Assembly (NCBI RefSeq): GCF_012926505.1
Contig: NZ_JABBNT010000002.1
Coordinates: 558,001 to 622,000 of the forward strand
Direction of reading: 5' to 3'
Length of the DNA stretch: 64,000 bases
Source: Pacificispira spongiicola
GTDB lineage: Bacteria; Pseudomonadota; Alphaproteobacteria; UBA8366; Aestuariispiraceae
Position 1 is the stretch's first letter; each line of letters starts with the position of its first letter. A program made the translations under genes and the position numbers. The notes below the pieces were generated by a model, which saw nothing but the letters and a program-made list of their open reading frames with translations, made no database searches and had not been told where the DNA came from. Below, one piece after another: positions 1 to 64,000 of the stretch.

Positions 1-1
1 T

Positions 2-148
2 TGGGCCGCGAATGCGATTAAAGCCGTCGGCAACTACGGCGAAATCTTCGATCGCAACATTGGCCCGAATACCGAGCTCGGCATCGAGCGCGGTCTGAAC
101 GCCCAATGGTATGACGGCGGCCTGATGTATGCCGCCCCGATCCGCTAA
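2..148 (+). CDS. aapJ: C-terminal end of a general L-amino-acid ABC transporter substrate-binding protein (window edge)
   Basis: Only the last 48 codons are present, ending in TAA; the rest lies before the window. The visible part (NAIKAVGNYGEIFDRNIG, then GLNAQWYDGGLMYAAPIR at the end) matches the C-terminus of AapJ/BztA-type periplasmic binding proteins of polar amino-acid uptake systems. The genes that follow on the same strand are the matching two permeases and ATPase (aapQ, aapM, aapP), which supports the call. A strong stem-loop follows before aapQ, the usual arrangement when the binding protein is made in excess of the membrane components. Confidence 0.85.
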   Translation, partial: WAANAIKAVGNYGEIFDRNIGPNTELGIERGLNAQWYDGGLMYAAPIR

Positions 149-177
149 GGATCGGCATTGATCGCATGACTTCGGGG

Positions 178-210
178 GTGGCCCGGCTTTTAGCGGGCCG
201 GGCCACTTTC
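178..210 (+). terminator. Stem-loop after aapJ
   Basis: A 10-bp perfect stem (GTGGCCCGGC at 178-187 pairing with GCCGGGCCAC at 197-206) with a 9-nt loop, followed by a short T-containing tail (CTTTC). It lies 30 nt after the aapJ stop, and the next gene starts only at 435. It could be a leaky terminator or a 3'-end stabiliser that sets the binding-protein to permease ratio. The rest of 211-434 shows no convincing gene. Confidence 0.6.
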
Positions 211-434
211 GATTTCACGGCGACGTTTGAGCTGTCGGTGGGTCAGGTTTTCACGGGACACGGCTTTCACAGGACATGGGGGTCCTTTGACAAGAACCGG
301 TCCGGATATCGGATTCGGCCCCGTTTCCAGCACCACCAGACTTTTCCGACACAACTCAACACACCGCGTTTCGCCTTCGTGCCCGCGTTGTTGACGGACA
401 CCTATGGCGGGACCAACGACTAGGTTGGACGATC

Positions 435-1637
435 ATGGCTTCCATGGAACAAACTGCGCCACAAATGGACCTTCTTCGCCTATGGCGAGATAAAAATGCG
501 CGCGCGGTCATCATTCAAATTCTTACCATCGCGGGATTGTTCTTTTTCACTTTCTGGATCGTGTCCAACGCGGTTACGAACCTGGAAACGATCGGCAAGG
601 GCTACAGCTTCGACTTCCTGTTCGAACCGGCCGGATACGACATCAACCAATATCTGATCGAATACACGAACCGCAGTTCTCATCTGACGGCAGCGGTCGT
701 GGGTCTTCTCAATACGCTGCTCGTCGCCGTGACCGGGATCATCCTGGCAACGGTGGTCGGCTTCATCCTCGGCGTTCTGCGGCTCAGCAAGAACCTGCTG
801 ATGGGCAAGATCGTCTACACCTATATCGAGGTCGTGCGGAACGTGCCGGTCCTGCTGTGGATCCTGCTGGTGCACGGCATGTTGATTTCCTCGCTGCCGA
901 GCCCAAAAGCTTCCGTCAGCGACGGCTGGGATTTCCTCGGCGTTTCCTTCCTGTCGAACCGCGGTTTCTATCTACCGCAACCCAATCCGGAACCCGCCTT
1001 CTGGGCGACGGTGATCGCCTTTTTCCTGGGGATCGCCGGTGCCGTCGTGTTTCGACGCCATGCCCGTAAGGTTCAGGACGCGACAGGCAAGATTCTTCCG
1101 GTCTTCTGGGTATCGGTCGCGGCGATCCTGGGTCTGCCGATCCTGGTCTTTCTGGTCACGGGCCTGCCGATCGTGTGGAGCTTCCCGGAGCTCAAAGGCT
1201 TCAACTTTGTCGGCGGCTTCGCGATCAAGCCGGAATTCATGGCCCTGACTCTGGCGCTGTCGCTCTACACCTCCTCCTTCATTGCGGAGAACGTGCGCGG
1301 CGGCATCCTGGCGGTGAGCCACGGCCAGACGGAAGCGGCCCACGCCCTGGGTATTTCCAATAGCCGCACGCTGCAGCTGGTGGTTATTCCGCAGGCACTG
1401 CGGGTCATCATCCCGCCGCTGACCAGCCAGTATCTGAACCTGACCAAGAACTCATCGCTCGCCATCGCCGTCGGCTACATGGACATCGTGGCGACGATTG
1501 GCGGGATATCGCTGAACCAGACGGGCCGCGAGATGGAATGCATGACAATCGTCCTGCTGGTCTATCTCTGCTTCTCGCTGCTGATTTCGGCGTTCATGAA
1601 CTGGTATAACAAACGCATCAAGCTGATCGAACGGTAA
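435..1637 (+). CDS. aapQ: General L-amino-acid ABC transporter permease AapQ
   Basis: A 400-residue inner-membrane protein and one half of the heteromeric channel of the Aap/Bzt polar amino-acid importer. A first hydrophobic span lies near residues 23-44, a long periplasmic loop follows, then the HisM-type permease core. The cytoplasmic EAA loop that contacts the ATPase is visible around residues 298-328 (TEAAHALGISNSRTLQLVVI). Length and the large insertion between the first membrane spans fit AapQ rather than the shorter GlnP/HisQ permeases. It sits 10 nt before aapM and is clearly in one operon with aapM and aapP. Confidence 0.93.
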   Translation: MASMEQTAPQMDLLRLWRDKNARAVIIQILTIAGLFFFTFWIVSNAVTNLETIGKGYSFDFLFEPAGYDINQYLIEYTNRSSHLTAAVVGLLNTLLVAVTGIILATVVGFILGVLRLSKNLLMGKIVYTYIEVVRNVPVLLWILLVHGMLISSLPSPKASVSDGWDFLGVSFLSNRGFYLPQPNPEPAFWATVIAFFLGIAGAVVFRRHARKVQDATGKILPVFWVSVAAILGLPILVFLVTGLPIVWSFPELKGFNFVGGFAIKPEFMALTLALSLYTSSFIAENVRGGILAVSHGQTEAAHALGISNSRTLQLVVIPQALRVIIPPLTSQYLNLTKNSSLAIAVGYMDIVATIGGISLNQTGREMECMTIVLLVYLCFSLLISAFMNWYNKRIKLIER

Positions 1638-1647
1638 GGGGGCGGAT

Positions 1648-2766
1648 ATGACCGACGTAACCGAACAAAACTATCCGCCCGGCAAGCATCCCAGCCTGCC
1701 GCCGCCGCGGAACATGACCGGATGGCATGTTTGGATCTGGAAGAATTTCTTCGGATCGATCACCAATACCGTCCTGACGTTTCTGTCGATCTTTTTGATC
1801 TGGCAAATTGTACCAGGCGCTCTGGATTTCCTCGTTTTCGACTCCGTCGTTAACGCCGGGTCCCGCGCGGAATGCCGTGAAATCGCCGACGGCGCGTGCT
1901 GGGCGGTGATTGTGGAACGCTTCGAACAGTCCATCTTCGCCTTCTATCCGGAAGAAGAACGCTGGCGGGTCATCCTCGCCTTCATCCTTCTGTTCCCGAC
2001 GGTCGGCATCCTGTTGTTCGACGGCTTCCCGGCCCGGGCGAAGCTGATGAAATTCACCATCGCCTATCCGTTCATCGCAGGCTGGCTGATCGTCGGCGGT
2101 TGGGGGCTGGAGCCGGTTTCCACCGACAAGTTCGGCGGCGTCATGCTGACCCTGATCATTGGGGTCACCGGCATCACGCTGTCCCTACCGATCGGCATCC
2201 TGTTGGCGCTCGGCCGGATTTCGAAACTGCCGGCGATGCGGATCGTCTGCGTCGCGTTTATCGAATTCATTCGGGGCGTGCCGCTGATTACCCTGTTGTT
2301 CGTCGCATCGACGATGCTGAACTACTTCCTGCCGCCGGGCGTTCAGTTCGACCTGCTGTTGCGGGTGCTGATCATGGTGACGCTGTTCGCCTCCGCTTAC
2401 ATGGCGGAAGTGATCCGCGGCGGTCTTCAGGCCATTCCAAAAGGCCAGTACGAAGCCGCCGACGCCATGGGCCTGAAATACTGGCAATCCATGCGGCTGA
2501 TCATCCTGCCGCAGGCGCTCAAAATCTCCATTCCGGGGATCGTGAACACCTTCATCGGCCTCTACAAGGATACGACGCTGGTCATCATTATCGGCCTGCT
2601 CGACGTTCTGGGGATTATGAAGACCGCGCTCGCCGATCCGAAATGGAACGGATTGCCTGAGGAGGTTTACATCTACACGGCCATCTTCTTCTTCGTCTCC
2701 TGCTTCGCGATGTCTCGGTATTCGCTGTATCTGGAGAAGAAGCTGCACACCGGCCACAAGCGCTAA
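1648..2766 (+). CDS. aapM: General L-amino-acid ABC transporter permease AapM
   Basis: A 372-residue membrane protein, partner of AapQ in the transporter channel. The N-terminal proline-rich tail (PPGKHPSLPPPRNMTGW) and a single span near residues 36-56 precede a periplasmic segment and the conserved permease core. The EAA loop lies near residues 267-297 (YEAADAMGLKYWQSMRLIIL). The C-terminus ends in the charged LEKKLHTGHKR stretch typical of the family. A GGGGG ribosome-binding site just before the ATG supports this start. The spacing of 10 nt to aapQ and 18 nt to aapP indicates one transcript. Confidence 0.93.
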   Translation: MTDVTEQNYPPGKHPSLPPPRNMTGWHVWIWKNFFGSITNTVLTFLSIFLIWQIVPGALDFLVFDSVVNAGSRAECREIADGACWAVIVERFEQSIFAFYPEEERWRVILAFILLFPTVGILLFDGFPARAKLMKFTIAYPFIAGWLIVGGWGLEPVSTDKFGGVMLTLIIGVTGITLSLPIGILLALGRISKLPAMRIVCVAFIEFIRGVPLITLLFVASTMLNYFLPPGVQFDLLLRVLIMVTLFASAYMAEVIRGGLQAIPKGQYEAADAMGLKYWQSMRLIILPQALKISIPGIVNTFIGLYKDTTLVIIIGLLDVLGIMKTALADPKWNGLPEEVYIYTAIFFFVSCFAMSRYSLYLEKKLHTGHKR

Positions 2767-2784
2767 GTCGAAGGGGGACGAACA

Positions 2785-3564
2785 ATGTCTGAAGCTGCAA
2801 TCGATACCAGCGGCATGAAGGTCACCGACGAGGTCGTGATCGAAATCCAGCATATGCACAAATGGTACGGTGAGTTCCATGTGCTGAAAAACGTGAACCT
2901 GACGGTCAACCGGGGCGAACGGATCGTTATCTGCGGTCCGTCCGGTTCCGGTAAGTCGACCATGATCCGGTGCATCAACCGCCTGGAAGAACACCAGCAG
3001 GGTCACATCCTGGTCGATGGAATCGAATTGACCAACGACCTGAAGAACATCGATGCGATCCGCCGTGAAGTCGGCATGGTGTTCCAGCACTTCAACCTGT
3101 TCCCGCATCTGACCGTGTTGGAAAACTGCACCCTGGCACCGATTTGGGTTCGTCAGACCCCGAAGAAAGATGCCGAAGAACAGGCCATGCATTTCCTGAG
3201 CAAGGTCAAGATTCCGGATCAAGCCCACAAATATCCGGGCCAACTGTCCGGCGGGCAGCAGCAGCGCGTGGCGATTGCCCGTTCGCTGTGCATGAATCCG
3301 CGCATCATGCTGTTCGATGAGCCGACCTCGGCCCTTGACCCGGAAATGATCTCGGAAGTGCTCGACACCATGATCGAACTGGCCCAGGAAGGCATGACCA
3401 TGCTGTGCGTCACCCACGAAATGGGTTTCGCCCGGAAGGTCGCCAACCGCGTCATCTTCATGGATGGTGGTGAAATCATTGAACAGAACGAGCCGGAAGA
3501 ATTCTTCACCAATCCGCAAAGCGAGCGGACGAAGCTCTTCCTCAGCCAGATTCTGAACCACTAA
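2785..3564 (+). CDS. aapP: General L-amino-acid ABC transporter ATP-binding protein AapP
   Basis: A 259-residue cytoplasmic ATPase that drives the Aap importer. Walker A is GPSGSGKST near residues 51-59, the ABC signature [15 protein letters not shown] near 154-168, and Walker B with the catalytic Glu is [15 protein letters not shown] near 173-187; the switch His lies in CVTHEMGFA. The [15 protein letters not shown] start and the total length match the polar amino-acid ATPases (AapP, BztD, GlnQ). Good ribosome-binding site (AAGGGGGACG) ahead of the ATG. Last gene of the operon, closed by a strong terminator. Confidence 0.95.
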
Positions 3565-3623
3565 GACCCACAGTTCGGGGGAGGTTTCCGTCCAGCGCCC
3601 TTGCGCGGACGGACGCCACAGCG

Positions 3624-3664
3624 ACGGGCGCCGTTTTCACGCGAAAATGGCGCCCGTTTCTTTT
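3624..3664 (+). terminator. Intrinsic terminator of the aap operon
   Basis: ACGGGCGCC (3624-3632) pairs with GGCGCCCGT (3649-3657). The stem is extended towards the loop by TTTTC/GAAAA pairing, and a TTTCTTTT tract follows. Position, strength and T-tract are textbook for rho-independent termination, 60 nt after aapP. Confidence 0.9.
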
Positions 3665-3765
3665 CGGCGGTTTGACGCCCGACGCAATGCGGGCCAAACT
3701 GCACGGGCAATACGGTTCGCCTTGGACGTGGCGAATGCCAGCGCCGCCACAGCGAGAATTCGGTC

Positions 3766-4827
3766 ATGTCTCGAAGCCGCACAGCCGCCGCCACACTTAC
3801 CCCGTGGGACAGGCGTGCCGTTCTGGGATTGGCTTTGGGGGCGGCGTCTTTCGCCCTTCCCGCCCCGACGCTTGCGCAGGAAGTACACCAGGAAGCCCTG
3901 ACCTTCATCCGGATCGGCACCGGCCCCAGTGCGGAAACGCTCTATGGCCTCGGCACAGCGATTTCCGCCGGAATCAGCCGACCGCCGGGCGGCAGCCCCT
4001 GCGACGAGGGCGGCATTTGCGGTGTCCCCGGCCTGATCGCCGTGGCGCAGTCCCGCGGCGGGTCCTTGCAGAATATCCGGGACATGCGCGACGGCCTGCT
4101 GGAATCCGCCCTGGTTCACGCCGATATGGCCTATTGGGCCTATACCGGCAGCGGCCCGTTTTCGGAAGATTTGGGCGTGCCGGATTTACGCGTTATCGCG
4201 AACCTGATTCCCGTTTCCCTGCATATCGTCGTGCGGGCGGATTCCGGCATCGATTCAATTCGCGGCCTACGGGACAAGATCGTATCCCTCGGCGGTCCCG
4301 GTTCCGGGACGACCCGTTTCGCCAATATGCTGTTGCGACTGCACGGGCTGACGCGGGCCGATATCCATCCATTGAGCCTGCCGTCCGGGGTTGCCGCCGA
4401 CTTGCTGGTCCAGGGGGAAATCGATGCCCTGTTCGAAATGGGCGCCCCGCCGATCGACGCGATATCTGAGCTACGGGACGAAGTCGATATCCGGCTGCTG
4501 CCGATCGAACCCAACGCCCTGCAAACGCTATTGGGTTTCTTCCCGTTTCTACGAACGGCGCCGTTCAATCCCGCCCTGTACCATATCCAGGAAGAACCGT
4601 TCAAAACCGTGAAGCTGGGTGTGCAATGGGTGGTGCGATCGACAATGGACGCCGCCCTTGTCGAAGCCATCACCAAGGCCCTGTGGCGCAGCGATACCGC
4701 GGACGTGTTCAACCTGAACAATCCGGGACACACCTTCCCGACGGTTGATGAGGGAATGGAAAAAGGCCTGATCCCCTTTCATCCGGGGGCCCAGGCCTAT
4801 TACGACAGTCTGCTGCCGTCCGGATAA
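3766..4827 (+). CDS. TAXI-family TRAP transporter solute-binding protein, orphan
   Basis: A 353-residue exported protein. The N-terminus has an arginine pair before a hydrophobic stretch (DRRAVLGLALGAASFALP) and a probable cleavage after LAQ near residue 38, so Sec or possibly Tat export. The mature part shows TAXI hallmarks: FIRIGTGPSAETLYGLG at the start, SRGGSLQNIRDMRDG, and LVQGEIDALFEMGAP in the second lobe. TAXI proteins bind organic acids or amino acids for TRAP carriers. No DctQM-type membrane component lies nearby, so the partner permease must be elsewhere or the protein is a sensor. The start has an AGCGAGA-type ribosome-binding site. Confidence 0.85.
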   Translation: MSRSRTAAATLTPWDRRAVLGLALGAASFALPAPTLAQEVHQEALTFIRIGTGPSAETLYGLGTAISAGISRPPGGSPCDEGGICGVPGLIAVAQSRGGSLQNIRDMRDGLLESALVHADMAYWAYTGSGPFSEDLGVPDLRVIANLIPVSLHIVVRADSGIDSIRGLRDKIVSLGGPGSGTTRFANMLLRLHGLTRADIHPLSLPSGVAADLLVQGEIDALFEMGAPPIDAISELRDEVDIRLLPIEPNALQTLLGFFPFLRTAPFNPALYHIQEEPFKTVKLGVQWVVRSTMDAALVEAITKALWRSDTADVFNLNNPGHTFPTVDEGMEKGLIPFHPGAQAYYDSLLPSG

Positions 4828-4834
4828 CGGCGCA

Positions 4835-4865
4835 TCGGGCCGGATAAGCCCGACACGCCCTTTTT
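4835..4865 (+). terminator. Probable terminator after the TAXI gene
   Basis: TCGGGC (4835-4840) pairs with GCCCGA (4848-4853), and a run of five T follows after a short gap (4861-4865). It sits between two converging genes. Moderate strength only. Confidence 0.5.
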
Positions 4866-4875
4866 CCGACATCTT

Positions 4876-5706
4876 TTAGTGGGACATCACGACCGGCAGC
4901 GTCATGTCCTTCAGGATCGTATTGGTCGCCCCGCCCAGGATCGATTCCCGCAAGCGTGAATGGCCGTAGGCCCCCATCACGATCAAATCGGCGCCCACAT
5001 CCGCCGATTCATTCAGGATGGCCGACCCGACATCAAGACCGGATGCCGGCATGCGGCGCAGCTCGGCATCCAATCCATGGGCCGACAAGAAGCGCGCAGC
5101 GCCCGCGCCGGTCACTTCGGTCTGACGTCCGGTCGTATCGACGGACAGGACTGTTACCTTCGACGCCGCATTCAACAGCGGCAGCGCATCGGACATCGCC
5201 CGGGCCGCTTCCCGCGTATCGTTCCAGCACAGCAGCGCATGACCGCCGATCGGCTTGCGATTGCCGATATACGGCACGATCAGGATCGGACGTCCGGATT
5301 CCAAAACCAAGTTGTCCGGCAATTCCTCGACTTCCAGCGCTTCCTTGTCCGGTTCCGCCTGACCGACGACGATCAAATCGCATCCGCGACCGATCTTGGA
5401 CAGCATGCGGGATACGTCGCCGCGCGTTTCGATGAACTCGCTGCGGTCGGACCAGCCGTTGGAGTCCATGACTTTATCGAACGCCTTGTGCGCGGTTTCG
5501 ATGACCTTGTGCTGTTCGGCGATCAGGACGTCGATGACGTCCGCCGGAATTTGCGCCGCGGCATAGGTTGGGATGCGCGGTTCCGCCTCAACGGCGCAGC
5601 CGATCAGATGCGCGTCCTGCGCCTGCGCCAGGGTCAGCGCCATGGTCAGGGCGCGTTCGCCGCGCGGCGTGGCATCGTAATGCACGAGAATCCGTTTCAA
5701 AGACAT
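4876..5706 (-). CDS. Universal stress protein, tandem UspA domains
   Basis: A 276-residue cytoplasmic protein with two Usp folds. The first covers about residues 1-150 (MSLKRILVHYDATPRGERAL) and the second about 155-276. The second domain keeps the ATP-binding pattern G-x2-G-x9-GG (GAYGHSRLRESILGGATN near the C-terminus). The first has only IVVGQAEPD at the equivalent place, so probably one functional nucleotide site. Such proteins typically act in oxygen-limitation and redox stress. The FNR/FixK-like box 67 nt upstream of the start fits anaerobic induction. Confidence 0.92.
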   Translation of the reverse strand: MSLKRILVHYDATPRGERALTMALTLAQAQDAHLIGCAVEAEPRIPTYAAAQIPADVIDVLIAEQHKVIETAHKAFDKVMDSNGWSDRSEFIETRGDVSRMLSKIGRGCDLIVVGQAEPDKEALEVEELPDNLVLESGRPILIVPYIGNRKPIGGHALLCWNDTREAARAMSDALPLLNAASKVTVLSVDTTGRQTEVTGAGAARFLSAHGLDAELRRMPASGLDVGSAILNESADVGADLIVMGAYGHSRLRESILGGATNTILKDMTLPVVMSH

Positions 5707-5772
5707 AGCGTTCTATCCCCGAAGTTGTTGTTGGTTCCTAGCGCATAATGCGCCGCACCGCATGCGGTTGCA

Positions 5773-5786
5773 TTGACATCGATCAA
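5773..5786 (-). promoter_or_regulatory. FNR/FixK-like anaerobox upstream of the universal stress gene
   Basis: TTGACATCGATCAA is one base from the consensus TTGAT-N4-ATCAA recognised by FNR, FnrN and FixK. Its centre lies about 73 nt before the usp start codon. That allows a transcription start about 41 nt downstream and a leader of about 32 nt, the geometry of a class II activated promoter. A bound regulator has not been shown. Confidence 0.6.
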
Positions 5787-5834
5787 CAAGCCGACTGATC
5801 CGCAGCGTGTCGCGTTGCCGTTGGCTGCACCGTA

Positions 5835-7214
5835 TCAGTAAAGACCCAGGAACTTCCACCATAACAGCTCAAGCGGGAAAATTAACACAACCGTTGCGAC
5901 AGCCACACTGATCACCAGTTTCGTCGCATCCGCCAACCGCGCCCCCGACAGGCCCAGCGCGATGATGATCGGCGGGGCCTGATAGGGCAGGATCGCCGTC
6001 GAATAGGACAGCACGATACTGGCCAGAACGGTATCGAGCGGCAGACCGGACACATCGGCCAAAGGTCCCGACAAGGGAACCATCACGGCGGGCAATCCTG
6101 GGATCGTCGCGGCCAGCGCGATCACGCTGCTGCCGAAAGTCATGGACAGAAGGTTCGTGACCGATGCCCCCGGCGTCAACGGCAATAGGTCCGCCAGGAA
6201 ATGGCCCAGACCGACGCCGATACCGCTATAGGCGATCAGTGCGCCCAACCCCAGAACACCGCCCAGATAGAGAACCGGCGCGACATCGATTTTCTTGAAC
6301 ACGTCCTGTTGCGGCAGGACGCCGATCCCCGGCAGAACAGACAGGATCGCTGCCGCCATCCCGATCCAGGCCGGGGAAACGCCATGCAGGAAATCCGTGG
6401 ACCATCCGATCAGTGCCGCGACCAGGATGACGGCAAGACGTTTCTCCGCCGCGCTCATCGGCTTTGCCTCATCCTCCGCAGTGACGGGGATCACCTCATC
6501 CCGAAACAATGCCCAACTCGCAGCACAGATCAGCAACGCCTTCGTCAATCCCAGGAAAGGGAAATGCAGGATCAACCATTCGCCATAGAGCGGCGCGTAG
6601 CCGTGAATTTTTTCCATTGCCCCCGTCAAAACCATGTTCGGCACTGTCGCCGGTAGGATGCCGGTCGCAGGGCTGAAACTGGCGAAGCCGACGGTCAGGG
6701 CAAGCCCGCTGCGCCCGATGCTGCCTTCCTTCAGGCCGAAACGGTCCGCGATGGCCAGGACGATCGGCATCAACAACACGACGCGCCCCATGCTGGACGG
6801 CATGACGAAGGCAATCAGGGTGGTGGCCGTAACGGTACCGACGACCAATCCGGCATAATTTGCCGGGAATATCCGCGCGAGCCCCCGCGCAAACCGCGCA
6901 CCGAGCCCCGTTGCGTTGATCGCGAGTCCGATGACGAGGCCGGATAGGACCAGCCAGAACGCGTTGCTTTCGAACCCCGCAAAGACGACCCCTGCCGGAG
7001 CGATGGAAAAGACCATGGCGATGGTGAAGAACGCCAAGGCGGTGACATATTCCTTCACCGCGCCGGTCGCGTAGAGGGCGATCGCCGCCAGGACAAGCCC
7101 GGATGATCGGGCCAGCGCATCCCCAAGCACGAGAGGATCCCCCAAGGCGATCCATAGCCCCAACAGGATACCCGCCGCCGCGATCCACCCGGCAGGCGAT
7201 TTAAATATCGGCAT
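5835..7214 (-). CDS. SLC13/DASS-family anion carrier
   Basis: A 459-residue, strongly hydrophobic protein with about 11-12 membrane spans in two halves, as in divalent-anion:sodium symporters (SLC13, ArsB/NhaD superfamily). The two halves each carry a re-entrant-type segment: NYAGLVVGTVTATTLIAFVM with MPSSMGRVVLLMP in the first, and PGASVTNLLSMTFGSS with AATIPGLPAVMVPLSGPLAD in the second. Substrate is not evident; dicarboxylate, sulfate or another small anion are options. It lies 21 nt after fcl on the same strand and may be cotranscribed with gmd-fcl. Confidence 0.8.
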   Translation of the reverse strand: MPIFKSPAGWIAAAGILLGLWIALGDPLVLGDALARSSGLVLAAIALYATGAVKEYVTALAFFTIAMVFSIAPAGVVFAGFESNAFWLVLSGLVIGLAINATGLGARFARGLARIFPANYAGLVVGTVTATTLIAFVMPSSMGRVVLLMPIVLAIADRFGLKEGSIGRSGLALTVGFASFSPATGILPATVPNMVLTGAMEKIHGYAPLYGEWLILHFPFLGLTKALLICAASWALFRDEVIPVTAEDEAKPMSAAEKRLAVILVAALIGWSTDFLHGVSPAWIGMAAAILSVLPGIGVLPQQDVFKKIDVAPVLYLGGVLGLGALIAYSGIGVGLGHFLADLLPLTPGASVTNLLSMTFGSSVIALAATIPGLPAVMVPLSGPLADVSGLPLDTVLASIVLSYSTAILPYQAPPIIIALGLSGARLADATKLVISVAVATVVLIFPLELLWWKFLGLY

Positions 7215-7235
7215 ACATCCCCACCCTCTACCGGG

Positions 7236-8189
7236 TCAGGCGGTTAGCCGCACATCCCCGGTTTTCAAGAACCATTCATATGTCGCCGCCAACCCGTCCC
7301 GCAATCCGACCTTCGGCGCCCAGCCGAGACCGCGCAGGCGGGACGAATCCGCAAGTTTCCGGGGCGTGCCGTCCGGTTTGGACGTATCGAAAACCAAATC
7401 CCCTTCGAACCCGACCACATCGCAAATCGTCCGCGTCAGATCGGCGATGGTGATCTCCTCCCCGGTTCCGACATTAACCATAGAATGCGGAATATCGTTT
7501 TCCAGACAGAAGCGCGCCGACGCGGCCATATCGTCGACAAATAGGAATTCCCGCAACGGCGTGCCGGATCCCCAGACGATCATCGAGGGCGCTCCGGCGA
7601 GTTTCGCTTCATGCGCCTTACGCATCAATGCCGGAATGACGTGGCTTTTATCCAGATCGAAATTGTCGCCCGGCCCGTACAGATTGGTCGCCATCAGCGT
7701 GACAGACTTCATGCCGTATTGCTTGGCATAGGCCTCGCACATCTTCAGCCCTGCGATTTTGGCGATGGCATAGGCTTCGTTCGTCGGTTCCAACGGTCCG
7801 GTCAGCAGATGTTCTTCCTTGATCGGCTGCGGTGCCATTTTCGGATAGATGCAGGTGGAGCCGAGATAAATCAGCTTTTCCACGCCGGTCAGTCGGCAAT
7901 TTTCGATGACGTTCATCTGGATCGCCATATTGTCGCGGATGAAATCGCCGGGATAGTCGTTATTCGCGACAATCCCGCCGACCTTCGCCGCCGCGCAGAC
8001 GACATATCGTGGACGCTCCGCCGCGAAGAAGGCATTCACCGCGCCTTGGTCGCGCAGGTCCAGTTCCGACGACCTGCGCAAAATAAGGTTTCGGTACCCT
8101 GCGGCTTCCAATGCCCGGACGACGGCGGAACCGACAAGGCCCCGGTGGCCGGCGACGAAAATCGGATCGTTCTGCGCCGGGCCGGACAT
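7236..8189 (-). CDS. fcl: GDP-L-fucose synthase
   Basis: Converts GDP-4-keto-6-deoxymannose to GDP-L-fucose with NADPH. With the start chosen at 8189 the protein has 317 residues, normal for the family. This ATG lies one base after the gmd stop (TGA-C-ATG on the minus strand), and the frame could extend back to 8228, but that would overlap gmd. The Rossmann motif [11 protein letters not shown] is at residues 12-22, the catalytic Ser in LGSTCIYP near 111, and the Tyr/Lys pair in YAIAK at 140-144. Translationally coupled to gmd; together they make GDP-fucose for surface polysaccharide, though no glycosyltransferase is adjacent. Confidence 0.95.
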
Positions 8190-8190
8190 G

Positions 8191-9231
8191 TCAGTCGCCG
8201 GCCCGGGTCGAAATGGCGTGACCTGCATCGATCAGGGTTTTTTCCCTCGCCGCCATGTCCATGTCGTGATCGACCATCATGCGGACCAATTCATTGAAAT
8301 CGACCTTCGGTTCCCAGCCGAGTTTTTCTTTAGCCTTGCTGGGATCGCCCAAAAGATAATCGACCTCCGTCGGGCGCAGATAGCGCGGGTCGAATTCGAC
8401 ATGCTTCTTATAGTCGATCCCGGCATGCCCGAAAGCCGCTTCCAGAAAGTCCCGAACGGAATAGGCCTTGCCCGTGGCAACGACGTAATCGTCCGCTTCG
8501 TCCTGCTGCAACATGCGCCACATCGCCTCGACATAGTCCCCGGCGAAGCCCCAGTCGCGCTTGGCGTCCAGATTGCCCAGGAACAATTTGTCCTGCAGCC
8601 CCAGCTTGATGCGCCCGACGGCGCGCGTGATCTTGCGCGTGACGAAGGTTTCGCCCCGGCGCGGACTTTCATGGTTGAACAGGATGCCATTCGCGACGAA
8701 TAGGTTATAGGCCTCGCGATAGTTCTTGCAGAACCAAAACCCCGCGACTTTGCCAACGGCATAGGGGCTGCGCGGATAGAATTCGGTCCCTTCGTTCTGC
8801 GGCGGATTGGCCGCGCCGAACATTTCCGAACTGCCCGCCTGATACAGTTTTGTCATCCGCCCGGTATTCTGGGTGTAGTCCCGGATCGCTTCCAACAGGC
8901 GCAACGTGCCGGTACCGACGACATCCGCCGTATATTCGGGCTGGTCGAAGCTGACCCGCACATGGCTCTGCGCACCCAAATTATAAATCTCGTCGGGTTG
9001 CACATGTTCCAGAATACGGCGCAAACCCGTCCCGTCCGCCAGATCGCCGTAATGCAGCTTCAACCGCAAATGGCTTTCATGCGGATCCTGGTAGATGTGG
9101 TCGATCCGTTCCGTGTTGAAAGTCGATGCCCGGCGCACGATGCCGTGCACTTCATAGCCTTTCGACAGCAGAAGTTCCGCCAAATAGGATCCGTCCTGAC
9201 CGGTGATGCCGGTAATCAGCGCCTTTCTCAT
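8191..9231 (-). CDS. gmd: GDP-mannose 4,6-dehydratase
   Basis: First step from GDP-mannose to GDP-fucose, NADP-dependent. A 346-residue protein from the ATG at 9231, which is preceded by a good GGAAAGG ribosome-binding site 6 nt away; an in-frame ATG at 9246 has none. [20 protein letters not shown] holds the nucleotide-binding glycines. GSSEMFG and SPYAVGK carry the catalytic Ser/Glu and Tyr/Lys. [15 protein letters not shown] and [18 protein letters not shown] are family signatures. Leads the gmd-fcl pair. Confidence 0.96.
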
Positions 9232-9258
9232 GCGCACCCTTTCCATTGATACGGCGTC

Positions 9259-9287
9259 TTGCTACGCGCGTCATACTCGACGGTCAA
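9259..9287 (-). promoter_or_regulatory. Candidate promoter of gmd-fcl
   Basis: On the minus strand a TTGACC -35 element (9282-9287) is followed after exactly 17 nt by TAGCAA (9259-9264) as a weak -10. It lies about 28 nt before the gmd start codon. The -35 and the spacing are good and the -10 is poor. Confidence 0.35.
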
Positions 9288-9334
9288 GGCTGTAGCCGGT
9301 TGCAAGCGACGGTCGCGGGCGCCATTCTGACGGC

Positions 9335-9676
9335 ATGACATCTTCAGGCACCCCCATCGACTATCATGCGCATGTCTACTTCGACGCGGACACTGTCGAC
9401 GCCGCCCGCGCGCTGTGCGAGTCCGCCCGCGACCGGTTCGGTCTGCGGATGGGCCGCGTCCACGAAAAGGAAGTCGGCCCGCATCCGATGTGGAGTTGCC
9501 AGTTGACCGTGCCGACCGAACGCTTCGGCGACGTCATTCCCTGGCTGAACGCAAATCGGGACGGCCTTGTCGTCTTCGTGCATCCGAATACCGGCGACGA
9601 TCTTCGAGATCACAGCGACCTGACCATGTGGTTGGGGCGCAGTGTTCCGCTGAAACTGGACATGTTTCTGAAATAG
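9335..9676 (+). CDS. DOPA 4,5-dioxygenase family protein
   Basis: A 113-residue cytoplasmic protein covering the whole DOPA-dioxygenase-type domain of bacteria and fungi. Characteristic segments are IDYHAHVYFD near the start, GPHPMWSCQLTV around residues 49-60, VFVHPNTGDDLRDHSD around 81-96 and a C-terminal LGRSVPLKLDMFLK. The three conserved histidine-bearing motifs are intact, consistent with a metal-dependent ring-cleaving or related activity. The natural substrate of bacterial members is mostly unknown. Divergent from gmd, with a terminator directly behind it. Confidence 0.88.
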   Translation: MTSSGTPIDYHAHVYFDADTVDAARALCESARDRFGLRMGRVHEKEVGPHPMWSCQLTVPTERFGDVIPWLNANRDGLVVFVHPNTGDDLRDHSDLTMWLGRSVPLKLDMFLK

Positions 9677-9691
9677 AAACGGCCCAAAAGA

Positions 9692-9722
9692 AACGGGACG
9701 CCCCTTTCGGCGACGTCCCGTT
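9692..9722. terminator. Bidirectional terminator between converging genes
   Basis: AACGGGACG (9692-9700) pairs perfectly with CGTCCCGTT (9714-9722) around a 13-nt loop. It separates the dioxygenase-family gene from the converging aminotransferase gene and could serve both. Confidence 0.6.
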
Positions 9723-9747
9723 CCCAACCCGATCATACACTCGTAAA

Positions 9748-11070
9748 TTAGGCGACGGCCTTCAGCGTATCGCCGATGATCCCGACCAGATCGTCGATAT
9801 GCTTCTTTTCCGCCATCAGCGGCGGGGAAATCGCGATGATATCGCCGGTCACCCGGATCATCGCCCCCATTTCATAGGCCTTCACCATCGCGTCATAGCC
9901 GCGTTCGCCCGGCGCGCCAGGACGCGCGGACATTTCGACGGCCGCAACCATCCCCATATTCCGGATGTCGACGACATTCGGATGATCCTTCAACGAATGG
10001 ATGGCGTCGGCCAGATAGGGTTCCAGCGCCAGCGCGTTTTCGAACAGGCCTTCCTCGCGATAGGTATCCAGCGTCGCGATCCCGGCGGCCGCCGCAACCG
10101 GATGCCCGGAATAGGTATAGCCGTGGAACAGTTCGATCGGCGCGTCGGCCTTGTCCATCATCGTGTCGTAGATTTCCTTGCGGACCGCAACGGCGCCCAT
10201 CGGGATGACCGCATTGGTCAAGCCCTTGGCCGTCGTGATGATATCCGGCAGGACGCCGAACCGTTCCGCCGCCGTGGCATAGCCCAGACGCCCGAACCCG
10301 GTGATGACCTCGTCGAAGATCAACAGGATACCGTGCTTATCGCAGATTTCGCGCAGACGCTTCAGATAGCCCTTCGGCGGCATCAGAACGCCCGTCGACC
10401 CGGCCATCGGTTCCACCATGACGGCGGCGATGGTCGATGCGTCATGCAACGTCACCAGACGTTCCAGGTCATCGGCAAAATGCGCGCCGTATTCCGGTTC
10501 GCCCTTCGTGAAGGCATTGTGTTCCATGTCATGCGTGTGGCGGATGTGGTCCACGCCGGTCAGCAGCGTGCCGAAATACATCCGGTTCTTGACGATCCCG
10601 CCGACGGAAATGCCACCGAAGCCGACCCCATGATAGCCGCGTTCCCGGCCGATCAGGCGGGTCCGCGTGCCCTGCCCCCGCGCGCGTTGATAGGCCAGCG
10701 CGATCTTCAACGCCGTGTCGCCGGATTCGGACCCGGAATTGGTGAAGAAGATATGGTCCAGGTCGCCGGGGAACAAATCGCGCAGGCGGCTGGCCAGTTC
10801 GAAGGCCTTGTTGTGACCGAATTGGAAGGTCGGCGCGAAGTCCAGTTCCTTCACCTGCTTCTGCACGGCTTCCACGATTTTCGGCCGGGCATGCCCTGCA
10901 TTCACGCACCACAGGCCCGCGGTCCCATCCAGGATGTCGCGATTGTCGTGGCTTTTGTAATACATACCTTCCGCCGACACGAGGATCCGCGGGTCCTTCT
11001 TGAACCGGCGGTTGGCCGTGAACGGCATCCAGAAGGCGCTGAGGTCGTTTTGCGTGATTCCATCGGGCAT
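9748..11070 (-). CDS. Class III omega-aminotransferase (beta-alanine/omega-amino acid:pyruvate type)
   Basis: A 440-residue PLP enzyme of the class III family. Seen motifs: LSAFWMPFTANRRFK at the N-terminus (the omega-amino-acid:pyruvate aminotransferase signature), FFTNSGSESGDTALKIA for cofactor phosphate binding, RGYHGVGFGG, LLIFDEVITGFGRLG with the Asp that pairs with the PLP nitrogen, TTAKGLTN with the Schiff-base lysine near residue 285, and HGYTYSGHPVAAAAG. Likely moves an amino group from beta-alanine or another omega-amino compound to pyruvate. Transcribed alone, divergently from purB; a perfect palindrome in its upstream region suggests a dedicated regulator. Confidence 0.9.
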   Translation of the reverse strand: MPDGITQNDLSAFWMPFTANRRFKKDPRILVSAEGMYYKSHDNRDILDGTAGLWCVNAGHARPKIVEAVQKQVKELDFAPTFQFGHNKAFELASRLRDLFPGDLDHIFFTNSGSESGDTALKIALAYQRARGQGTRTRLIGRERGYHGVGFGGISVGGIVKNRMYFGTLLTGVDHIRHTHDMEHNAFTKGEPEYGAHFADDLERLVTLHDASTIAAVMVEPMAGSTGVLMPPKGYLKRLREICDKHGILLIFDEVITGFGRLGYATAAERFGVLPDIITTAKGLTNAVIPMGAVAVRKEIYDTMMDKADAPIELFHGYTYSGHPVAAAAGIATLDTYREEGLFENALALEPYLADAIHSLKDHPNVVDIRNMGMVAAVEMSARPGAPGERGYDAMVKAYEMGAMIRVTGDIIAISPPLMAEKKHIDDLVGIIGDTLKAVA

Positions 11071-11114
11071 GGTGGTCTCCCCTGCGGCTGAGCCCTCAAA
11101 ATGACGGGCGGGAT

Positions 11115-11128
11115 TTTGTGATCACAAA
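11115..11128. promoter_or_regulatory. Perfect 14-bp palindrome, probable operator of the aminotransferase gene
   Basis: TTTGTGATCACAAA is its own reverse complement and lies 44 nt upstream of the aminotransferase start. On the minus strand a TTGTGT...TATCCC pair with 18-nt spacing lies just upstream, so the palindrome would sit near the transcription start and act as a repressor site. It resembles GntR/MarR-type operators; it is not a CRP site because the TGTGA and TCACA halves have no 6-nt spacer. Confidence 0.5.
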
Positions 11129-11199
11129 TGGGATACTCCCTTTCCCGACATCGACACAAGTAAAATCCGGACAAGAATTCACGACCATACCGGCCCAAC

Positions 11200-11228
11200 T
11201 TGCGAAGTGGCGACTCCGGCGTTAAAAG
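11200..11228 (+). promoter_or_regulatory. Candidate purB promoter
   Basis: TTGCGA (11200-11205) and TAAAAG (11223-11228) are separated by 17 nt, about 52 nt before the purB start. Reasonable spacing with a mediocre -10 element. Confidence 0.3.
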
Positions 11229-11280
11229 CCTGTCTTCCCGGACGGGGAACCCCTATTCAATCGTCAGGAAGGACCGCCGC

Positions 11281-12597
11281 ATGATCCCGCGTTACAGCCG
11301 CAAGGAAATGGCCGATATCTGGGAACCCGCGAACCGGTTCCACATCTGGTTCCTGATCGAGGCCCATGCCTGCGACGCGTTGGCCGATCTGGGCGTTATC
11401 CCGAAAGAGGCCGCGAAGGCCGTCTGGGCCGGCGGCGACAAGCCCTATACCGACGAACGCATCGCCAAGATCGATGAGATCGAGCGGGTCACCAAACACG
11501 ACGTGATCGCCTTCCTGACGGAACTGGCGGAGCATATCGGTCCCGACTCCCGTTTCGTACACCAGGGCATGACGTCCAGCGATGTGCTGGACACTTGCCT
11601 TGCCGTGCAGATGACACAGGCGGCGGATATCCTGCTGGCCGATCTGGACCGCGTTCTGGCAGCCTTGAAGAAGCGCGCCATCGAGACCAAGGAAGCCATC
11701 TGCATCGGACGGTCTCACGGTATCCATGCGGAACCGACGACCTTCGGCGTGAAGCTTGCCGGACATTATGCCGCCTTCAAACGCAACCGCGACCGGCTGC
11801 TCGCCGCCCGCGCGGATATCGCGACCTGCGCCATTTCCGGCGCCGTCGGCACCTTTGCCAATATCGATCCGCGCGTTGAAGAACATGTCGCCGCGAAACT
11901 GGGCCTGACGCCGGAACCGATGTCGACCCAGGTCATTCCGCGCGACCGTCATGCGGCCTTTTTCGCGACCCTGGCCGTTATCGCCGGGTCCATCGAAAAT
12001 CTGGCCATCGAAATCCGCCATCTGCAGCGCACCGAATTGCGCGAGGCGGAAGAATATTTCTCGCCGGGCCAAAAAGGCTCCAGCGCCATGCCGCATAAGC
12101 GCAACCCGGTGCTGACCGAAAACATGACGGGCCTTGCCCGCATGATCCGGGCCTATGCCCTGCCCGCCCTGGAAAACGTCGCGCTGTGGCACGAACGGGA
12201 TATTTCCCATTCTTCCGTCGAACGCATGATCGGCCCGGATGCGACCGTGACCCTGGATTTCGCGCTGAACCGTCTGGCAGGCGTCGTGGAAAATCTGGTC
12301 GTCTACCCGGAAAACATGCTGGCGAATCTGAACAGCCTTGGCGGTCTGCACAATTCGCAACGGGTCCTGCTGCAACTGACCCAGGCGGGGATGAGCCGCG
12401 AAGACGCCTATAAAGCCGTACAGCGCAATGCGATGGAAAGCTGGAAAACCGGTAAGAGCTTCCAGAATCTGCTAAAAGCGGATGAAGAGGTGGCGCGTCA
12501 TTTGCAGGACGATGCTATCGACGCATTGTTCGACTTGGGCTACCACGTAAAGCATGTGGACACGATCCTGGACCGGGTTTTCGCGGAAGACGCTTAA
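11281..12597 (+). CDS. purB: Adenylosuccinate lyase
   Basis: Catalyses two beta-eliminations in purine synthesis: SAICAR to AICAR and adenylosuccinate to AMP. 438 residues from the ATG at 11281, which has a GGAAGGA ribosome-binding site; the frame is open further up to 11200, but the family starts at MIPRYSRKEMADIWE. TSSDVLDTC, GRSHGIHAEP with the catalytic His near residue 145, and the fumarase/lyase signature GSSAMPHKRNP near 267-277 are intact. It is followed by an overlapping gene for an exported protein rather than by another pur gene; the other pur genes start 2.7 kb downstream. Confidence 0.96.
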   Translation: MIPRYSRKEMADIWEPANRFHIWFLIEAHACDALADLGVIPKEAAKAVWAGGDKPYTDERIAKIDEIERVTKHDVIAFLTELAEHIGPDSRFVHQGMTSSDVLDTCLAVQMTQAADILLADLDRVLAALKKRAIETKEAICIGRSHGIHAEPTTFGVKLAGHYAAFKRNRDRLLAARADIATCAISGAVGTFANIDPRVEEHVAAKLGLTPEPMSTQVIPRDRHAAFFATLAVIAGSIENLAIEIRHLQRTELREAEEYFSPGQKGSSAMPHKRNPVLTENMTGLARMIRAYALPALENVALWHERDISHSSVERMIGPDATVTLDFALNRLAGVVENLVVYPENMLANLNSLGGLHNSQRVLLQLTQAGMSREDAYKAVQRNAMESWKTGKSFQNLLKADEEVARHLQDDAIDALFDLGYHVKHVDTILDRVFAEDA

Positions 12598-14692
12598 TTC
12601 CCTGCCGAAGGCGGGCGCGGTCGCGCTCGCCCTTTTGGCCGTTCCGGCCTGGGTGACGCCTGTCTTGGCCCAGGAAGCGGAACAGGATAACGCACCGAAT
12701 ACTGGGCAAGATACCGGGCAGGAACCGGGTCCCGCCTCAGACATTTCCAAACCGACTTTCGATCCAGGCGACGGATTCCGGTCCAGCGCGGTCGATCCCG
12801 TTACCCTGGCGGTTTTGTCCGACGCGTTGCTGCGCCTGCAATTCCTCGCCGTCGCGGCCCTGGAATCCGACGAGGATGTCGGCCTGGCGCAAAGCGGCGT
12901 CGTCCGTGCCTATCTCGCCCGGCGTCAAGCCATCAAGGCGGTCGAGAATGCCAGCCGAATCGCCGATACGATCTGGCGGTCACGCTCGTTTCTTTGGATA
13001 GCCGACTATGTCGCAGCCGTCGAAAAGGACCCGGCCAAGGCGCGCGACTGGGTCCTACGCGCGATATCCGAATATCAGACCTTGAACGCCCCGCGGGACG
13101 ACGGCGAAACCATCAACATGGCGGCACTGCGCCTCGCCCGCTTCGGATTCATCGAGGACGCCAAGGTAACGGCGGGCAGCATTCCCGGCCTGCTCGCCCG
13201 AATTTCGGCCCTTCAGCAGATTTCGACAATTGCCCTGAAAGGCAGACCGACCCAGGCGGAAATCACCGAAGCCATCGCCGTTTTGGCGGAAACCTTCCAG
13301 CAGGCGAAAAACCTGGACTTCACCGACCTGACCAATATCGACCTTCTGATAGATATCGGGGTCGCGCGGCGGCTGGCGGGCGACACGCCCGGCGCGGTCG
13401 AAACCTTCGCCTATGCCAGGGAACTGATCCTGTCGTCCGACGCGGACCGGCGTTTCGACGCCTTGATCAAACTGGCCGCCAAGATGGTGGAAACCGGCGA
13501 TCAACGCGGTGGCATGGCGATCGTCAGGTTGGTCCCGGAAGGCGCGCATCGGGCCCGCGCCATTGCCGCCGTTTCCGCCGCCCTGGGAGAGCGCGATCTG
13601 GATGCCGCCGTACCGCTATTCCGTCTGTCCATGGAGGAAACGGACCGGATCGAGGATCAGCAAGAGCGGTTCGACGCCCTAACCTATCTGGTTTCCCGAC
13701 AGGCGGCGGTCGGACGGTTGGCCGACGCTTTCGAAAGCGCCTACAAGATCACGGAAGACATCCCCCGTGCCGAGGCGCTGTTGGGCATGGGGCGCGTTCT
13801 GATCGATCAGGGGAAGCTTAAGGAAGCCCTCGTCCTGAAGGATTACATACCCTATGTCGGGATGCGGGCGCAGGTCATGGCGCCGGCTGCCGAGGGGCGC
13901 GGTATCGAAGGCGACCCAGTCGGCGCCAGCGCGCTGCTATCGGAAGCATTGGACCCGACGGGCTATCCCTATCAGGCGGCTTTCGTTCCGACCGCTCTGG
14001 ACAAAGTATTGAGCGCCCAAGTGCGCGTCGGCCTGGAATCGGCGGATCAGGCGATCTTCGGCCGCGCGCGCGAATTGGCGGAAATCATTCCCGGCGACAC
14101 GGCGCAGGTGAAGGCCCTGGTGCAGGTCGCCATCGCGGAAGCCCGACGCGGCCGTATCCCCGATGCGCAAAAGACCATCAGCAACGCCTATCGCACGACG
14201 TTCGAACATCGCGGCGATCCGGGCTTTGACGAAGCGTTGATGTCGATCTCCCTCGCGCAATTGGCGGCGGGCGATCTGCTGGGCGCCTATGACACCGCGG
14301 CGCGGATTCCCGAACCGCCCAACACATCGAACCTGAAACGCACGGCGGACGGCGGTTACGACGTTCCGCGCTACCAAGCGCTGATTCGCGTGGCGGCGGC
14401 GGCGGGTCGGCTGGGCGACCCCAATTTCGGTCAGGAAGTCACCGACAAGATCGGATTGGACCCGGCCAAGGCCATCGGCCTCGCCGCCGTGGCAATCGCC
14501 ATGTCGAATCGCAGTTCCGACCTGATCGACGTGATTAACGACATCCGCGACGGTGTCCTGTTGGAACCGAATTTCGAAACCCTGGCGCCCAAACAGGAAG
14601 AAGCCGAACCGGAAAAAGTACCGGACGAAATGCCGAAGGCGGTCGAAGAATTGGGCGACGCGCCGGAACTGACACCCCTGCCGCCCAGCTAA
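12554..14692 (+). CDS. Large exported helical-repeat protein, function unknown
   Basis: A 712-residue protein whose start overlaps the last 44 nt of purB; no later ATG, GTG or TTG stands before the hydrophobic segment, so the overlap seems real. Residues about 20-40 (GAVALALLAVPAWVTPVLAQ) form a signal peptide with likely cleavage after VLA. The mature protein is a long series of amphipathic helices with TPR/HEAT-like repeats (for example AKARDWVLRAISEYQTLN, AVPLFRLSMEETDRIEDQQE, ARRGRIPDAQKTISNAY). It ends in an acidic, proline-rich tail. Probably a periplasmic scaffold. I recognise no enzymatic motif. Confidence 0.75.
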   Translation: MWTRSWTGFSRKTLNSLPKAGAVALALLAVPAWVTPVLAQEAEQDNAPNTGQDTGQEPGPASDISKPTFDPGDGFRSSAVDPVTLAVLSDALLRLQFLAVAALESDEDVGLAQSGVVRAYLARRQAIKAVENASRIADTIWRSRSFLWIADYVAAVEKDPAKARDWVLRAISEYQTLNAPRDDGETINMAALRLARFGFIEDAKVTAGSIPGLLARISALQQISTIALKGRPTQAEITEAIAVLAETFQQAKNLDFTDLTNIDLLIDIGVARRLAGDTPGAVETFAYARELILSSDADRRFDALIKLAAKMVETGDQRGGMAIVRLVPEGAHRARAIAAVSAALGERDLDAAVPLFRLSMEETDRIEDQQERFDALTYLVSRQAAVGRLADAFESAYKITEDIPRAEALLGMGRVLIDQGKLKEALVLKDYIPYVGMRAQVMAPAAEGRGIEGDPVGASALLSEALDPTGYPYQAAFVPTALDKVLSAQVRVGLESADQAIFGRARELAEIIPGDTAQVKALVQVAIAEARRGRIPDAQKTISNAYRTTFEHRGDPGFDEALMSISLAQLAAGDLLGAYDTAARIPEPPNTSNLKRTADGGYDVPRYQALIRVAAAAGRLGDPNFGQEVTDKIGLDPAKAIGLAAVAIAMSNRSSDLIDVINDIRDGVLLEPNFETLAPKQEEAEPEKVPDEMPKAVEELGDAPELTPLPPS

Positions 14693-14702
14693 CGCCAAAA
14701 CA

Positions 14703-14728
14703 AAAGCCCCCGCCGAGGCAGGGGCTTT
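14703..14728. terminator. Bidirectional terminator
   Basis: AAAGCCCC (14703-14710) pairs with GGGGCTTT (14721-14728), with further GCC/GGC pairing inside. It lies between the converging exported-repeat gene and the DUF1476 gene and can act in both directions. Confidence 0.75.
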
Positions 14729-14750
14729 CGAAACGCTATCGCCGATGCGA

Positions 14751-15074
14751 TCAGGCTTCGTTCTTAACCTGAAGCCGCGCAACGTCCAGCAGTTCGGTCA
14801 TCTGCTTGCGGATCAGATGTTCCGATGTATCGATGCCCTTGCCCTGCATGTCGCCCAGCACCTTGCGCAGAACGTCGTCATCGCCCGGCTCGTCGAAATC
14901 GGCCATCACGACCTCTTTCGCGTATCCGTCGGCGGCGTCGCCGGTGATGCCCATCTGTTCGGCGGCCCAGAGGCCCAGAAGCTTGTTCCGCCGCGCAATC
15001 GCCTTGAACTCCTGTTCACGGTCGTGACTGTGCTTGGCTTCGAAGCTCTTTTCGCGTTCGTCGAACTGGCTCAT
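14751..15074 (-). CDS. DUF1476 protein, zeta-type inhibitor of F1F0-ATP synthase
   Basis: 107 residues from the ATG at 15074; the frame is open to 15110 but the family begins MSQFDEREKSFEAK. The alphaproteobacterial zeta subunit, first described in Paracoccus, blocks ATP hydrolysis by F1-ATPase through its N-terminal helix. The signature ARRNKLLGLWAAEQMG near residues 27-42 and the C-terminal helical bundle (DDDVLRKVLGDMQGKGID) are both present. It stands divergently from purC, as in many alphaproteobacteria. Inhibitory strength varies between lineages and cannot be read from the sequence. Confidence 0.88.
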   Translation of the reverse strand: MSQFDEREKSFEAKHSHDREQEFKAIARRNKLLGLWAAEQMGITGDAADGYAKEVVMADFDEPGDDDVLRKVLGDMQGKGIDTSEHLIRKQMTELLDVARLQVKNEA

Positions 15075-15237
15075 ACCGTCTTTCCCCTGGCAGGTTATGC
15101 GAAGACCCATCCCAGGGCCTTCCTGTTTCGCCCCGTTATTTAGCGACTCCGGCTTACGCGTTCAACGCCGGATACGGAAATCCATGCCGAAATGCGAATT
15201 TTAGCCGCATTATGCCCCGAAACCGGCAAGGATACGA

Positions 15238-15266
15238 TTGTGAAACGCGGGGGCGATTGCTATACG
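15238..15266 (+). promoter_or_regulatory. Promoter of purC and the downstream pur genes
   Basis: TTGTGA (15238-15243), a 17-nt spacer, and TATACG (15261-15266) preceded by TGC, an extended -10. The expected start of transcription is about 40 nt before the purC ATG at 15312. This is among the two best sigma-70-like promoters visible in the window. Confidence 0.65.
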
Positions 15267-15311
15267 CTGCACTCAATCCAACATTTGGCGGCAAAAGGCG
15301 GGTCCCTACCC

Positions 15312-16076
15312 ATGGCGCGACGCAGACAGCTTTACGAAGGCAAGGCAAAGGTAATTTTCGAGGGTCCGGAACCCGGCACCCTGGTCTGCTATTTCAAGGA
15401 TGATGCGACGGCCTTCAACAATCAAAAGAAGGGCACGATCACCGGCAAGGGCGTCCTGAACAACCGGATTTCCGAATTCCTGATGCTGCGCCTTCAGGAT
15501 CTGGGTATCCCGACGCATTTCCTGCGCCGCCTGAACATGCGCGAACAGTTGGTCCGCGAGGTGGAGATCATTCCGGTCGAAGTCATCGTGCGCAACGTCG
15601 CCGCCGGGTCCATGGCCAAACGCCTGGGCATTCCGGAAGGCACGCCGCTGCCGCGGTCCATCGTCGAATATTGCTACAAGTCCGACGAGTTGGGCGATCC
15701 GCTGATTTCCGAAGAGCACATCACCGCCTTCGGTTGGGCCAGCCCGCAGGATATCGACGATTTCCTGGCCATGTCGCTGCGCGTCAACGACTTCCTGTCC
15801 GGTATCTTCCTGGGCATCGGCATCAAACTGGTCGACTTCAAGCTGGAATTCGGCCGAATCTACGACGAAAACGGCGATGTCCGCATCGTTCTGGCCGATG
15901 AATTGAGCCCGGACAACATGCGCCTGTGGGACGTCAATACCGGCGAGAAAATGGACAAGGACCGCTTCCGCCGCGATATGGGCAATGTCGAAGAAGCCTA
16001 TCGCGAAGTCGCGCGCCGTCTGGGGGTGCTGCCGGAAGGCGCGAATGTCGAAGCCATCGACGGCGAATCGAACTAA
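15312..16076 (+). CDS. purC: SAICAR synthetase
   Basis: Phosphoribosylaminoimidazole-succinocarboxamide synthase joins CAIR and aspartate with ATP. 254 residues from the ATG at 15312, the usual alphaproteobacterial length; an in-frame ATG at 15192 would overrun the promoter. [16 protein letters not shown], the substrate loop [34 protein letters not shown] and the second SAICAR signature [10 protein letters not shown] are all intact. Begins the run purC-purS-purQ, with 39 nt to purS. Confidence 0.97.
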
Positions 16077-16115
16077 CCGATCCTACCGGCCACGACCGAA
16101 GCGGAGTTTCAGACT

Positions 16116-16358
16116 ATGAAAGCGAATGTCACCGTCACCCTGAAACGCGGTGTGCTGGACCCCCAGGGCAAGGCCATCGGCCATGCGCTGGAAGGCCTGG
16201 GCTTCGACGGCATCGGCGAGGTCCGCCAGGGCAAGCTGATCGAGGTCGAACTGGCCGAAACCGATCGCGCCAAGGCGGAAGCCGCGCTGGATGAGATGTG
16301 CCGCAAGCTGCTGGCAAATACGGTGATCGAAGATTACCGCATCGAGATCGCGGAGTAA
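16116..16358 (+). CDS. purS: Phosphoribosylformylglycinamidine synthase, PurS subunit
   Basis: 80 residues; the small bridging subunit that links PurQ glutaminase and PurL synthase in the three-part FGAM synthase. The family pattern is clear: MKANVTVTLKRGVLDPQGKA at the start, VRQGKLIEVEL in the middle and CRKLLANTVIEDYRIEI at the end. Spacing of 6 nt to purQ implies coupled translation. Confidence 0.96.
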   Translation: MKANVTVTLKRGVLDPQGKAIGHALEGLGFDGIGEVRQGKLIEVELAETDRAKAEAALDEMCRKLLANTVIEDYRIEIAE

Positions 16359-16364
16359 GAGACC

Positions 16365-17057
16365 ATGAAGGCCGCCATCACTGTCTTCCCGGGTACCAAC
16401 CGCGAACGCGATATGGCGGACGCGCTGGAACGCGCATCCGGCACGCGTCCGACGATGGTCTGGCACGGCGAACGCGACCTATCGGGTTATGACCTGATCG
16501 TCGTGCCCGGCGGCTTTTCCTATGGCGATTACCTGCGCTGCGGCGCCATGGCGGGGAATTCCCCGATCCTGCGCGCCGTGAAGGAACAGGCAGACCGAGG
16601 CGTTACCGTCCTGGGTGTTTGCAACGGCTTCCAGATTCTCACGGAAACCGGTCTGCTGCCCGGTGTGCTGCTGCGCAATGCGGGGCTGAAATTCATCTGC
16701 AAGATGACCCATATCCGCTGCGAAAAATCCGCGGCCCCGTTCACCGGCAAACTGACCCAAGGTCAGGTCAGCCGCGTCGCCGTCGCCCATAACGAGGGCA
16801 ACTATTACGCCGACGACGAAACGCTGGATATGTTGGAAGGCGAAGGTCGTGTCGTGTTCCGCTACTGCGACGACCGCGGCAATGTCTCCGACGCAACGAA
16901 CCTGAACGGCTCCCAGCGCAACATCGCCGGGATCGTGAACAAGCGCGGTAATGTCCTGGGCATGATGCCCCATCCGGAAAACGCTATCGACCCGATGGCC
17001 GGCGGGACCGAAGGTCTTCCCATTTTCCAGAGCCTGGCCACCGCAATCCTGGCCTAG
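16365..17057 (+). CDS. purQ: Phosphoribosylformylglycinamidine synthase, PurQ glutaminase subunit
   Basis: A 230-residue class I glutamine amidotransferase that hydrolyses glutamine and passes ammonia to PurL. The nucleophile elbow [11 protein letters not shown] holds the catalytic Cys near residue 86. The His/Glu pair lies in [11 protein letters not shown] near residues 202-212. [15 protein letters not shown] forms the oxyanion region. Sits between purS and a PAS-domain gene that separates it from purL. Confidence 0.96.
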
Positions 17058-17100
17058 TTGCCTGAAATCTGATATAAAATCGGTTTGGAGGGGTACACTT

Positions 17101-17116
17101 CCGACCTTACGGTCGG
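17101..17116 (+). other. Short hairpin ahead of the PAS-domain gene
   Basis: CCGACC (17101-17106), a TTAC loop, GGTCGG (17111-17116): a perfect 6-bp stem with a tetraloop. No T-tract follows, so it is not an intrinsic terminator. It may stabilise the end of the purCSQ message or shape the leader of the next gene. Confidence 0.35.
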
Positions 17117-17145
17117 TGGGTGGGGCAACATGCGAGTCCGTTACT

Positions 17146-17661
17146 ATGAACGAGATTCAACCCATCGGACCCTTAACCCTGTCGACCGCTTCCGACGGGG
17201 ACACAAGCGCCGATGCCGCCTTTTTGGCGCATGCCGGTCCGATCCTGATCAATGGATTGGACTATTGGCGCAGTCGATGTGCCGGCACCGAAATGCCCGC
17301 CAGACGCGATATCCAACCGGACGAAATCCGTCACATTCTGGGCCATGTGGTGATGGTGGACGTTCTGCGCGACCCGATGGATTTCGTCGAACGGATTACC
17401 GGCGCAACGGTTCAGCACCATAATTCACGCTGTTACACCGGCATTCCCTGGCGTGAAGTCGATACGCGCGGCCCTGACTCCGAGATTTGGAACTTCATGC
17501 GCACCGTCACGGAAGCCCGAACGCCGCGTTATACGAAAATCCCCTATATCGGCCCTCACCGGTCCTTTTTGCGCGCCGAAGTTCTCGGCTGCCCTCTTTC
17601 CGGGGATGACAAAGCACAGGTCGCGAAAATCCTCTGCTTCGTCGACTATCACAGCCTATAA
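17146..17661 (+). CDS. PAS-domain protein (PAS_5 type)
   Basis: 171 residues from the ATG at 17146; a GTG at 17116 in the same frame is possible but would begin inside the hairpin. The body fits the alphaproteobacterial single-PAS family: a DYWRSRCAGTEMPARRDIQP block, then IRHILGHVVMVDVLRDPMDF, and the ITGATVQHHNSRCYTG loop. These stand-alone PAS proteins usually sense or bind small ligands or regulate other proteins; no output domain is present. Its place between purQ and purL is unusual for a sensor and could be fortuitous. Confidence 0.75.
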   Translation: MNEIQPIGPLTLSTASDGDTSADAAFLAHAGPILINGLDYWRSRCAGTEMPARRDIQPDEIRHILGHVVMVDVLRDPMDFVERITGATVQHHNSRCYTGIPWREVDTRGPDSEIWNFMRTVTEARTPRYTKIPYIGPHRSFLRAEVLGCPLSGDDKAQVAKILCFVDYHSL

Positions 17662-17745
17662 AATCCGTACCGTATCCTTTGCATTTCCGGCTGAGTCGGG
17701 CTAGGAAACGCGCGTTCCCGATCAGCCCCAGACGGAAGGGATTCC

Positions 17746-19959
17746 ATGTCGCTGCCGCAAGTAGACATCACGCCCGAAATCGTGGCCGAACACGGCCTGA
17801 CTTCGGACGAATACAAGACCGTTCTCGATATCCTCGGCCGGGCGCCGAATATCACGGAACTCGGCATCTTTTCCGTCATGTGGTCGGAACATTGTTCCTA
17901 CAAATCCTCGCGCGTTTGGCTGAAAACGCTGCCGACGGAAGGGCCGCAGGTCATCCAGGGGCCGGGTGAGAATGCGGGTGTCGTCGATATCGGCGACGGC
18001 GATGCGGCGGTCTTCAAGATCGAAAGCCACAACCACCCCAGCTTCATCGAACCCTATCAGGGCGCGGCGACGGGCGTTGGCGGCATCATGCGCGACGTGT
18101 TCACCATGGGCGCGCGACCAATCGCGAACTTGAACGCGCTGCGCTTCGGGGAGCCCGCGCATGCCAAGACCCGGCACCTCGTTTCCGGTGTCGTCGCCGG
18201 GATCGGCGGATACGGCAACTGCATGGGCATCCCGACGGTCGGCGGCGAAGTGAACTTCGACAAGGCCTATAATGGCAATATCCTGGTCAACGCCATGACG
18301 GTCGGCCTCGCCCGCACCGACAAGATCTTTTATTCGAAGGCTTCGGGTATTGGGAATCCGGTCGTCTATGTCGGCTCGAAAACCGGCCGCGACGGTATTC
18401 ACGGCGCGACCATGGCCTCCGCCGAATTTTCCGAGGATTCGGAAGAGAAACGCCCTACCGTTCAGGTCGGCGACCCCTTCACCGAAAAGCTGCTGCTGGA
18501 AGCCTGCCTGGAACTGATGGCCACGGACGCCATCGTGTCTATCCAGGATATGGGGGCGGCGGGCCTCACCTCCTCCTCCGTCGAAATGGCGGATAAGGGC
18601 GGTGTCGGGATCGAACTGGAACTCGATAAGGTGCCGATGCGCGAAGAAGGCATGACGCCTTACGAACTGATGCTGTCGGAAAGCCAGGAACGCATGCTGA
18701 TGGTGCTGAAGCCGGGCCGGGAGGCGGAGGCGAAGGCCATCTTCGACAAGTGGGAGCTGGATTTCGCCGTTGTCGGCACGGTGACCGATACCGGCAACCT
18801 GACCCTGAAATGGTATGGCGAAACCGCCGGTGAAATTCCGGTCGCGCCGTTGGTCGATGCGTCCCCCATGTATGAGCGCCCCTGGGAGCCGACCCCGTCG
18901 TCCCCGGTCGTCAAATCGGAGGATGTCGCATCCTCCCTATCCGCGGGCGCGGCCCTCAAGAAACTGATGGCATCGCCGGACCTGTGCTCCCGCCGTTGGA
19001 TCTGGGAGCAGTATGACCACCTGATCGGCGGCGAGACGGTGCAAACGCCCGGCGCGGCGGATTCCGCCATCGTGCGCCTGCCCGGCAAGTCGAAGGCTCT
19101 GGCCGTTACCGTCGATTGCACCCCACGCTATTGTCTGGCCGACCCGATCACGGGCGGCGCGCAGGCGGTGGCCGAAGCTTGGCGCAATATCACCGCGACC
19201 GGCGCGAAGCCGCTGGCGATCACCAACAATATGAACTTCGGCAATCCCGAACGCCCCCGAATCATGGGGCAGTTCGTCGGCGCCGTTAAAGGCATGAGCG
19301 CGGCCGCCAAAACGCTGGATTTCCCGGTCGTCTCCGGCAACGTCTCGCTCTACAACGAAACCAATGGCGAGGCGATCTTGCCGACCCCGGTTATTGGCGG
19401 CGTCGGCCTGATTGAGGATGCCGCGAACTCCGTCGGCCTCGGCCTCACGGAAACCGGTTTGATCCTGATCCTTATCGGAGAAACCCAGGGGCATCTGGGC
19501 CGCTCCATCTATCTGCGCGATGTCGTGGGCAAGGACGAAGGTGCACCGCCGCCGGTCGACCTGACGATCGAACGGCGCAACGGCGATTTTGTGCGCGACC
19601 TGATTTCCCAGAAACTGATTGCCGCCTGCCACGATCTATCCGACGGCGGCCTGGCTGTCGCCGTCGCCGAAATGGTGCTGGCCGGCGGCATCGGCGCGAC
19701 GCTGGACGCCGCCCCGCCCGGCATGGGCATCACGGCATGGCTATACGGCGAGGATCAGGCGCGCTACCTTGTCGCCGTGAAGGACGAAAAAGCAGTCCTG
19801 TCTGCGGCGAAGGCGGCGGGTGTCCCGGCACATCGTGTCGGTATCTCCATGGGACGCTCGTTGACGCTTCCCGGCGGCGACACCATATCGCTGGAACAAC
19901 TGGCGAAGACCCATGAAGCGCCGCTGCCGTCCTATATGGCCGGCGAGACGTGGAATTGA
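17746..19959 (+). CDS. purL: Phosphoribosylformylglycinamidine synthase, PurL subunit
   Basis: 737 residues, the small-PurL form that works with PurS and PurQ to convert FGAR to FGAM using ATP and ammonia. [13 protein letters not shown] with the catalytic His, [48 protein letters not shown] and the second-half [16 protein letters not shown] are all in place, so both pseudo-repeats are complete. About 29 nt ahead of the bolA gene and likely transcribed with it. Confidence 0.97.
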
Positions 19960-19988
19960 GCGAAACAGCCTAGGCGGAGGATTACCGA

Positions 19989-20228
19989 ATGGCGATGAAT
20001 GCAGGCGAAATTGAGCGCTTTATCAAGGAAGCCCTCCCGGACGCCGAAGTCATCATCAACGATCTGCGCGGCGATGGCGACCATTACGCCGCCTATGTGA
20101 AATCGGCCGCCTTTGCCGGAAAGTCACGCGTCCAGCAGCACCAGATGGTCTACAACGCGCTGCAGGGCAGGATGGGAAATGAACTACACGCGCTCGCGCT
20201 GCAGACCGCAGTCCGCGAAGATGCGTAA
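19989..20228 (+). CDS. BolA-family protein
   Basis: A 79-residue BolA protein of the short (IbaG/BolA3-like) branch. The class II KH-like fold shows as [40 protein letters not shown] and the conserved [20 protein letters not shown] helix with its ligand-capable His. BolA proteins form [2Fe-2S]-bridged heterodimers with monothiol glutaredoxins. The next gene, 14 nt away, is exactly such a glutaredoxin, so the pair most likely works together in Fe-S trafficking or iron sensing. Confidence 0.92.
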
Positions 20229-20242
20229 AGAAGAGGATCAGT

Positions 20243-20578
20243 ATGATGGACGGTCAGGTTAAAGAACGCATCGAAGGCGAAATCACGGGCAGCGACGTCG
20301 TCCTGTTCATGAAAGGCACGCCGGTCTTCCCGCAATGCGGCTTTTCCGCCGCAGTGGTTCAGGTCTTGAATCACTTGGGCGTTCCGTTCAAGGGCGTGAA
20401 TGTCCTGGACGATATGTCCGTGCGCGAAGGCATCAAGGAATTTTCCCAATGGCCGACGATTCCGCAGCTTTATGTCAAAGGCGAATTCGTCGGCGGCTGT
20501 GACATCGTACGGGAAATGTTCGAAACCGGCGAACTGGGCGACCTGCTGAACAGCAAGGGCATCGCCGTCGAGGCGTAA
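20243..20578 (+). CDS. grxD: Monothiol glutaredoxin (Grx4/GrxD type)
   Basis: 111 residues with the active-site CGFS at 32-35 (FPQCGFS), Lys in FMKGTP that contacts glutathione, the cis-Pro loop [19 protein letters not shown] and a closing helix. CGFS glutaredoxins carry a glutathione-ligated [2Fe-2S] cluster and hand it to targets, often with BolA. Two consecutive ATG codons start the frame, and AGAGGA precedes them. Followed by a good terminator that closes the purL-bolA-grxD unit. Confidence 0.95.
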
Positions 20579-20610
20579 TTTGCCCGGATCAGGCGCCGTT
20601 CAGGCATCAG

Positions 20611-20650
20611 GAAACGTCGCGTCGGCATGCGCCGGGGCGGCGTTTCTTTT
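20611..20650 (+). terminator. Terminator after grxD
   Basis: GAAACGTCGC (20611-20620) pairs with GCGGCGTTTC (20637-20646, one mismatch), then TTTTT. The 16-nt loop contains a second GCGCC/GGCGC-like contact. Ends the pur/bolA/grx transcription unit. Confidence 0.75.
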
Positions 20651-20727
20651 TGCAGACCAGGCACCCGCATGGATAACCTTCCCATTTTTTTATAAAACCA
20701 TTAATCGTAAAAATGCCCTGTTTTCCT

Positions 20728-20747
20728 ATGCTTAGGCAAATAAGCAT
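20728..20747. promoter_or_regulatory. Inverted repeat in the AT-rich leader of the orphan binding-protein gene
   Basis: ATGCTTA (20728-20734) and TAAGCAT (20741-20747) form a perfect palindrome around a 6-nt centre. A TATGAT -10-like hexamer follows at 20751-20756, so the repeat covers the region where a -35 would lie. The whole stretch 20680-20760 is far richer in A and T than its surroundings. Probably an operator or activator site. Confidence 0.4.
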
Positions 20748-20809
20748 TCCTATGATACCGCAATTCGCCTATGGTCCGATTGGGGAGTGGCCATACGGTA
20801 GGGGGAAGT

Positions 20810-21604
20810 ATGCGGATCGGTCCTAGCGCCATGCGGCAATGGACGAAGATACGACGCGCTGTAGCATTCGGGATGGCCTGCTGTTTTATGGTCGTCTCGG
20901 GGCTTGCCCTCCCTCCATCAACCCATGCCGGGCCACCGGAACTCCGCTTCGCCGTTATAGATTGGGCCCCCTTTTCCATTATCGAGCGCAGCAGGATTTC
21001 CGGAATCAATATCGATATCGCGACGTTGATCGCACAGGATCTTGGCGCAACCCTGGTGGAGGTACGATGCACCTTCATCCGGTGCCTGAAGGAAATGAAG
21101 GCCGGACGCCTGGACCTGATGGCAAGCATCGCCTTCAATATGGAACGATCATCCTATATGGACTATGCACCGACCCCCTATGACAAAGTGTCCGTCGTCT
21201 TTCACGTTCGCGCGGGGCAGGAGGACCGCCTGCAGGACTATGACGACCTTCACGACCTACAGGTCGGATATGTCACCGCGTCGCACTATTTCGAACCGTT
21301 CAATAGTGACCTGTCGATCCGCAAGACTCCGGTAGGCGAGGAACGGCAATTATTGCCGATGCTGCTCGGCGGGCGGATCGACACCTATATCGGGACCAAT
21401 CCGAACGCCGCCTATGATATCAAGCGGTTAGGTTATAAGGACCGGATCGTGCCGGCTCCCTACCAACCGGGCGCCGATGTGCCGCTGTATTTTGCCTTTT
21501 CCAAGAAATCCGCCTGGGTAGACAAGGTCGACGCCTTGAACCAATCCATCATGGACCATCTTGCAGACGGCATGATCGACGATATTCGGAACCGTTACCG
21601 CTAA
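20810..21604 (+). CDS. Periplasmic solute-binding protein, SBP_bac_3 type, orphan
   Basis: 264 residues from the ATG at 20810, chosen because TAGGGGGAAGT directly precedes it; the frame is open back to 20771. A signal peptide spans about residues 15-40 (FGMACCFMVVSGLALPPSTH). The mature protein has the two-lobe pattern of family-3 amino-acid binding proteins: LRFAVIDWAPFSIIE, ISGINIDIATLIAQDLGATL, DLMASIAFNMERSSYMDYAP and LLGGRIDTYIGTNPNAAYD. No permease or ATPase is nearby, and no kinase or cyclase domain is fused, so its partner is unknown. Similar orphans serve as sensors or share transporters. Confidence 0.82.
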   Translation: MRIGPSAMRQWTKIRRAVAFGMACCFMVVSGLALPPSTHAGPPELRFAVIDWAPFSIIERSRISGINIDIATLIAQDLGATLVEVRCTFIRCLKEMKAGRLDLMASIAFNMERSSYMDYAPTPYDKVSVVFHVRAGQEDRLQDYDDLHDLQVGYVTASHYFEPFNSDLSIRKTPVGEERQLLPMLLGGRIDTYIGTNPNAAYDIKRLGYKDRIVPAPYQPGADVPLYFAFSKKSAWVDKVDALNQSIMDHLADGMIDDIRNRYR

Positions 21605-21806
21605 CCCGTCCGCATTTCGAATCCTTGATTCTATTTTACCGCGCTTCCCCACCTACCCGAAAATGCCGACCCATCACTTAACTTTACTGTTTAATATTTG
21701 ATTCGTCTTGATATGCTGGCATGAAAACTGCATCGCGAATCGGTGATTCTGCCCCGAAAAGCGGGGCGATGCGGCGAACCGTCTGGCACGAGGCGTTGAG
21801 AACGCT

Positions 21807-22478
21807 ATGGGGTTTGGGCTACCGGAATTCGTACAGAACCCGGAAAATCGTTGTCCGGTCACGTTGCTGCTGGACACGTCCGCATCCATGCGCGGCGAAC
21901 CGATCGCCGAATTGAACGCCGGATTACGAGCCTTCCACCATCAAATCCTTTGCGACGAACTGGCCAGCCTTCGCGTCGAGCTGTCGGTCATCTCCTTTGG
22001 CGGAGAGGCCCGCCTTGTGCAGGATTTCTGCACCATCGACGAATTGGGACCGCCAACGCTGGAAGCCAGCGGCGACACGCCGATGGGCGATGCGCTCGAC
22101 CTCGGCCTGCGGATGGTCGATGCCCGCAAGGCCGTCTATCGGGCGAACGGCATCCATTATTACCGACCCTGGATTTTCTTGATCACCGACGGCGCACCGA
22201 CCGACGGCATCGCGTGGCAGGAAGCGGCCCTATCAATGCAGGAAGCCGATTTACTGGGCCGCGTGACCTTCTTCACCGTCGGCGTTCAGGGCGCGGATAT
22301 GGCGATCCTGCGGGACATCGCCTCCCCCAACCGTCCGCCCCTGATGCTCCAGGGCCTGAAATTCCGTGACCTGTTCCAATGGCTGTCGGCCAGTGTCCGG
22401 CGCGTATCGATGAGCCGTATCGGCGGTGAGACCCTCGCGCTGCCGCCGGTCACCGGCTGGGCGGAGATCCGGCCATGA
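21807..22478 (+). CDS. VWA-domain protein of the TerY/YegL type
   Basis: 223 residues, one von Willebrand factor A domain. The metal site DTSAS is at residues 23-27 (TLLLDTSASMRGEP), the distal Thr lies in SGDTPMGDAL and the Asp in FLITDGAPTDG; the MIDAS motif is therefore complete. The FGLPEFVQNPENRCPV start is typical of TerY-like proteins. It overlaps the following PP2C gene by 4 nt (ATGA), which in turn overlaps a kinase gene, forming the VWA/phosphatase/kinase triad known as TerY-P and in E. coli as yegL-pphC-yegI. A small GCCCCG/CGGGGC hairpin lies in the leader at 21751-21767. Confidence 0.87.
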   Translation: MGFGLPEFVQNPENRCPVTLLLDTSASMRGEPIAELNAGLRAFHHQILCDELASLRVELSVISFGGEARLVQDFCTIDELGPPTLEASGDTPMGDALDLGLRMVDARKAVYRANGIHYYRPWIFLITDGAPTDGIAWQEAALSMQEADLLGRVTFFTVGVQGADMAILRDIASPNRPPLMLQGLKFRDLFQWLSASVRRVSMSRIGGETLALPPVTGWAEIRP

Positions 22479-23254
22479 ACGCCCATCGCCCGCTATGGAA
22501 AGCCGCTTTGGACTATCGCCAGGGACCGTCGCATCGACGCGCGGGTATCCCCTGCCAGGATTACGGCCGCCTGTTGATGCCCGATGGGGAAACCCTGATC
22601 GCCGCGATAGCGGACGGGGCCGGGTCCGCCCCGCACAGCCGGCTGGGTGCCCGCGTCGCGGTCGAAGCCGCCCTGTCGGAAGCCAAGCGCCGGTTGGAAC
22701 AGGAACGGTTTCGCGATGCCGGTGACCTATCGAAGCTGTTGGGCGAGGTTGTCTCCGCCGTTCGCGCTGCGCTGACGGACGCCGCGAATGACAACAACCT
22801 CACCCTGGGCGATCTGGCCTGCACCCTGACCGTTATCGCCCTGACCCCCGGTAGTGTCGCCGCTGCCCAGATCGGTGACGGCTTCGTCGTTGCGCGATCC
22901 GGTCGCGGATCCTATGAAATGCTGATTGCGCCGGATCGTGGCGAGTATGCGAACGAGACCAGTTTCGTAACCGACGTCGATGCGGAAACACGACTGCGCC
23001 TTTCCGTCTGGGAAAAGGAAGTTCAGTTCCTAAGCGCCGCGACCGACGGCCTCGCCAGCGTTTCCTTGGATCAACGCCTGGGACAACCGCATGCCAATTT
23101 CTTCCGTCCCATGGATCAGTTCGCCCACATGTCCGACGGGGCCGGAGAAATCCACGACGGTATCCGGGAATTTCTGGCATCGGAGCGCTTAACGGCCCGT
23201 GTCGACGACGATGTCGCCCTGCTCGTCTGCGGGCGTATCGGTAGTTTGGCATGA
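22475..23254 (+). CDS. PP2C-family protein phosphatase (PphC-like)
   Basis: 259 residues, metal-dependent Ser/Thr phosphatase. Acidic metal ligands are recognisable: CQDYG with Asp29, AIADGAGSA with Asp47-Gly48, AQIGDGFVV, SAATDGLAS and the final DDDVALLV. The divergent, short PP2C_2 form matches the phosphatase of TerY-P triads, where it is expected to reverse phosphorylation by the adjoining kinase. ATGA overlaps with both neighbours show tight co-translation. Soluble and cytoplasmic. Confidence 0.9.
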   Translation: MNAHRPLWKAALDYRQGPSHRRAGIPCQDYGRLLMPDGETLIAAIADGAGSAPHSRLGARVAVEAALSEAKRRLEQERFRDAGDLSKLLGEVVSAVRAALTDAANDNNLTLGDLACTLTVIALTPGSVAAAQIGDGFVVARSGRGSYEMLIAPDRGEYANETSFVTDVDAETRLRLSVWEKEVQFLSAATDGLASVSLDQRLGQPHANFFRPMDQFAHMSDGAGEIHDGIREFLASERLTARVDDDVALLVCGRIGSLA

Positions 23255-25086
23255 CGTCCCGCCCCGACATTCTGGATGACAGCGGCACGCCGATCCCTCT
23301 GGGTGCAAAACTCTCGGAAAGCGGCGAAGCTACCCTTTACCGGCATGGCGGACAGGATGGCCATTTAATTAAACTTCATCACCGCACGGACGCGGCGCAA
23401 CGCCGCAAGCTCGAACGAGTCGTCTCCCACCGACCCGAAGACCCGTCCTTGGACCCGGATCACAGGAACTTCGCTTGGCCCTTGGAAACGGTGAGGAACA
23501 TGCGCGGCGATGCGGTCGGCGTAATCCTACCGGAAGTCGCGGACGCCCGCAGCCTGACGGTCCTGGCCAATCCGAAACTGCGTGTCCGTCACGCGGCGGA
23601 AATGAACCTGCATTTCCTGCATGCCGTTGCGGCGAATATCGCGTTCCTGTTCGATTGCCTGCACGATCAAGGGTTCATCGTCGGCGATATTCGTCCGGAA
23701 AACATCCTGATCGACAAACGTGCCCGGGTCACCCTGATCGACTGCGATTCCATTCAGTTTCGCGACACTGACGGCACGGTCCATTTATGCCCCGTCGGGA
23801 CGGAAGGTTTCACCGCTCCGGAATGGATCGGCCGACGTTTCGATTCCGGCCCGCGCACGGACAGTGCCGATCGGTTCGGACTGGCGGTATTGCTGTATCA
23901 ATTGCTGACCGGTAGCCATCCCTGGACCGGCGAATGGATGGGCGGTGGCGAACCGCCACCGCGCGATCACCTGATCCGCAGCGGCGACTGGCCCTATCGC
24001 GCGGGGGCGAAATTGCGCCCGATCCCCGGACTGCCCGGCCCGGACACGCTGTCTCCCGAACTGGCCGACCTCTTCCGTCAGGCCTTCGTCGCGGGTGCCA
24101 CCGATCCGGATCGACGGCCCAGCCCGTCCGATTGGCAGGCCGCCGCCTGTCTGGCGCTGGCGGACCTGGAGACCTGCGCCGCCAATTCGAACCATCTGTA
24201 CGATGTGTCGATCGACACTTGCCCGTGGTGTGCCCGCGTGCACCACGGTCTGCCCGATATCTTCCCCCCCGCCAAGGGACAAACCGATCCCTTTGCCGCG
24301 CTGATCCTGGCCTTCGACAGGGCCATGGCACGTGGCGACAGCCGCATGGCCCGCGATCTGTGGCACGGAAATCCAGTCCTGCAACGACGCGCGGAGCTGC
24401 ATTCGCTGCACTCCCGGCTAGCGGAAATGGATGCCGCCCTGACCGCACTGGACCAATGGCGTATAGCGCAGAACAACGGCGATACCGGAATGCTGGCCAG
24501 CCTGTCCGGTATGCTCCCCCTATTGTCCGATAGCTCGTTCTTCCGGCATGAGGCCGATCACGATCCCATCGCCATTCGACGCTCGATAGAGGCCGCGGAC
24601 GACGCGACACTCAGCATTCCACCGATTCCGGCACGTCCGATACTGTCGGAATCGGTGTCCGTACCCCCTGCGTCGCAGCCGGTTCGAACCGAAGCGGCAT
24701 CCGTGCGACGCATGCCCCCGATGCAGGCAAGGGAAGGGACACAACACGCGATAACCCTGTCCTATCGGATCAGCCCCGGCTGGTCCGGCCTGCGCCCACC
24801 GTCGCTGATCGTGTCTGTCAGCCGACCGGCGCGCATACCGCCGTTGACCCTAATCGACACGGAAACCGGGCATGTCCTTTGCAGTATCGCCGCCATGCGC
24901 ATTCGCGGGGAAACGGCGATTCCTCTGGACCATCCGGCACAGCGTGTCCTGGCCGAATTGATTGTGCCGAACCTTGAACATATACAAATTAATGAATATA
25001 TTTGTATAGCACATCCGCCAAAGCGGCAACGGTATCTGGGACCGGCCGCCGGGTCTCTTTTGCGCCCGGCATTTCTCGCCCCCTGA
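23251..25086 (+). CDS. Protein-kinase-like protein with zinc-knuckle segment (YegI-like, TerY-P triad)
   Basis: 611 residues. Residues about 15-300 form an atypical kinase domain: Lys41 in HLIKLHH, catalytic loop GDIRPENIL with Asp146 and Asn151, and IDCDSIQF (Asp164) in the DFG position. LCPVGTEGFTAPEW replaces the usual activation segment. A CPWC pair (Cys324, Cys327) with Cys309 suggests a small zinc-binding knuckle. The C-terminal 270 residues are poorly conserved, with a proline-rich linker near 450-500 and no membrane span. Expected to phosphorylate partners such as the VWA protein. The last 40 codons are AT-rich because they also hold the pmpAB promoter. Confidence 0.82.
   Translation: MTSRPDILDDSGTPIPLGAKLSESGEATLYRHGGQDGHLIKLHHRTDAAQRRKLERVVSHRPEDPSLDPDHRNFAWPLETVRNMRGDAVGVILPEVADARSLTVLANPKLRVRHAAEMNLHFLHAVAANIAFLFDCLHDQGFIVGDIRPENILIDKRARVTLIDCDSIQFRDTDGTVHLCPVGTEGFTAPEWIGRRFDSGPRTDSADRFGLAVLLYQLLTGSHPWTGEWMGGGEPPPRDHLIRSGDWPYRAGAKLRPIPGLPGPDTLSPELADLFRQAFVAGATDPDRRPSPSDWQAAACLALADLETCAANSNHLYDVSIDTCPWCARVHHGLPDIFPPAKGQTDPFAALILAFDRAMARGDSRMARDLWHGNPVLQRRAELHSLHSRLAEMDAALTALDQWRIAQNNGDTGMLASLSGMLPLLSDSSFFRHEADHDPIAIRRSIEAADDATLSIPPIPARPILSESVSVPPASQPVRTEAASVRRMPPMQAREGTQHAITLSYRISPGWSGLRPPSLIVSVSRPARIPPLTLIDTETGHVLCSIAAMRIRGETAIPLDHPAQRVLAELIVPNLEHIQINEYICIAHPPKRQRYLGPAAGSLLRPAFLAP
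24974..25008 (+). promoter_or_regulatory. pmpAB promoter with overlapping palindromic operator, inside the kinase gene
   Basis: TTGAAC (24974-24979), a 17-nt spacer and TATATT (24997-25002) make a strong promoter. TATACAAAT (24981-24989) and ATTTGTATA (25000-25008) form a perfect 9-bp inverted repeat around an 11-nt centre, covering the spacer and -10. A repressor bound here would block RNA polymerase. AT-rich operators of this kind are used by ArsR-family persulfide sensors (BigR/SqrR) that control sulfur genes; that link is inferred. The site is coding for residues near 575-586 of the kinase. Confidence 0.6.
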
Positions 25087-25161
25087 CCCCGGACAAGGCC
25101 ACGGCGGAACGCGATTTCGAACGCGCTTTCGCAAGCGGCGCCAGCCAAGGAGCAGTCTTAG

Positions 25162-25581
25162 ATGGAAAACTTTACCCCGGTCTCCGCCCTGATCGGCGGC
25201 GGCCTGATCGGTTTGTCGGCATTGGTCTACTATCTCGGGATCGGCCGGATCGCCGGAATCAGCGGCATCGTCGGCGGCCTGATGACCGACGGCACGGGAC
25301 GCCCAATCCGCGCAGCCTTTGTTGTCGGTCTGCTGCTGGGCGCCGCCGCGCTGTTCTATGGTTACGGCATGCCGCCCGCGGTTGAGATGCAGGTGGCGGA
25401 TTGGCCCTGGTTGGTCGTCGCGGGCCTTCTGGTCGGTTTCGGCACGCGGCTCGGCTCCGGCTGCACCAGCGGGCACGGCGTGTGCGGCCTGTCGCGCGGA
25501 TCGCTGCGATCTCTCGTCGCGACATGCACGTTTTTCGCGGTCGCCTTGGTGACCGTCTTCGTCATTCGACACGTCCTGTAA
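25162..25581 (+). CDS. pmpA: YeeE/YedE-family sulfur-transport protein, N-half (PmpA-like)
   Basis: A 139-residue membrane protein with four or five hydrophobic helices. The segment [19 protein letters not shown] near residues 94-112 carries the conserved cysteines of the YeeE/YedE family, which conduct thiosulfate or other reduced sulfur through a relay of Cys contacts. Two-gene versions with about 140 residues each are typical near sulfide-oxidation genes in alphaproteobacteria. Followed after 13 nt by the second half. Starts after a CAAGGAGCAG ribosome-binding site. Confidence 0.87.
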
Positions 25582-25594
25582 GCGAGCCAGAGCC

Positions 25595-26008
25595 ATGAAA
25601 TCCGTCCTCACATCCCTGATTTCCGGTCTGCTGTTCGGTGCCGGTCTCGCCATTTCCGGCATGATGAACCCGGCGAAAGTCGTCGGCTTCCTCGACATGC
25701 TGGGCAATTGGGATCCCAGCCTCGCCTTCGTCATGGGCGGGGCGCTGGCCGTCAGTTTCATCAGTTACAGGCTGGCGGCGGCCCGGTCCGCCCCTCTCTT
25801 CGCGACCGCCTTCCAGACGCCGACGCAAAAACAAATCGACCCGCGTCTGATCGCGGGGGCTGTTCTGTTCGGCCTTGGCTGGGGAATTGCGGGCCTGTGC
25901 CCCGGTCCGGCGGTCGCGGCCCTCGTCACCGGCACGACCGACATCCTCATTTTCGTCGGTGCCATGCTGGGCGGCATGTTAGTCTACCGCGTGGTTCTGG
26001 AACGGTAA
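25595..26008 (+). CDS. pmpB: YeeE/YedE-family sulfur-transport protein, C-half (PmpB-like, DUF6691)
   Basis: 137 residues, four predicted membrane helices. Motifs are [20 protein letters not shown] near residues 13-32 and [19 protein letters not shown] near 88-106; the Cys in GLCPGPA is the family hallmark. Works as partner of PmpA in one pseudo-symmetric channel. Unlike many pmpAB loci, no sulfur dioxygenase, rhodanese or ArsR regulator gene is next to it here, so its regulator would have to act in trans. Confidence 0.87.
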
Positions 26009-26031
26009 CGCGAACGACAACGGGTGGCAGT

Positions 26032-26865
26032 ATGGTTGATGCCGTGGGGAAAGTCGGGGGACAGCAACCGACCCTGACGCAAAATCCTGCGGCTGTGCAC
26101 ATCGGCCATGCCGGGGCGGTCCTACGCGATCCCTTCGACATGGCCGTTGTCATTCCGACGATCCTGCGCCCAACGCTGGCGCAGGCGGTACAGTCTGTCT
26201 TCGCGCAGGATTTTCAAGGCCGTATCCATATCCTAATCGGCGTCGATCAATCCGATGCGCCCCGCACCCTACTCAGCCAGGCCGTTGCGGGACAGCCCGC
26301 CCATTGCGTGGTGACGGTCCTGGACCCCGGCTATTCCACATCCAAACGGCATGGCGGCATGCATCCTGCCCATGACGGCGGCGCCTTGCGCACGGTGTTG
26401 AGCTATCTGGCGAATAGCCGCTATGTCGCCTATCTGGACGACGACAATTGGTGGGATCCGGCGCATCTATCCAGCCTGCGCACGGCAATCGACGGACAGG
26501 ATTGGGCCTTTTCCCTGCGCCGGTATGTGGACCCGGAAACCGGAAGCCCCCATTGTATCGACCGGTGGGAATCCGTCGGACCGGGGCGCGGTGTCTATAA
26601 CACCCATTGCGGCGGTTTCGTCGATCCGAACTGCCTGATGATCGACAAAATCGCCTGCGAGCCCGTCTTGCGCTTCTGGGCCCACCCCCTTGCAGATTTG
26701 CCGACCCCAGAGCCGGATCGATCCGTCTTTCATCAACTCTCACAGGAGTATCGCTGGGGGGAAAGCGGCCAAGCGACCGTCCGCTACCGCATCAGACCGG
26801 GAGACGTCGCCCACGGCCACCGGCGCGACTGGATTTTTGAGGAAACCGGCACGCGGATCGCCTAG
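26032..26865 (+). CDS. Family 2-like glycosyltransferase
   Basis: 277 residues from the ATG at 26032; the frame is open much further upstream, but only through pmpB in another frame. A GT-A fold is indicated by DMAVVIPTILRPTLAQAVQS, HILIGVDQSD and the metal-binding YLDDDNWWDP near residues 139-148. The acceptor half is short, and the C-terminus (VAHGHRRDWIFEE) has no membrane span, so it is probably a soluble transferase for a surface glycan or an adduct. No polysaccharide cluster is attached. Its TAG stop shares the bases CTAG with the stop of the convergent trkH. Confidence 0.75.
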   Translation: MVDAVGKVGGQQPTLTQNPAAVHIGHAGAVLRDPFDMAVVIPTILRPTLAQAVQSVFAQDFQGRIHILIGVDQSDAPRTLLSQAVAGQPAHCVVTVLDPGYSTSKRHGGMHPAHDGGALRTVLSYLANSRYVAYLDDDNWWDPAHLSSLRTAIDGQDWAFSLRRYVDPETGSPHCIDRWESVGPGRGVYNTHCGGFVDPNCLMIDKIACEPVLRFWAHPLADLPTPEPDRSVFHQLSQEYRWGESGQATVRYRIRPGDVAHGHRRDWIFEETGTRIA

Positions 26866-28310
26866 CCATAGTGCCAGAAATCCGGGCTCAGCACGACCAG
26901 CAAGGCCAGAACTTCCAACCGGCCCGCAAGCATTGCGCCGGTCAGTACCAGTTTCGCGGCATCGGGTAGACCGGCGAAATTCCCCGCCGGTCCGACCACC
27001 GGCCCCAGCCCCGGACCGACATTGGTAATCGCCGTCACGCTGGCCGAATAGGCCGTCACGAGATCGAGGCCCAGCGCCGCCAGAATGACCGTCACTACCG
27101 CGATCGTCGCTACGAACACCGCCAGGAAGGCCAGGACGGACATCGCCACGTCCTCGCTGAGACTGCGACCGTTATAGCGCAGCGGGATGACCCGGTTCGG
27201 ACTGAACAGGCGCTTCAAATGCGCATTCACGAATAGGAACAGGACCTGGAAGCGGTAAATCTTGATCGCGCCCGACGTCGATCCGGAACAGCCGCCGACG
27301 AACATCAGCACCAGGAAAAACCCGGCGGGCCCGTGTCCCCATTGGCCGTAATCCTCGGAAGCAAAACCGGTCGTCGTGACGATGGAGACAACGTTGAAGA
27401 AGGAAATCGTCAACGCTTCCCCGAAACTAACGCCCAGATTGTCGACCAGCCAGATCGCCAACCCCATCCCCGCGCAAAACAGGAAAATCAGGAAGCCGCG
27501 CACCTGCTGATCCGACAACAACGACAGGCCTTTGCCCTGGAGTTCCTTGATATAGAGACCGAACGGCAATCCGCCGAGGACCATGAAGGTCACCGCAATC
27601 CAATGCAGCGACGCTTGCGGGAAATGGCCGAAGGAATCGTCATGGGTGGAATAGCCGCCTGTAGACAGCGTCGTCATGGCATGGGTAACGGCGTCGAAAC
27701 CACTCATCCCAAAGACAAAATACAACGCCCCGCAGAGGGAGGTCAGCGCGGCATAGATCACCGCCAACCAGACGATGGTCTTTACCGCCGTCGACACCTT
27801 TTCCAGGGAGACGTCTGAACTTTCGATCTTGAACATCTGCATGCCGCCGACACGCAGCAGCGGCAGGATCAGGATGGCGATGGCGATGATCCCGATCCCC
27901 CCGATCCATTGCAGGATCGCCCGCCAGAGCAACAGGCCCGGCGGCAGGGAGTCGAGGCCGACGATCACGGTAGAGCCGGTTGTCGTGATCCCGGACATCG
28001 CCTCGAACAGCGCGTCTACGAAACCGATGCCGATCCCCATCATCGGGATCGCGCCCAGAACGGCGACGACGATCCAGCCCAGGACGGTAACCAGGAAGGC
28101 CTGCCGCAAATCCAGCGACAGCGGTTTGGTGCGCATCGTCGCGATGGCGAGCGAGAGTCCGAGTACCAGCGCGAACGCGCCGGACTCCGCGAAGGGCCGC
28201 CAATCCGGATTGTCCGCCATGGCATCCGCCGCGGCGGGCAGGAACAGCATTGCCCCGATCAGCCCCGATATCCAACCGAGGATATGGACGACCGGACGGA
28301 GGTCGATCAT
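26862..28310 (-). CDS. trkH: Trk-type potassium uptake protein TrkH
   Basis: 482 residues from the ATG at 28310; a TTG four codons earlier is in frame but unlikely. TrkH is the K+-conducting membrane subunit with four M1-P-M2 repeats. Selectivity-loop glycines are seen in MSGITTTGSTVIVGLDSLPP, ATTLSTGGYSTHDDSFG-like context (MTTLSTGGYSTHDDSFGHF), IVTTTGFASEDYGQW and AITNVGPGLGPV. It needs the cytoplasmic NAD/ATP-binding TrkA, not found in this window. Convergent with the glycosyltransferase and downstream of the malate synthase terminator. Confidence 0.93.
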   Translation of the reverse strand: MIDLRPVVHILGWISGLIGAMLFLPAAADAMADNPDWRPFAESGAFALVLGLSLAIATMRTKPLSLDLRQAFLVTVLGWIVVAVLGAIPMMGIGIGFVDALFEAMSGITTTGSTVIVGLDSLPPGLLLWRAILQWIGGIGIIAIAILILPLLRVGGMQMFKIESSDVSLEKVSTAVKTIVWLAVIYAALTSLCGALYFVFGMSGFDAVTHAMTTLSTGGYSTHDDSFGHFPQASLHWIAVTFMVLGGLPFGLYIKELQGKGLSLLSDQQVRGFLIFLFCAGMGLAIWLVDNLGVSFGEALTISFFNVVSIVTTTGFASEDYGQWGHGPAGFFLVLMFVGGCSGSTSGAIKIYRFQVLFLFVNAHLKRLFSPNRVIPLRYNGRSLSEDVAMSVLAFLAVFVATIAVVTVILAALGLDLVTAYSASVTAITNVGPGLGPVVGPAGNFAGLPDAAKLVLTGAMLAGRLEVLALLVVLSPDFWHYG

Positions 28311-28339
28311 GGAAAACCCCAAACAGCCATTACCGCGAT

Positions 28340-28375
28340 AAAATCACACCCCGGCGCTGGTTGCTGCCGGGGTGT
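28340..28375 (-). terminator. Terminator of malate synthase
   Basis: ACACCCCGGC (28346-28355) pairs perfectly with GCCGGGGTGT (28366-28375) around a 10-nt loop. On the minus strand it is followed by GATTTTATC. It lies 46 nt after the aceB stop and just before trkH on the same strand, so the two genes are probably separate units. Confidence 0.75.
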
Positions 28376-28421
28376 GGGGTAAGCTACGCCACGGAACGCG
28401 AAAGGGAAATAATTTCCGCAA

Positions 28422-30032
28422 TCAGCCTCCATCGGCCAAAACCATTTCATAGGCAGGCAGGGTCAGGAAGGTCGGAAAATCTTCCGCCAGCGCCATCTTT
28501 TCAAACAGCTTGCCCGCCTGAACGAAGCGGGTCCCGGCAAGGCTGCCGCCGGCATCGGCTTCGATCTTCTTCATTTCTTCCGCGATCATGCCGGAAATCG
28601 CCTCGCGCCCCAGCTTGATCCCCTCGACCGTCACGGCGCCGTGCTTCGCCCATTGCCACAATTGCGCGCGGGAGATTTCCGCCGTCGCCGCATCTTCCAT
28701 CAGATTGAACAGCGGCACACAGCCGTTGCCGCCCAGCCAGGCTTCCGTATAGCGGATGCCGACCTGGATATTCGTGCGGACCCCGGCTTCGGTAATCCCG
28801 CCTTCCGGGACGGCCAACAGGTCTTCCGCTGTCACGGTCACGTCGTCGCGCAGACGGTCGATCTGGTTCGGCCCCTTCATCACCGCGTTGAACGCGTCCA
28901 GCGCGACCGGCACAAGCCCCGGATGGGCGACCCAACTGCCGTCATGGCCGTCATTCGCCTCCCGCTCCTTATCCGCCTTCACCTTGGCGAAGGCCGCCGC
29001 ATTCGCGGTTTCGTCGCCCTTTACCGGAATTTGCGCCGCCATACCGCCGATGCAGGGTGCGCCGCGCTTGTGACAGGTTTTGACGGCCAGCAGGGAATAG
29101 GCCCGCATGTTCCGCACCGTCATCGTGACCAGGGACCGGTCCGGCATGACGAAATCCGCATTGCGGCGGAACTTCTTGATGATGGAGAAAATATAATCCC
29201 AGCGCCCGCAGTTCAGGCCCGCCGAATGATCCCGCAATTCATACAGGATTTCGTCCATTTCGAACGCGGCCAGGATCGTTTCGATCAGCACCGTCGCCTT
29301 GATGGTCCCTTTCGGCACGCCCAGATAGGATTGCGCTTCTACGAAGATATCGTTCCACAAGCGCGCTTCCAGATGGCTTTCCATCTTCGGCAGATAGAAG
29401 TACGGCCCCGTGCCACGGGCCTTCAGCGCCGCGTGATTGTGAAAGAAATACAGGCCGAAATCGACGATCCCGCCCGACATGGGCAGACCGTCGACCGCGA
29501 TATGCTTTTCTTCCAAATGCCAGCCGCGCGGGCGGACCAACAGGACCGCCGTCTTGTCCTTCAGCGCGTATTCCTTGCCGGATGCCGGGTCCTTGAAATC
29601 GATGCTGCGATTGACCGCGTCGCGCAGATTGATCTGGCCACCGATCATATTGTCCCAGGTCGGGCAGTTCGAATCCTCAAGATCGGCCATGAAGACATAA
29701 GCGCCGGAATTCAGGGCGTTGATGACCATCTTGCGGTCGGTCGGGCCGGTGATTTCGACCCGGCGGTCCTTCAGATCGTCCGGAAGCGGCGCGATTTTCC
29801 AATCGCCGTCGCGAACCGATTGGGTTTCCGGCAGGAAATCGGGCAGTTCCCCGGCATCGATCTTCGTCTGACGGGCTTCCCGCGCGGCCAGAAGCTCGCG
29901 GCGGCGTTCACCGAACAGGCGTTCCAGATGGGCGATGAAGGCCACGGCCTCATCGGTCAGTACGGTCTCGTAACCGGGCTTCATCGCGCCGGTCAGGGCG
30001 ACGCCTTCCGTCGTGGCGGTCTTAACAGTCAT
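28422..30032 (-). CDS. aceB: Malate synthase A
   Basis: Condenses glyoxylate and acetyl-CoA to malate, second step of the glyoxylate bypass. 536 residues from the ATG at 30032 with AAGGAAGGAA ahead; the frame is open to 30128 without a better start. GPTDRKMVINALNSGAYVFM, LLVRPRGWHLEEKHI, the motif NCGRWDYIFSIIKKF and GAPCIGGMAAQIPVK identify isoform A rather than the longer GlcB. No isocitrate lyase is adjacent. Followed by a strong stem-loop. Confidence 0.94.
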   Translation of the reverse strand: MTVKTATTEGVALTGAMKPGYETVLTDEAVAFIAHLERLFGERRRELLAAREARQTKIDAGELPDFLPETQSVRDGDWKIAPLPDDLKDRRVEITGPTDRKMVINALNSGAYVFMADLEDSNCPTWDNMIGGQINLRDAVNRSIDFKDPASGKEYALKDKTAVLLVRPRGWHLEEKHIAVDGLPMSGGIVDFGLYFFHNHAALKARGTGPYFYLPKMESHLEARLWNDIFVEAQSYLGVPKGTIKATVLIETILAAFEMDEILYELRDHSAGLNCGRWDYIFSIIKKFRRNADFVMPDRSLVTMTVRNMRAYSLLAVKTCHKRGAPCIGGMAAQIPVKGDETANAAAFAKVKADKEREANDGHDGSWVAHPGLVPVALDAFNAVMKGPNQIDRLRDDVTVTAEDLLAVPEGGITEAGVRTNIQVGIRYTEAWLGGNGCVPLFNLMEDAATAEISRAQLWQWAKHGAVTVEGIKLGREAISGMIAEEMKKIEADAGGSLAGTRFVQAGKLFEKMALAEDFPTFLTLPAYEMVLADGG

Positions 30033-30140
30033 GGATCGGTTCCTTCCTTGGTGCCTTGCGAGGGTACACTCCCTCGTCCCGCAGTGCAGCATTGCGGAAA
30101 CACTACCAATGCATGGAACCTTTTCCAATATCCGAAAAAC

Positions 30141-31109
30141 TCAAACCGTCTTTTTTTGTCCGATCAAACCCAAGGCCAGCGCCATTCCGAAACTGACGAG
30201 GCCTAAACCGATCAGGTGATGCGGACCGGGCACCTCCCCCAAGGCGGGATAGGCGAACAGGGCCGCGAAACCGGGCACCAGCGCCGCGAAGACCGCCCCC
30301 CGTCCCGCGCCCAGCAGGCCCACGGCACGGGTGAAAAAGAACAGCGCCAAAACCGCGGAGAAAACACCTTGCGCGATCCCCTGGAAGAGGACTTCCGACA
30401 TCGGTGCGGACAACAGCGCATCCCCGCGCCAGATCAGATAGATCGGTGTAAATCCAATCAGCGACAGAACAGACACCAGCGCCGTCGCCTGGACGGAATC
30501 GACGGCCCATTTGCGGCTGAAAATCGTATAGATGGACCAGCACATGCCGCCGCCGACGAACAGCAGATGCCCGATGGCAAGGTTCGGATATTCGTCTCCC
30601 AGGCCGAAAGCCGCGCTGCCGGTCACGACCACGCCGCCCAGAACCAGCGCCAGCCCCAATAGACGCTGCCGGTTCGGTCGGTCTCCCAGGATGAAGGCGC
30701 CTCCGATGGTCGAACAGGTCAGCATGGTGCTGGGGATAATCAGCCCCCCGTGCCCCGCCGGAGCGAAGGAAAAGCCGGAAACGGTCACGATTGTGTAGGG
30801 CGCGCCCGCCCCGATGGCGAGGATGATCGCCTTCCCCCATCCCAACCCGCCATGACCGCGCCGGATCACCAGCGGCGACAGCAGGAGGCCGGCCACCAAA
30901 AAGCGGAGGAAGGTGATATCGGGTGCCGTTAAGGTCTGACCGACGCCGAACCGCGAGGCAACCGGCCACGCCCCCCAAATGGTCACGGCCGCCAAACCAT
31001 AGGCAATGCCCATCCACAATGTCTTACCGGACACATCAGGTTGCGACGGAACGGGGGGCGGTGTCGGGACAGGCCGTATAGGATCGACTGGGGCGGTTAA
31101 ATCGGACAT
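30141..31109 (-). CDS. EamA-family (DMT superfamily) transporter
   Basis: 322 residues with about ten membrane helices in two EamA repeats. The N-terminal 30 residues are proline-rich and cytoplasmic (PIRPVPTPPPVPSQPDVSGK). The first repeat begins GIAYGLAAVTIWGAWPVAS, the second GHLLFVGGGMCWSIYTIFSR. Drug/metabolite exporters of this family move amino acids, nucleosides or drugs; substrate cannot be assigned. Stands alone 108 nt before malate synthase, reading in the same direction towards it. Confidence 0.85.
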   Translation of the reverse strand: MSDLTAPVDPIRPVPTPPPVPSQPDVSGKTLWMGIAYGLAAVTIWGAWPVASRFGVGQTLTAPDITFLRFLVAGLLLSPLVIRRGHGGLGWGKAIILAIGAGAPYTIVTVSGFSFAPAGHGGLIIPSTMLTCSTIGGAFILGDRPNRQRLLGLALVLGGVVVTGSAAFGLGDEYPNLAIGHLLFVGGGMCWSIYTIFSRKWAVDSVQATALVSVLSLIGFTPIYLIWRGDALLSAPMSEVLFQGIAQGVFSAVLALFFFTRAVGLLGAGRGAVFAALVPGFAALFAYPALGEVPGPHHLIGLGLVSFGMALALGLIGQKKTV

Positions 31110-31254
31110 GGAAGACTCCGGGGGATCGTGAAGGGTGAGCTATCACGGACATCCCGCGCAGTCTCCCCGAAAAACGTCCTATCTCCTGTGAGGATATGGC
31201 ATCGGTCGCGCTTCCTGCCTTGACCATCCGGGGCCGAACCCGTCAGATCGGGGC

Positions 31255-31869
31255 ATGCAGACATCCCCTTCATCACCCGCTCCCTCCGCCTGGAAGGATA
31301 TCGACGATCCGGATGAGGAAATCTGGGTCTACGGCTATGGCTCCCTGATGTGGCGTCCGGGATTCCGTCATGCGGAAACCGCCCCGGCGCGGCTGGCCGG
31401 ATATGCCCGCAGCTTCTGCATCTGGTCGGAACATCACCGCGGCACCCCGGAACGGCGTGGGCTCGTTCTGGGACTGGCGTCGGTCGCGGATCGGGTTTGT
31501 GAGGGCCGTTCCTTCCGGGTTCGTCCCGAAGACTGGCCGGAAACAGCGGCCTATCTGGAAGAACGCGAATTGCGGGGCTATGCCTATCGTCCGGCCCGTT
31601 TGCCGGTGGCATTGGCCGACGGGCGCACCGTTGCGGCGCGCTGCTTCGTCGCCGATCCGACACATCCGCATTTCGCCGGGGATATCGCCCCGGACGAGGC
31701 TGCGCGCATCATCCTACTGGCGCGCGGTGAAGCCGGTTTGAACCGGGATTATCTGATCAACACGATCCAATCCTTGGAAGATCACGGCTATCACGAACCG
31801 CATCTGCACGACCTGCTGACCCGCGTGAAGCGATTGACCGGGGAATTGGATGTGGGTGCGGGGATCTGA
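31255..31869 (+). CDS. ChaC-like gamma-glutamylcyclotransferase
   Basis: 204 residues; breaks glutathione to 5-oxoproline and Cys-Gly in characterised relatives. IWVYGYGSLMWRPGF holds the YGSL glycine-binding loop at residues 28-31. YLEERELRGYAYR near 100-112 includes the likely catalytic Glu. CFVADPTHPHFAG and GEAGLNRDYLINT complete the family pattern. Lies 20 nt before dtd, and the two are likely cotranscribed. Confidence 0.88.
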   Translation: MQTSPSSPAPSAWKDIDDPDEEIWVYGYGSLMWRPGFRHAETAPARLAGYARSFCIWSEHHRGTPERRGLVLGLASVADRVCEGRSFRVRPEDWPETAAYLEERELRGYAYRPARLPVALADGRTVAARCFVADPTHPHFAGDIAPDEAARIILLARGEAGLNRDYLINTIQSLEDHGYHEPHLHDLLTRVKRLTGELDVGAGI

Positions 31870-31889
31870 TCGAGTAGGAAAGGCTGCAT

Positions 31890-32339
31890 ATGAAACTTCT
31901 GGTTCAACGCGTGTCCCAGGCATCGGTCACGGTCGACAAGGAAACCGTCGGCGCCATCGGACGGGGGCTGATGGTTCTGGTCTGCGCCGATCCGGGCGAC
32001 AGCGACGAAGACCTCGCCTTTCTGGCCCGGAAGCTGACGGCGCTGCGCATCTTTTCTGACGACGCCGGGAAGATGAACCTGTCCGTCCGGGATATGGGCG
32101 GATCGATCCTGGCGGTCAGTCAGTTCACCCTTGCGGCCCGCTGGCGACAGGGGAACCGCCCCGGCTTTTCCGACGCCGCGCCGCCGGACGAAGGCCGCGA
32201 CCTGTTCGACCGTTTCGTCACTCTGTTGCGTCACGACGGCATGCCCGTCGAAACCGGCGTTTTCGGCGCGGATATGCAGGTTTCGCTGATCAATGACGGG
32301 CCGGTCACGCTCTGGCTCGACGGGCGGGACCCGCGTTAG
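31890..32339 (+). CDS. dtd: D-aminoacyl-tRNA deacylase
   Basis: 149 residues; removes D-amino acids from mischarged tRNA. MKLLVQRVSQASVTVD starts the fold, SQFTL (77-81) is the catalytic motif, and NDGPVT (135-140) replaces the usual N-x-GPVT cross-subunit motif with the Gly-Pro preserved. FSDDAGKMNLSVRDMGGSIL is also typical. Good GTAGGAAAGG ribosome-binding site. Confidence 0.96.
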   Translation: MKLLVQRVSQASVTVDKETVGAIGRGLMVLVCADPGDSDEDLAFLARKLTALRIFSDDAGKMNLSVRDMGGSILAVSQFTLAARWRQGNRPGFSDAAPPDEGRDLFDRFVTLLRHDGMPVETGVFGADMQVSLINDGPVTLWLDGRDPR

Positions 32340-32374
32340 GCGCTAGGCGCTATCCCGCCAACAGATCATCACCA

Positions 32375-32485
32375 TCACAGAACGGCGGCCACCGCGACAG
32401 TTCCCAAGACCGTCAGTCCGGTCAGCAGGCACGCCGCGAACCGGGCCAGGGCCGGGAATGGCGGGGGATCGGAATGGAACAGCAT
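32375..32485 (-). CDS. Putative 36-residue single-span membrane peptide
   Basis: A short frame with an ATG at 32485 and TGA at 32375-32377, too short for normal ORF calling. A perfect Shine-Dalgarno AGGAGGT lies 7 nt before the ATG, better than for most genes here. The product reads MLFHSDPPPFPALARFAACL followed by LTGLTVLGTVAVAAVL: a short polar proline-containing head and one hydrophobic helix of about 22 residues ending at the C-terminus. It converges on dtd and is divergent from the methyltransferase-like gene. Function unknown; could be a membrane-protein regulator or a type I toxin-like peptide. Confidence 0.5.
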   Translation of the reverse strand: MLFHSDPPPFPALARFAACLLTGLTVLGTVAVAAVL

Positions 32486-32633
32486 GGCGCGTACCTCCTG
32501 CCACGGGGGCATTTGTTTCGATACGCGGCACACTGCCCCCCGACCATGGCGAAACGAAGGCGAGATTTTGTGACATTTTGGCGGAATCAGATCACTGTGA
32601 ATCGTTGAATTCGTTGGGGAAGCTCAGGCGCAC

Positions 32634-33593
32634 ATGGCGTTCCGCGGCAAGAAAGACAATTACATCCCGCTATCGACCCGTTTTCAGGCGTGGTGGGACG
32701 GGGTCGATGCGCGGGAACTGGCGGAATATAAGCGTCTTCGATCCGCCGCCCCCGACCCGCTCGCGATCGAAGTGGACGAAGAGCCGGATGAGGACGATGG
32801 GAAGCGTTGGCCCGAACGGCGCGTCGCCTTTTGCCGCCGTCTTTTCGATATCGCGGAAGAGGACGAAACCGTCCAGCCCGGCGGCGCGGACTATACACTG
32901 TGGCTCGTCAAGCCGATGAGCCTGAATTCCGAGCAAAACGCCGCAGATTTGTCTGCCGGCCTGGGCGGCGGGACGCGGAAGGTCAGCAAGGAATTGGGGC
33001 TCTATATCGACGGGTATGAGTCCGACCCGGAATTGGCGGAATTGGCGATGGAATTGTCGCGCCGCCACGGGATGGACAAGAAAGTTGCCGTCACCCCATT
33101 CGACCCGGATGACTTCACCCTACCCGCAGGCCGCTACAACGGTATCCTCACGCGCGAACGGGCTTACCGTATCCGCAACAAGGCAAAATACCTGGAAACC
33201 ATCTGCAACGCGCTGCGCCCGCGAGGCCATATTATCCTAACCGATTTCGTTCTGGCTTCACCCAACGACGAGCTTTCCCCGATCGTTGAGGCCTGGAAAG
33301 ACCGGGAAGCGGCCGAATTCACGCTGTGGACGGCGGACGACTACCGCAAAACGCTGACCGCCCAACGCATGGATGTCCGCATCATCAAGGACGAGACGGA
33401 GGAATTTCGGCAAATCCTGTTGAAAGCCTGGACAAAGCTCGCCACCAGCCTCGACAAGGGCGAGCTTACCCGCGAATTCGTCAACACGATGATGCATGAA
33501 GCCGAATACTGGCTGATCCTCATCAAGGCGATGGAGATGGGGAAGATCAAATATTACCGTTTCCACGGGATACGCGGCGGCGAGACAATGTAA
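32634..33593 (+). CDS. SAM-dependent methyltransferase-like protein, degenerate motif I
   Basis: 319 residues. The first 90 are an acidic region with RKDNYIPLSTRFQAWWDGVD. The Rossmann core follows: AADLSAGLGGGTRKVSKE (motif I, where the usual acidic-x-G-x-G-x-G is altered), then YIDGYESDPELAELAME (motif II with the acidic ribose ligand), and LRPRGHIILTDFVLA (motif III region). The C-terminal helices (FVNTMMHEAEYWLILIKAME) are special to this group. Resembles phosphoethanolamine-type methyltransferases but may be non-catalytic. Start supported by position only. Neighbour of the divergent or convergent AmmeMemoRadiSam genes. Confidence 0.65.
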   Translation: MAFRGKKDNYIPLSTRFQAWWDGVDARELAEYKRLRSAAPDPLAIEVDEEPDEDDGKRWPERRVAFCRRLFDIAEEDETVQPGGADYTLWLVKPMSLNSEQNAADLSAGLGGGTRKVSKELGLYIDGYESDPELAELAMELSRRHGMDKKVAVTPFDPDDFTLPAGRYNGILTRERAYRIRNKAKYLETICNALRPRGHIILTDFVLASPNDELSPIVEAWKDREAAEFTLWTADDYRKTLTAQRMDVRIIKDETEEFRQILLKAWTKLATSLDKGELTREFVNTMMHEAEYWLILIKAMEMGKIKYYRFHGIRGGETM

Positions 33594-33623
33594 CGAGCGA
33601 ACGGCCCGGTGTTATTGCTGGTG

Positions 33624-34772
33624 CTATTGCTGTTGCTGGGCCTGTTGCGCCGCCTGCCAGTGTTTCGCGAATTCGGCCAAGCGAACCGGTTTCCTCTTCG
33701 GGCCCCAATCGCCGGGTTTCGGTTCGAAGCGACCCGCGATCACACCCCCGCAATGCGTACAGTGCCCCCCCTGCCCGATGCCCCAATCCGATAGCGTATA
33801 CCAGTCACGTCCGATGACCTTCGTCCCGCACTGCGGACAATAGGTCGACCCGGTCTCCTCATGATGAACGTTGCCGGTATAGACGTAGTTCAGACCCGCC
33901 GCCTTGCCGATCGCATGGGCCTTCAACAGCGTTTCAACCGGCGTGCGCGGTTTGTCCCGCATGCGGTAATCGGGATGGAAGGCGGTGAAATGCAGCGGCA
34001 CGTCCGGCCCCAGCGTTTCCGACACCCATTGTGTCAGCGCCTCAAGTTCCGCCTCGCTGTCGTTCTCGCCGGGGATCAGCAGGGTCGTCAATTCGACCCA
34101 GGTCTTGCGTTCCTTCACCAGATAGACCGCCGTTTCCTTCACGGAGTCCAGCGACGCCGTGCACAGGGACCGGTAGAAATCCTCCGTAAACGCTTTCAGG
34201 TCCAGATTGACCGCGTCCATGCGGGCGAAGAACTCCTCGCGTGCCGCTTCCTTGATATAACCGGCGGTCACCGCGACATTCGCGATCCCCTGTTCATGAC
34301 AGGCGGCGGCCACGTCCACCGCATATTCCAGGAAAATCACCGGATCGTTGTAGGTATAGGCGACGGATCGGCAACCCGTCTTCTTCGCCGCCGCCGCGAT
34401 GGCGCCCGGCGGTGCCTGATCCATCAGACGGTCCATCTCCCGGCTCTTGGAGATATCCCAGTTTTGGCAGAATTTACAGGTCAGATTGCAGCCCGCCGTG
34501 CCGAAGCTCAGTACCGGCGTACCGGGCAGGAAATGGTTCAACGGCTTCTTTTCAATGGGGTCGATACAGTATCCGGAGGCCCGGCCATAGGTCGTCAGCA
34601 CCAATTCGTCGCCGCGCCGCGCCCGCACGAAACACAGACCCCGCTGCCCGTCCTTCAGCTTGCATTCTCGCGGACAGACGTCACAGCGAATGCGCCCGTC
34701 GTCCTGCATCGCCCAATAACGCGCGGACACGCCGTCGATGACATCCCGATCCAGGGTCACGCCTTCCGTCAT
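33624..34772 (-). CDS. amrS: AmmeMemoRadiSam system radical SAM enzyme
   Basis: 382 residues from the ATG at 34772, fixed by a GGAGGT ribosome-binding site; the frame is open to 34889. The radical-SAM Cys triad is Cys95, Cys99 and Cys102 (GCNLTCKFCQNW). An N-terminal Cys cluster (Cys30, 33, 37, 47: CDVCPRECKLKDGQRGLC) resembles pyruvate-formate-lyase-activating relatives. A C-terminal zinc-ribbon has Cys312, 315, 338 and 341. Related to archaeal/bacterial AmrS proteins that co-occur with MEMO and AMMECR1 homologues; the reaction is not established. It ends in a glutamine-rich tail. Divergent from memo, sharing a 110-nt promoter region. Confidence 0.92.
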   Translation of the reverse strand: MTEGVTLDRDVIDGVSARYWAMQDDGRIRCDVCPRECKLKDGQRGLCFVRARRGDELVLTTYGRASGYCIDPIEKKPLNHFLPGTPVLSFGTAGCNLTCKFCQNWDISKSREMDRLMDQAPPGAIAAAAKKTGCRSVAYTYNDPVIFLEYAVDVAAACHEQGIANVAVTAGYIKEAAREEFFARMDAVNLDLKAFTEDFYRSLCTASLDSVKETAVYLVKERKTWVELTTLLIPGENDSEAELEALTQWVSETLGPDVPLHFTAFHPDYRMRDKPRTPVETLLKAHAIGKAAGLNYVYTGNVHHEETGSTYCPQCGTKVIGRDWYTLSDWGIGQGGHCTHCGGVIAGRFEPKPGDWGPKRKPVRLAEFAKHWQAAQQAQQQQ

Positions 34773-34882
34773 GGCTACCTCCATCCCATATATAGGATGT
34801 CTGACGAAAATTCGAAATGGCGGTCGCGGGTCCCGTGGCGACGCGTTATCATGCCGACCGTCAGGAAATGGAGGGACATACG

Positions 34883-35689
34883 ATGGCACTGATCCGTCCC
34901 GCCGCCGTTGCGGGCATGTTCTATCCGGGCGACCGGCAGGGGCTGGCCCAGTCCGTGGCCGGTTTCGTCAACGATGCGGCGAAACGCGCCGGGATCGGAC
35001 CAAACAGCCCAATTGTGAAGGCCGTCATCGCGCCGCATGCGGGATATGTCTATTCCGGGGCCTGCGCGGGGGAAGCCTATGCCCGTTTGCTGCCGGGCCG
35101 AGACGCCGTGACCCGCGTCGTCCTGATGGGCCCGTGCCATCGCGTCGCCTTGCGCGGGCTTGCCACGACCGCCGCCGACCTATGGCAGACGCCGCTGGGC
35201 TCCGTCCCCATCGACCGGGAAGCCCTGGACGGTCTGTCCGACCTGCCGCAGGTCTTTGCCCATGACGCCGCGCATAAGCAGGAACACAGTCTGGAAGTCC
35301 ACCTGCCCTTCCTTCAAACCGTCTTCCCGAAGATGAAACTGGTCCCCTTCGCCGTCGGGCAGGCGAGCGCGGAGGATGTCGCCGCCGTCCTGGACCGCCT
35401 TTGGGGCGGACCGGAAACCCGGATCGTGATTTCCAGCGATCTGAGCCATTTTCTGGATTACGACGCCTGCAACGCCCTCGACGCCAAAACCGCCGACGCG
35501 GTCGAACGCTTCGATTATGCCGCCATCGGGCGGGATCAGGCCTGTGGGCGGATACCGATGTCGGGGCTCCTGAAACTGGCACCGGAAAAGCATCTGTCAA
35601 TCGAACGGGTCGGACTGTGCAATTCCGGCGACACGGCGGGCGACAAGGGGCGCACCGTCGGCTACGGCGCCTGGGTGTTCCGCGCATGA
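34883..35689 (+). CDS. amrB: AmmeMemoRadiSam system protein B (MEMO1 family)
   Basis: 268 residues from the ATG at 34883, which follows GGAGGG; an in-frame ATG at 34817 has no such site. MEMO proteins share the extradiol-dioxygenase (LigB-like) fold. Metal-type His residues are visible at His52 (IAPHAGYVYSG) and His86 (MGPCHRVAL); KQEHSLEVHLPFLQ and SSDLSHFLDY are further signatures. Human MEMO1 binds iron or copper and affects redox and migration, but bacterial function is open. Overlaps the AMMECR1 gene by 4 nt. Confidence 0.92.
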   Translation: MALIRPAAVAGMFYPGDRQGLAQSVAGFVNDAAKRAGIGPNSPIVKAVIAPHAGYVYSGACAGEAYARLLPGRDAVTRVVLMGPCHRVALRGLATTAADLWQTPLGSVPIDREALDGLSDLPQVFAHDAAHKQEHSLEVHLPFLQTVFPKMKLVPFAVGQASAEDVAAVLDRLWGGPETRIVISSDLSHFLDYDACNALDAKTADAVERFDYAAIGRDQACGRIPMSGLLKLAPEKHLSIERVGLCNSGDTAGDKGRTVGYGAWVFRA

Positions 35690-36252
35690 ATACGCAGGAA
35701 ATCGCGGATAAGCACGGCGCGCTGCTGCTGGACCTCACGAAGCGCAGCCTTGCCGACGGTCTGGTCAACGGCAAGCCGCCGCCGGTCAATCTGGACAGCT
35801 TTCCGGAGGAGTTGAAGGCGCCGGGCGCGACCTTCGTCACCATCGAGAAAGCCGGAAAGCTGCGCGGCTGCATCGGCACGCTGCAGGCGCATCGCCCCTT
35901 GGTGCTCGATCTGGTAGAAAACGCCTATCGCGCCGGATTCAAGGACCCGCGCTTCCCACCGCTGTCCGGGGACGAAATGGGCCGCATCAGCTGGTCGATT
36001 TCGATCCTGAGCGAACCGGAACGCATGCTGATCCGGGATGAAGACGACCTACTGTCCCAATTAGTGCCCGGCGTGGACGGGTTGATCATCGCCGACAATG
36101 GGCGGCGCGCGACTTTCCTGCCGCAGGTCTGGGATCAACTCCCGGACGCGAAAACCTTCCTGTCCCATCTAAAGCGCAAGGCGGGTCTGCCACCCGACCA
36201 TTGGTCGCCGAATTTTCAGGCCTTCCGCTATCGCGTTGTGAAGGTTGGTTGA
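35686..36252 (+). CDS. amrA: AmmeMemoRadiSam system protein A (AMMECR1 domain)
   Basis: 188 residues starting inside the memo stop (ATGA). The AMMECR1 hallmark LRGCIGTL is at residues 59-66, followed by NAYRAGFKDPRFPPLSGDE and ISWSISILSEPE. The Cys of RGCIG is invariant in the family and thought functional. Human AMMECR1 is linked to a syndrome, but no biochemical role is settled for bacterial forms. Co-translation with MEMO and the divergent radical SAM gene give a complete A+B+rSAM set. Confidence 0.93.
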   Translation: MNTQEIADKHGALLLDLTKRSLADGLVNGKPPPVNLDSFPEELKAPGATFVTIEKAGKLRGCIGTLQAHRPLVLDLVENAYRAGFKDPRFPPLSGDEMGRISWSISILSEPERMLIRDEDDLLSQLVPGVDGLIIADNGRRATFLPQVWDQLPDAKTFLSHLKRKAGLPPDHWSPNFQAFRYRVVKVG

Positions 36253-36313
36253 TTGACCGCAACGCATCCCGCCCTATGATCCTTCTCACACGGTCTTTGA
36301 GGGAACTTCCGGC

Positions 36314-38668
36314 ATGGTGAAATTCGGTATCGGTCAGGCCGTTCGGCGCACCGAGGACCCGGTCCTTTTGACCGGCAAGGGGCAGTATACCGCCGATGTC
36401 TCCTGGCCCTGTCAGGCCCATGGCATCGCCGTTCGATCCCCCCATGCCCATGCCCGCATCCTGTCGATCGATACACAGGACGCGGCGGCGATGCCCGGCG
36501 TTCTTTCCGTCTTCACCGGCGCGGATATGCGCGCGGCGGGTGTCGGGCCGATGCCCGCCAATGTGGTGGTAACGCAGACCGACGGCAGCAAGATGGCGCA
36601 ACCGCCGCGCCATGCCCTGGCCACCGACAAAGTGCGCCATGTCGGCGATCCCGTCGCCTTCGTCGTTGCGGAAACCCTGGATCAGGCGCGCGACGCGGCG
36701 GAAGCCGTGCTGGTGGATTACGAAGACTTGCCCAGCGTCACCGACACCGATCTGGCCGATACGCCGGACGCGCCGGTCATCCATGACGAAGCCCCCGACA
36801 ACCGATGTTTCACCTGGGATTTCGGCTCCGCACCGGAAACCGCCGACGCGCTTGCCAAGGCCGCGCATAAGGTCGAGTTGAAGCTGATCAACAATCGGAT
36901 CGTCGTCAACGCGATGGAACCGCGCGCGGCGCTGGCCAACTACGAAGGGGACGACGAAACCGGACGCTATGTCCTGCATACGCCGACCCAGGGGGTGCAT
37001 TCCGTCCAACGCCAACTGGCCAACGACATTTTCCATGTCGACCCGTCCCGCATGCGCGTTATCACGGGCAATGTCGGCGGCGGATTCGGGATGAAAATCT
37101 TCCTCTATCCCGAACAGCTCTGCGTCCTCTATGCCGCGCGGCAGTTGAAACGTCCGGTGAAATGGGTCGGCGAACGGTCCTATGACGGGTTCACGGCGGA
37201 CAAGCAGGGCCGCGATCATGTCAGCCGCATCACACTGGGCCTGGACAAGGACCTGCGCTTCACCGGCCTGCATATCGACCTGAAGGCCGCGATGGGCGCG
37301 CATCTGTCCGGCTTCCAGGCCTTTATCCCCACCATGGCCGGGGCGAAGATGTATACCGGCGTCTATCGCATCCCCGCGCTGCACATGCAGGTCCGGGGCC
37401 TGTTCACCAATACGACGCCGGTCGACGCCTATCGCGGCGCGGGGCGGCCGGAAGCGGCCTACCTTCTGGAAAGGCTGGTGGACAAGGCGGCATTGGACCT
37501 CGGCGTCGATCCGGCGGAACTGCGGCGGCGGAATTTTATCCCGACAAGCGCCATGCCCTACGATACCGGCCTGGGTCCGGTTTACGATTCCGGGGATTTC
37601 GAACGTGTCATGGACACGGCCCTGGCCCGGATCGACCGGGCGGGTTTCGCGGCACGCAAGGCGGAATCCGAAGCACGCGGCAAGCGGCGCGGGTTGGGCA
37701 TGGCCTATTACATCGAATGTTGCGGCGCAGGCCCCGGCGAACAAGCCGACCTGCGCGTCGACGAGGCGGGCAAGGTGACGCTCTATATCGGGACGCAGGA
37801 TAACGGCCAGGGCCACCACACGGCCTATCAGCAGATCATATCCGACCGATTGGACCTACCGTTGGAGGCAATCACCGTCGTGCAGGGCGATACCGACCTT
37901 GTCGAACGCGGTGGCGGCACCGGCGGCTCGCGCTCCATTCCCGAAGGCGGCGTCGCCGTGCGGGACGCGGCGGAAGGCGTGTTGGACAAGGGCAAGATCA
38001 TCGCGGCGGGGATGCTGGAAACGGCGCCCGGCGACATCGACTATGCCGACGGGGCCTTTACCGTCGTCGGTACGGACAGACGCGTATCCTTCGAAGACGT
38101 CGCCCGCGCGGCCCGCGATCCGTCGCGCCTGCCGCCGGGAACGGAACCGGGCCTGGATACAAAGACGCGGCATAAGGCGGCGGCGCAGACCTTCCCCAAC
38201 GGTTGCCATGTCTGCGAGGTCGAAATCGACCCCGATACCGGCGATATCGAAATCCCGCGCTATGTCGTTGTCGACGATTTCGGCACGGTCGTGAACCCGA
38301 TGATGCTGGCCGGACAGGTCCATGGCGGTGTCGGTCAGGGTCTGGGTCAGGCCCTACTGGAAGAAACCGTCTACGATCCGGACAGCGGGCAGCTCCTGTC
38401 AGGGTCCTTCATGGATTACTGCATGCCGCGCGCGGACAATATGCCGGATATCGACTTCATCTATATTGAGGACATGCCCTGCACCACGAACCCGCTGGGT
38501 ATCAAGGGCGCGGGGGAAGCGGGCGCCATCGGCGCACCGCCCGTCTTGATAAACGCCATCGTCGATGCCTTGAAAGATCTGGGCATTCATCATATCGACA
38601 TGCCCGCAACGAAACACCGCATCTGGCAGACGATCCGAAACGCCACGATGCCTCAAGCGGCAGAATAG
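36314..38668 (+). CDS. Xanthine-dehydrogenase-family molybdopterin-binding subunit, without its FAD and Fe-S partners
   Basis: 784 residues, the large molybdenum subunit of the hydroxylase family (CoxL/XdhB-like). FGIGQAVRRTEDPVLLTGKG is the usual start; VGGGFGMKIFLYPEQ, VDAYRGAGRPEAAYLLERL and the C-terminal NPLGIKGAGEAGAIGAPPVL with the catalytic Glu are present. True CO dehydrogenase would show a VAYRCSFR loop; here it is AYRGAGRPE, so the substrate is another compound such as an aldehyde or N-heterocycle. The FAD (CoxM) and 2Fe-2S (CoxS) subunit genes normally adjacent are missing; they may lie elsewhere. Confidence 0.88.
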   Translation: MVKFGIGQAVRRTEDPVLLTGKGQYTADVSWPCQAHGIAVRSPHAHARILSIDTQDAAAMPGVLSVFTGADMRAAGVGPMPANVVVTQTDGSKMAQPPRHALATDKVRHVGDPVAFVVAETLDQARDAAEAVLVDYEDLPSVTDTDLADTPDAPVIHDEAPDNRCFTWDFGSAPETADALAKAAHKVELKLINNRIVVNAMEPRAALANYEGDDETGRYVLHTPTQGVHSVQRQLANDIFHVDPSRMRVITGNVGGGFGMKIFLYPEQLCVLYAARQLKRPVKWVGERSYDGFTADKQGRDHVSRITLGLDKDLRFTGLHIDLKAAMGAHLSGFQAFIPTMAGAKMYTGVYRIPALHMQVRGLFTNTTPVDAYRGAGRPEAAYLLERLVDKAALDLGVDPAELRRRNFIPTSAMPYDTGLGPVYDSGDFERVMDTALARIDRAGFAARKAESEARGKRRGLGMAYYIECCGAGPGEQADLRVDEAGKVTLYIGTQDNGQGHHTAYQQIISDRLDLPLEAITVVQGDTDLVERGGGTGGSRSIPEGGVAVRDAAEGVLDKGKIIAAGMLETAPGDIDYADGAFTVVGTDRRVSFEDVARAARDPSRLPPGTEPGLDTKTRHKAAAQTFPNGCHVCEVEIDPDTGDIEIPRYVVVDDFGTVVNPMMLAGQVHGGVGQGLGQALLEETVYDPDSGQLLSGSFMDYCMPRADNMPDIDFIYIEDMPCTTNPLGIKGAGEAGAIGAPPVLINAIVDALKDLGIHHIDMPATKHRIWQTIRNATMPQAAE

Positions 38669-38676
38669 AGAGACCC

Positions 38677-39468
38677 GTGACCTCCACACAATTCGATACC
38701 GCGGCCCTGCTCCCGACCATTCAACAGGTGGCGCGGGATGCGGGCGCGAAGATCATGGCGATCTATGCCACGGATTTCGAGCACCGGACGAAGGACGACG
38801 CGTCCCCGGTGACGGAGGCCGATGAAGCGGCCGAGGCAATCATCGTCCCGATCCTGGAGAAACTGACGCCCGGCGTAGCCGTGGTGGCGGAGGAAGCGGC
38901 GACCACGGGCCGTATCCCGGATGTCGGCAACGGCCCCTTCTGGCTGGTCGATCCACTGGACGGCACCAAGGAATTCCTGAAGCGCAACGGTGAATTTACC
39001 GTCAACATCGCGCTGATCGAAAACAATGCGCCGGTCTTGGGCGTGGTCTACCTGCCCGCTTTGTCCTGCCTGTATTCCGGGATCGTCGGAAAAGGTGCCT
39101 GGCGTCAGGATAAGGACGGACCCGAAACCGCGATCGCCGTGCGTCCCGAACCGGCGGACGGCCTGACCGTGATCGGCAGCCGCAGCCATGGCGATGCATC
39201 GGAAATGGAGGCCTTCCTGGCCCCGCGCCGTATCGCGGAAACGGTGTCCGCCGGCAGTTCCCTGAAATTCTGCCGGGTCGCGGAAGGCGCGGCGGACGTC
39301 TATCCGCGCCTGGGCCGGACCATGGAATGGGATGTCGCGGCGGGCCACGCCGTTCTGGCGGCGGCGGGCGGCACGGTCACGCTGACCGACGGCACGCCCT
39401 TCACCTATGCCAAGAACCCAATCTTCGAAAACCCGCACTTCGTCGCCTGGGGTGGGGTTCGCCCGTAA
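38677..39468 (+). CDS. cysQ: 3'(2'),5'-bisphosphate nucleotidase
   Basis: 263 residues from a GTG start 8 nt after the molybdenum subunit gene. Removes the 3' phosphate of PAP formed in sulfate assimilation, using Mg2+ and blocked by Li+. Metal motifs are VTEADEAAEAII, AEEAATTG and the signature WLVDPLDGTKEFLKRNGEFT; EWDVAAGHAVLAAAGG forms the C-terminal site. It ends directly against the scar of a toxin cassette (39471-39513). Confidence 0.94.
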   Translation: MTSTQFDTAALLPTIQQVARDAGAKIMAIYATDFEHRTKDDASPVTEADEAAEAIIVPILEKLTPGVAVVAEEAATTGRIPDVGNGPFWLVDPLDGTKEFLKRNGEFTVNIALIENNAPVLGVVYLPALSCLYSGIVGKGAWRQDKDGPETAIAVRPEPADGLTVIGSRSHGDASEMEAFLAPRRIAETVSAGSSLKFCRVAEGAADVYPRLGRTMEWDVAAGHAVLAAAGGTVTLTDGTPFTYAKNPIFENPHFVAWGGVRP

Positions 39469-39470
39469 AG

Positions 39471-39516
39471 ACCATCCGGGAAGACGAGTGTGCCGCCGAA
39501 ACGGAGGTCGGCATCA
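39471..39516 (-). pseudogene. Remnant of a second toxin-tip cassette
   Basis: Minus-strand reading gives DDADLRFGGTLVFPDG, clearly related to the segment SDDRGFGGTLVFPDGS in the toxin gene 1.4 kb away. At DNA level 25 of 26 bases at 39475-39500 equal 40869-40894 in the same orientation, and GGTCG matches five bases further on. No reading frame continues past it: beyond the DG it runs into cysQ. Looks like the 5' end of an orphan toxin cassette left after deletion, as found behind polymorphic toxin/immunity pairs. Confidence 0.6.
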
Positions 39517-39563
39517 TCAAATAGCGCGAAGCAGAAACATACTTTCCCGAAAGCCCGACCTCG

Positions 39564-40322
39564 CTAGGAAGTCTGTAAAGGGACAATTTCCTTTTCGATC
39601 CATTCTTCAGGATAGTCGAACGGCTCCCACCCACAAAACGAATAGGTGTTCCGCATATACTGCCCGTATTCAAATCGGACAGAGCATTTTTGATCTACCG
39701 CCAAATTGCGTAGATCGTCGAACCAATAGTCGTCGAGAATGCGTTTTAGGAAGGTTTCTCCGCCCGCCAGTTCCGCAACCCTGGCGATGAAATCCGGCTC
39801 GCCGCCCAGCAGGGTGGGGGATTCGTGTTCACCATAAATCGCCCAACTGCCGTCCCGTGAAAACAACAGCCCTTCACCGAATGACAAAGTGTCGGCATCC
39901 CCACTAAATCCCACCCAAAAATCCGCAAAATGGGCCGAGGTTGCCGTAGCGCAAGCCGTGCCGCGGTGCTGATAGCCCATGAGGTCGTAGTGTATGACCT
40001 CGGTGATTTCGCGCTCCGCCAAGGCGTAGCAGATCGGCGCGAAATCGAACCAACTCTCGTCCCCCTTGAAGATTTGCAGGCATTCTTCGGGCCGCTCGTC
40101 CGGCTGGGCACCAAGCTCGCCGTCCCAAAACGACGATCCGAACGCAAGATAGCGCCAATCGGGATTGGCGAACATATCCGTTGGCCGCAGGGTCTTCCTC
40201 ATAAAATCTCTGAACTCGAAGCCCGGCGCCAAGAGGCGCTGGACGATGGGACGGAACTGCTCATCCGCTTCTTCTTCCGAATAGTGCCGGGCGACGTATA
40301 CTCTACCGAATTCGATCCTCAT
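39564..40322 (-). CDS. Candidate immunity protein to the adjacent toxin
   Basis: 252 residues, acidic and aromatic-rich, without signal peptide or membrane span. I do not recognise the family. Notable segments are MRIEFGRVYVARHYSEEEAD at the start, DPDWRYLAFG-like NPDWRYLAFGSSFWDGEL, and SWAIYGEHESPTLLGGEPDF, which resembles cytosolic immunity proteins. Its start codon overlaps the stop of the preceding large gene (ATGA), the tight coupling expected of toxin and immunity. Codon use is less GC-biased than in neighbouring genes, in keeping with acquisition. The immunity role is inferred from position and the toxin call. Confidence 0.5.
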   Translation of the reverse strand: MRIEFGRVYVARHYSEEEADEQFRPIVQRLLAPGFEFRDFMRKTLRPTDMFANPDWRYLAFGSSFWDGELGAQPDERPEECLQIFKGDESWFDFAPICYALAEREITEVIHYDLMGYQHRGTACATATSAHFADFWVGFSGDADTLSFGEGLLFSRDGSWAIYGEHESPTLLGGEPDFIARVAELAGGETFLKRILDDYWFDDLRNLAVDQKCSVRFEYGQYMRNTYSFCGWEPFDYPEEWIEKEIVPLQTS

Positions 40323-41890
40323 TGAGACTCTCCGCGATACCGAATTTTGAAGTATGTTTCCCCGTGCGTCCCATTAGCACGCCCGTTGACCTGGATTTCG
40401 TTCGTAACCTCGCCGCTGTCTCTTGACGTGATTGTGCGATAGACGATCTTGGTCCCGTCCTTGGTTTTGTAGATTTTTTTCACGCTTCCATCCTGAGATT
40501 CTTCTTTCCGCGCTTGGCTCGGATCGCCTCCGACACTGCGGATGAGATCATAATAGTCCTTACCTGCCACTTCCTCAGGATGAGCCCCACCTCGCTTGGC
40601 GAGATTCGTGATGTATTCCCTATCCCCTTTTTCACCGATAAGTTTAGCGCCCGCCGTGACCTGTTTCAAACGGTCGGCGAGATCTGGGTTGCTGATCTGG
40701 TCAAGGTTGCCGCCCGCATTTCTGACGTTCTTAGGATGCGCGCCGCTAACATCCCAGTCGTAGTCGTTCCCTTTTGAATCCTTGATGTTGAGGATCGTGC
40801 CCTGGGGCAGGATATCCGACTGATCCTCTGACGGCGGTAGTTTGGTGAGGTCGTCGTATCGGCTGCCGTCCGGGAAAACGAGTGTGCCGCCGAAGCCCCG
40901 GTCGTCGGACTGGTCGGGAAAGGTTTCCTGGGTGTCGAGGTCCGGCGCGTCCTGCGGCGGGGCTTTGTCGATAGCTTGTTTTTCGTCCTCGCCCAACATG
41001 TCGCGTAAGTTCGGGCCCAACGGGCCGTAGCGGCCGACGCCCAGCAGTGGCGCGTCTTTCGCCGCGTCCCAGGCGTCGCCGAGTATTCCGTCGACTTTGT
41101 CGCCAAGGTCCTTCACCGCCTTTGGATCCACACCCAGTCCGGTCAGTGTCAGGCCGGGAATTGTGATCAGCCCGCTTTCCGAATCCTCATGCGCGACCTG
41201 AATGCCGGGTGGTTTCGGAGCAGGGCCGCCGCGCCGTTCGGGGGCTGTTTCTTTCAGCGCGGCCATCAAAGCAATGGGCATTCCCGATGCGCCGGAATTG
41301 TGACCGATGCCGGGCTTTTCCGCCTGCCGATACACGATCGACGGTCCTGCCCCCTTTTTAGCGAGTGGTACGGGGATTGGAGCACGGTATGGCCCGTCGC
41401 GTCTGACATCGTATTCCCGTGTACGGATGTTCTGTCGCGGCAGGATCGACGTCGCCAGGCCCAAAATTTCATCGGCGGTGGCCGACGGCTTCACGCCCCG
41501 TCCGAACGGACCGGGGGTATAGGTGCCGGGATAGGCCCGTTTCCACAATGCGGCAATGGCATCGCGATAGGCATCGCGCTGCGGGTGATTGGGCTTCCAA
41601 TAGCGTTCATCCATCATGAATCCCTTGATCGCCTCGTCGGCATCCTTGGGCTTCGCGGTTCCGGTGAAACCGGCCGGTGCCGTAAAATCCGCCGTATCGG
41701 AACGGGCGGTCGAACCAGTGAGGTTATCGGCATCGGTAGGGCGCTTGGGATCATCCTCCCCCGGATTGGAATAGCGGTGCAACCCGGCCTCCAACCGGGA
41801 CCGGAAGGGACCGTCCGGCCCGACACCGAAACCAAGGTCGTCCTGCCCGGATCGACGCCCGCGCGCCCTCGGATCGGTATAGTCATACAT
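40319..41890 (-). CDS. Putative polymorphic toxin with variable C-terminal tip
   Basis: 523 residues from the ATG at 41890, chosen for AAAAGGAGA 5-6 nt ahead; the frame is open to 41992. The first 330 residues are low-complexity and polar, without signal peptide (MYDYTDPRARGRRSGQDDLG, PGIGHNSGASGMP). A conserved RGFGGTLVFPDGS near 330-342 precedes the tip, which contains AHPKNVRNAGGNLDQ and ends GTKIVYRTITSRDSGEVTN and ETYFKIRYRGESQ, like C-terminal nuclease tips of secreted toxins. A copy of the junction motif is found downstream of the immunity gene. Delivery route is not evident; no T6SS or two-partner genes are nearby. Confidence 0.5.
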   Translation of the reverse strand: MYDYTDPRARGRRSGQDDLGFGVGPDGPFRSRLEAGLHRYSNPGEDDPKRPTDADNLTGSTARSDTADFTAPAGFTGTAKPKDADEAIKGFMMDERYWKPNHPQRDAYRDAIAALWKRAYPGTYTPGPFGRGVKPSATADEILGLATSILPRQNIRTREYDVRRDGPYRAPIPVPLAKKGAGPSIVYRQAEKPGIGHNSGASGMPIALMAALKETAPERRGGPAPKPPGIQVAHEDSESGLITIPGLTLTGLGVDPKAVKDLGDKVDGILGDAWDAAKDAPLLGVGRYGPLGPNLRDMLGEDEKQAIDKAPPQDAPDLDTQETFPDQSDDRGFGGTLVFPDGSRYDDLTKLPPSEDQSDILPQGTILNIKDSKGNDYDWDVSGAHPKNVRNAGGNLDQISNPDLADRLKQVTAGAKLIGEKGDREYITNLAKRGGAHPEEVAGKDYYDLIRSVGGDPSQARKEESQDGSVKKIYKTKDGTKIVYRTITSRDSGEVTNEIQVNGRANGTHGETYFKIRYRGESQ

Positions 41891-41927
41891 ATTGATCTCC
41901 TTTTGTTCTATTTTGATATTTAAGAAA

Positions 41928-41946
41928 GGGCGCAATCCAAGCGCCC
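41928..41946 (-). other. Terminator-like hairpin in the toxin leader
   Basis: GGGCGC (41928-41933) pairs with GCGCCC (41941-41946) around 7 nt. On the minus strand it is followed by TTTCTTAAATATC. It lies between the promoter and the toxin start codon, so it could attenuate transcription of the toxin, or be an accident of leader sequence. Confidence 0.4.
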
Positions 41947-41965
41947 CTAGCCAGCCTATATCACA

Positions 41966-41994
41966 ACTATAAAATTGTTCCGAAGTCAACACAA
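41966..41994 (-). promoter_or_regulatory. Promoter of the toxin/immunity pair
   Basis: On the minus strand TTGTGT (41989-41994) is followed after 17 nt by TATAGT (41966-41971), a good sigma-70-type pair. Expected start of transcription is about 70 nt before the toxin ATG. The whole interval 41890-42030 is AT-rich. Confidence 0.55.
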
Positions 41995-42025
41995 AACAGG
42001 AACATTAAAGGAACTAATTGGGTGC

Positions 42026-42054
42026 AAAAACATCCCGCCCAAAAGGCGGGATGT
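42026..42054 (-). terminator. Terminator of the aldolase gene
   Basis: ACATCCCGCC (42030-42039) pairs perfectly with GGCGGGATGT (42045-42054) with a 5-nt loop. On the minus strand five T follow. It lies 64 nt after the aldolase stop. Confidence 0.85.
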
Positions 42055-42117
42055 CCGCAATCATAGAAAAGCCCCCTGTCGGTCTGCGGTGCCGATCGGT
42101 GACGCACGCCCCTCCCG

Positions 42118-42888
42118 TTATTCGCGGAATGACGGGTCTTTCTTGTCCATCATGCGCAGATAGGCGTGCCATTCCGGCGGCGGGGTGGTGGCCTGATCTT
42201 CGGACTCGTCCTCCCACTGGCGGGCGGTGTGTTCGCAGACCTGACCGGACGGCAACGTGATCTTCGCGCCCGTGCGCATGACGTCCAGTTGCACGCGGCA
42301 GGCCTGTTCCAGGTAATAGAACCGGCTGAATGCATGCCCCACGGTTCGGCCCAGCGTCAGCAAGCCGTGATTGCGCAGGATCATGGCCCAGGAATTGCCC
42401 AGATCGGCGATCAACCGTTCGCGTTCCGAGAGGTCCAGCGCGATGCCTTCATAATCATGATAGGCGAGCCGGTTGTAGAACTGCATCCCGCCCTGGGTCA
42501 TGGGCAGAAAACCGTCTTCCAGACAGGAAACCGCGACCCCGGCGTCGGTATGGGTATGCAACACGCAAACCGCGTCGTGACGCGCGCTGTGAATCGCACT
42601 GTGGATCGTATAGCCGGCGGCGTTGATGCCGTAGTCGGAGTCGTCCAGCACATTTCCGTCCAGATCGATCTTCACGAGATTGGATGCACAGACCTCGTCA
42701 TAACCGAGGCCGAAGGGATTGATCAGGAACTGATCCGTCGTGCCGGGAACCCGCGCCGTAATGTGATTGTAAATCTGGTCGCACCAGCCATGGGCGTCGA
42801 TCAGCCGATAGCAGGCTGCGAGATCGACGCGCATCGCCCATTCTTCATCGGAACAATCCGGTCGGCGCGCGCGATGGATATAGGTCAT
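42118..42888 (-). CDS. Class II aldolase/adducin-family protein
   Basis: 256 residues of the zinc-dependent aldolase/adducin fold. Zinc ligands are visible in VLHTHTDAGVA and ILRNHGLLTLG; WCDQIYNHITARVPGTTDQFL and IHSAIHSARHDA are typical of the subgroup annotated as decarboxylase/aldolase of unknown substrate. Close relatives are seen in fucose-phosphate aldolases and in the adducin-like proteins without known activity. It begins two nt after the stop of a dihaem cytochrome gene, an unusual pairing for an aldolase. Confidence 0.85.
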   Translation of the reverse strand: MTYIHRARRPDCSDEEWAMRVDLAACYRLIDAHGWCDQIYNHITARVPGTTDQFLINPFGLGYDEVCASNLVKIDLDGNVLDDSDYGINAAGYTIHSAIHSARHDAVCVLHTHTDAGVAVSCLEDGFLPMTQGGMQFYNRLAYHDYEGIALDLSERERLIADLGNSWAMILRNHGLLTLGRTVGHAFSRFYYLEQACRVQLDVMRTGAKITLPSGQVCEHTARQWEDESEDQATTPPPEWHAYLRMMDKKDPSFRE

Positions 42889-42890
42889 GC

Positions 42891-43547
42891 TTATGGGTTC
42901 CCTACATTTGGCGGTCTACACGGCAAGGCGGCAAAATAGTCCGCCAAGTCTTCGAGTTTATACTGTTTGCCCTCGTCGAACATGATTTCGCTCAATCGAT
43001 GGTGTCTTTCGACCTCATCGTCTTGGCCTTTACTATCCTCCCAAAGACGCCGAAGTTCGGCAAGGAGATAGGCCCGGTCTTGTCCCGCCAGATAAGGCGT
43101 ATCGGCCCACGGATTGCTCCTCATCCCCCCGTGGCACACCTCACATTTCTCGACGCCTTGCGGCTGTACGATATTTGCAACGTCCACATCGACCGGTCCG
43201 ATACAGGCACGCGTCGAATAGAAGGCCGCGATATCCGCGATTTCCGTCGTCTTCAGGGACCGCGCCATTTCGTTCATGATCGGATGGATCCGGCGGATGA
43301 CGGTTTCCTGATCCGACGTCACTTCCTTGAACTTCAAATGGGTCAGCGCCCGGACAAGATACCCATATTTCTGGCCCGCAAGTTTCGGAATGCCTTCCGG
43401 CCGTGCGGAACCATCCCAAGCGTGGCACGCGCCGCAACCATGTTCGTTGACCAGCGCGCGCCCCTTCGGCGGCGATCCGAAAGCCCATGCCAGTGATACC
43501 GGGAAACACGAACACGCTAAAATGAGAAAAAGTATAACTGACTTCAT
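42891..43547 (-). CDS. Dihaem cytochrome c, exported
   Basis: 218 residues from the ATG at 43547; GGGGCG precedes. A signal peptide covers about residues 1-23 (KSVILFLILACSCFPVSLAWA). Two c-type haem sites are CGACH at 38-42 and CEVCH at 135-139; each follows the cytochrome c4/c553 pattern with KLAGQKYGYLVRAL and YLAGQDRAYLLAEL as the conserved segments. Likely a periplasmic electron carrier. Located directly before the class II aldolase gene, probably in one transcript; its upstream region (43548-43700) is AT-rich and probably holds the promoter. Confidence 0.88.
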   Translation of the reverse strand: MKSVILFLILACSCFPVSLAWAFGSPPKGRALVNEHGCGACHAWDGSARPEGIPKLAGQKYGYLVRALTHLKFKEVTSDQETVIRRIHPIMNEMARSLKTTEIADIAAFYSTRACIGPVDVDVANIVQPQGVEKCEVCHGGMRSNPWADTPYLAGQDRAYLLAELRRLWEDSKGQDDEVERHHRLSEIMFDEGKQYKLEDLADYFAALPCRPPNVGNP

Positions 43548-43718
43548 TTTATTACGCCCCACCCGGCAATATTTCAGACCGGGCACCCTAAATCTCTATA
43601 ATTTTAATTAAAAGAGAGAATAATTTTTTGTTAACACCACCTATACGACAGGCTTTTTATGCCCTGCCGACTCCGGCATCCTGATCCATCGGGTGTTTCG
43701 ATTAAGGGCCGATAGGCT

Positions 43719-45533
43719 GTGACCATACCAATCCGGATTGTTCTTGTTGTCGGCTTTTGCGGCCTGCTGGCGGTGTCGCTCGGCATCGTGATCTATACCG
43801 GCGTTTCCGGGGCCTTGAGCAATACGCTGGCCCTGATCGCGGGCAATTCCGTGCGTATGGTCGAAAATGCCGAACAACGGCTATCGGACGAATTGTCGCC
43901 GATCGAAGCCCAGGCCGCCTGGATTGCGGAAAGCTTCTCCTCCGGTCGTCTGACATTTGATGACCCGCAACGACTACGCCTCGCGCTTGAATCGTCCATG
44001 GCCGCCCTGCCGGATCTCGCCGGAATGATCGTCATCGACCGGTACGGGCATGGATTTCAGTTCCTGAGCAAATGGCAGGTTGTCGACGGTCCCTCGGTAC
44101 AGGAAGTCAATATTCTGGCAGATGGACTTCTGGCAAAAGCGCTGGAAAGCGCCAGGGAGATCAAGATTCCGGTCTGGCGGCGGCCGGTTTGGGTGCCGGA
44201 GCTTGCCCAAACCGCGATCAACCTGCACACACCGCTGGTTCGGGACGGGCACTTCCTCGGGCTGCTGATCCAGGGAAAGGCCGTCGCGGATTTGTCCAAC
44301 CGCTTGCGGGATTTCGATTGGACGGATTCCGGCGCGACGCCGTTCCTGTTGTATGACGGCAATCAGGTGCTGGCCCATCCCAGTTTGGCCGAAGGTGCCT
44401 TGAACGCCACCGAAGAAGCGCCCTTACCGACCGTTTCCGCCTTCGACGATCCGGTAATCCAGTCCCTGCCGATTATGGCGCCGTTGCGGCTCCAGGACTT
44501 TACCGAGGACGAGCGGTTCAAGCTGGGCCAGGTCTTTTTCGAAAACAGGCGATACCTGATATCCTACGCGCAGTTTTCCGGGCTGGCCGCCGACAAGCCG
44601 ATCACCGTCGGTCTGTATGTCGATGAAGACCAATATCGCCCCCTGCGGACGAAGATTTACGAAATGATCGGCGCCAGCCTTTCCGTTCTCGCCATATCCG
44701 TGGCCATCACCCTGTGGCTTGCGAAACAGACAGGACAACCGATACGCGCCCTGGCGGCGGCATCCAACCGCGTCGCGGCGGGTGACCTGGACCACGTTCC
44801 CGCCCTGCCCCACAGCCGACTGCGGGAGTTGGAGGCCGCGTCCCGCGGTTTCGAACGAATGGTCGCGGGCCTAAAGGAACGAGAACGAATTCTGGACCTG
44901 TTCGGGCGTGTCGTGCCGCAAAAGATCGCGGAACGGATGCTGCACGCCCCCGACGGCCTTTCCCCGCAACAAACCGAAGCGACGGTCCTATTTTGCGATT
45001 TGGCGCGCTTCACGAACATGACGGAGGAATTGGGGCCGGAAAAGGTCGTGACCGTCCTGAACGCCTACTTCACCGATCTGGTCGATGTCATTCACACATT
45101 CGACGGAATCGTCACCCAGTTCCAGGGCGACGCCATCCTCGCCGTCTTCAACCTGCCGATGGCCGATCCGGATCATGCCTTCAAGGCGATCGAGGCCGGG
45201 ACCGTCATTCAACGGCATCTCAATCGGCAATCCTATGAAGGCGAACGCCTAACCGCCCGCATCGGGATCGCGACGGGTCCGTTGATCGCCGCCCTGGTCG
45301 GGGCGGAATCCCGCCTGAACTATACGGTCCACGGCGACACGGTGAATGTGGCCGCGCGGCTAGAGGAACTGAACAAGGCGTTGGATACGCATATTCTGAT
45401 CGCGGAAAGTACGGTCAACGCGGCCAAGGCGCCTCTTGCGGCGGCGAACAACCCGAAACTAAAATCGCTGGGTCCGCAGACGATCCGCGGGCGCGAAACC
45501 CCCGTCACGGTCTTCACAACCACGTCGGACTAG
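43719..45533 (+). CDS. Receptor-type class III nucleotide cyclase
   Basis: 604 residues from a GTG start. Membrane span near residues 5-27, a periplasmic Cache-like sensor until about 312, second span near 313-335, HAMP linker about 337-395 and a class III cyclase domain from about 415. Metal aspartates are present in LFCDLARFT and FQGDAILAVF, and VHGDTVNVAARLEE has the Asn-Arg pair. The purine-specifying Lys that usually precedes the second Asp motif is replaced by Gln (TQFQGD). Makes cAMP (or possibly cGMP) in response to a periplasmic ligand. Divergent from the dihaem cytochrome. Confidence 0.87.
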   Translation: MTIPIRIVLVVGFCGLLAVSLGIVIYTGVSGALSNTLALIAGNSVRMVENAEQRLSDELSPIEAQAAWIAESFSSGRLTFDDPQRLRLALESSMAALPDLAGMIVIDRYGHGFQFLSKWQVVDGPSVQEVNILADGLLAKALESAREIKIPVWRRPVWVPELAQTAINLHTPLVRDGHFLGLLIQGKAVADLSNRLRDFDWTDSGATPFLLYDGNQVLAHPSLAEGALNATEEAPLPTVSAFDDPVIQSLPIMAPLRLQDFTEDERFKLGQVFFENRRYLISYAQFSGLAADKPITVGLYVDEDQYRPLRTKIYEMIGASLSVLAISVAITLWLAKQTGQPIRALAAASNRVAAGDLDHVPALPHSRLRELEAASRGFERMVAGLKERERILDLFGRVVPQKIAERMLHAPDGLSPQQTEATVLFCDLARFTNMTEELGPEKVVTVLNAYFTDLVDVIHTFDGIVTQFQGDAILAVFNLPMADPDHAFKAIEAGTVIQRHLNRQSYEGERLTARIGIATGPLIAALVGAESRLNYTVHGDTVNVAARLEELNKALDTHILIAESTVNAAKAPLAAANNPKLKSLGPQTIRGRETPVTVFTTTSD

Positions 45534-45536
45534 ACC

Positions 45537-45755
45537 ATGCGAGAAATCCTGCGCAGCAACGACCCCGTCGAACTGTCCTTCACGGAAGTCCTGCTGCGGG
45601 ACTCCGGGATAGACTGCATCCTGTTCGACGCGCATACGAGCATACTGGAAGGGTCGATCGGCGCCATTCCCCGGCGCCTGATGGTCGCGGACGATGATTT
45701 CGAGGCCGCCAAACGCCTTTTAACCGATGCAGGGCAGCGCGATGACAACGCCTGA
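45537..45755 (+). CDS. DUF2007 protein
   Basis: 72 residues, the small DUF2007 'putative signal-transducing' domain. Typical segments are REILRSNDPVELSFTEVLLR at the start, GIDCILFDAHTSILEG and IPRRLMVADDDFEAAKRLL. It starts 3 nt after the cyclase stop and overlaps the next gene by 14 nt, so it is cotranscribed with both. DUF2007 next to a tRNA methyltransferase gene is seen in many alphaproteobacteria, but its role is unclear. Confidence 0.85.
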   Translation: MREILRSNDPVELSFTEVLLRDSGIDCILFDAHTSILEGSIGAIPRRLMVADDDFEAAKRLLTDAGQRDDNA

Positions 45756-46497
45756 CCGTCACAGCACGGACGCCTTTCTGGGGGGGCGGATCGCCCTGCA
45801 CCAATCGAAAACCGGCTATCGCGCCGCCATGGACCCGGTCCTGTTGGCGGCGGCGGTCCCGGATATCGGACGCGGACGGGTCCTGGACCTGGGCTGCGGG
45901 AACGGTGCGGCCTTGCTGTGCTATGGGGCACGGGTTCCGGGCCCTGACCTCGTCGGGTTGGAATTGGATGGGGAGGCTGCCGACCTCGCCCGGGTGAATG
46001 CGGAAGAGAACGGGTTCGACGCCCGGTGCACCATCCTGCAAGGCGATATCATGACCCCGCCGGACGCTTTGACACCCGGCGGGTTCGACCAGGTCTTTGC
46101 CAACCCGCCCTATTTGGATGCCCGTACCGGAGAAGCCTCCCCCATCCCCGATCGCGCCCGGTCCAATGTCGAAGGGGAAGCCCGGTTGAAGGATTGGGTT
46201 TCCGCGCTGCTGCGCTTCGCCCGACCGAAAGGGGGGGTCACGATTGTCCATCGCGCCGACCGGACAGACGAAATCCTGGCACTATTGAGCCGTAAGGCCG
46301 GGGATATCACCGTTATCCCGCTGTGGCCGCGCTTGGGGCAACCGGCGAAGCGCGTTATCATCCGGGCACGGAAGGGCGTTCGCGGCGGCACGGTCCTGCA
46401 TCCCGGATTGGTATTGCACGGTCCCGCGGATGATCCCACGGCACGCTATACCCCCGCGGCGGCGGCCATCCTTCGAGACGGCGCGGCACTCGTTTGA
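45742..46497 (+). CDS. TrmN6-type tRNA1(Val) adenine-N6 methyltransferase family
   Basis: 251 residues from the ATG at 45742, overlapping DUF2007; an earlier ATG at 45727 is possible. N6-adenine methyltransferase motifs are RVLDLGCGNGAALLCYGA (SAM binding) and the catalytic FANPPYLDAR near residue 115. FLGGRIALHQSKTGYRAAMD is characteristic of the TrmN6/YfiC group that modifies A37 next to the anticodon. The exact tRNA target is by family inference. Confidence 0.87.
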   Translation: MTTPDRHSTDAFLGGRIALHQSKTGYRAAMDPVLLAAAVPDIGRGRVLDLGCGNGAALLCYGARVPGPDLVGLELDGEAADLARVNAEENGFDARCTILQGDIMTPPDALTPGGFDQVFANPPYLDARTGEASPIPDRARSNVEGEARLKDWVSALLRFARPKGGVTIVHRADRTDEILALLSRKAGDITVIPLWPRLGQPAKRVIIRARKGVRGGTVLHPGLVLHGPADDPTARYTPAAAAILRDGAALV

Positions 46498-46618
46498 TCG
46501 GGTCCCTGATTTTCCGTAGCGGATTGTCCCACGATTTTCGTAAACCCGCCTTTGCTTGCCGTTCCGGAATTGTGCAAGAATGGCCGTAAGGAATTTCTAT
46601 CGGAAGATCAGGGGAAAA

Positions 46619-48379
46619 ATGGCTGCCGGCGGTGATGTTACCTTCTTGGAAGATGCGGCCTTGTATCTTTCTGCGGCGGTTATCGCGGTACCGCTCTTCA
46701 AGCGCTTGAAACTCGGTTCCGTCCTGGGATATCTCGCTGCCGGGGCTGTCATCGGCCCGCATGTTCTGGGGGCCGTCGGGGATACGGAAAACGTCTTCGC
46801 CTTTGCCGAATTCGGCGTCGTGCTGCTGCTGTTCCTGATCGGCCTGGAACTGAAGCCCAGCCGATTGTGGGCCTTGCGCGGGGATATCTTCGGATTGGGC
46901 AGTATCCAGGTCTTCCTGACCGCCGCCGCCGTCGCCGCCTTCGGCGTCTATGCTCTGGGGGCGTCCTGGCAGGTCTGCGTGTTGGTCGGTATGGGACTGG
47001 CGCTCTCCTCCACCGCTTTCGGGCTTCAGTTGATGCAGGAACGCGGGGAATTGAACACGACATACGGTACCCGCGCCTTTTCGATCCTGCTGCTTCAGGA
47101 TTTGATGATCGCACCGATTCTGGCGCTGGCACCGTTGATGGCCCTGGGCGGCGGACAGGAAGCAGGATCGGACGGTTGGATCGCCGCCCTAGAAAGCATC
47201 GGGGCGGTCGCCGTCTTGATCCTGGCCGGAAAGTTCGCCCTGAACCCTATTTTCCGGATCATCGCCCAGACGAAGTCGCACGAAATCTTCATGGCGACGG
47301 CCTTGCTGCTTGTCGTCGGATCGGCCTTGCTGATGCAATGGTTCGGACTGTCCATGGCGCTGGGCGCCTTCCTGGCCGGGGTAATGCTGGCCGAAAGCGA
47401 ATACCGCCACCAGATCGAAGCCGATATCGAACCCTTCCGCGGGCTGCTGCTGGGCCTGTTCTTCATTGCCGTCGGCATGTCCGTGGACTTGGGCGTTGTC
47501 ATCACGGAATGGGCCTGGGTGGTCGGCGGCGCCATTCTGCTGTTGATCGTAAAAGGGGTCATCATCTATGGCCTGTGCCGGATTTTCCGGTCCTCCGCGC
47601 CGGAATCGGGCCTGATCGCCACGACCTTGCCGCAGGGTGGTGAGTTCGGATTCGTCGTCGTCGCCGAGGGTGTCGCTCTCGGCCTCGTCAGTGCCACCGA
47701 CGCCGGACTGCTGACGGCGCTTATTACCGTGTCCATGGCCCTTACGCCGCCGATCCGCATGGCGTTCGAACGCCTGGCGCCGCACCTGTGGCCCACCAAG
47801 ACGGATCACCTGCCCCGGCCGGGCGAGGAATCCGAACGCAACGGCGTAATCATTTTGGGCTTCGGACGCGTCGGGCAGATCGTCAGCCAGATTTTTCGCA
47901 TGAAGGGCATATCCGTCACCGCGATCGACGCGGACCCGAAACGGATCGAGGCGGCGAAACGGTTCGGCGCAAAGGTCTATTTCGGCGACGCCACGCGCCC
48001 GGATGTTCTGGCCGCCGCCGGGATGGCCGAGGCAAAATTGGTCTATGTCACCATCGACAACGCCGCCGCCTGTACGAAATCCATCGACGTCATCACCCAT
48101 CGCTTCCCCAATGTGCGCATCATGGCCCGCGCGCATGACCGTCTACACGCCTTGGACCTGCTGGACAGCGGGGCGGATTTCCTGATCCGGGATACGTTCG
48201 AAAGCTCCGTCAAACTGGCGGAAGAAGGGTTGCGCCGCCTCGATATCGATGTGGAGGAAATCGACCGCCTGCTGGAGGAATTCCGGCGCGTCGACGGCGA
48301 ACGCCTGATCCGCCAGAAAGCGGAAGGCATCTATGCCACGGCAGAAGACGGCGGCACCTTCCGATTGGATAAATCCTGA
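46619..48379 (+). CDS. CPA2 cation:proton antiporter with RCK domain (KefB/KefC-like)
   Basis: 586 residues from the ATG at 46619, with CAGGGGAAAA directly ahead; an in-frame ATG at 46556 is less likely. About 12-13 membrane helices (residues 10-385), with GSVLGYLAAGAVIGPHVLGA and GEFGFVVVAEGVALGL as family marks. A TrkA-N Rossmann domain follows from about residue 405 (NGVIILGFGRVGQIVSQIF) and a short acid tail. Similar to Kef potassium efflux systems, which in other bacteria respond to glutathione adducts; here no KefF/KefG ancillary protein is near. A ChaC-like glutathione enzyme lies elsewhere in the window (31255). Confidence 0.9.
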   Translation: MAAGGDVTFLEDAALYLSAAVIAVPLFKRLKLGSVLGYLAAGAVIGPHVLGAVGDTENVFAFAEFGVVLLLFLIGLELKPSRLWALRGDIFGLGSIQVFLTAAAVAAFGVYALGASWQVCVLVGMGLALSSTAFGLQLMQERGELNTTYGTRAFSILLLQDLMIAPILALAPLMALGGGQEAGSDGWIAALESIGAVAVLILAGKFALNPIFRIIAQTKSHEIFMATALLLVVGSALLMQWFGLSMALGAFLAGVMLAESEYRHQIEADIEPFRGLLLGLFFIAVGMSVDLGVVITEWAWVVGGAILLLIVKGVIIYGLCRIFRSSAPESGLIATTLPQGGEFGFVVVAEGVALGLVSATDAGLLTALITVSMALTPPIRMAFERLAPHLWPTKTDHLPRPGEESERNGVIILGFGRVGQIVSQIFRMKGISVTAIDADPKRIEAAKRFGAKVYFGDATRPDVLAAAGMAEAKLVYVTIDNAAACTKSIDVITHRFPNVRIMARAHDRLHALDLLDSGADFLIRDTFESSVKLAEEGLRRLDIDVEEIDRLLEEFRRVDGERLIRQKAEGIYATAEDGGTFRLDKS

Positions 48380-48431
48380 TCCTTCCCGGATATCCACGTC
48401 CTCCACACCATTCGCAATAGGATTCGCCGTC

Positions 48432-49247
48432 ATGGCATTCGATCTCGACCACTATCTCAACCGGTTGGGTCTGACCGAAAAGCCGGTCGGCGCCGACGGG
48501 CTGGCGCGCCTGCAAGAGGCGCAGATGCGCGCGATCCCGTTTGAGGCGATCGACCCGTTCCTGGGCATGCTGCCGGACCTCACCGACGACGGACTGTGGC
48601 AGAAACTGATCATCGACCGACGGGGCGGCTATTGTTTCGAACTCAACACACTCTTCGGGCTCGCCCTCGATGCACTGGAATATCGTCCGCAGATGTTGAT
48701 GTGCCGCGTCCGCCAGGGCGCGGATCGGGGCGGCGCGCGCACACATCTGGCGTTCACGGTTGAGGCCGACGGCGTTCGCTGGCTCTGCGATACGGGGTTC
48801 GGCGGTCCGGGGTCCCGCCGCCCACTGCATTTGGACAGCCGCGATCCGCAGACTATCGGGCAGGATGTCTTTCGCCTTCGAAACGATACGGCGACCGGCG
48901 AATTGGTCGTCGACAAGCAACAGGGCGACGGATGGTTCCCGCTCTACGGAACGGATTTCTCACCGGTCCAATTCGCGGATATCGAGGCCGCCAACTTCCT
49001 GTGTACCCATTGGAACCGCACGCCCTTTCAGACATTCCTGATGGCGGCGATCCTGACCGAAGCCGGGCGGGCGAGCCTGTTCAATCTTGCCTTCAAGCAT
49101 GTGAAGGACGGACAGGAAGAAACCCGCATGCTGGCCGACGCCCCGGAACTGGGCACGGTTCTGGAAACGGTCTTCGGTCTGAACTTTAATGATTCGACGG
49201 TTCAGGCGGTCTTCGATAAGGCCGCGAACGCGCCCCTTACCCGTTAA
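48432..49247 (+). CDS. nat: Arylamine N-acetyltransferase
   Basis: 271 residues from the ATG at 48432; the frame is open to 48333 without support. Transfers acetyl from acetyl-CoA to arylamines. The catalytic triad is complete: Cys68 (RGGYCFELN), His105 (GARTHLAFTV) and Asp120 (WLCDTGFGG). MRAIPFEAIDPFLG and SPVQFADIEAANFLCTHW are further family marks. Its end overlaps the converging MTA phosphorylase gene by 11 nt. Confidence 0.93.
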   Translation: MAFDLDHYLNRLGLTEKPVGADGLARLQEAQMRAIPFEAIDPFLGMLPDLTDDGLWQKLIIDRRGGYCFELNTLFGLALDALEYRPQMLMCRVRQGADRGGARTHLAFTVEADGVRWLCDTGFGGPGSRRPLHLDSRDPQTIGQDVFRLRNDTATGELVVDKQQGDGWFPLYGTDFSPVQFADIEAANFLCTHWNRTPFQTFLMAAILTEAGRASLFNLAFKHVKDGQEETRMLADAPELGTVLETVFGLNFNDSTVQAVFDKAANAPLTR

Positions 49248-50112
49248 GCACCCGCCCCGCGACGGCATCCAGCTTCGCCATGACGGCCGGGTCCCGCGCT
49301 TCCGGCGCGGTGATCAGCGCCATTTGCAGCGCCCGGTCGCAGCCGCAGGTCGGTTCCGCAGCCCACGTATTCAAACGTTTCGCCACCTCACGCACCAGAT
49401 CGCGCCCATGATCGGCGTTTTCCAGCAGGGTCTTGATAACCATTTCGACATCGACATGATCGTGATCGGGGTGCCAACAATCGTAGTCAGTCACCATGGC
49501 GACGGTCGCGTAACGCAGCTCCGCTTCGCGGGCCAGCTTGGCCTCCGGCATATTCGTCATGCCGATGACCGAACACCCCCAACTGCGATACAGTTCCGAT
49601 TCCGCGAGGGAGGAAAATTGCGGCCCTTCCATCACCATATAGGTCCCGCCGCGCGTATGCGGAATGGCCAGGGATTTCAGCCCGTCCTCGCACAAATCGC
49701 CAAGCCAGGACGATACCGGATGAGCCATGGACACATGCGCGACACAGCCCGGACCGAAGAAGCTTTTTTCCCGCGCGAACGTCCGGTCGATGAATTGGTC
49801 GACAATGACGAAATGGCCGGGCGGCAATTCTTCTTTCAACGATCCGCAGGCAGAAATCGATAGGATATCGGTGCAGCCCAACCGCTTCATCACGTCGATA
49901 TTGGCGCGATAGTTGATGGAACTCGGCGACTGAACATGCCCGCGACCGTGACGCGGCAGGAAGCGGAGCTTCGTTCCGTTCAAAACGCCGCACAACACGG
50001 CGTCGGACGGCTTGCCCCAGGGCGAGTCGACCGACACCCATTCGGCATCTTCCAGACCGTCTATCGCATAGAGACCGCTACCGCCGATGATTCCGAGCAC
50101 CCGTTCAGTCAT
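49237..50112 (-). CDS. mtnP: S-methyl-5'-thioadenosine phosphorylase
   Basis: 291 residues. Cleaves methylthioadenosine with phosphate to adenine and methylthioribose-1-phosphate, in methionine and polyamine salvage. LGIIGGSGLYAIDGL, FLPRHGRGHVQSPSSINYRA, SISACGSLKEELPPGHFVIV and the base-binding GMTNMPEAKLARE with DYDCWHPDHDHVDVEMV are diagnostic for MTAP rather than purine nucleoside phosphorylase. No other mtn gene adjoins. Confidence 0.95.
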   Translation of the reverse strand: MTERVLGIIGGSGLYAIDGLEDAEWVSVDSPWGKPSDAVLCGVLNGTKLRFLPRHGRGHVQSPSSINYRANIDVMKRLGCTDILSISACGSLKEELPPGHFVIVDQFIDRTFAREKSFFGPGCVAHVSMAHPVSSWLGDLCEDGLKSLAIPHTRGGTYMVMEGPQFSSLAESELYRSWGCSVIGMTNMPEAKLAREAELRYATVAMVTDYDCWHPDHDHVDVEMVIKTLLENADHGRDLVREVAKRLNTWAAEPTCGCDRALQMALITAPEARDPAVMAKLDAVAGRVLNG

Positions 50113-50130
50113 ATACCGATCTCCGCTGTT

Positions 50131-50793
50131 TTAAGCCGATCCCGCGGCCTTGATCGCCGCCCGGACGGCCTGCCGAAACATATCTTCCGTCAGGCGCCCC
50201 GTATTCGTGTTGTAACGCGAACAATGGTAGCTGTTTACCACGAAGATTTCGCGACTCGTTTTGTCTTCCACACGATGGACGGCTTCATGGGCGAATTTGT
50301 ACCCGGCGGGGCGCTGCCCCAGGACCCGCAGAATCGCTTCATGTGCGATACGGCCCAGGGTGAAGACCGTCTTCAGGTTGGTCATCGCCGCGATCTCATC
50401 GACCAGAAAAGGCCGACAGGCATTCATTTCCTGTCCGATCGGTTTGTTTTGCGGCGGCACACAGCGCACGGCATTGGCAATCCGGCACCCGGTGAGCCGT
50501 AGGCCATCGTCGGGCCTGCGGTCGTAGACTCCCTCCGCCAGACCTTCTTCAACCAGAACCTTATACAGGAGGTCTCCCGCCCAATCCCCGGTGAAGGGAC
50601 GTCCGGTTCGGTTCGCCCCTTGCAATCCGGGCGCCAGACCGAGAATCAGGATCGGCGCGTCCAACGGCCCGAAACTGGGGACCGGGGCATTCCACCAATC
50701 GGGATGCGCCGCCCTGTTTTCGGCGATGAACGCGTTCAACCGCGGACAGAGCGGACAATCCCGCGATGGGTTTTCGAAAACCGGCGTGCTCAC
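50131..50793 (-). CDS. udgB: Type 5 uracil-DNA glycosylase
   Basis: 220 residues from a GTG start that overlaps the preceding gene's stop by 4 nt. Family 5 (UDGb) enzymes remove uracil and other deaminated bases and hold a [4Fe-4S] cluster. Cluster Cys are Cys13 and Cys16 (DCPLCPRL), Cys in NAVRCVPP and Cys in NACRPFLV. Motif GLAPGLQGANRTGRPFTGD is the active-site loop, and HCSRYNTNTGRLTEDMF the base-flipping motif. It follows the NYN gene on the same strand and is probably cotranscribed. Confidence 0.93.
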   Translation of the reverse strand: MSTPVFENPSRDCPLCPRLNAFIAENRAAHPDWWNAPVPSFGPLDAPILILGLAPGLQGANRTGRPFTGDWAGDLLYKVLVEEGLAEGVYDRRPDDGLRLTGCRIANAVRCVPPQNKPIGQEMNACRPFLVDEIAAMTNLKTVFTLGRIAHEAILRVLGQRPAGYKFAHEAVHRVEDKTSREIFVVNSYHCSRYNTNTGRLTEDMFRQAVRAAIKAAGSA

Positions 50794-51506
50794 CGGTTGC
50801 CGGATCGGTCGGTGCGTTCGACAATAGCCTCGACGCCGGAATAATCGTCCTCGTCGTCGAACTCGTCGTCGCCTTCATAATCTTCTTCATCGCCGTCAAA
50901 ATCGGCGCTGGGCCCGCGCGGCGAGCGGCGCGGCGCGGTGCTGGCCTGGGTCGACGGGCGTGCCGGTTCGTGGAAGTTCCGGGCAATATCCTTGGCCAGA
51001 TCGTAAAGCTCGATGAAGTTGTCGGCCTGACGGCGCAATTCGTCCGCGATCATGGGCGGGGAGGATTTGATCGTGCTGACCACGCTGACCCGCACGCCGC
51101 GGCGCTGTACCGCCTCCACCAAGCTGCGGAAATCGCCGTCGCCGGAGAACAGGACGATGTGGTCGAGATGCTCCGTCATGTCGAGCATATCGATCGCCAG
51201 CTCCATGTCCATATTGCCTTTGATCCGCTGACGGCCTTGAGAATCCGTGTAGGATTTTGCCGGCTTCGTGACCATGGTATAGCCGTTGTAGTCAAGCCAA
51301 TCGACCAGCGGGCGGATCGGGGAATAGTCCTGATCCTCGAACAGCGCCGTGTAGTAGAAGGCACGGACAAGTCGGCCTTCCGTCTTGAACTGCGTCAGAA
51401 GCTTCTTGTAATCGATATCGAACCCCAGCGCCTTGGCCGCCGAATAAAGATTTGCCCCGTCAATGAATATGGCAAACTTCTCTTCTTTGTAGATTCCCAA
51501 CCGCAT
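50790..51506 (-). CDS. NYN-domain protein (LabA/DUF88, PIN-like)
   Basis: 238 residues from the ATG at 51506, with AAGGGAA ahead; the frame is open to 51632. The NYN fold covers residues 1-165: FAIFIDGANLYSAAKALG (Asp16), NMDMELAIDMLDMTEHL and IVLFSGDGDFRSLVEAVQRRG carry the acidic metal-binding residues of PIN-like nucleases. The C-terminus (180-238) is proline-rich, then strongly acidic (DFDGDEEDYEGDDEFDDEDD). Such LabA-type proteins are putative RNases. Pairs with UDGb by overlap and is divergent from rpoZ. Confidence 0.88.
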   Translation of the reverse strand: MRLGIYKEEKFAIFIDGANLYSAAKALGFDIDYKKLLTQFKTEGRLVRAFYYTALFEDQDYSPIRPLVDWLDYNGYTMVTKPAKSYTDSQGRQRIKGNMDMELAIDMLDMTEHLDHIVLFSGDGDFRSLVEAVQRRGVRVSVVSTIKSSPPMIADELRRQADNFIELYDLAKDIARNFHEPARPSTQASTAPRRSPRGPSADFDGDEEDYEGDDEFDDEDDYSGVEAIVERTDRSGNR

Positions 51507-51861
51507 GGCGGAATTCCCTTCGTATAAATTGTTTGCTGCTATGAATGCCGCCGCAGGCGCGAGAAAAAGCCTGTCAGCCTTCAATTCAATAACTTGTGGA
51601 AGATTCCTAGTCCGCGCCGAAACGTGTTTCAAGAAACGAAATGTAAAATGCTGTATACTTTACCGACATCGTCCCGGCGTTTCGCCAGGGTCCATTCGGG
51701 CGGGAATTCTACGGTTGAAATAGCAGGCGTTGACGCGTATATCCCCGTTTCCGGTGCGGATTTACGTTCGCGCCGCTGAATGACATGCGGTTGACCCGCC
51801 CCATCCCCGTCCCGCCGCCTGTGTCGGCCCGGGGGTTCGAACCGAACGAGGAAGTGAACAT
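51507..51861. other. 355-nt divergent intergenic region between the NYN gene and rpoZ
   Basis: No coding frame is convincing here. It holds the promoters of two divergent genes; a TATACT hexamer at 51654-51659 is a possible rpoZ -10 but no good -35 lies 16-18 nt away. TGTTTC at 51625-51630 and GAAACG at 51633-51638 form a small inverted repeat. No tRNA or other RNA gene is visible. Confidence 0.4.
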
Positions 51862-52257
51862 ATGGCCCGCGTTACCGTAGAAGATTGCGTCGAACAGGTT
51901 CCGAACCGCTTTGACCTTGTCATGCTGGCCGCTCAGCGCAGCCGCGACATTTCGAACGGCGCGGTGCTGCAGGTCGATCGCGACAACGACAAGAACCCCG
52001 TCGTGTCGCTGCGCGAGATCGCGGAGTCCAAGGTCGACAAGGAAGAGCTGAAGGACGAGTTGATCCGCGGTATGCAGCGTTTCATCGACACCGACGAGCC
52101 GGAAGAAGAGGACGATGTCCAGGTCTTCGAACAGGCCATGATCGGTGCCGCCGAAATGCCGCATATGGGCGATCCGGGCCCGATCCCGGCGGCGCCGAGC
52201 GACGATGACGGTCCGCTGGAAATGCCGCGTTTCGAAGACGCCGACGTCGACGACTGA
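51862..52257 (+). CDS. rpoZ: RNA polymerase omega subunit
   Basis: 131 residues. [32 protein letters not shown] and [11 protein letters not shown] are classical omega motifs. The subunit helps assemble beta' and takes part in ppGpp response. As in other alphaproteobacteria the tail is long and acidic ([14 protein letters not shown]). Precedes the ppGpp synthetase gene, and a terminator separates them. Good ribosome-binding site (GAGGAAGTGA). Confidence 0.96.
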
Positions 52258-52282
52258 TCGCGAAAGCATCCAAAACGTCTCG

Positions 52283-52315
52283 GAAGCCCGGCCACAGCGC
52301 CGGGCTTCGTTTTTT
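52283..52315 (+). terminator. Terminator after rpoZ
   Basis: GAAGCCCGG (52283-52291) pairs perfectly with CCGGGCTTC (52300-52308) around 8 nt; GTTTTTT follows. Strong intrinsic terminator 26 nt after the rpoZ stop. Confidence 0.92.
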
Positions 52316-52441
52316 ACGTCCGTTCCAGTCGATTCGACCGCAGCGCGGCCTTGTTAATTGGGGTCGGGCGACACATTCTATCTTTATGGAAAGCCGCGCC
52401 TTTCGGCGGCTTGGAACGGTGTTTAAGGTCGCGCTGCGCTC

Positions 52442-54625
52442 ATGATGCGTCAATACGAGTTGGTGGAGAGGGTTCGGGCCTATGATCCCGGCGCCGACGA
52501 GGATGCGCTGAACAAGGCTTATGTCTTCACCGTGAAATGGCACGGCAGCCAGACGCGCGCCAGCGGCGACCCCTATTTTTCCCACCCGGTCGAAGTCGCG
52601 GGCCTGTTGAGCGACAAGCGGCTGGATTGTGCCTCCATCATTACCGGGCTGCTGCACGACACGGTGGAAGACACCGACGTCACCGTCGACATGATCAAGG
52701 AAACATTCGGCGGCGAAATCGCCGCCCTAGTCGACGGGGTGACCAAGCTGTCGCAGTTGGAACTGCAATCGGACCGGACCAAGCAGGCGGAAAACTTCCG
52801 CAAACTCGTCCTGGCGATGTCGCAGGATATCCGCGTCCTGATCGTGAAGCTGGCGGACCGGCTGCACAATATGCGCACGCTGCATTTCATAAAGAGCCCG
52901 GAAAAGCGTCGCCGCATCGCTCGCGAAACCATGGATATCTATGTTCCCCTGACTGAGCGGATCGGCATCCGCGACTGGCAGGAGGAACTGGAAGATATCG
53001 CCTTTCAGGAACTGAACCCGGATGCGCGCGCATCGATCGTCGCCCGTCTGGCCTTTCTGGAAGAATCCGGCGGCGACATTGTCGACCGGATCAAGGACAC
53101 GCTGATCCAGGAATTGGCGAAACACGGCCTGACGGCGGAAATCAGCGGTCGCCGCAAGAAGCCCTATTCCATCTGGCGCAAGATGCAGCGGCAGAATATC
53201 GGTTTCGAACAGCTGTCCGACATCATGGCCTTCCGCGTCATCGTCGGGTCGGTGGAACAGTGCTATCAGGCGCTGGGCGTGCTGCACGGCCTGTATTCCA
53301 TGGTGCCGGGCCGTTTCAAGGATTACATCTCGCTGCCGAAGCCGAACGGGTATCGGTCCATCCATACCGGCGTTATCGGGCCGGAAAACCGCCGCATCGA
53401 AATCCAGATCCGCACCCGCGATATGCATGAAATCGCGGAACTGGGGGTCGCCGCCCATTGGCGCTACAAGGAAAAGGGCGGTAGTGCCAAGGAGCCGGGA
53501 GACGCCGAAGGTGGGTCGCGCAAAGGCCTGACCGAAGGCCGCCAGTACCGATGGCTCCGCGAATTGCTGGAAATTCTGGAAAACGCATCCGGACCGGAAG
53601 ACTTCTTGGAACACACGAAGATGGAGATGTTCTCCGATCAGGTGTTCATCTTCACGCCCAAGGGCGACCTGCATGCCCTGCCGCGCGGGTCGTGCCCCGT
53701 CGACTTCGCCTATGCCGTCCATACCGATATCGGCAACCGCTGCACGGCCGCGCGGGTCAACGGGCGGTTGGTGCCGCTGCGCACGGAACTGCGCAACGGT
53801 GACCAGGTGGAAATCATCACCTCCAAGGCGCAGACGCCGTCTCCCGCCTGGGAAAACTTCGTCGTCACCGGGAAGGCGCGCGCCTGTATCCGGCGGTTCA
53901 TCCGGTCGGTCCAACGCGAACAGTATATCCGATTGGGTAAGGAAATCCTCGACCGTGCCTTCAAGGCCGAAGGGTATGACGCGACCGAAAAAGCGCTGAA
54001 GGGGATTGCCCAGCGCTTCGACGCAGAAACCGGCGAGGATGTGCAGGTCGCCGTCGGCGAGGGCCGCGTATCCGCGCGGGAAGTCCTGATCGCCTGCTAT
54101 CCAGGCGTGAAGGAAAAGGAAAAGGACAAGACGGTCCCGAAGCGCAAGGCGCCGGGACAGATCGATCCGACCGCCGGGGGCGCCATCCCGATCCGAGGGC
54201 TGATCCCGCATATGGCGATCCATTTCGCACGTTGCTGCCACCCCCTCCCCGGCGACCGGATCATCGGCATCGTCACGACCGGCAAGGGTGTTACGATCCA
54301 CAACATGGATTGCCCGACGCTGGAAAACTTCTCCGACATGCCGGAACGCTGGCTGGACGTGTCCTGGGACGCGGAGGCCGTGGACGGTACCGCCTTTACC
54401 GGGCGGGTCCGAACGGTTTTGTTGAACGAACCGGGCGCCCTGGCGGAAGTCACCGCCGTGATCGGGCGCGAGGGCGGCAATATCTCCAACCTGAAATTCA
54501 CCAGCCGCAGCGTCGATTTCTTTGAAATGTTGATCGATATCGAAGTCACGACGGCAAAACAGTTGAACAATATCCTGGCGGCGCTGCGGGCCTCCCGCCA
54601 CGTCAATTCGGTGGAGCGCGCCTGA
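52442..54625 (+). CDS. rsh: Bifunctional (p)ppGpp synthase/hydrolase (RelA/SpoT homologue)
   Basis: 727 residues. The HD hydrolase domain is intact (His48 in YFSHPVE, His72-Asp73 and Glu76-Asp77 in LLHDTVEDT). The synthetase domain has GRRKKPYSIWRKMQ, LSDIMAFRVIVGS and NGYRSIHTGVIGP. TGS (VFIFTPKGDLHALPRG), zinc-finger-like ZFD (ARCCHPLPGDRIIG) and ACT (VRTVLLNEPGALAEV) domains follow, the full Rel/Spo layout. Single Rsh proteins handle the stringent response in alphaproteobacteria. Overlaps the next gene by one base (TGATG). Confidence 0.97.
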   Translation: MMRQYELVERVRAYDPGADEDALNKAYVFTVKWHGSQTRASGDPYFSHPVEVAGLLSDKRLDCASIITGLLHDTVEDTDVTVDMIKETFGGEIAALVDGVTKLSQLELQSDRTKQAENFRKLVLAMSQDIRVLIVKLADRLHNMRTLHFIKSPEKRRRIARETMDIYVPLTERIGIRDWQEELEDIAFQELNPDARASIVARLAFLEESGGDIVDRIKDTLIQELAKHGLTAEISGRRKKPYSIWRKMQRQNIGFEQLSDIMAFRVIVGSVEQCYQALGVLHGLYSMVPGRFKDYISLPKPNGYRSIHTGVIGPENRRIEIQIRTRDMHEIAELGVAAHWRYKEKGGSAKEPGDAEGGSRKGLTEGRQYRWLRELLEILENASGPEDFLEHTKMEMFSDQVFIFTPKGDLHALPRGSCPVDFAYAVHTDIGNRCTAARVNGRLVPLRTELRNGDQVEIITSKAQTPSPAWENFVVTGKARACIRRFIRSVQREQYIRLGKEILDRAFKAEGYDATEKALKGIAQRFDAETGEDVQVAVGEGRVSAREVLIACYPGVKEKEKDKTVPKRKAPGQIDPTAGGAIPIRGLIPHMAIHFARCCHPLPGDRIIGIVTTGKGVTIHNMDCPTLENFSDMPERWLDVSWDAEAVDGTAFTGRVRTVLLNEPGALAEVTAVIGREGGNISNLKFTSRSVDFFEMLIDIEVTTAKQLNNILAALRASRHVNSVERA

Positions 54626-55176
54626 TGCGATTCAAAGGACGCAGCCCCCGGACCTGGTTGACCACGACACGCGAATTCATCTGGCCGCGCATGAGTCTGT
54701 CCCGCCTATGGGCCTATTACAAAAAGCGCATTTCCCGCCTACCCGGCACGCCGCACAGCATCGCGGCCGGTTTCGCGGCGGGCGCGGCGGTCAGCTTCAC
54801 CCCCTTCATGGGGCTGCATTTCGTTCTGGGGGCTCTGCTTGCCTATCTGTTGCGGGGCAATCTGATCGCCTCCGCCCTCGGCACCTTGGTCGGCAATCCT
54901 TGGACCTTCCCGCTGATCTGGATCGCGATTTATGAAATCGGCAGTTCGATCCTGCCCGGCGAGGGCACGAAAGTGTCGCTGAACGATTTGAGCTTCACCT
55001 ATTTGATGGCCCATATCGGCGATGTGCTGCTGCCGATGATGCTGGGCGGGGCGATTCTGTCGGTCGTCGTCTGGCCGATTTTCTATTTTCCGCTGGTCCG
55101 CATGATCGAAAAGCTGCGCCGCAGCCGTCTGGGCCGCAGCCGCAAAAGGGCAGAGATGGGCCGGGAAACCGCATGA
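54625..55176 (+). CDS. DUF2062 membrane protein
   Basis: 183 residues with three or four hydrophobic segments. The DUF2062 pattern is [20 protein letters not shown] near residues 48-67, then [20 protein letters not shown]. The ends are basic ([15 protein letters not shown]). Start overlaps the rsh stop and the end overlaps acpS by 4 nt, so all are in one transcript. Function of DUF2062 proteins remains open. Confidence 0.87.
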
Positions 55177-55610
55177 TCATCGGAACCGGGACCGACCTTT
55201 GCCAGATTTCGCGTATCGCGGACAGCCTGACCCGGTTCGGCGACCGGTTCACCGCACGATGCTTTACGGAACGCGAACAGATGCGCGCCGACCGGAAACC
55301 GGCGAAGCGTGCCGACCGCTACGCCCAGATGTTTGCCGCGAAGGAAGCCTGTTCCAAGGCCTTGGGCACCGGTTTTCGTCAGGGGGTGTTCTGGCGCGAT
55401 ATGGAGGTCGTGCCCCTGCCCAGCGGCAAGCCGCGCCTGATCCTGCACAATGGCGCCCTGGCGCGGGCCGAAAAGCTGATGCCCCCCGGCATGGTGCCTC
55501 TGGTCGATATCTCGTTGACCGACGAGGCGGGCCTTGCCCATGCCATGGTCATCCTGTCCGCCATCCCCGCCGATCAGGCGGACATGCTGCGGCACTATCG
55601 GGAACTTTAG
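55173..55610 (+). CDS. acpS: Holo-[acyl-carrier-protein] synthase
   Basis: 145 residues; moves 4'-phosphopantetheine from CoA to acyl carrier protein. [19 protein letters not shown] (Mg2+ Asp), [11 protein letters not shown] and [16 protein letters not shown] (second acidic ligand) are the AcpS signatures. The starting ATG overlaps the DUF2062 stop. The end is followed 7 nt later by the end of a convergent VOC gene. Confidence 0.95.
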
Positions 55611-55617
55611 GCTCGGC

Positions 55618-56046
55618 TTACGTGGCGAAGAGCTGATCCAGGTTTTTGAACGCCTTCAGTTCCAGTGCGTTCCCGGCCGGGTCCATGAAGAACATCGTGG
55701 CCTGTTCCCCCGGCTGCCCCTTGAAGCGGATATAGGGTTCGATGACGAATTCCACGCCCGCCGCGGTCAAGCGATCCGCCGTTTCCTGCCAGTCTTCCAT
55801 CGTCATCACCAGGCCGAAATGCCGCACCGGCACCCCGTGCCCGTCGACGGAGCCTTTCGCCGCCTGTCGGCATTCCTGCGGCGCTAGATGCGCAACGATC
55901 TGGTGCCCGTGGAAATCGAAGTCGACCCAATCCGGCGAACTGCGCCCTTCCCCACAACCCAGCAGCCCTTTGTAAAAGCCGCGCGCGGCCTCCAGGTCGT
56001 CGACCGGGAAGGCCAGATGGAAGGGACGGATTTCTTTTGCGGCCAT
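55618..56046 (-). CDS. VOC-family (glyoxalase/bleomycin-resistance-like) protein
   Basis: 142 residues from the ATG at 56046, which follows AGGAG by 7 nt; the frame is open to 56073. One vicinal-oxygen-chelate fold with two beta-alpha repeats: [20 protein letters not shown] (first His ligand), [35 protein letters not shown] (second His) and [16 protein letters not shown] with the Glu. The pattern fits dioxygenase/glyoxalase-like proteins of unassigned substrate. It is an isolated minus-strand gene between acpS and lepB. Confidence 0.88.
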
Positions 56047-56216
56047 GGGGCGGCTCCTTCGATAATGGTGCATAAAGCGATATCAAATGCGGAAGACAAA
56101 GGAAATCCGTTCGCGAATTCCCAGGCTCCGGGTTGACTTCCACCGGGGCTGGGGGCCATATCCAGGCAATCCCGCAGGAATGGCCGTGAACCCGGCCGGT
56201 AGTAACTGGAAGATCG

Positions 56217-56996
56217 ATGGCAGACTTCGAAAAGGCGGAAAAGAGCGCCGTGACCGATACCCCGAAGACCAAGAAGAAAAACGCATTCCGCGAAACGATT
56301 TCGACCGTCATCTGGGCCGCCGTCATCGCCTTCGGCTGCCGCATCTTTTTCTACGAACCGTTCAACATTCCGTCCGGTTCCATGCTGCCGACGCTGAAGA
56401 TCGGCGACTATCTATTCGTTTCGAAATTCTCCTATGGCTACGGCAAGTATTCCTTCCCGTTCAGCCCCTTCGATTTTTCCGGCCGGATCATGGGCTCCGG
56501 GCCGGAACGCGGCGACGTGGCCGTGTTCCGCAAGCCGACGGATACCTCAATCGACTATATCAAGCGCATCATCGGGCTGCCCGGCGACCGCATCCAGGTC
56601 ATCAACGGTATCCTGCATATAAACGGCGAGGCCGTGAAGCGCGAACGCATCGAAGACTACGTCCCGGAATACGGCGAACGTCTGGGTCAGGCGGTACCGC
56701 AATATATCGAAACCCTGCCGAACGGCGTGCAGCACCGGATCATCGAGGCGATGGGCGACCATTGGCGCCTGGATAACACGCCGGAATATACGGTCCCGCC
56801 GGGTCATTATTTCGCGATGGGCGACAACCGCGATCATTCCCAGGACAGCCGCGTGTTGAGCCAGGTCGGTTTCGTCCCGGCGGAAAACTTCATCGGCAAG
56901 GCGACGATCCTGTTCTTCTCTATCGGGGATCGGGGCATGCTGTCCTTCGACGAGCCGGGCATCCGGTTCGGGCGTTTCTTCAATGCCGTCGACTGA
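56217..56996 (+). CDS. lepB: Signal peptidase I
   Basis: 259 residues; cleaves signal peptides at the outer face of the inner membrane. One membrane anchor near residues 27-46 (ETISTVIWAAVIAFGCRIF). Catalytic Ser55 (IPSGSMLPTLKIGD) and Lys116 (DYIKRIIGLPGD) are present, and MGDNRDHSQDSR is box E. The alphaproteobacterial order lepB-rnc-era is kept; rnc starts inside its last 14 nt. Confidence 0.97.
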   Translation: MADFEKAEKSAVTDTPKTKKKNAFRETISTVIWAAVIAFGCRIFFYEPFNIPSGSMLPTLKIGDYLFVSKFSYGYGKYSFPFSPFDFSGRIMGSGPERGDVAVFRKPTDTSIDYIKRIIGLPGDRIQVINGILHINGEAVKRERIEDYVPEYGERLGQAVPQYIETLPNGVQHRIIEAMGDHWRLDNTPEYTVPPGHYFAMGDNRDHSQDSRVLSQVGFVPAENFIGKATILFFSIGDRGMLSFDEPGIRFGRFFNAVD

Positions 56997-57663
56997 CGAC
57001 CGCCGCGCCGCGCTCGAAGCGCGGATCGGCCATGCCTTCAAGGATCCTAAACTGCTGGACCGGGCCCTGACCCACAGCAGCAGCCCCCATGCCGCGAAAG
57101 GCAGTTATGAACGCCTGGAATTCCTGGGCGACCGCGTTCTGGGCCTGATCATCGCCGATATGTTGATGCGCCACTATCCGAAGGAACCGGAAGGGCACCT
57201 GTCCCGCCGCTTCAACGCGCTGGTGCGTAAGGAAACCCTGGCGGAAATCGCGACGGAACTGGGCGTCGGTCCGGAAATCCGGTTCGGCCCGTCGGAAGTC
57301 GAGGACGGCGCGGAAAACCAATCCATCCTATCCGATGTCTGCGAGGCGCTGATCGCCGCCCTGTTCCGGGATGGCGGGTTGGACACCGCCCGCGCTTTTG
57401 TGGAATCCCACTGGACCGACCGTCTGGATGCCGCGGTCAAACCGCCGCGGGATGCGAAAACCACGCTGCAGGAATGGACCATGGCCCGCGGTCTCGGCCT
57501 GCCCGTCTATGAAGAAGTCGGCCGCAGCGGCCCCGACCATGCCCCCGTCTTCCGCATTCGGGTCAGCGTCGCCGGGCATGGCGATGCCGAAGCGGAAGGC
57601 CGCGCGAAACGACTGGCGGAACAGACCGCCGCGAAAACCTTGTTGGAAAGCCTACCGAAATGA
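56983..57663 (+). CDS. rnc: Ribonuclease III
   Basis: 226 residues. The nuclease domain shows YERLEFLGDRVLGLIIA (Glu43, Asp50) and SDVCEALIAALFRDGG with the second acidic pair; the double-stranded RNA-binding domain starts near residue 155 (DAKTTLQEWTMARGLGLPVY). Processes rRNA and structured mRNAs. Overlaps lepB by 14 nt and era by 4 nt. Confidence 0.97.
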   Translation: MPSTDDRRAALEARIGHAFKDPKLLDRALTHSSSPHAAKGSYERLEFLGDRVLGLIIADMLMRHYPKEPEGHLSRRFNALVRKETLAEIATELGVGPEIRFGPSEVEDGAENQSILSDVCEALIAALFRDGGLDTARAFVESHWTDRLDAAVKPPRDAKTTLQEWTMARGLGLPVYEEVGRSGPDHAPVFRIRVSVAGHGDAEAEGRAKRLAEQTAAKTLLESLPK

Positions 57664-58571
57664 CCGATGCGTCCCCTGAAATGACCCGTTGCGGCTTCGT
57701 CGCCGTGATCGGCGCGCCGAATGCCGGGAAATCCACCCTGGTGAACCTGCTGGTCGGGGCAAAGGTCACCATCGTGACCCACAAGGTTCAGACGACGCGA
57801 ACCCGCGTCCTGGGCATCGCGCTGCGCGACGAAACGCAGGTCTGTTTCATCGACACGCCCGGTATCTTCAAACCCAAACGCCGCCTGGATCGCGCCATGG
57901 TCTCCGCCGCGTGGCAGGGCGCGCAGGAAGCCGACGCCACGGTGCTGCTGATCGATGCCCATGCCGGTGTGACGGATGAGGTCGAGGACATCCTGAAGGG
58001 GCTGGAAAAGGAAGGCCGCAAAGCCGTCCTGGCGCTCAACAAGATCGACATGGTGAAGCGAGAAATCCTGCTCGCCCTCGCCGACCGCCTGAACAAAACC
58101 GGCCTGTTCACGGATATCTTCATGATTTCCGCCGAAAACGGCGATGGGACGGAAGATCTGATGGCGCATCTCGTCTCCCGCATGGCGCCGGGCCCGTGGC
58201 TGTTCCCGGAAGATCAACTATCCGACATGCCGCAGATGCTGTTGGCGGCGGAAGTAACGCGCGAAAAGCTGTTTCTGAACGTTCACCAGGAACTGCCCTA
58301 TGCGCTGACCGTGGAAACCGAAAGCTATGAGGTCCGCAAGGACGGATCGATCCGCATTGAACAAGTCGTCTATGTCGAACGCGAAAGCCAGCGCGCGATC
58401 ATCCTAGGCAAGAACGGCGCGAAGGTAAAAACCGTCGGCTCCGCCGCCCGGAAGGAGCTGGAGGAGATGTTCGAGTCCAAGGTCCACCTATTCCTGTATG
58501 TGAAGGTGCGCGACCGTTGGCAGGACGACCCTGAACGCTATCGTATGTGGAACCTGGACTTTCAGGCATGA
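57660..58571 (+). CDS. era: GTPase Era
   Basis: 303 residues; ribosome-assembly GTPase that binds the 3' end of 16S rRNA. G1 is GAPNAGKSTL, G3 DTPGIF and G4 NKID; the KH domain is in the last 100 residues (RESQRAIILGKNGAKVKTVG). ATGA overlaps link it to rnc and to the following methyltransferase gene, forming one translationally coupled unit. Confidence 0.98.
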   Translation: MTDASPEMTRCGFVAVIGAPNAGKSTLVNLLVGAKVTIVTHKVQTTRTRVLGIALRDETQVCFIDTPGIFKPKRRLDRAMVSAAWQGAQEADATVLLIDAHAGVTDEVEDILKGLEKEGRKAVLALNKIDMVKREILLALADRLNKTGLFTDIFMISAENGDGTEDLMAHLVSRMAPGPWLFPEDQLSDMPQMLLAAEVTREKLFLNVHQELPYALTVETESYEVRKDGSIRIEQVVYVERESQRAIILGKNGAKVKTVGSAARKELEEMFESKVHLFLYVKVRDRWQDDPERYRMWNLDFQA

Positions 58572-59314
58572 CGGGACCCGTTGTCGTTCTCGTAGACCCC
58601 CAGATGGGGGAAAATATCGGCATGTGCGCCCGTGCCATGCTGAATTGCGGGCTGACGGAAATGCGCATCGTGCGGCCCCGCGACGGTTGGCCGAACCAGA
58701 AGGCAATCGACGCGTCCTCCGGCGCGGTGGACGTCATTGAGAACGCCGCCCTGTTCGATACGGTCGAAGAGGCTGTGGCGGACCTGACCCGCATCTACGC
58801 CACGACGGGCCGCAAGCGGGAAATGGTGGAAACGGTGATGACGCCCCGCGCCGCCGCCGCCGATATTCGCAAGCGCGAATCCACCGGCACCGAACGCTGC
58901 GGCGTCCTGTTCGGCGGGGAACGGTCCGGCCTGACGACGGAAGACGTGGCACTGGCCGACGTTATCCTGCGCGTGCCGCTAAATCCTGACTTCAAATCCC
59001 TGAATCTGGCCCAGGCAGTTCTACTGGTCGGCTATGAATGGTTCACGGCGGAAGACGCAACGCCGGATAGCACCGTCGATATCGGCGACTCACGGCCCGC
59101 GACCCGCAACGAAATCGACATCATGATTGAACGGTTAGGGCGTGGCTTGGACGACGGCGGCTTTTTCCGGTCCCCCGACATGCGCCCGACGGTCATGCGC
59201 AATATCCGCATGCTGTTTCAGCGATCCGGCCTGACGGATCAGGATATCCGCACCGTGCACGGCATTGTCGAAAGCCTGCGCCGTGCCGGGCCGGAACCCC
59301 GCAAGGGCGGGTGA
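58568..59314 (+). CDS. trmJ: TrmJ-like tRNA 2'-O-methyltransferase (SPOUT)
   Basis: 248 residues from the ATG at 58568 overlapping era by 4 nt. SpoU/TrmH fold: VVLVDPQMGENIGMCARAML at the start with the N-I-G motif, GVLFGGERSGLTTEDVALAD (motif 2) and LNPDFKSLNLAQAVLLVGYE (motif 3). TrmJ methylates nucleotide 32 of tRNAs; the family TrmJ/LasT is assigned from the motif-2 and motif-3 spacing. The C-terminal helices are typical of TrmJ (MIERLGRGLDDGGFF). Confidence 0.88.
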   Translation: MTGPVVVLVDPQMGENIGMCARAMLNCGLTEMRIVRPRDGWPNQKAIDASSGAVDVIENAALFDTVEEAVADLTRIYATTGRKREMVETVMTPRAAAADIRKRESTGTERCGVLFGGERSGLTTEDVALADVILRVPLNPDFKSLNLAQAVLLVGYEWFTAEDATPDSTVDIGDSRPATRNEIDIMIERLGRGLDDGGFFRSPDMRPTVMRNIRMLFQRSGLTDQDIRTVHGIVESLRRAGPEPRKGG

Positions 59315-59324
59315 CGCCCTTCCC

Positions 59325-59750
59325 TTATTCGTAATCCCGAAGGTCGAGCCCCAGGACGCGGCAGATGGCCTCGCATTGGGCGCGTTCGGACTCCAGGAAG
59401 TCGCCGTCGGCGCGGCTGATGGCCAGGGCGATCTTGACCAGCATGACGGCGTCACCTGCGTCATGCCGCATTTCCTTTACCGCCTCCAGCGCCGCCTTGC
59501 GGCCCTTCACCGGTTCGGCGACGATCGCATCGACATGGGTATTGAACAGATCGACGGCCTCGTGCACGTCGAAAAATTTCAGCCGGTCGATGGCTTCCAG
59601 CACGTCGTCGACGCGGCTGCGTTCGGATAGGGAAACCTCCCCATCCGCGATGGCCACCAAGGCGCAGGTCGCCATGCAAGCCTCCAGAAACGGCCGGTTG
59701 CGATGCCGTGCCGTTCGTTCACCCAATGCCGTACGCAGCCCTTCGAGCAT
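59325..59750 (-). CDS. TerB-family tellurite-resistance-like protein
   Basis: 141 residues from the ATG at 59750 with GGGAG 6 nt ahead. All-helical TerB fold; MATCALVAIADGEVSLSERS and LVKIALAISRADGDFLESER are the two acid-bearing motifs, each with the A-D-G-E/D pattern for metal binding. It is short, without fused domain. Since VWA/PP2C/kinase triads (21807-25086) are linked to TerB/TerD systems in other bacteria, a joint role is possible but unproven. It is divergent from the riboswitch transcription unit. Confidence 0.85.
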   Translation of the reverse strand: MLEGLRTALGERTARHRNRPFLEACMATCALVAIADGEVSLSERSRVDDVLEAIDRLKFFDVHEAVDLFNTHVDAIVAEPVKGRKAALEAVKEMRHDAGDAVMLVKIALAISRADGDFLESERAQCEAICRVLGLDLRDYE

Positions 59751-59867
59751 GCACTCTCCCCCAAGACTTGTGCGTTGCAATAGTGGGGTCCCGGCGTTTC
59801 CTGGTCAACCAATGTCGCAAATATGCTGGATTCCAAACGCGGTTCGCGTAGGCTAAATCCGTTGAGA

Positions 59868-60076
59868 GAGCGGTTCCTCGACGGGGTTTCCCCCGAAGAG
59901 GATCAAAAGGGAATTCGGTGCGGTACCATGGGGCTTCCCCCACTGGACCCAAGGCCGAAGCTGCCCCCGCAACTGTAAGCGGCGAGCCCGCATCCGACCT
60001 AGCCACTGGCCCGATCTATAGGGCCGGGAAGGCAGGATGCGACGCACCGACCCGCGAGCCAGGAGACCTGCCGCTC
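59868..60076 (+). promoter_or_regulatory. Cobalamin (B12) riboswitch
   Basis: Family-typical elements occur in order: closing helix GAGCGG (59868-59873) with CCGCTC (60071-60076), AAAAGGGAATTCGGTG (59905-59920), the core GCTGCCCCCGCAACTGTAAG (59960-59979, B12-box-like segment), GCCACTGGCC and GGGCCGGGAAGGC (60002-60033), and GAGCCAGGAGACCTGCC (60056-60072). It resembles the classic btuB leader. It ends 51 nt before an ATG, and the SD sequence is not inside the riboswitch, so control may be at transcription or by sequestering through alternate pairing. Confidence 0.93.
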
Positions 60077-60127
60077 AATGTCTTGAACCTTATCCAACCC
60101 GGGCGGGGTGTCCCGGAAGGAGGCCGT

Positions 60128-60451
60128 ATGACAGTATCCCTGTATCCATCCGATTCCGTGGCGTCGCCGGTTGCGATTGCCGATCCCCAACAATGCCTGA
60201 CGGCGCTGTTCGAAATGGACACCACACTTCCGGACGGCTTTGCGGAAACCGCGATTCTGTCCTGGTTAATCAGCCTGCCGTCGGAAATCGATCCGGCGCG
60301 GGCGGCGGCGACGTTGGGATCCTTGCCCAGGATCGCTGGGGCCCAAGGCGGTGAGACGGGTCGGATTTCCCAGCTATTGAGGGAAATCGCGCGCTATCCG
60401 GCAGAAAAGCTGGCAGCGACCGGGCGGCGCGGCCATCGACGCCACGCGTAA
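60128..60451 (+). CDS. Unrecognised 107-residue protein under B12-riboswitch control
   Basis: Starts ATG at 60128 with a perfect GGAAGGAGG ribosome-binding site. The product begins MTVSLYPSDSVASPVAIADP. A helical middle follows (FAETAILSWLISLPSEIDPA, ISQLLREIARYPAEKLAATG) and the end is basic (RRGHRRHA). There is no signal peptide, membrane span, metal motif or Cys/His cluster that I can see. Genes behind cobalamin riboswitches normally serve B12 uptake, synthesis or a B12-independent isoenzyme; this one fits none. A terminator follows. It may be a small regulator or cofactor chaperone; this is conjecture. Confidence 0.7.
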   Translation: MTVSLYPSDSVASPVAIADPQQCLTALFEMDTTLPDGFAETAILSWLISLPSEIDPARAAATLGSLPRIAGAQGGETGRISQLLREIARYPAEKLAATGRRGHRRHA

Positions 60452-60457
60452 ACAGAA

Positions 60458-60487
60458 CCGCCCCCCTAACGCCGGTCAGGGGGGCGG
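60458..60487. terminator. Bidirectional terminator
   Basis: CCGCCCCCCT (60458-60467) pairs perfectly with AGGGGGGCGG (60478-60487). Strong stem between the riboswitch-controlled gene and the converging liv operon. Confidence 0.75.
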
Positions 60488-60508
60488 ATTCGGTTTCCGA
60501 AATTCCGG

Positions 60509-61210
60509 TTAAACGCCGAGGTAACGCTGAGTCAGTTCCTGGTCGGCCAGTAATGACGTGCTGTCGCCGGTCCAGACGACCTGACCCTTTTCGACGATGT
60601 GATGACGATCCGCGATCCGGGCGAGGTCCTTGACGTTCTTGTCGATAACCAGGATCGACAGGCCTTCCCCTTTCAGGGCTTCCAGGCTGCGCCAGATTTC
60701 GTCGCGGATCAGCGGCGCGAGGCCCTCGGTCGCCTCGTCCAGGATCAGCAGTTTCGGATTGGTCATCAACGCCCGGCCGACGGCCAACATCTGCTGTTCA
60801 CCACCCGACAGCAGGTTGCCCATGCTGGTCCGGCGCGCGGCCAGACCGGGGAACAATTCATAGACCCGTTCCACCGTCCAGGGCGTCTTCAGCTTGCCCC
60901 AGTTGGCCGCCGTGGCGACCAGGTTTTCGTGGGCGGTCAGGTTCGGGAAAATCTGGCGGCCTTCCGGCACCAGACCGATGCCCAATCGCGCCACGGCAAA
61001 CGGGGTCATGCCGCGCAACGGCGTGCCGTTGAATTCGATCTCGCCGTCCTGGGACGGGGTGATCCCCATGATGGAATGCACGGTGGTCGTCTTGCCCATG
61101 CCGTTGCGCCCCATCAGGGTGGCGACCTGACCTTCCTGAATTTCGACATCCATGCCGAACAGGGCCTGGCTGTTGCCGTAGAAGGTTTTCAGTCCGGAAA
61201 TACGCAGCAT
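60509..61210 (-). CDS. livF: Branched-chain amino-acid-type ABC transporter ATPase LivF
   Basis: 233 residues. Walker A is GRNGMGKTTTV, the signature LLSGGEQQMLAVGRALM and Walker B LLILDEATEGLAPL. LVIDKNVKDLARIADRH is typical of LivF in this lineage. Partner of LivG in the HAAT-family importer. Last gene of livHMGF on the minus strand; closes with the terminator at 60458-60487. The HAAT family also moves urea or aromatic acids, so substrate is not fixed. Confidence 0.92.
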   Translation of the reverse strand: MLRISGLKTFYGNSQALFGMDVEIQEGQVATLMGRNGMGKTTTVHSIMGITPSQDGEIEFNGTPLRGMTPFAVARLGIGLVPEGRQIFPNLTAHENLVATAANWGKLKTPWTVERVYELFPGLAARRTSMGNLLSGGEQQMLAVGRALMTNPKLLILDEATEGLAPLIRDEIWRSLEALKGEGLSILVIDKNVKDLARIADRHHIVEKGQVVWTGDSTSLLADQELTQRYLGV

Positions 61211-61212
61211 GG

Positions 61213-61962
61213 TCAGTCTGCCTCCTCACCGAGATAGGCGCGTTTGACCGCCTCGTTATCGCGGATCGCCTCGGGTTTGTCCGTCGCGATCACCTCGCCA
61301 TAGACCAGGACCGAAATGCGATCGGCCAGCGCGAAAACCGCATCCATGTCATGTTCGACAAGCAGCATGGTCTTTTCGCCCTTGAACTTCTTCAGGATAT
61401 CCACCATGCGGGCGGATTCTTCGCTGCCCATGCCCGCCATCGGCTCGTCCAGCAGCAGCATCTTCGGTTCCGTCGCCAGGGCCATGGCGATTTCCAGCTG
61501 ACGGTGTTCGCCGTGGGACACTTCCCGGGACAGGACATGGGCCTTATCCGCCAACCCGACTTCCGTCAGGAAGGTCATGGCCTTCTCGTTCAGTGCCGTT
61601 TCGCTGTCCGCCCGCTTCCAGAAACGGAAGGAATGACCGTCATGGGCCTGTACCGACAGGGCGACATTTTCCAGCAAGGTCATGTCCTGGAAGACGGAGG
61701 TGATCTGGAACGACCGCGCCATGCCCAAACGCGCCCGCGCCGGGAACGGCGCCCTGGTGATCGTTTTTCCGGCAAAACGGATCAAGCCGGCATCCGGCAT
61801 CTGTTCGCCGCACAACTGCGAAATCAGAGTCGTCTTGCCCGCGCCGTTCGGCCCGATGATCGCATGGACCTCGCCTTCCAGCACGTCCAGGCTGACATGC
61901 TTCGTCGCCTTAACGCCGCCGAAGCTCTTCTGCAGGTCTTGGATTTCGAGAAGCACGCTCAT
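61213..61962 (-). CDS. livG: Branched-chain amino-acid-type ABC transporter ATPase LivG
   Basis: 249 residues. Walker A GPNGAGKTTLISQL, the LivG-type signature VSHGEHRQLEIAMALA (in place of LSGGQ) and Walker B MLLLDEPMAGM. Ends two nt before the livF start and overlaps livM by 4 nt. Couples ATP hydrolysis to transport with LivF. Confidence 0.93.
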   Translation of the reverse strand: MSVLLEIQDLQKSFGGVKATKHVSLDVLEGEVHAIIGPNGAGKTTLISQLCGEQMPDAGLIRFAGKTITRAPFPARARLGMARSFQITSVFQDMTLLENVALSVQAHDGHSFRFWKRADSETALNEKAMTFLTEVGLADKAHVLSREVSHGEHRQLEIAMALATEPKMLLLDEPMAGMGSEESARMVDILKKFKGEKTMLLVEHDMDAVFALADRISVLVYGEVIATDKPEAIRDNEAVKRAYLGEEAD

Positions 61963-62936
61963 CGTTTGGTCAACCTATTCAAAAAGCCGGAGATACCGCC
62001 GCGCACGAACAGCACGACCAGCAGCAGGATGATGCCGAAGGGCAGATGCCAATAGACACCGGCACCGTCCGCGAACAGATCCATCACATCCGGTATGAAT
62101 TCTTCCAAAAGCAGGAAGGACAGCACGCCGTAGACCGGCCCGATGATCGACCCGCTACCGCCCAGGACGACCATGAAGATCAATTCGCCGGAACGGCCCC
62201 ACCCCATCATGTCCGGGCTGATGAAATTGGTGAAGTTCCCCATCAACGCCCCGGCATAGCCGCACAAGGCGCCGGAAATGACATAGGCGACGAGGCGATA
62301 GCGGTAGGTCGGATAACCGAGCGCGGACATGCGCTTCTCATTCGACTTCGCGCCCCGGATTACGCGCCCGAAGCGCGAGTTCACGATCCGGTGCAGAAGC
62401 AACAGAACGCCGACCAGCGAGACGAAGCAAACGTAGTAGAAGGTCGACGGATCATCCAAGGCCAGGCCGTCGAACAACTCGCTGTCCGACCAGATCAGCA
62501 GCCCATCGTCTCCGCCGTATTCTTCCAAAGACAGGAACAGGAAGAAGATCATCTGCGAGAACGCCATGGTGATCATGATGAAATGAACGCCCTTGGTACG
62601 CAGACTGATCGCGCCCGTGACCAGCGCAAACAGGGCGCTGACGGCAATCGCCAGCGGGAAGTGCAGGAATCCCGAATAGTATTCGTAATAGATCGGAATT
62701 CCGACCGCATAGGCACCGATACCGACAAAGGCGGCATGGCCGAAGCTGATCATTCCGCCGAAACCGAGAATAAGGTTCAGGCTGGCCGCCGCGACCGCCA
62801 GAATGACGATACGGGTCGCGATATCCAGGTAGAAGGGTTGGTCGAAGACCGTTGTGAGAACCGGCATCAGCCCCAGCACGATCAGCACCGCTGCAGTCAC
62901 CAGATTCTTGGGCGTTATAAGCGCAGAGAGATTCAT
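61959..62936 (-). CDS. livM: Branched-chain amino-acid-type ABC transporter permease LivM
   Basis: 325 residues, about nine membrane helices. The Liv permease core is LNLILGFGGMISFGHAAFVG near residues 53-72 and GRVIRGAKSNEKRMSALG with the EAA-like loop that contacts the ATPases. Located 18 nt after livH. The acid-rich loop EEYGGDDGLLIWSD between spans is usual in LivM. Confidence 0.93.
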   Translation of the reverse strand: MNLSALITPKNLVTAAVLIVLGLMPVLTTVFDQPFYLDIATRIVILAVAAASLNLILGFGGMISFGHAAFVGIGAYAVGIPIYYEYYSGFLHFPLAIAVSALFALVTGAISLRTKGVHFIMITMAFSQMIFFLFLSLEEYGGDDGLLIWSDSELFDGLALDDPSTFYYVCFVSLVGVLLLLHRIVNSRFGRVIRGAKSNEKRMSALGYPTYRYRLVAYVISGALCGYAGALMGNFTNFISPDMMGWGRSGELIFMVVLGGSGSIIGPVYGVLSFLLLEEFIPDVMDLFADGAGVYWHLPFGIILLLVVLFVRGGISGFLNRLTKR

Positions 62937-62954
62937 TTTTCGACTTCCTTCCCG

Positions 62955-63878
62955 TCACCGGACCTTGGGCGGGAACAGGCCCTGAGGCCGGACCGCGAGG
63001 ATCGCCGCCATCAGGATGTAGATCAGCATGGCGGAAATGGCGGGAGCCGCCGTTTCGGCGTTTTGATCCGACATGACGAGCTTGAAGAGTTGATCCAGGT
63101 AGGACCGGCCCAACGTGTCGATCATGCCGACGATCAACGCCCCGATGAAGGCGCCCTTGATGGATCCGATACCGCCGATGATGATAACGACGAAGGCGAC
63201 GATGATGATATCGTTGCCCATGCCGATCGACGCTTCGGTGATCGGCGAGATCATCATGCCCGCCAATCCGGCGATGGCCGCCCCGGCGGCGAAAACCAGC
63301 GAAAACAGATTCTTGATATCGATCCCCAGCGCCTGAACCATCGTGCGGTTCGACGCACCGGCGCGGATCAACATGCCGATCCGGGTTTTTGTCACGACCA
63401 GGAACAGGCCGAGCGCGACGGCCAAGCCAACGGCGATGATCGCGAGGCGATAACTGGGCACTTCGATCGTGCTGCTGAAGGCCACCTGGCCCTGCAGCCA
63501 GTCCGGCAGCGGGATGGACATGCCTTCCGCGCCCCATAGTAAATGCACACCCGTGTCGAAGATCAGGATGAGCCCGAAGGTCGCCAAAACGTGATCCAAG
63601 TGATCGCGGGCATAGATCGACCGCGCGACCAACCGTTCCGCGACATACCCCACGACCAGCGTCAGCGGCACCGCCAGAATCACCGCGAGAACGAAACTAT
63701 CCAGGAGATAGACCAGAGTCCCGCAGATATAGGCGCCGATCATATAGAACGATCCATGCGCCAGGTTGACGAAGTCCATGATACCGAAGATCAGGGTCAG
63801 CCCCGCCGCCACTAGAAACAGCAGGATTCCAAGCTGCAATCCATTCAGCAGCTGGGTTATCAGCAATGCGCTTTCCAT
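62955..63878 (-). CDS. livH: Branched-chain amino-acid-type ABC transporter permease LivH
   Basis: 307 residues from the ATG at 63878 (MESALLITQLLNGLQLGILL); an ATG at 63899 adds seven residues and cannot be excluded, because the GGAGG lies very close to the inner start. LVAAGLTLIFGIMDFVNLAHG near residues 25-45 is the LivH hallmark. EASIGMGNDIIIVAFVVIII and GSIKGAFIGALIVGMIDTLG are also typical. First gene of the visible operon; a substrate-binding protein gene is expected beyond the window end. Confidence 0.92.
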   Translation of the reverse strand: MESALLITQLLNGLQLGILLFLVAAGLTLIFGIMDFVNLAHGSFYMIGAYICGTLVYLLDSFVLAVILAVPLTLVVGYVAERLVARSIYARDHLDHVLATFGLILIFDTGVHLLWGAEGMSIPLPDWLQGQVAFSSTIEVPSYRLAIIAVGLAVALGLFLVVTKTRIGMLIRAGASNRTMVQALGIDIKNLFSLVFAAGAAIAGLAGMMISPITEASIGMGNDIIIVAFVVIIIGGIGSIKGAFIGALIVGMIDTLGRSYLDQLFKLVMSDQNAETAAPAISAMLIYILMAAILAVRPQGLFPPKVR

Positions 63879-63962
63879 ACCTCCCCCAAAACCCGGCATT
63901 CACACCGGCGTACTTTCGAGTTAGTGACCAACCAATTTAACACATACCCACACAGGCGATGA

Positions 63963-63990
63963 TCGGGAGAGGACTAACGTCCCCTCCCGA
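63963..63990 (-). other. Stem-loop upstream of livH
   Basis: TCGGGAG (63963-63969) pairs with CTCCCGA (63984-63990), and GGAC (63971-63974) with GTCC (63979-63982), loop TAAC, one mismatch between. No T-tract on the minus strand. Probably the RNA-stabilising or attenuating hairpin between the (off-window) binding-protein gene and livH, comparable to that after aapJ. Confidence 0.45.
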
Positions 63991-64000
63991 GAACCGACCG

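Follow-up and report, generated by a model that had tools for sequence, protein, structure and literature searches.

Translational cobalamin riboswitches (RF00174), of which the E. coli btuB leader and env8 are examples, are the closest described counterparts of the leader analysed here. Passages of PMC10907184 and PMC2258182 describe ligand-driven docking of the C-rich loop L5 with L13, occlusion of the ribosome-binding site (RBS) and inhibited ribosome binding to btuB. The genes of cobalamin regulons are assigned, in a passage of PMC3766115, to B12 synthesis, B12 transport, cobalt transport and isozymes of B12-dependent enzymes. A passage of PMC2211319 further mentions two unknown genes, similar to each other, that follow B12 elements in metagenomes. 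Among the titles obtained in searches of open-access literature, none names the family described below; two older papers on B12 regulons lay outside this scope.

Within the window, i.e., the whole 64,000-nt stretch of DNA that was analysed, a cobalamin riboswitch precedes a 107-codon gene, P0001 (Table 1). Using cmscan, the aptamer matched RF00174 over model positions 1-189 of 189 with 125.7 bits (E 3.8e-31), the gathering score being 31.5, and nothing else in the window reached the gathering score of an Rfam model. As in the btuB leader and env8, the aptamer is complete and has a B12 box and a C-rich L5, and a putative hairpin with a G-rich loop lies at the RBS. In env8, the Shine-Dalgarno (SD) sequence is located within the hairpin loop, whereas in the P0001 leader it is just 3' of the hairpin. 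The systems also differ in that the gene regulated here is none of the known target types and in that the P0001 leader is known from sequence alone. With the known regulon classes, the P0001 family shares the control element and, in some genomes, operons with cobW, cbtBA and metE; however, Pfam and NCBIfam offer no family for it, and it cannot be placed in any of the four classes. The control element is ordinary; the regulated family we assign to the cobalamin regulon, but to none of its known classes of target. The metagenome genes of PMC2211319 likewise lie behind B12 elements and may or may not be identical with the P0001 family.

Table 1. Features of the P0001 locus, in positions of the window
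Feature	Position	Strand	Basis
TerB-domain gene, divergent; role in the P0001 system only conjectural	59325..59759	-	Pfam TerB, 8.1e-14
Complete aptamer of the cobalamin riboswitch (RF00174), including a B12 box and the L5 loop TGCCCCC	59854..60089	+	cmscan
Putative P13-type regulatory hairpin CCGGG-CGGGGTGT-CCCGG, directly 5' of the Shine-Dalgarno sequence	60099..60116	+	Sequence; similar order in homologous leaders
Shine-Dalgarno sequence AAGGAGG, 4 nt 5' of the ATG	60117..60123	+	Sequence
Gene P0001, 107 codons, from the ATG at 60128 through the stop codon to 60451	60128..60451	+	Reading frame, homologues and dN/dS
Inverted repeat between P0001 and the convergent ABC-transporter gene	60458..60487	.	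T-run on the minus strand only

In the window leader, the loop GGGG of the P13-type hairpin is complementary by sequence to the CCCC of L5, and the two could pair. The order of aptamer, hairpin with G-rich loop, SD and ATG was found again in the riboswitch-type leaders of homologues. Counting the window, the L5 loop is TGCCCCC in 45 of 45 such leaders, and an SD was matched by a simple pattern in 42 of them. Six leaders, all of one genus, have GGCGG or GGTGG as the hairpin loop rather than GGGG, with L5 unchanged. Because L5 is invariant across the leaders, covariation does not back its pairing with the hairpin. Minimum free energy folding of the isolated leader segment did not pick the CCGGG/CCCGG hairpin, and isolated leader segments folded no better than shuffles.

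These data agree with an earlier note on this DNA, which had recognised every classical element of a B12 riboswitch and a near-perfect RBS: the covariance-model search that it proposed gave a strong, full-length match, and AAGGAGG stands 4 nt from the ATG. The note had also described P0001 as its own unit and as the only gene before a strong terminator. The 3' neighbour of P0001 is a convergent ABC-transporter ATPase gene that resembles livF; P0001 is thus still its own unit and the only gene. The terminator is another matter. The inverted repeat between the two genes forms a strong hairpin (-32.5 kcal/mol for a 66-nt segment, z -3.45), but a scan placed the terminator-like T-run on the minus strand only, so the repeat looks like the terminator of the ABC-transporter gene and not clearly like that of P0001. 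On the other side of the leader, the divergent TerB-domain gene occupies the same place in L044, L045 and L047-L050, i.e., four loci of the window's genus and two of genus g3; TerB was identified using Pfam for the window copy, and neighbours in other loci were judged by eye. Downstream of the family gene in L006, L007 and L008, all of the window's genus, a manganese riboswitch (RF00080) precedes a small membrane-protein gene.

The P0001 family is under purifying selection and its coding frame is real. In ten pairs of close homologues, dN/dS ranged from 0.03 to 0.39, the weakest pair being L100-L101. For the window gene and two relatives, the values were 0.24 (L006) and 0.27, and substitutions relative to L006 numbered 34, 30, and 63 at codon positions 1, 2, and 3. 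The conserved frame with an excess of synonymous change, which the earlier note had named as a check, is therefore present.

The protein comprises a helical domain, approximately residues 20-99, and a basic C-terminus. Searches of Pfam and NCBIfam returned no family for P0001 at E up to 10, and none for any of the 19 members of set A3 at E up to 0.01; the families of CbtB, CbtA, CobW, MetE and CbiM in these collections likewise gave no match to the 107-aa protein. PHROGs yielded three matches only among the 19 members (E 0.05-0.1). Besides these, the lone match of the homologues to a known family, kleA_kleC, was low-scoring (E 0.096) and was rejected. A search of solved structures by sequence gave a best E of 1.3. 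The structure model, built from 15 sequences, was all-helical over residues 20-99. At its mean pLDDT of 72.8, nothing convincing was found among solved chains using Foldseek (best E 4.9) or among the 50 chains aligned using VIA-align (best Z 4.4, to vIF4G chain 9e5a_A). Plasmid records contained no match for P0001 or for one riboswitch-free homologue.

The tail of the protein is rich in arginine. At least four Arg occur in the last 20 residues of 67 of 74 members versus 28 of 181 background ORFs, which were not length-matched; the 74 members omit L026, L027 and the repeat L099. This composition is no more than suggestive of nucleic-acid binding. The family alignment has no conserved Cys or His column, and Cys is absent from the last 100 residues in 28 of the 74 members; a metal-binding chaperone was rejected on these grounds. 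As no fold or family match was obtained, the molecular role proposed below draws on tail composition and context only.

We used similarity searches to establish the extent of the family. As a single query, P0001 found homologues in nine of 98 related genomes, its own counted, and at all eight other loci, a cobalamin riboswitch was directly 5' of the gene. A profile of nine members matched at least 18 of 385 genomes of the class. In a phylum sample of 398 genomes, at least 16 were matched, all 16 from P0001's own class; the class- and phylum-wide searches scored the best 12 candidates or fewer per genome. Using profiles and fuller scoring, matches were obtained in 15 of 17 genomes of the family holding Dongia deserti. 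The window's order had matches in 13 of its 43 genomes, and a second and a third order had them in 13 of 31 and 49 of 61 genomes, respectively. These four fuller searches gave one match per genome at E ≤ 0.001, except for a weak second match in G486. The search of the third order produced 50 matches, of which 20 were left out as loci and, save G502, from the riboswitch test. Members with and without a riboswitch form one family: their profile-profile probability was 99.2%, and a riboswitch-free homologue used as query found only the window gene in the window's genome (E 7.2e-9). Judged from these searches, P0001 belongs to an undescribed alphaproteobacterial family.

We then evaluated the linkage to the riboswitch by searching for the B12 box in the 450 bp upstream of 76 loci, or 75 after removal of one repeat, with the weak hits L026 and L027 retained. 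A cobalamin riboswitch was just upstream at 44 of the 75 loci, and the B12 box was absent within 450 bp at the other 31, for two of which the available upstream sequence was shorter than 450 bp. The test was bimodal, the 44 loci having 0-2 mismatches and the 31 having 4-6. Results with cmscan were concordant: all 38 box-positive loci run (of 44) were confirmed, as opposed to none of the 17 box-negative loci run (of 31). For the six remaining box-positive loci, a genome search revealed the riboswitch at five and did not cover the sixth genome. By chance, an upstream cobalamin riboswitch is expected at approximately 1.7e-4 per gene. Outside this set of 75, the window locus is positive; no B12 box was present at 11 further loci of family f26, and cmscan detected no riboswitch at L079-L082, with no upstream sequence available for L080.

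Based on the RF00174 match, the 44 linked loci of 75, and the B12- and cobalt-related operons described below, P0001 is almost certainly a real protein gene of the B12 regulon, as the earlier note had suggested in calling it a candidate unknown member. The B12 context that the note proposed to look for is present among homologues: 44 of the 75 loci have the riboswitch, although the other 31 do not, nor do the 15 further loci. Both of the conditions that the note named as refuting its proposal thus turned out contrary to them. Where the note saw no link of the protein to B12, the operons of its homologues supply one.

The operon partner of the family gene varies: it is cobW, cbtBA, metE, gbcAB or none. 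In family f134, cobW follows the family gene at nine of 12 riboswitch loci, with its first in-frame start codon 4-28 nt on. In G449, cobW also follows the family gene, with no riboswitch at the locus and no cobalamin riboswitch found in the genome. Three loci (G423, G432 and G433) have the order riboswitch-ORF-cbtB-cbtA, and one (G021) has riboswitch-ORF-metE. In G013, the order is riboswitch-gbcA-gbcB-ORF; the family gene, a weak match (E 4.3e-5), is third and box-negative within 450 bp. One example each of CbtA, CbtB, CobW, MetE, the Rieske protein and the reductase was typed using Pfam, and other copies were typed by eye. In the window and in a serC-linked genus, the gene 3' of the family ORF is convergent. 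Elsewhere in the window's family, the same-strand genes 3' of the ORF vary, and no B12 gene was recognised among them. That the family gene is constant while its partner changes speaks for a function across the entire B12 response, and the changing partners are more independent evidence than the riboswitch linkage.

Two further arrangements were observed. In L054 (G433), L056 (G423) and L060 (G432), the ATG nearest the SD begins a different frame, 28-29 codons long, whose end lies close to where the family frame starts, an arrangement that suggests translational coupling in these cbtBA operons. In genus g229 (L113, L119, L123, L140 and others), a MATE-type transporter gene, identified by eye, occurs approximately 150-260 nt 3' of the riboswitch-ORF unit on the same strand and may or may not be co-transcribed with it.

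The surroundings of the riboswitch-free members differ among themselves. Of 14 listed riboswitch-free loci, six have a class I SAM-methyltransferase gene directly 5' of the family gene. In genus g266, a cobalamin riboswitch and then the family gene come after this same methyltransferase gene, and a 3' neighbour is common to two riboswitch-free loci, an additional gene intervening. The shared methyltransferase and neighbour indicate that this is the same locus with and without the riboswitch. An obligate partnership with the methyltransferase was ruled out, as matches at E ≤ 1e-20 occurred in only eight of 28 genomes and not in the window's genome; 17 of 24 riboswitch-type genomes tested had no match at this threshold. 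In family f26, a long open frame is 5' of the family gene at nine of 11 loci and was typed in G370 as glnE. The presence of the methyltransferase or glnE beside some riboswitch-free members points to a more general function.

Phylogenetic trees were used to evaluate the history of the riboswitch linkage. A first tree, built from 44 rows with and 26 without the riboswitch and omitting L026, L027, L030, L061, L096, L098 and L099, required two label changes and placed 25 of the 26 riboswitch-free rows in one supported clade. A second tree, to which the f26 clade was added, did not reject a single riboswitch clade (p-AU 0.47). This tree contained seven f26 rows, L030, L079 and L081 in addition, and omitted L026, L027, L061, L096, L098 and L099, as well as the long-branched or odd L025, L029, L031, L097 and L106 and many near-copies. 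Given this p-AU, the linkage may reflect one ancient event followed by inheritance.

We also surveyed 80 chosen genomes for other parts of B12 metabolism. CobN was present in all 44 riboswitch-type genomes, in 14 of the 16 that were riboswitch-free and in 15 of the 20 that were family-negative (riboswitch-type versus rest, Fisher p 0.0026, kinship ignored). A cobalamin riboswitch occurred somewhere in the genome in 44 of 44, 14 of 16, and 19 of 20, respectively. Thus, where the family gene lacks a riboswitch, the genome as a whole mostly does not, and the protein is also of use to cells in which B12 does not control it.

The following mechanism is proposed. When adenosylcobalamin is plentiful, the aptamer would bind its ligand, the C-rich L5 would kiss the G-rich loop of the P13-type hairpin beside the RBS, and translation would be blocked. 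When B12 or cobalt is short, the P0001 protein would be made, and its helical domain and Arg-rich tail would bind nucleic acid or a partner protein and so adjust B12- or cobalt-related functions. The riboswitch, the order of hairpin, SD and ATG, the frame and the linkage were established from sequence and conservation; ligand binding and repression were carried over from the known class. From the accounts of docking and ribosome block in passages of PMC10907184 and PMC2258182, we infer that B12 represses translation of P0001, which is very probable. The helical domain, the Arg-rich tail and the lack of conserved metal ligands favour a regulator or adaptor over an enzyme, transporter or cobalt carrier. 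The varying operon partners, all of which are within the B12 response, similarly favour an auxiliary role. Nevertheless, that P0001 is an auxiliary regulator or adaptor of the B12 and cobalt economy is put forward tentatively, at slightly less than even confidence, and it is doubtful that it acts through binding of nucleic acid by its tail. The explanation as a whole, a small protein repressed by B12 that serves as an auxiliary factor at low B12, is somewhat favoured. FbpB of Bacillus subtilis, a small basic Fur-controlled protein of the iron-sparing response, serves here purely to illustrate how P0001 might act. Like FbpB, P0001 is small, basic and, as proposed, induced when a metal cofactor is scarce; the regulator and ligand differ, and no homology is claimed.

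Other explanations were weighed against an auxiliary low-B12 factor. That the riboswitch serves something else, with the ORF a leader peptide, remnant or chance frame, is hardly credible. The other 28-29-codon frame that the SD-proximal ATG opens ahead of the family frame in G423, G432 and G433 would suit a leader peptide, but the dN/dS of 0.03-0.39 in ten close pairs and the conservation of the ORF over several families do not; indeed, these data rule out a chance ORF or leader peptide. Moreover, with a convergent gene next to it in the window and the serC-linked genus, the ORF stands alone behind the riboswitch there. Alternatively, P0001 could be an accessory of cobalt supply, e.g., an assembly or delivery helper for CbtBA uptake or the CobW/CobN cobaltochelatase branch, the other contexts being secondary. 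The family gene adjoins cbtBA at three riboswitch loci and cobW at nine, as well as at one riboswitch-free locus; CobN is present in every riboswitch-type genome (44/44), and the window's genome places cbiM and cbtBA under two of its other three riboswitches. However, the metE and gbcAB operons have no role in cobalt transport or chelation, the alignment lacks a Cys or His column, and CobN is absent from two family-positive genomes, both riboswitch-free at the family gene. We consider this accessory role unlikely.

A general housekeeping role, e.g., in methyl-group or nitrogen metabolism, would accommodate the riboswitch-free members: B12 control would have been added in some lineages, where the role weighs more when B12-dependent methionine synthesis fails. 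The methyltransferase directly 5' at six of the 14 listed riboswitch-free loci, the long frame 5' in f26 loci (glnE in the one typed), and the g266 locus, at which a riboswitch stands between this methyltransferase gene and the family gene so that both states are known from one and the same locus, are consistent with such a role, and the metE and gbcAB contexts also concern methyl groups. Nonetheless, a housekeeping role appears rather unlikely: no methyltransferase match at E ≤ 1e-20 was obtained for the window's genome or for 17 of the 24 riboswitch-type genomes tested, and the riboswitch-free members have no common set of neighbours. The accessory and the housekeeping role are both kept as live rivals. 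Finally, the family might act in trans as a specialised effector of B12 starvation, a small basic protein, induced through the riboswitch, that would attach to mRNA, ribosomes or B12-dependent enzymes and divert metabolism from B12 use. This is improbable but, if true, would add a further kind of output to the cobalamin regulon beside synthesis, transport and isozymes.

With an auxiliary low-B12 factor as the preferred reading, the P0001 family looks like an overlooked part of the bacterial response to B12 shortage: a family lacking a Pfam, NCBIfam or fitting PHROGs model and controlled by cobalamin riboswitches in several alphaproteobacterial families. Should P0001 be a regulator, it would represent an overlooked protein layer of B12 sparing in bacteria. 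Because the evidence suggests when the protein is made, its function can be addressed directly by limiting B12 or cobalt.

In total, the window's genome carries four cobalamin riboswitches. Apart from that of P0001, they lie 5' of a DUF4198-cbiM unit, of cbtB-cbtA, and of a Rieske oxygenase with a reductase-like gene. The first of these is L002 (contig C1), in which the riboswitch stands before a DUF4198 protein and CbiM. In L146 (contig C1, 5935-8263) of the window's genome, as in L143 (2676-5353), a cobalamin riboswitch is 5' of a GbcAB-like Rieske oxygenase and reductase. The name GbcAB (glycine betaine monooxygenase) was given by sequence impression; both G013 genes and the oxygenase of G000 were typed using Pfam. 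Such a riboswitch-led pair might be a B12-free stand-in for corrinoid betaine demethylation.
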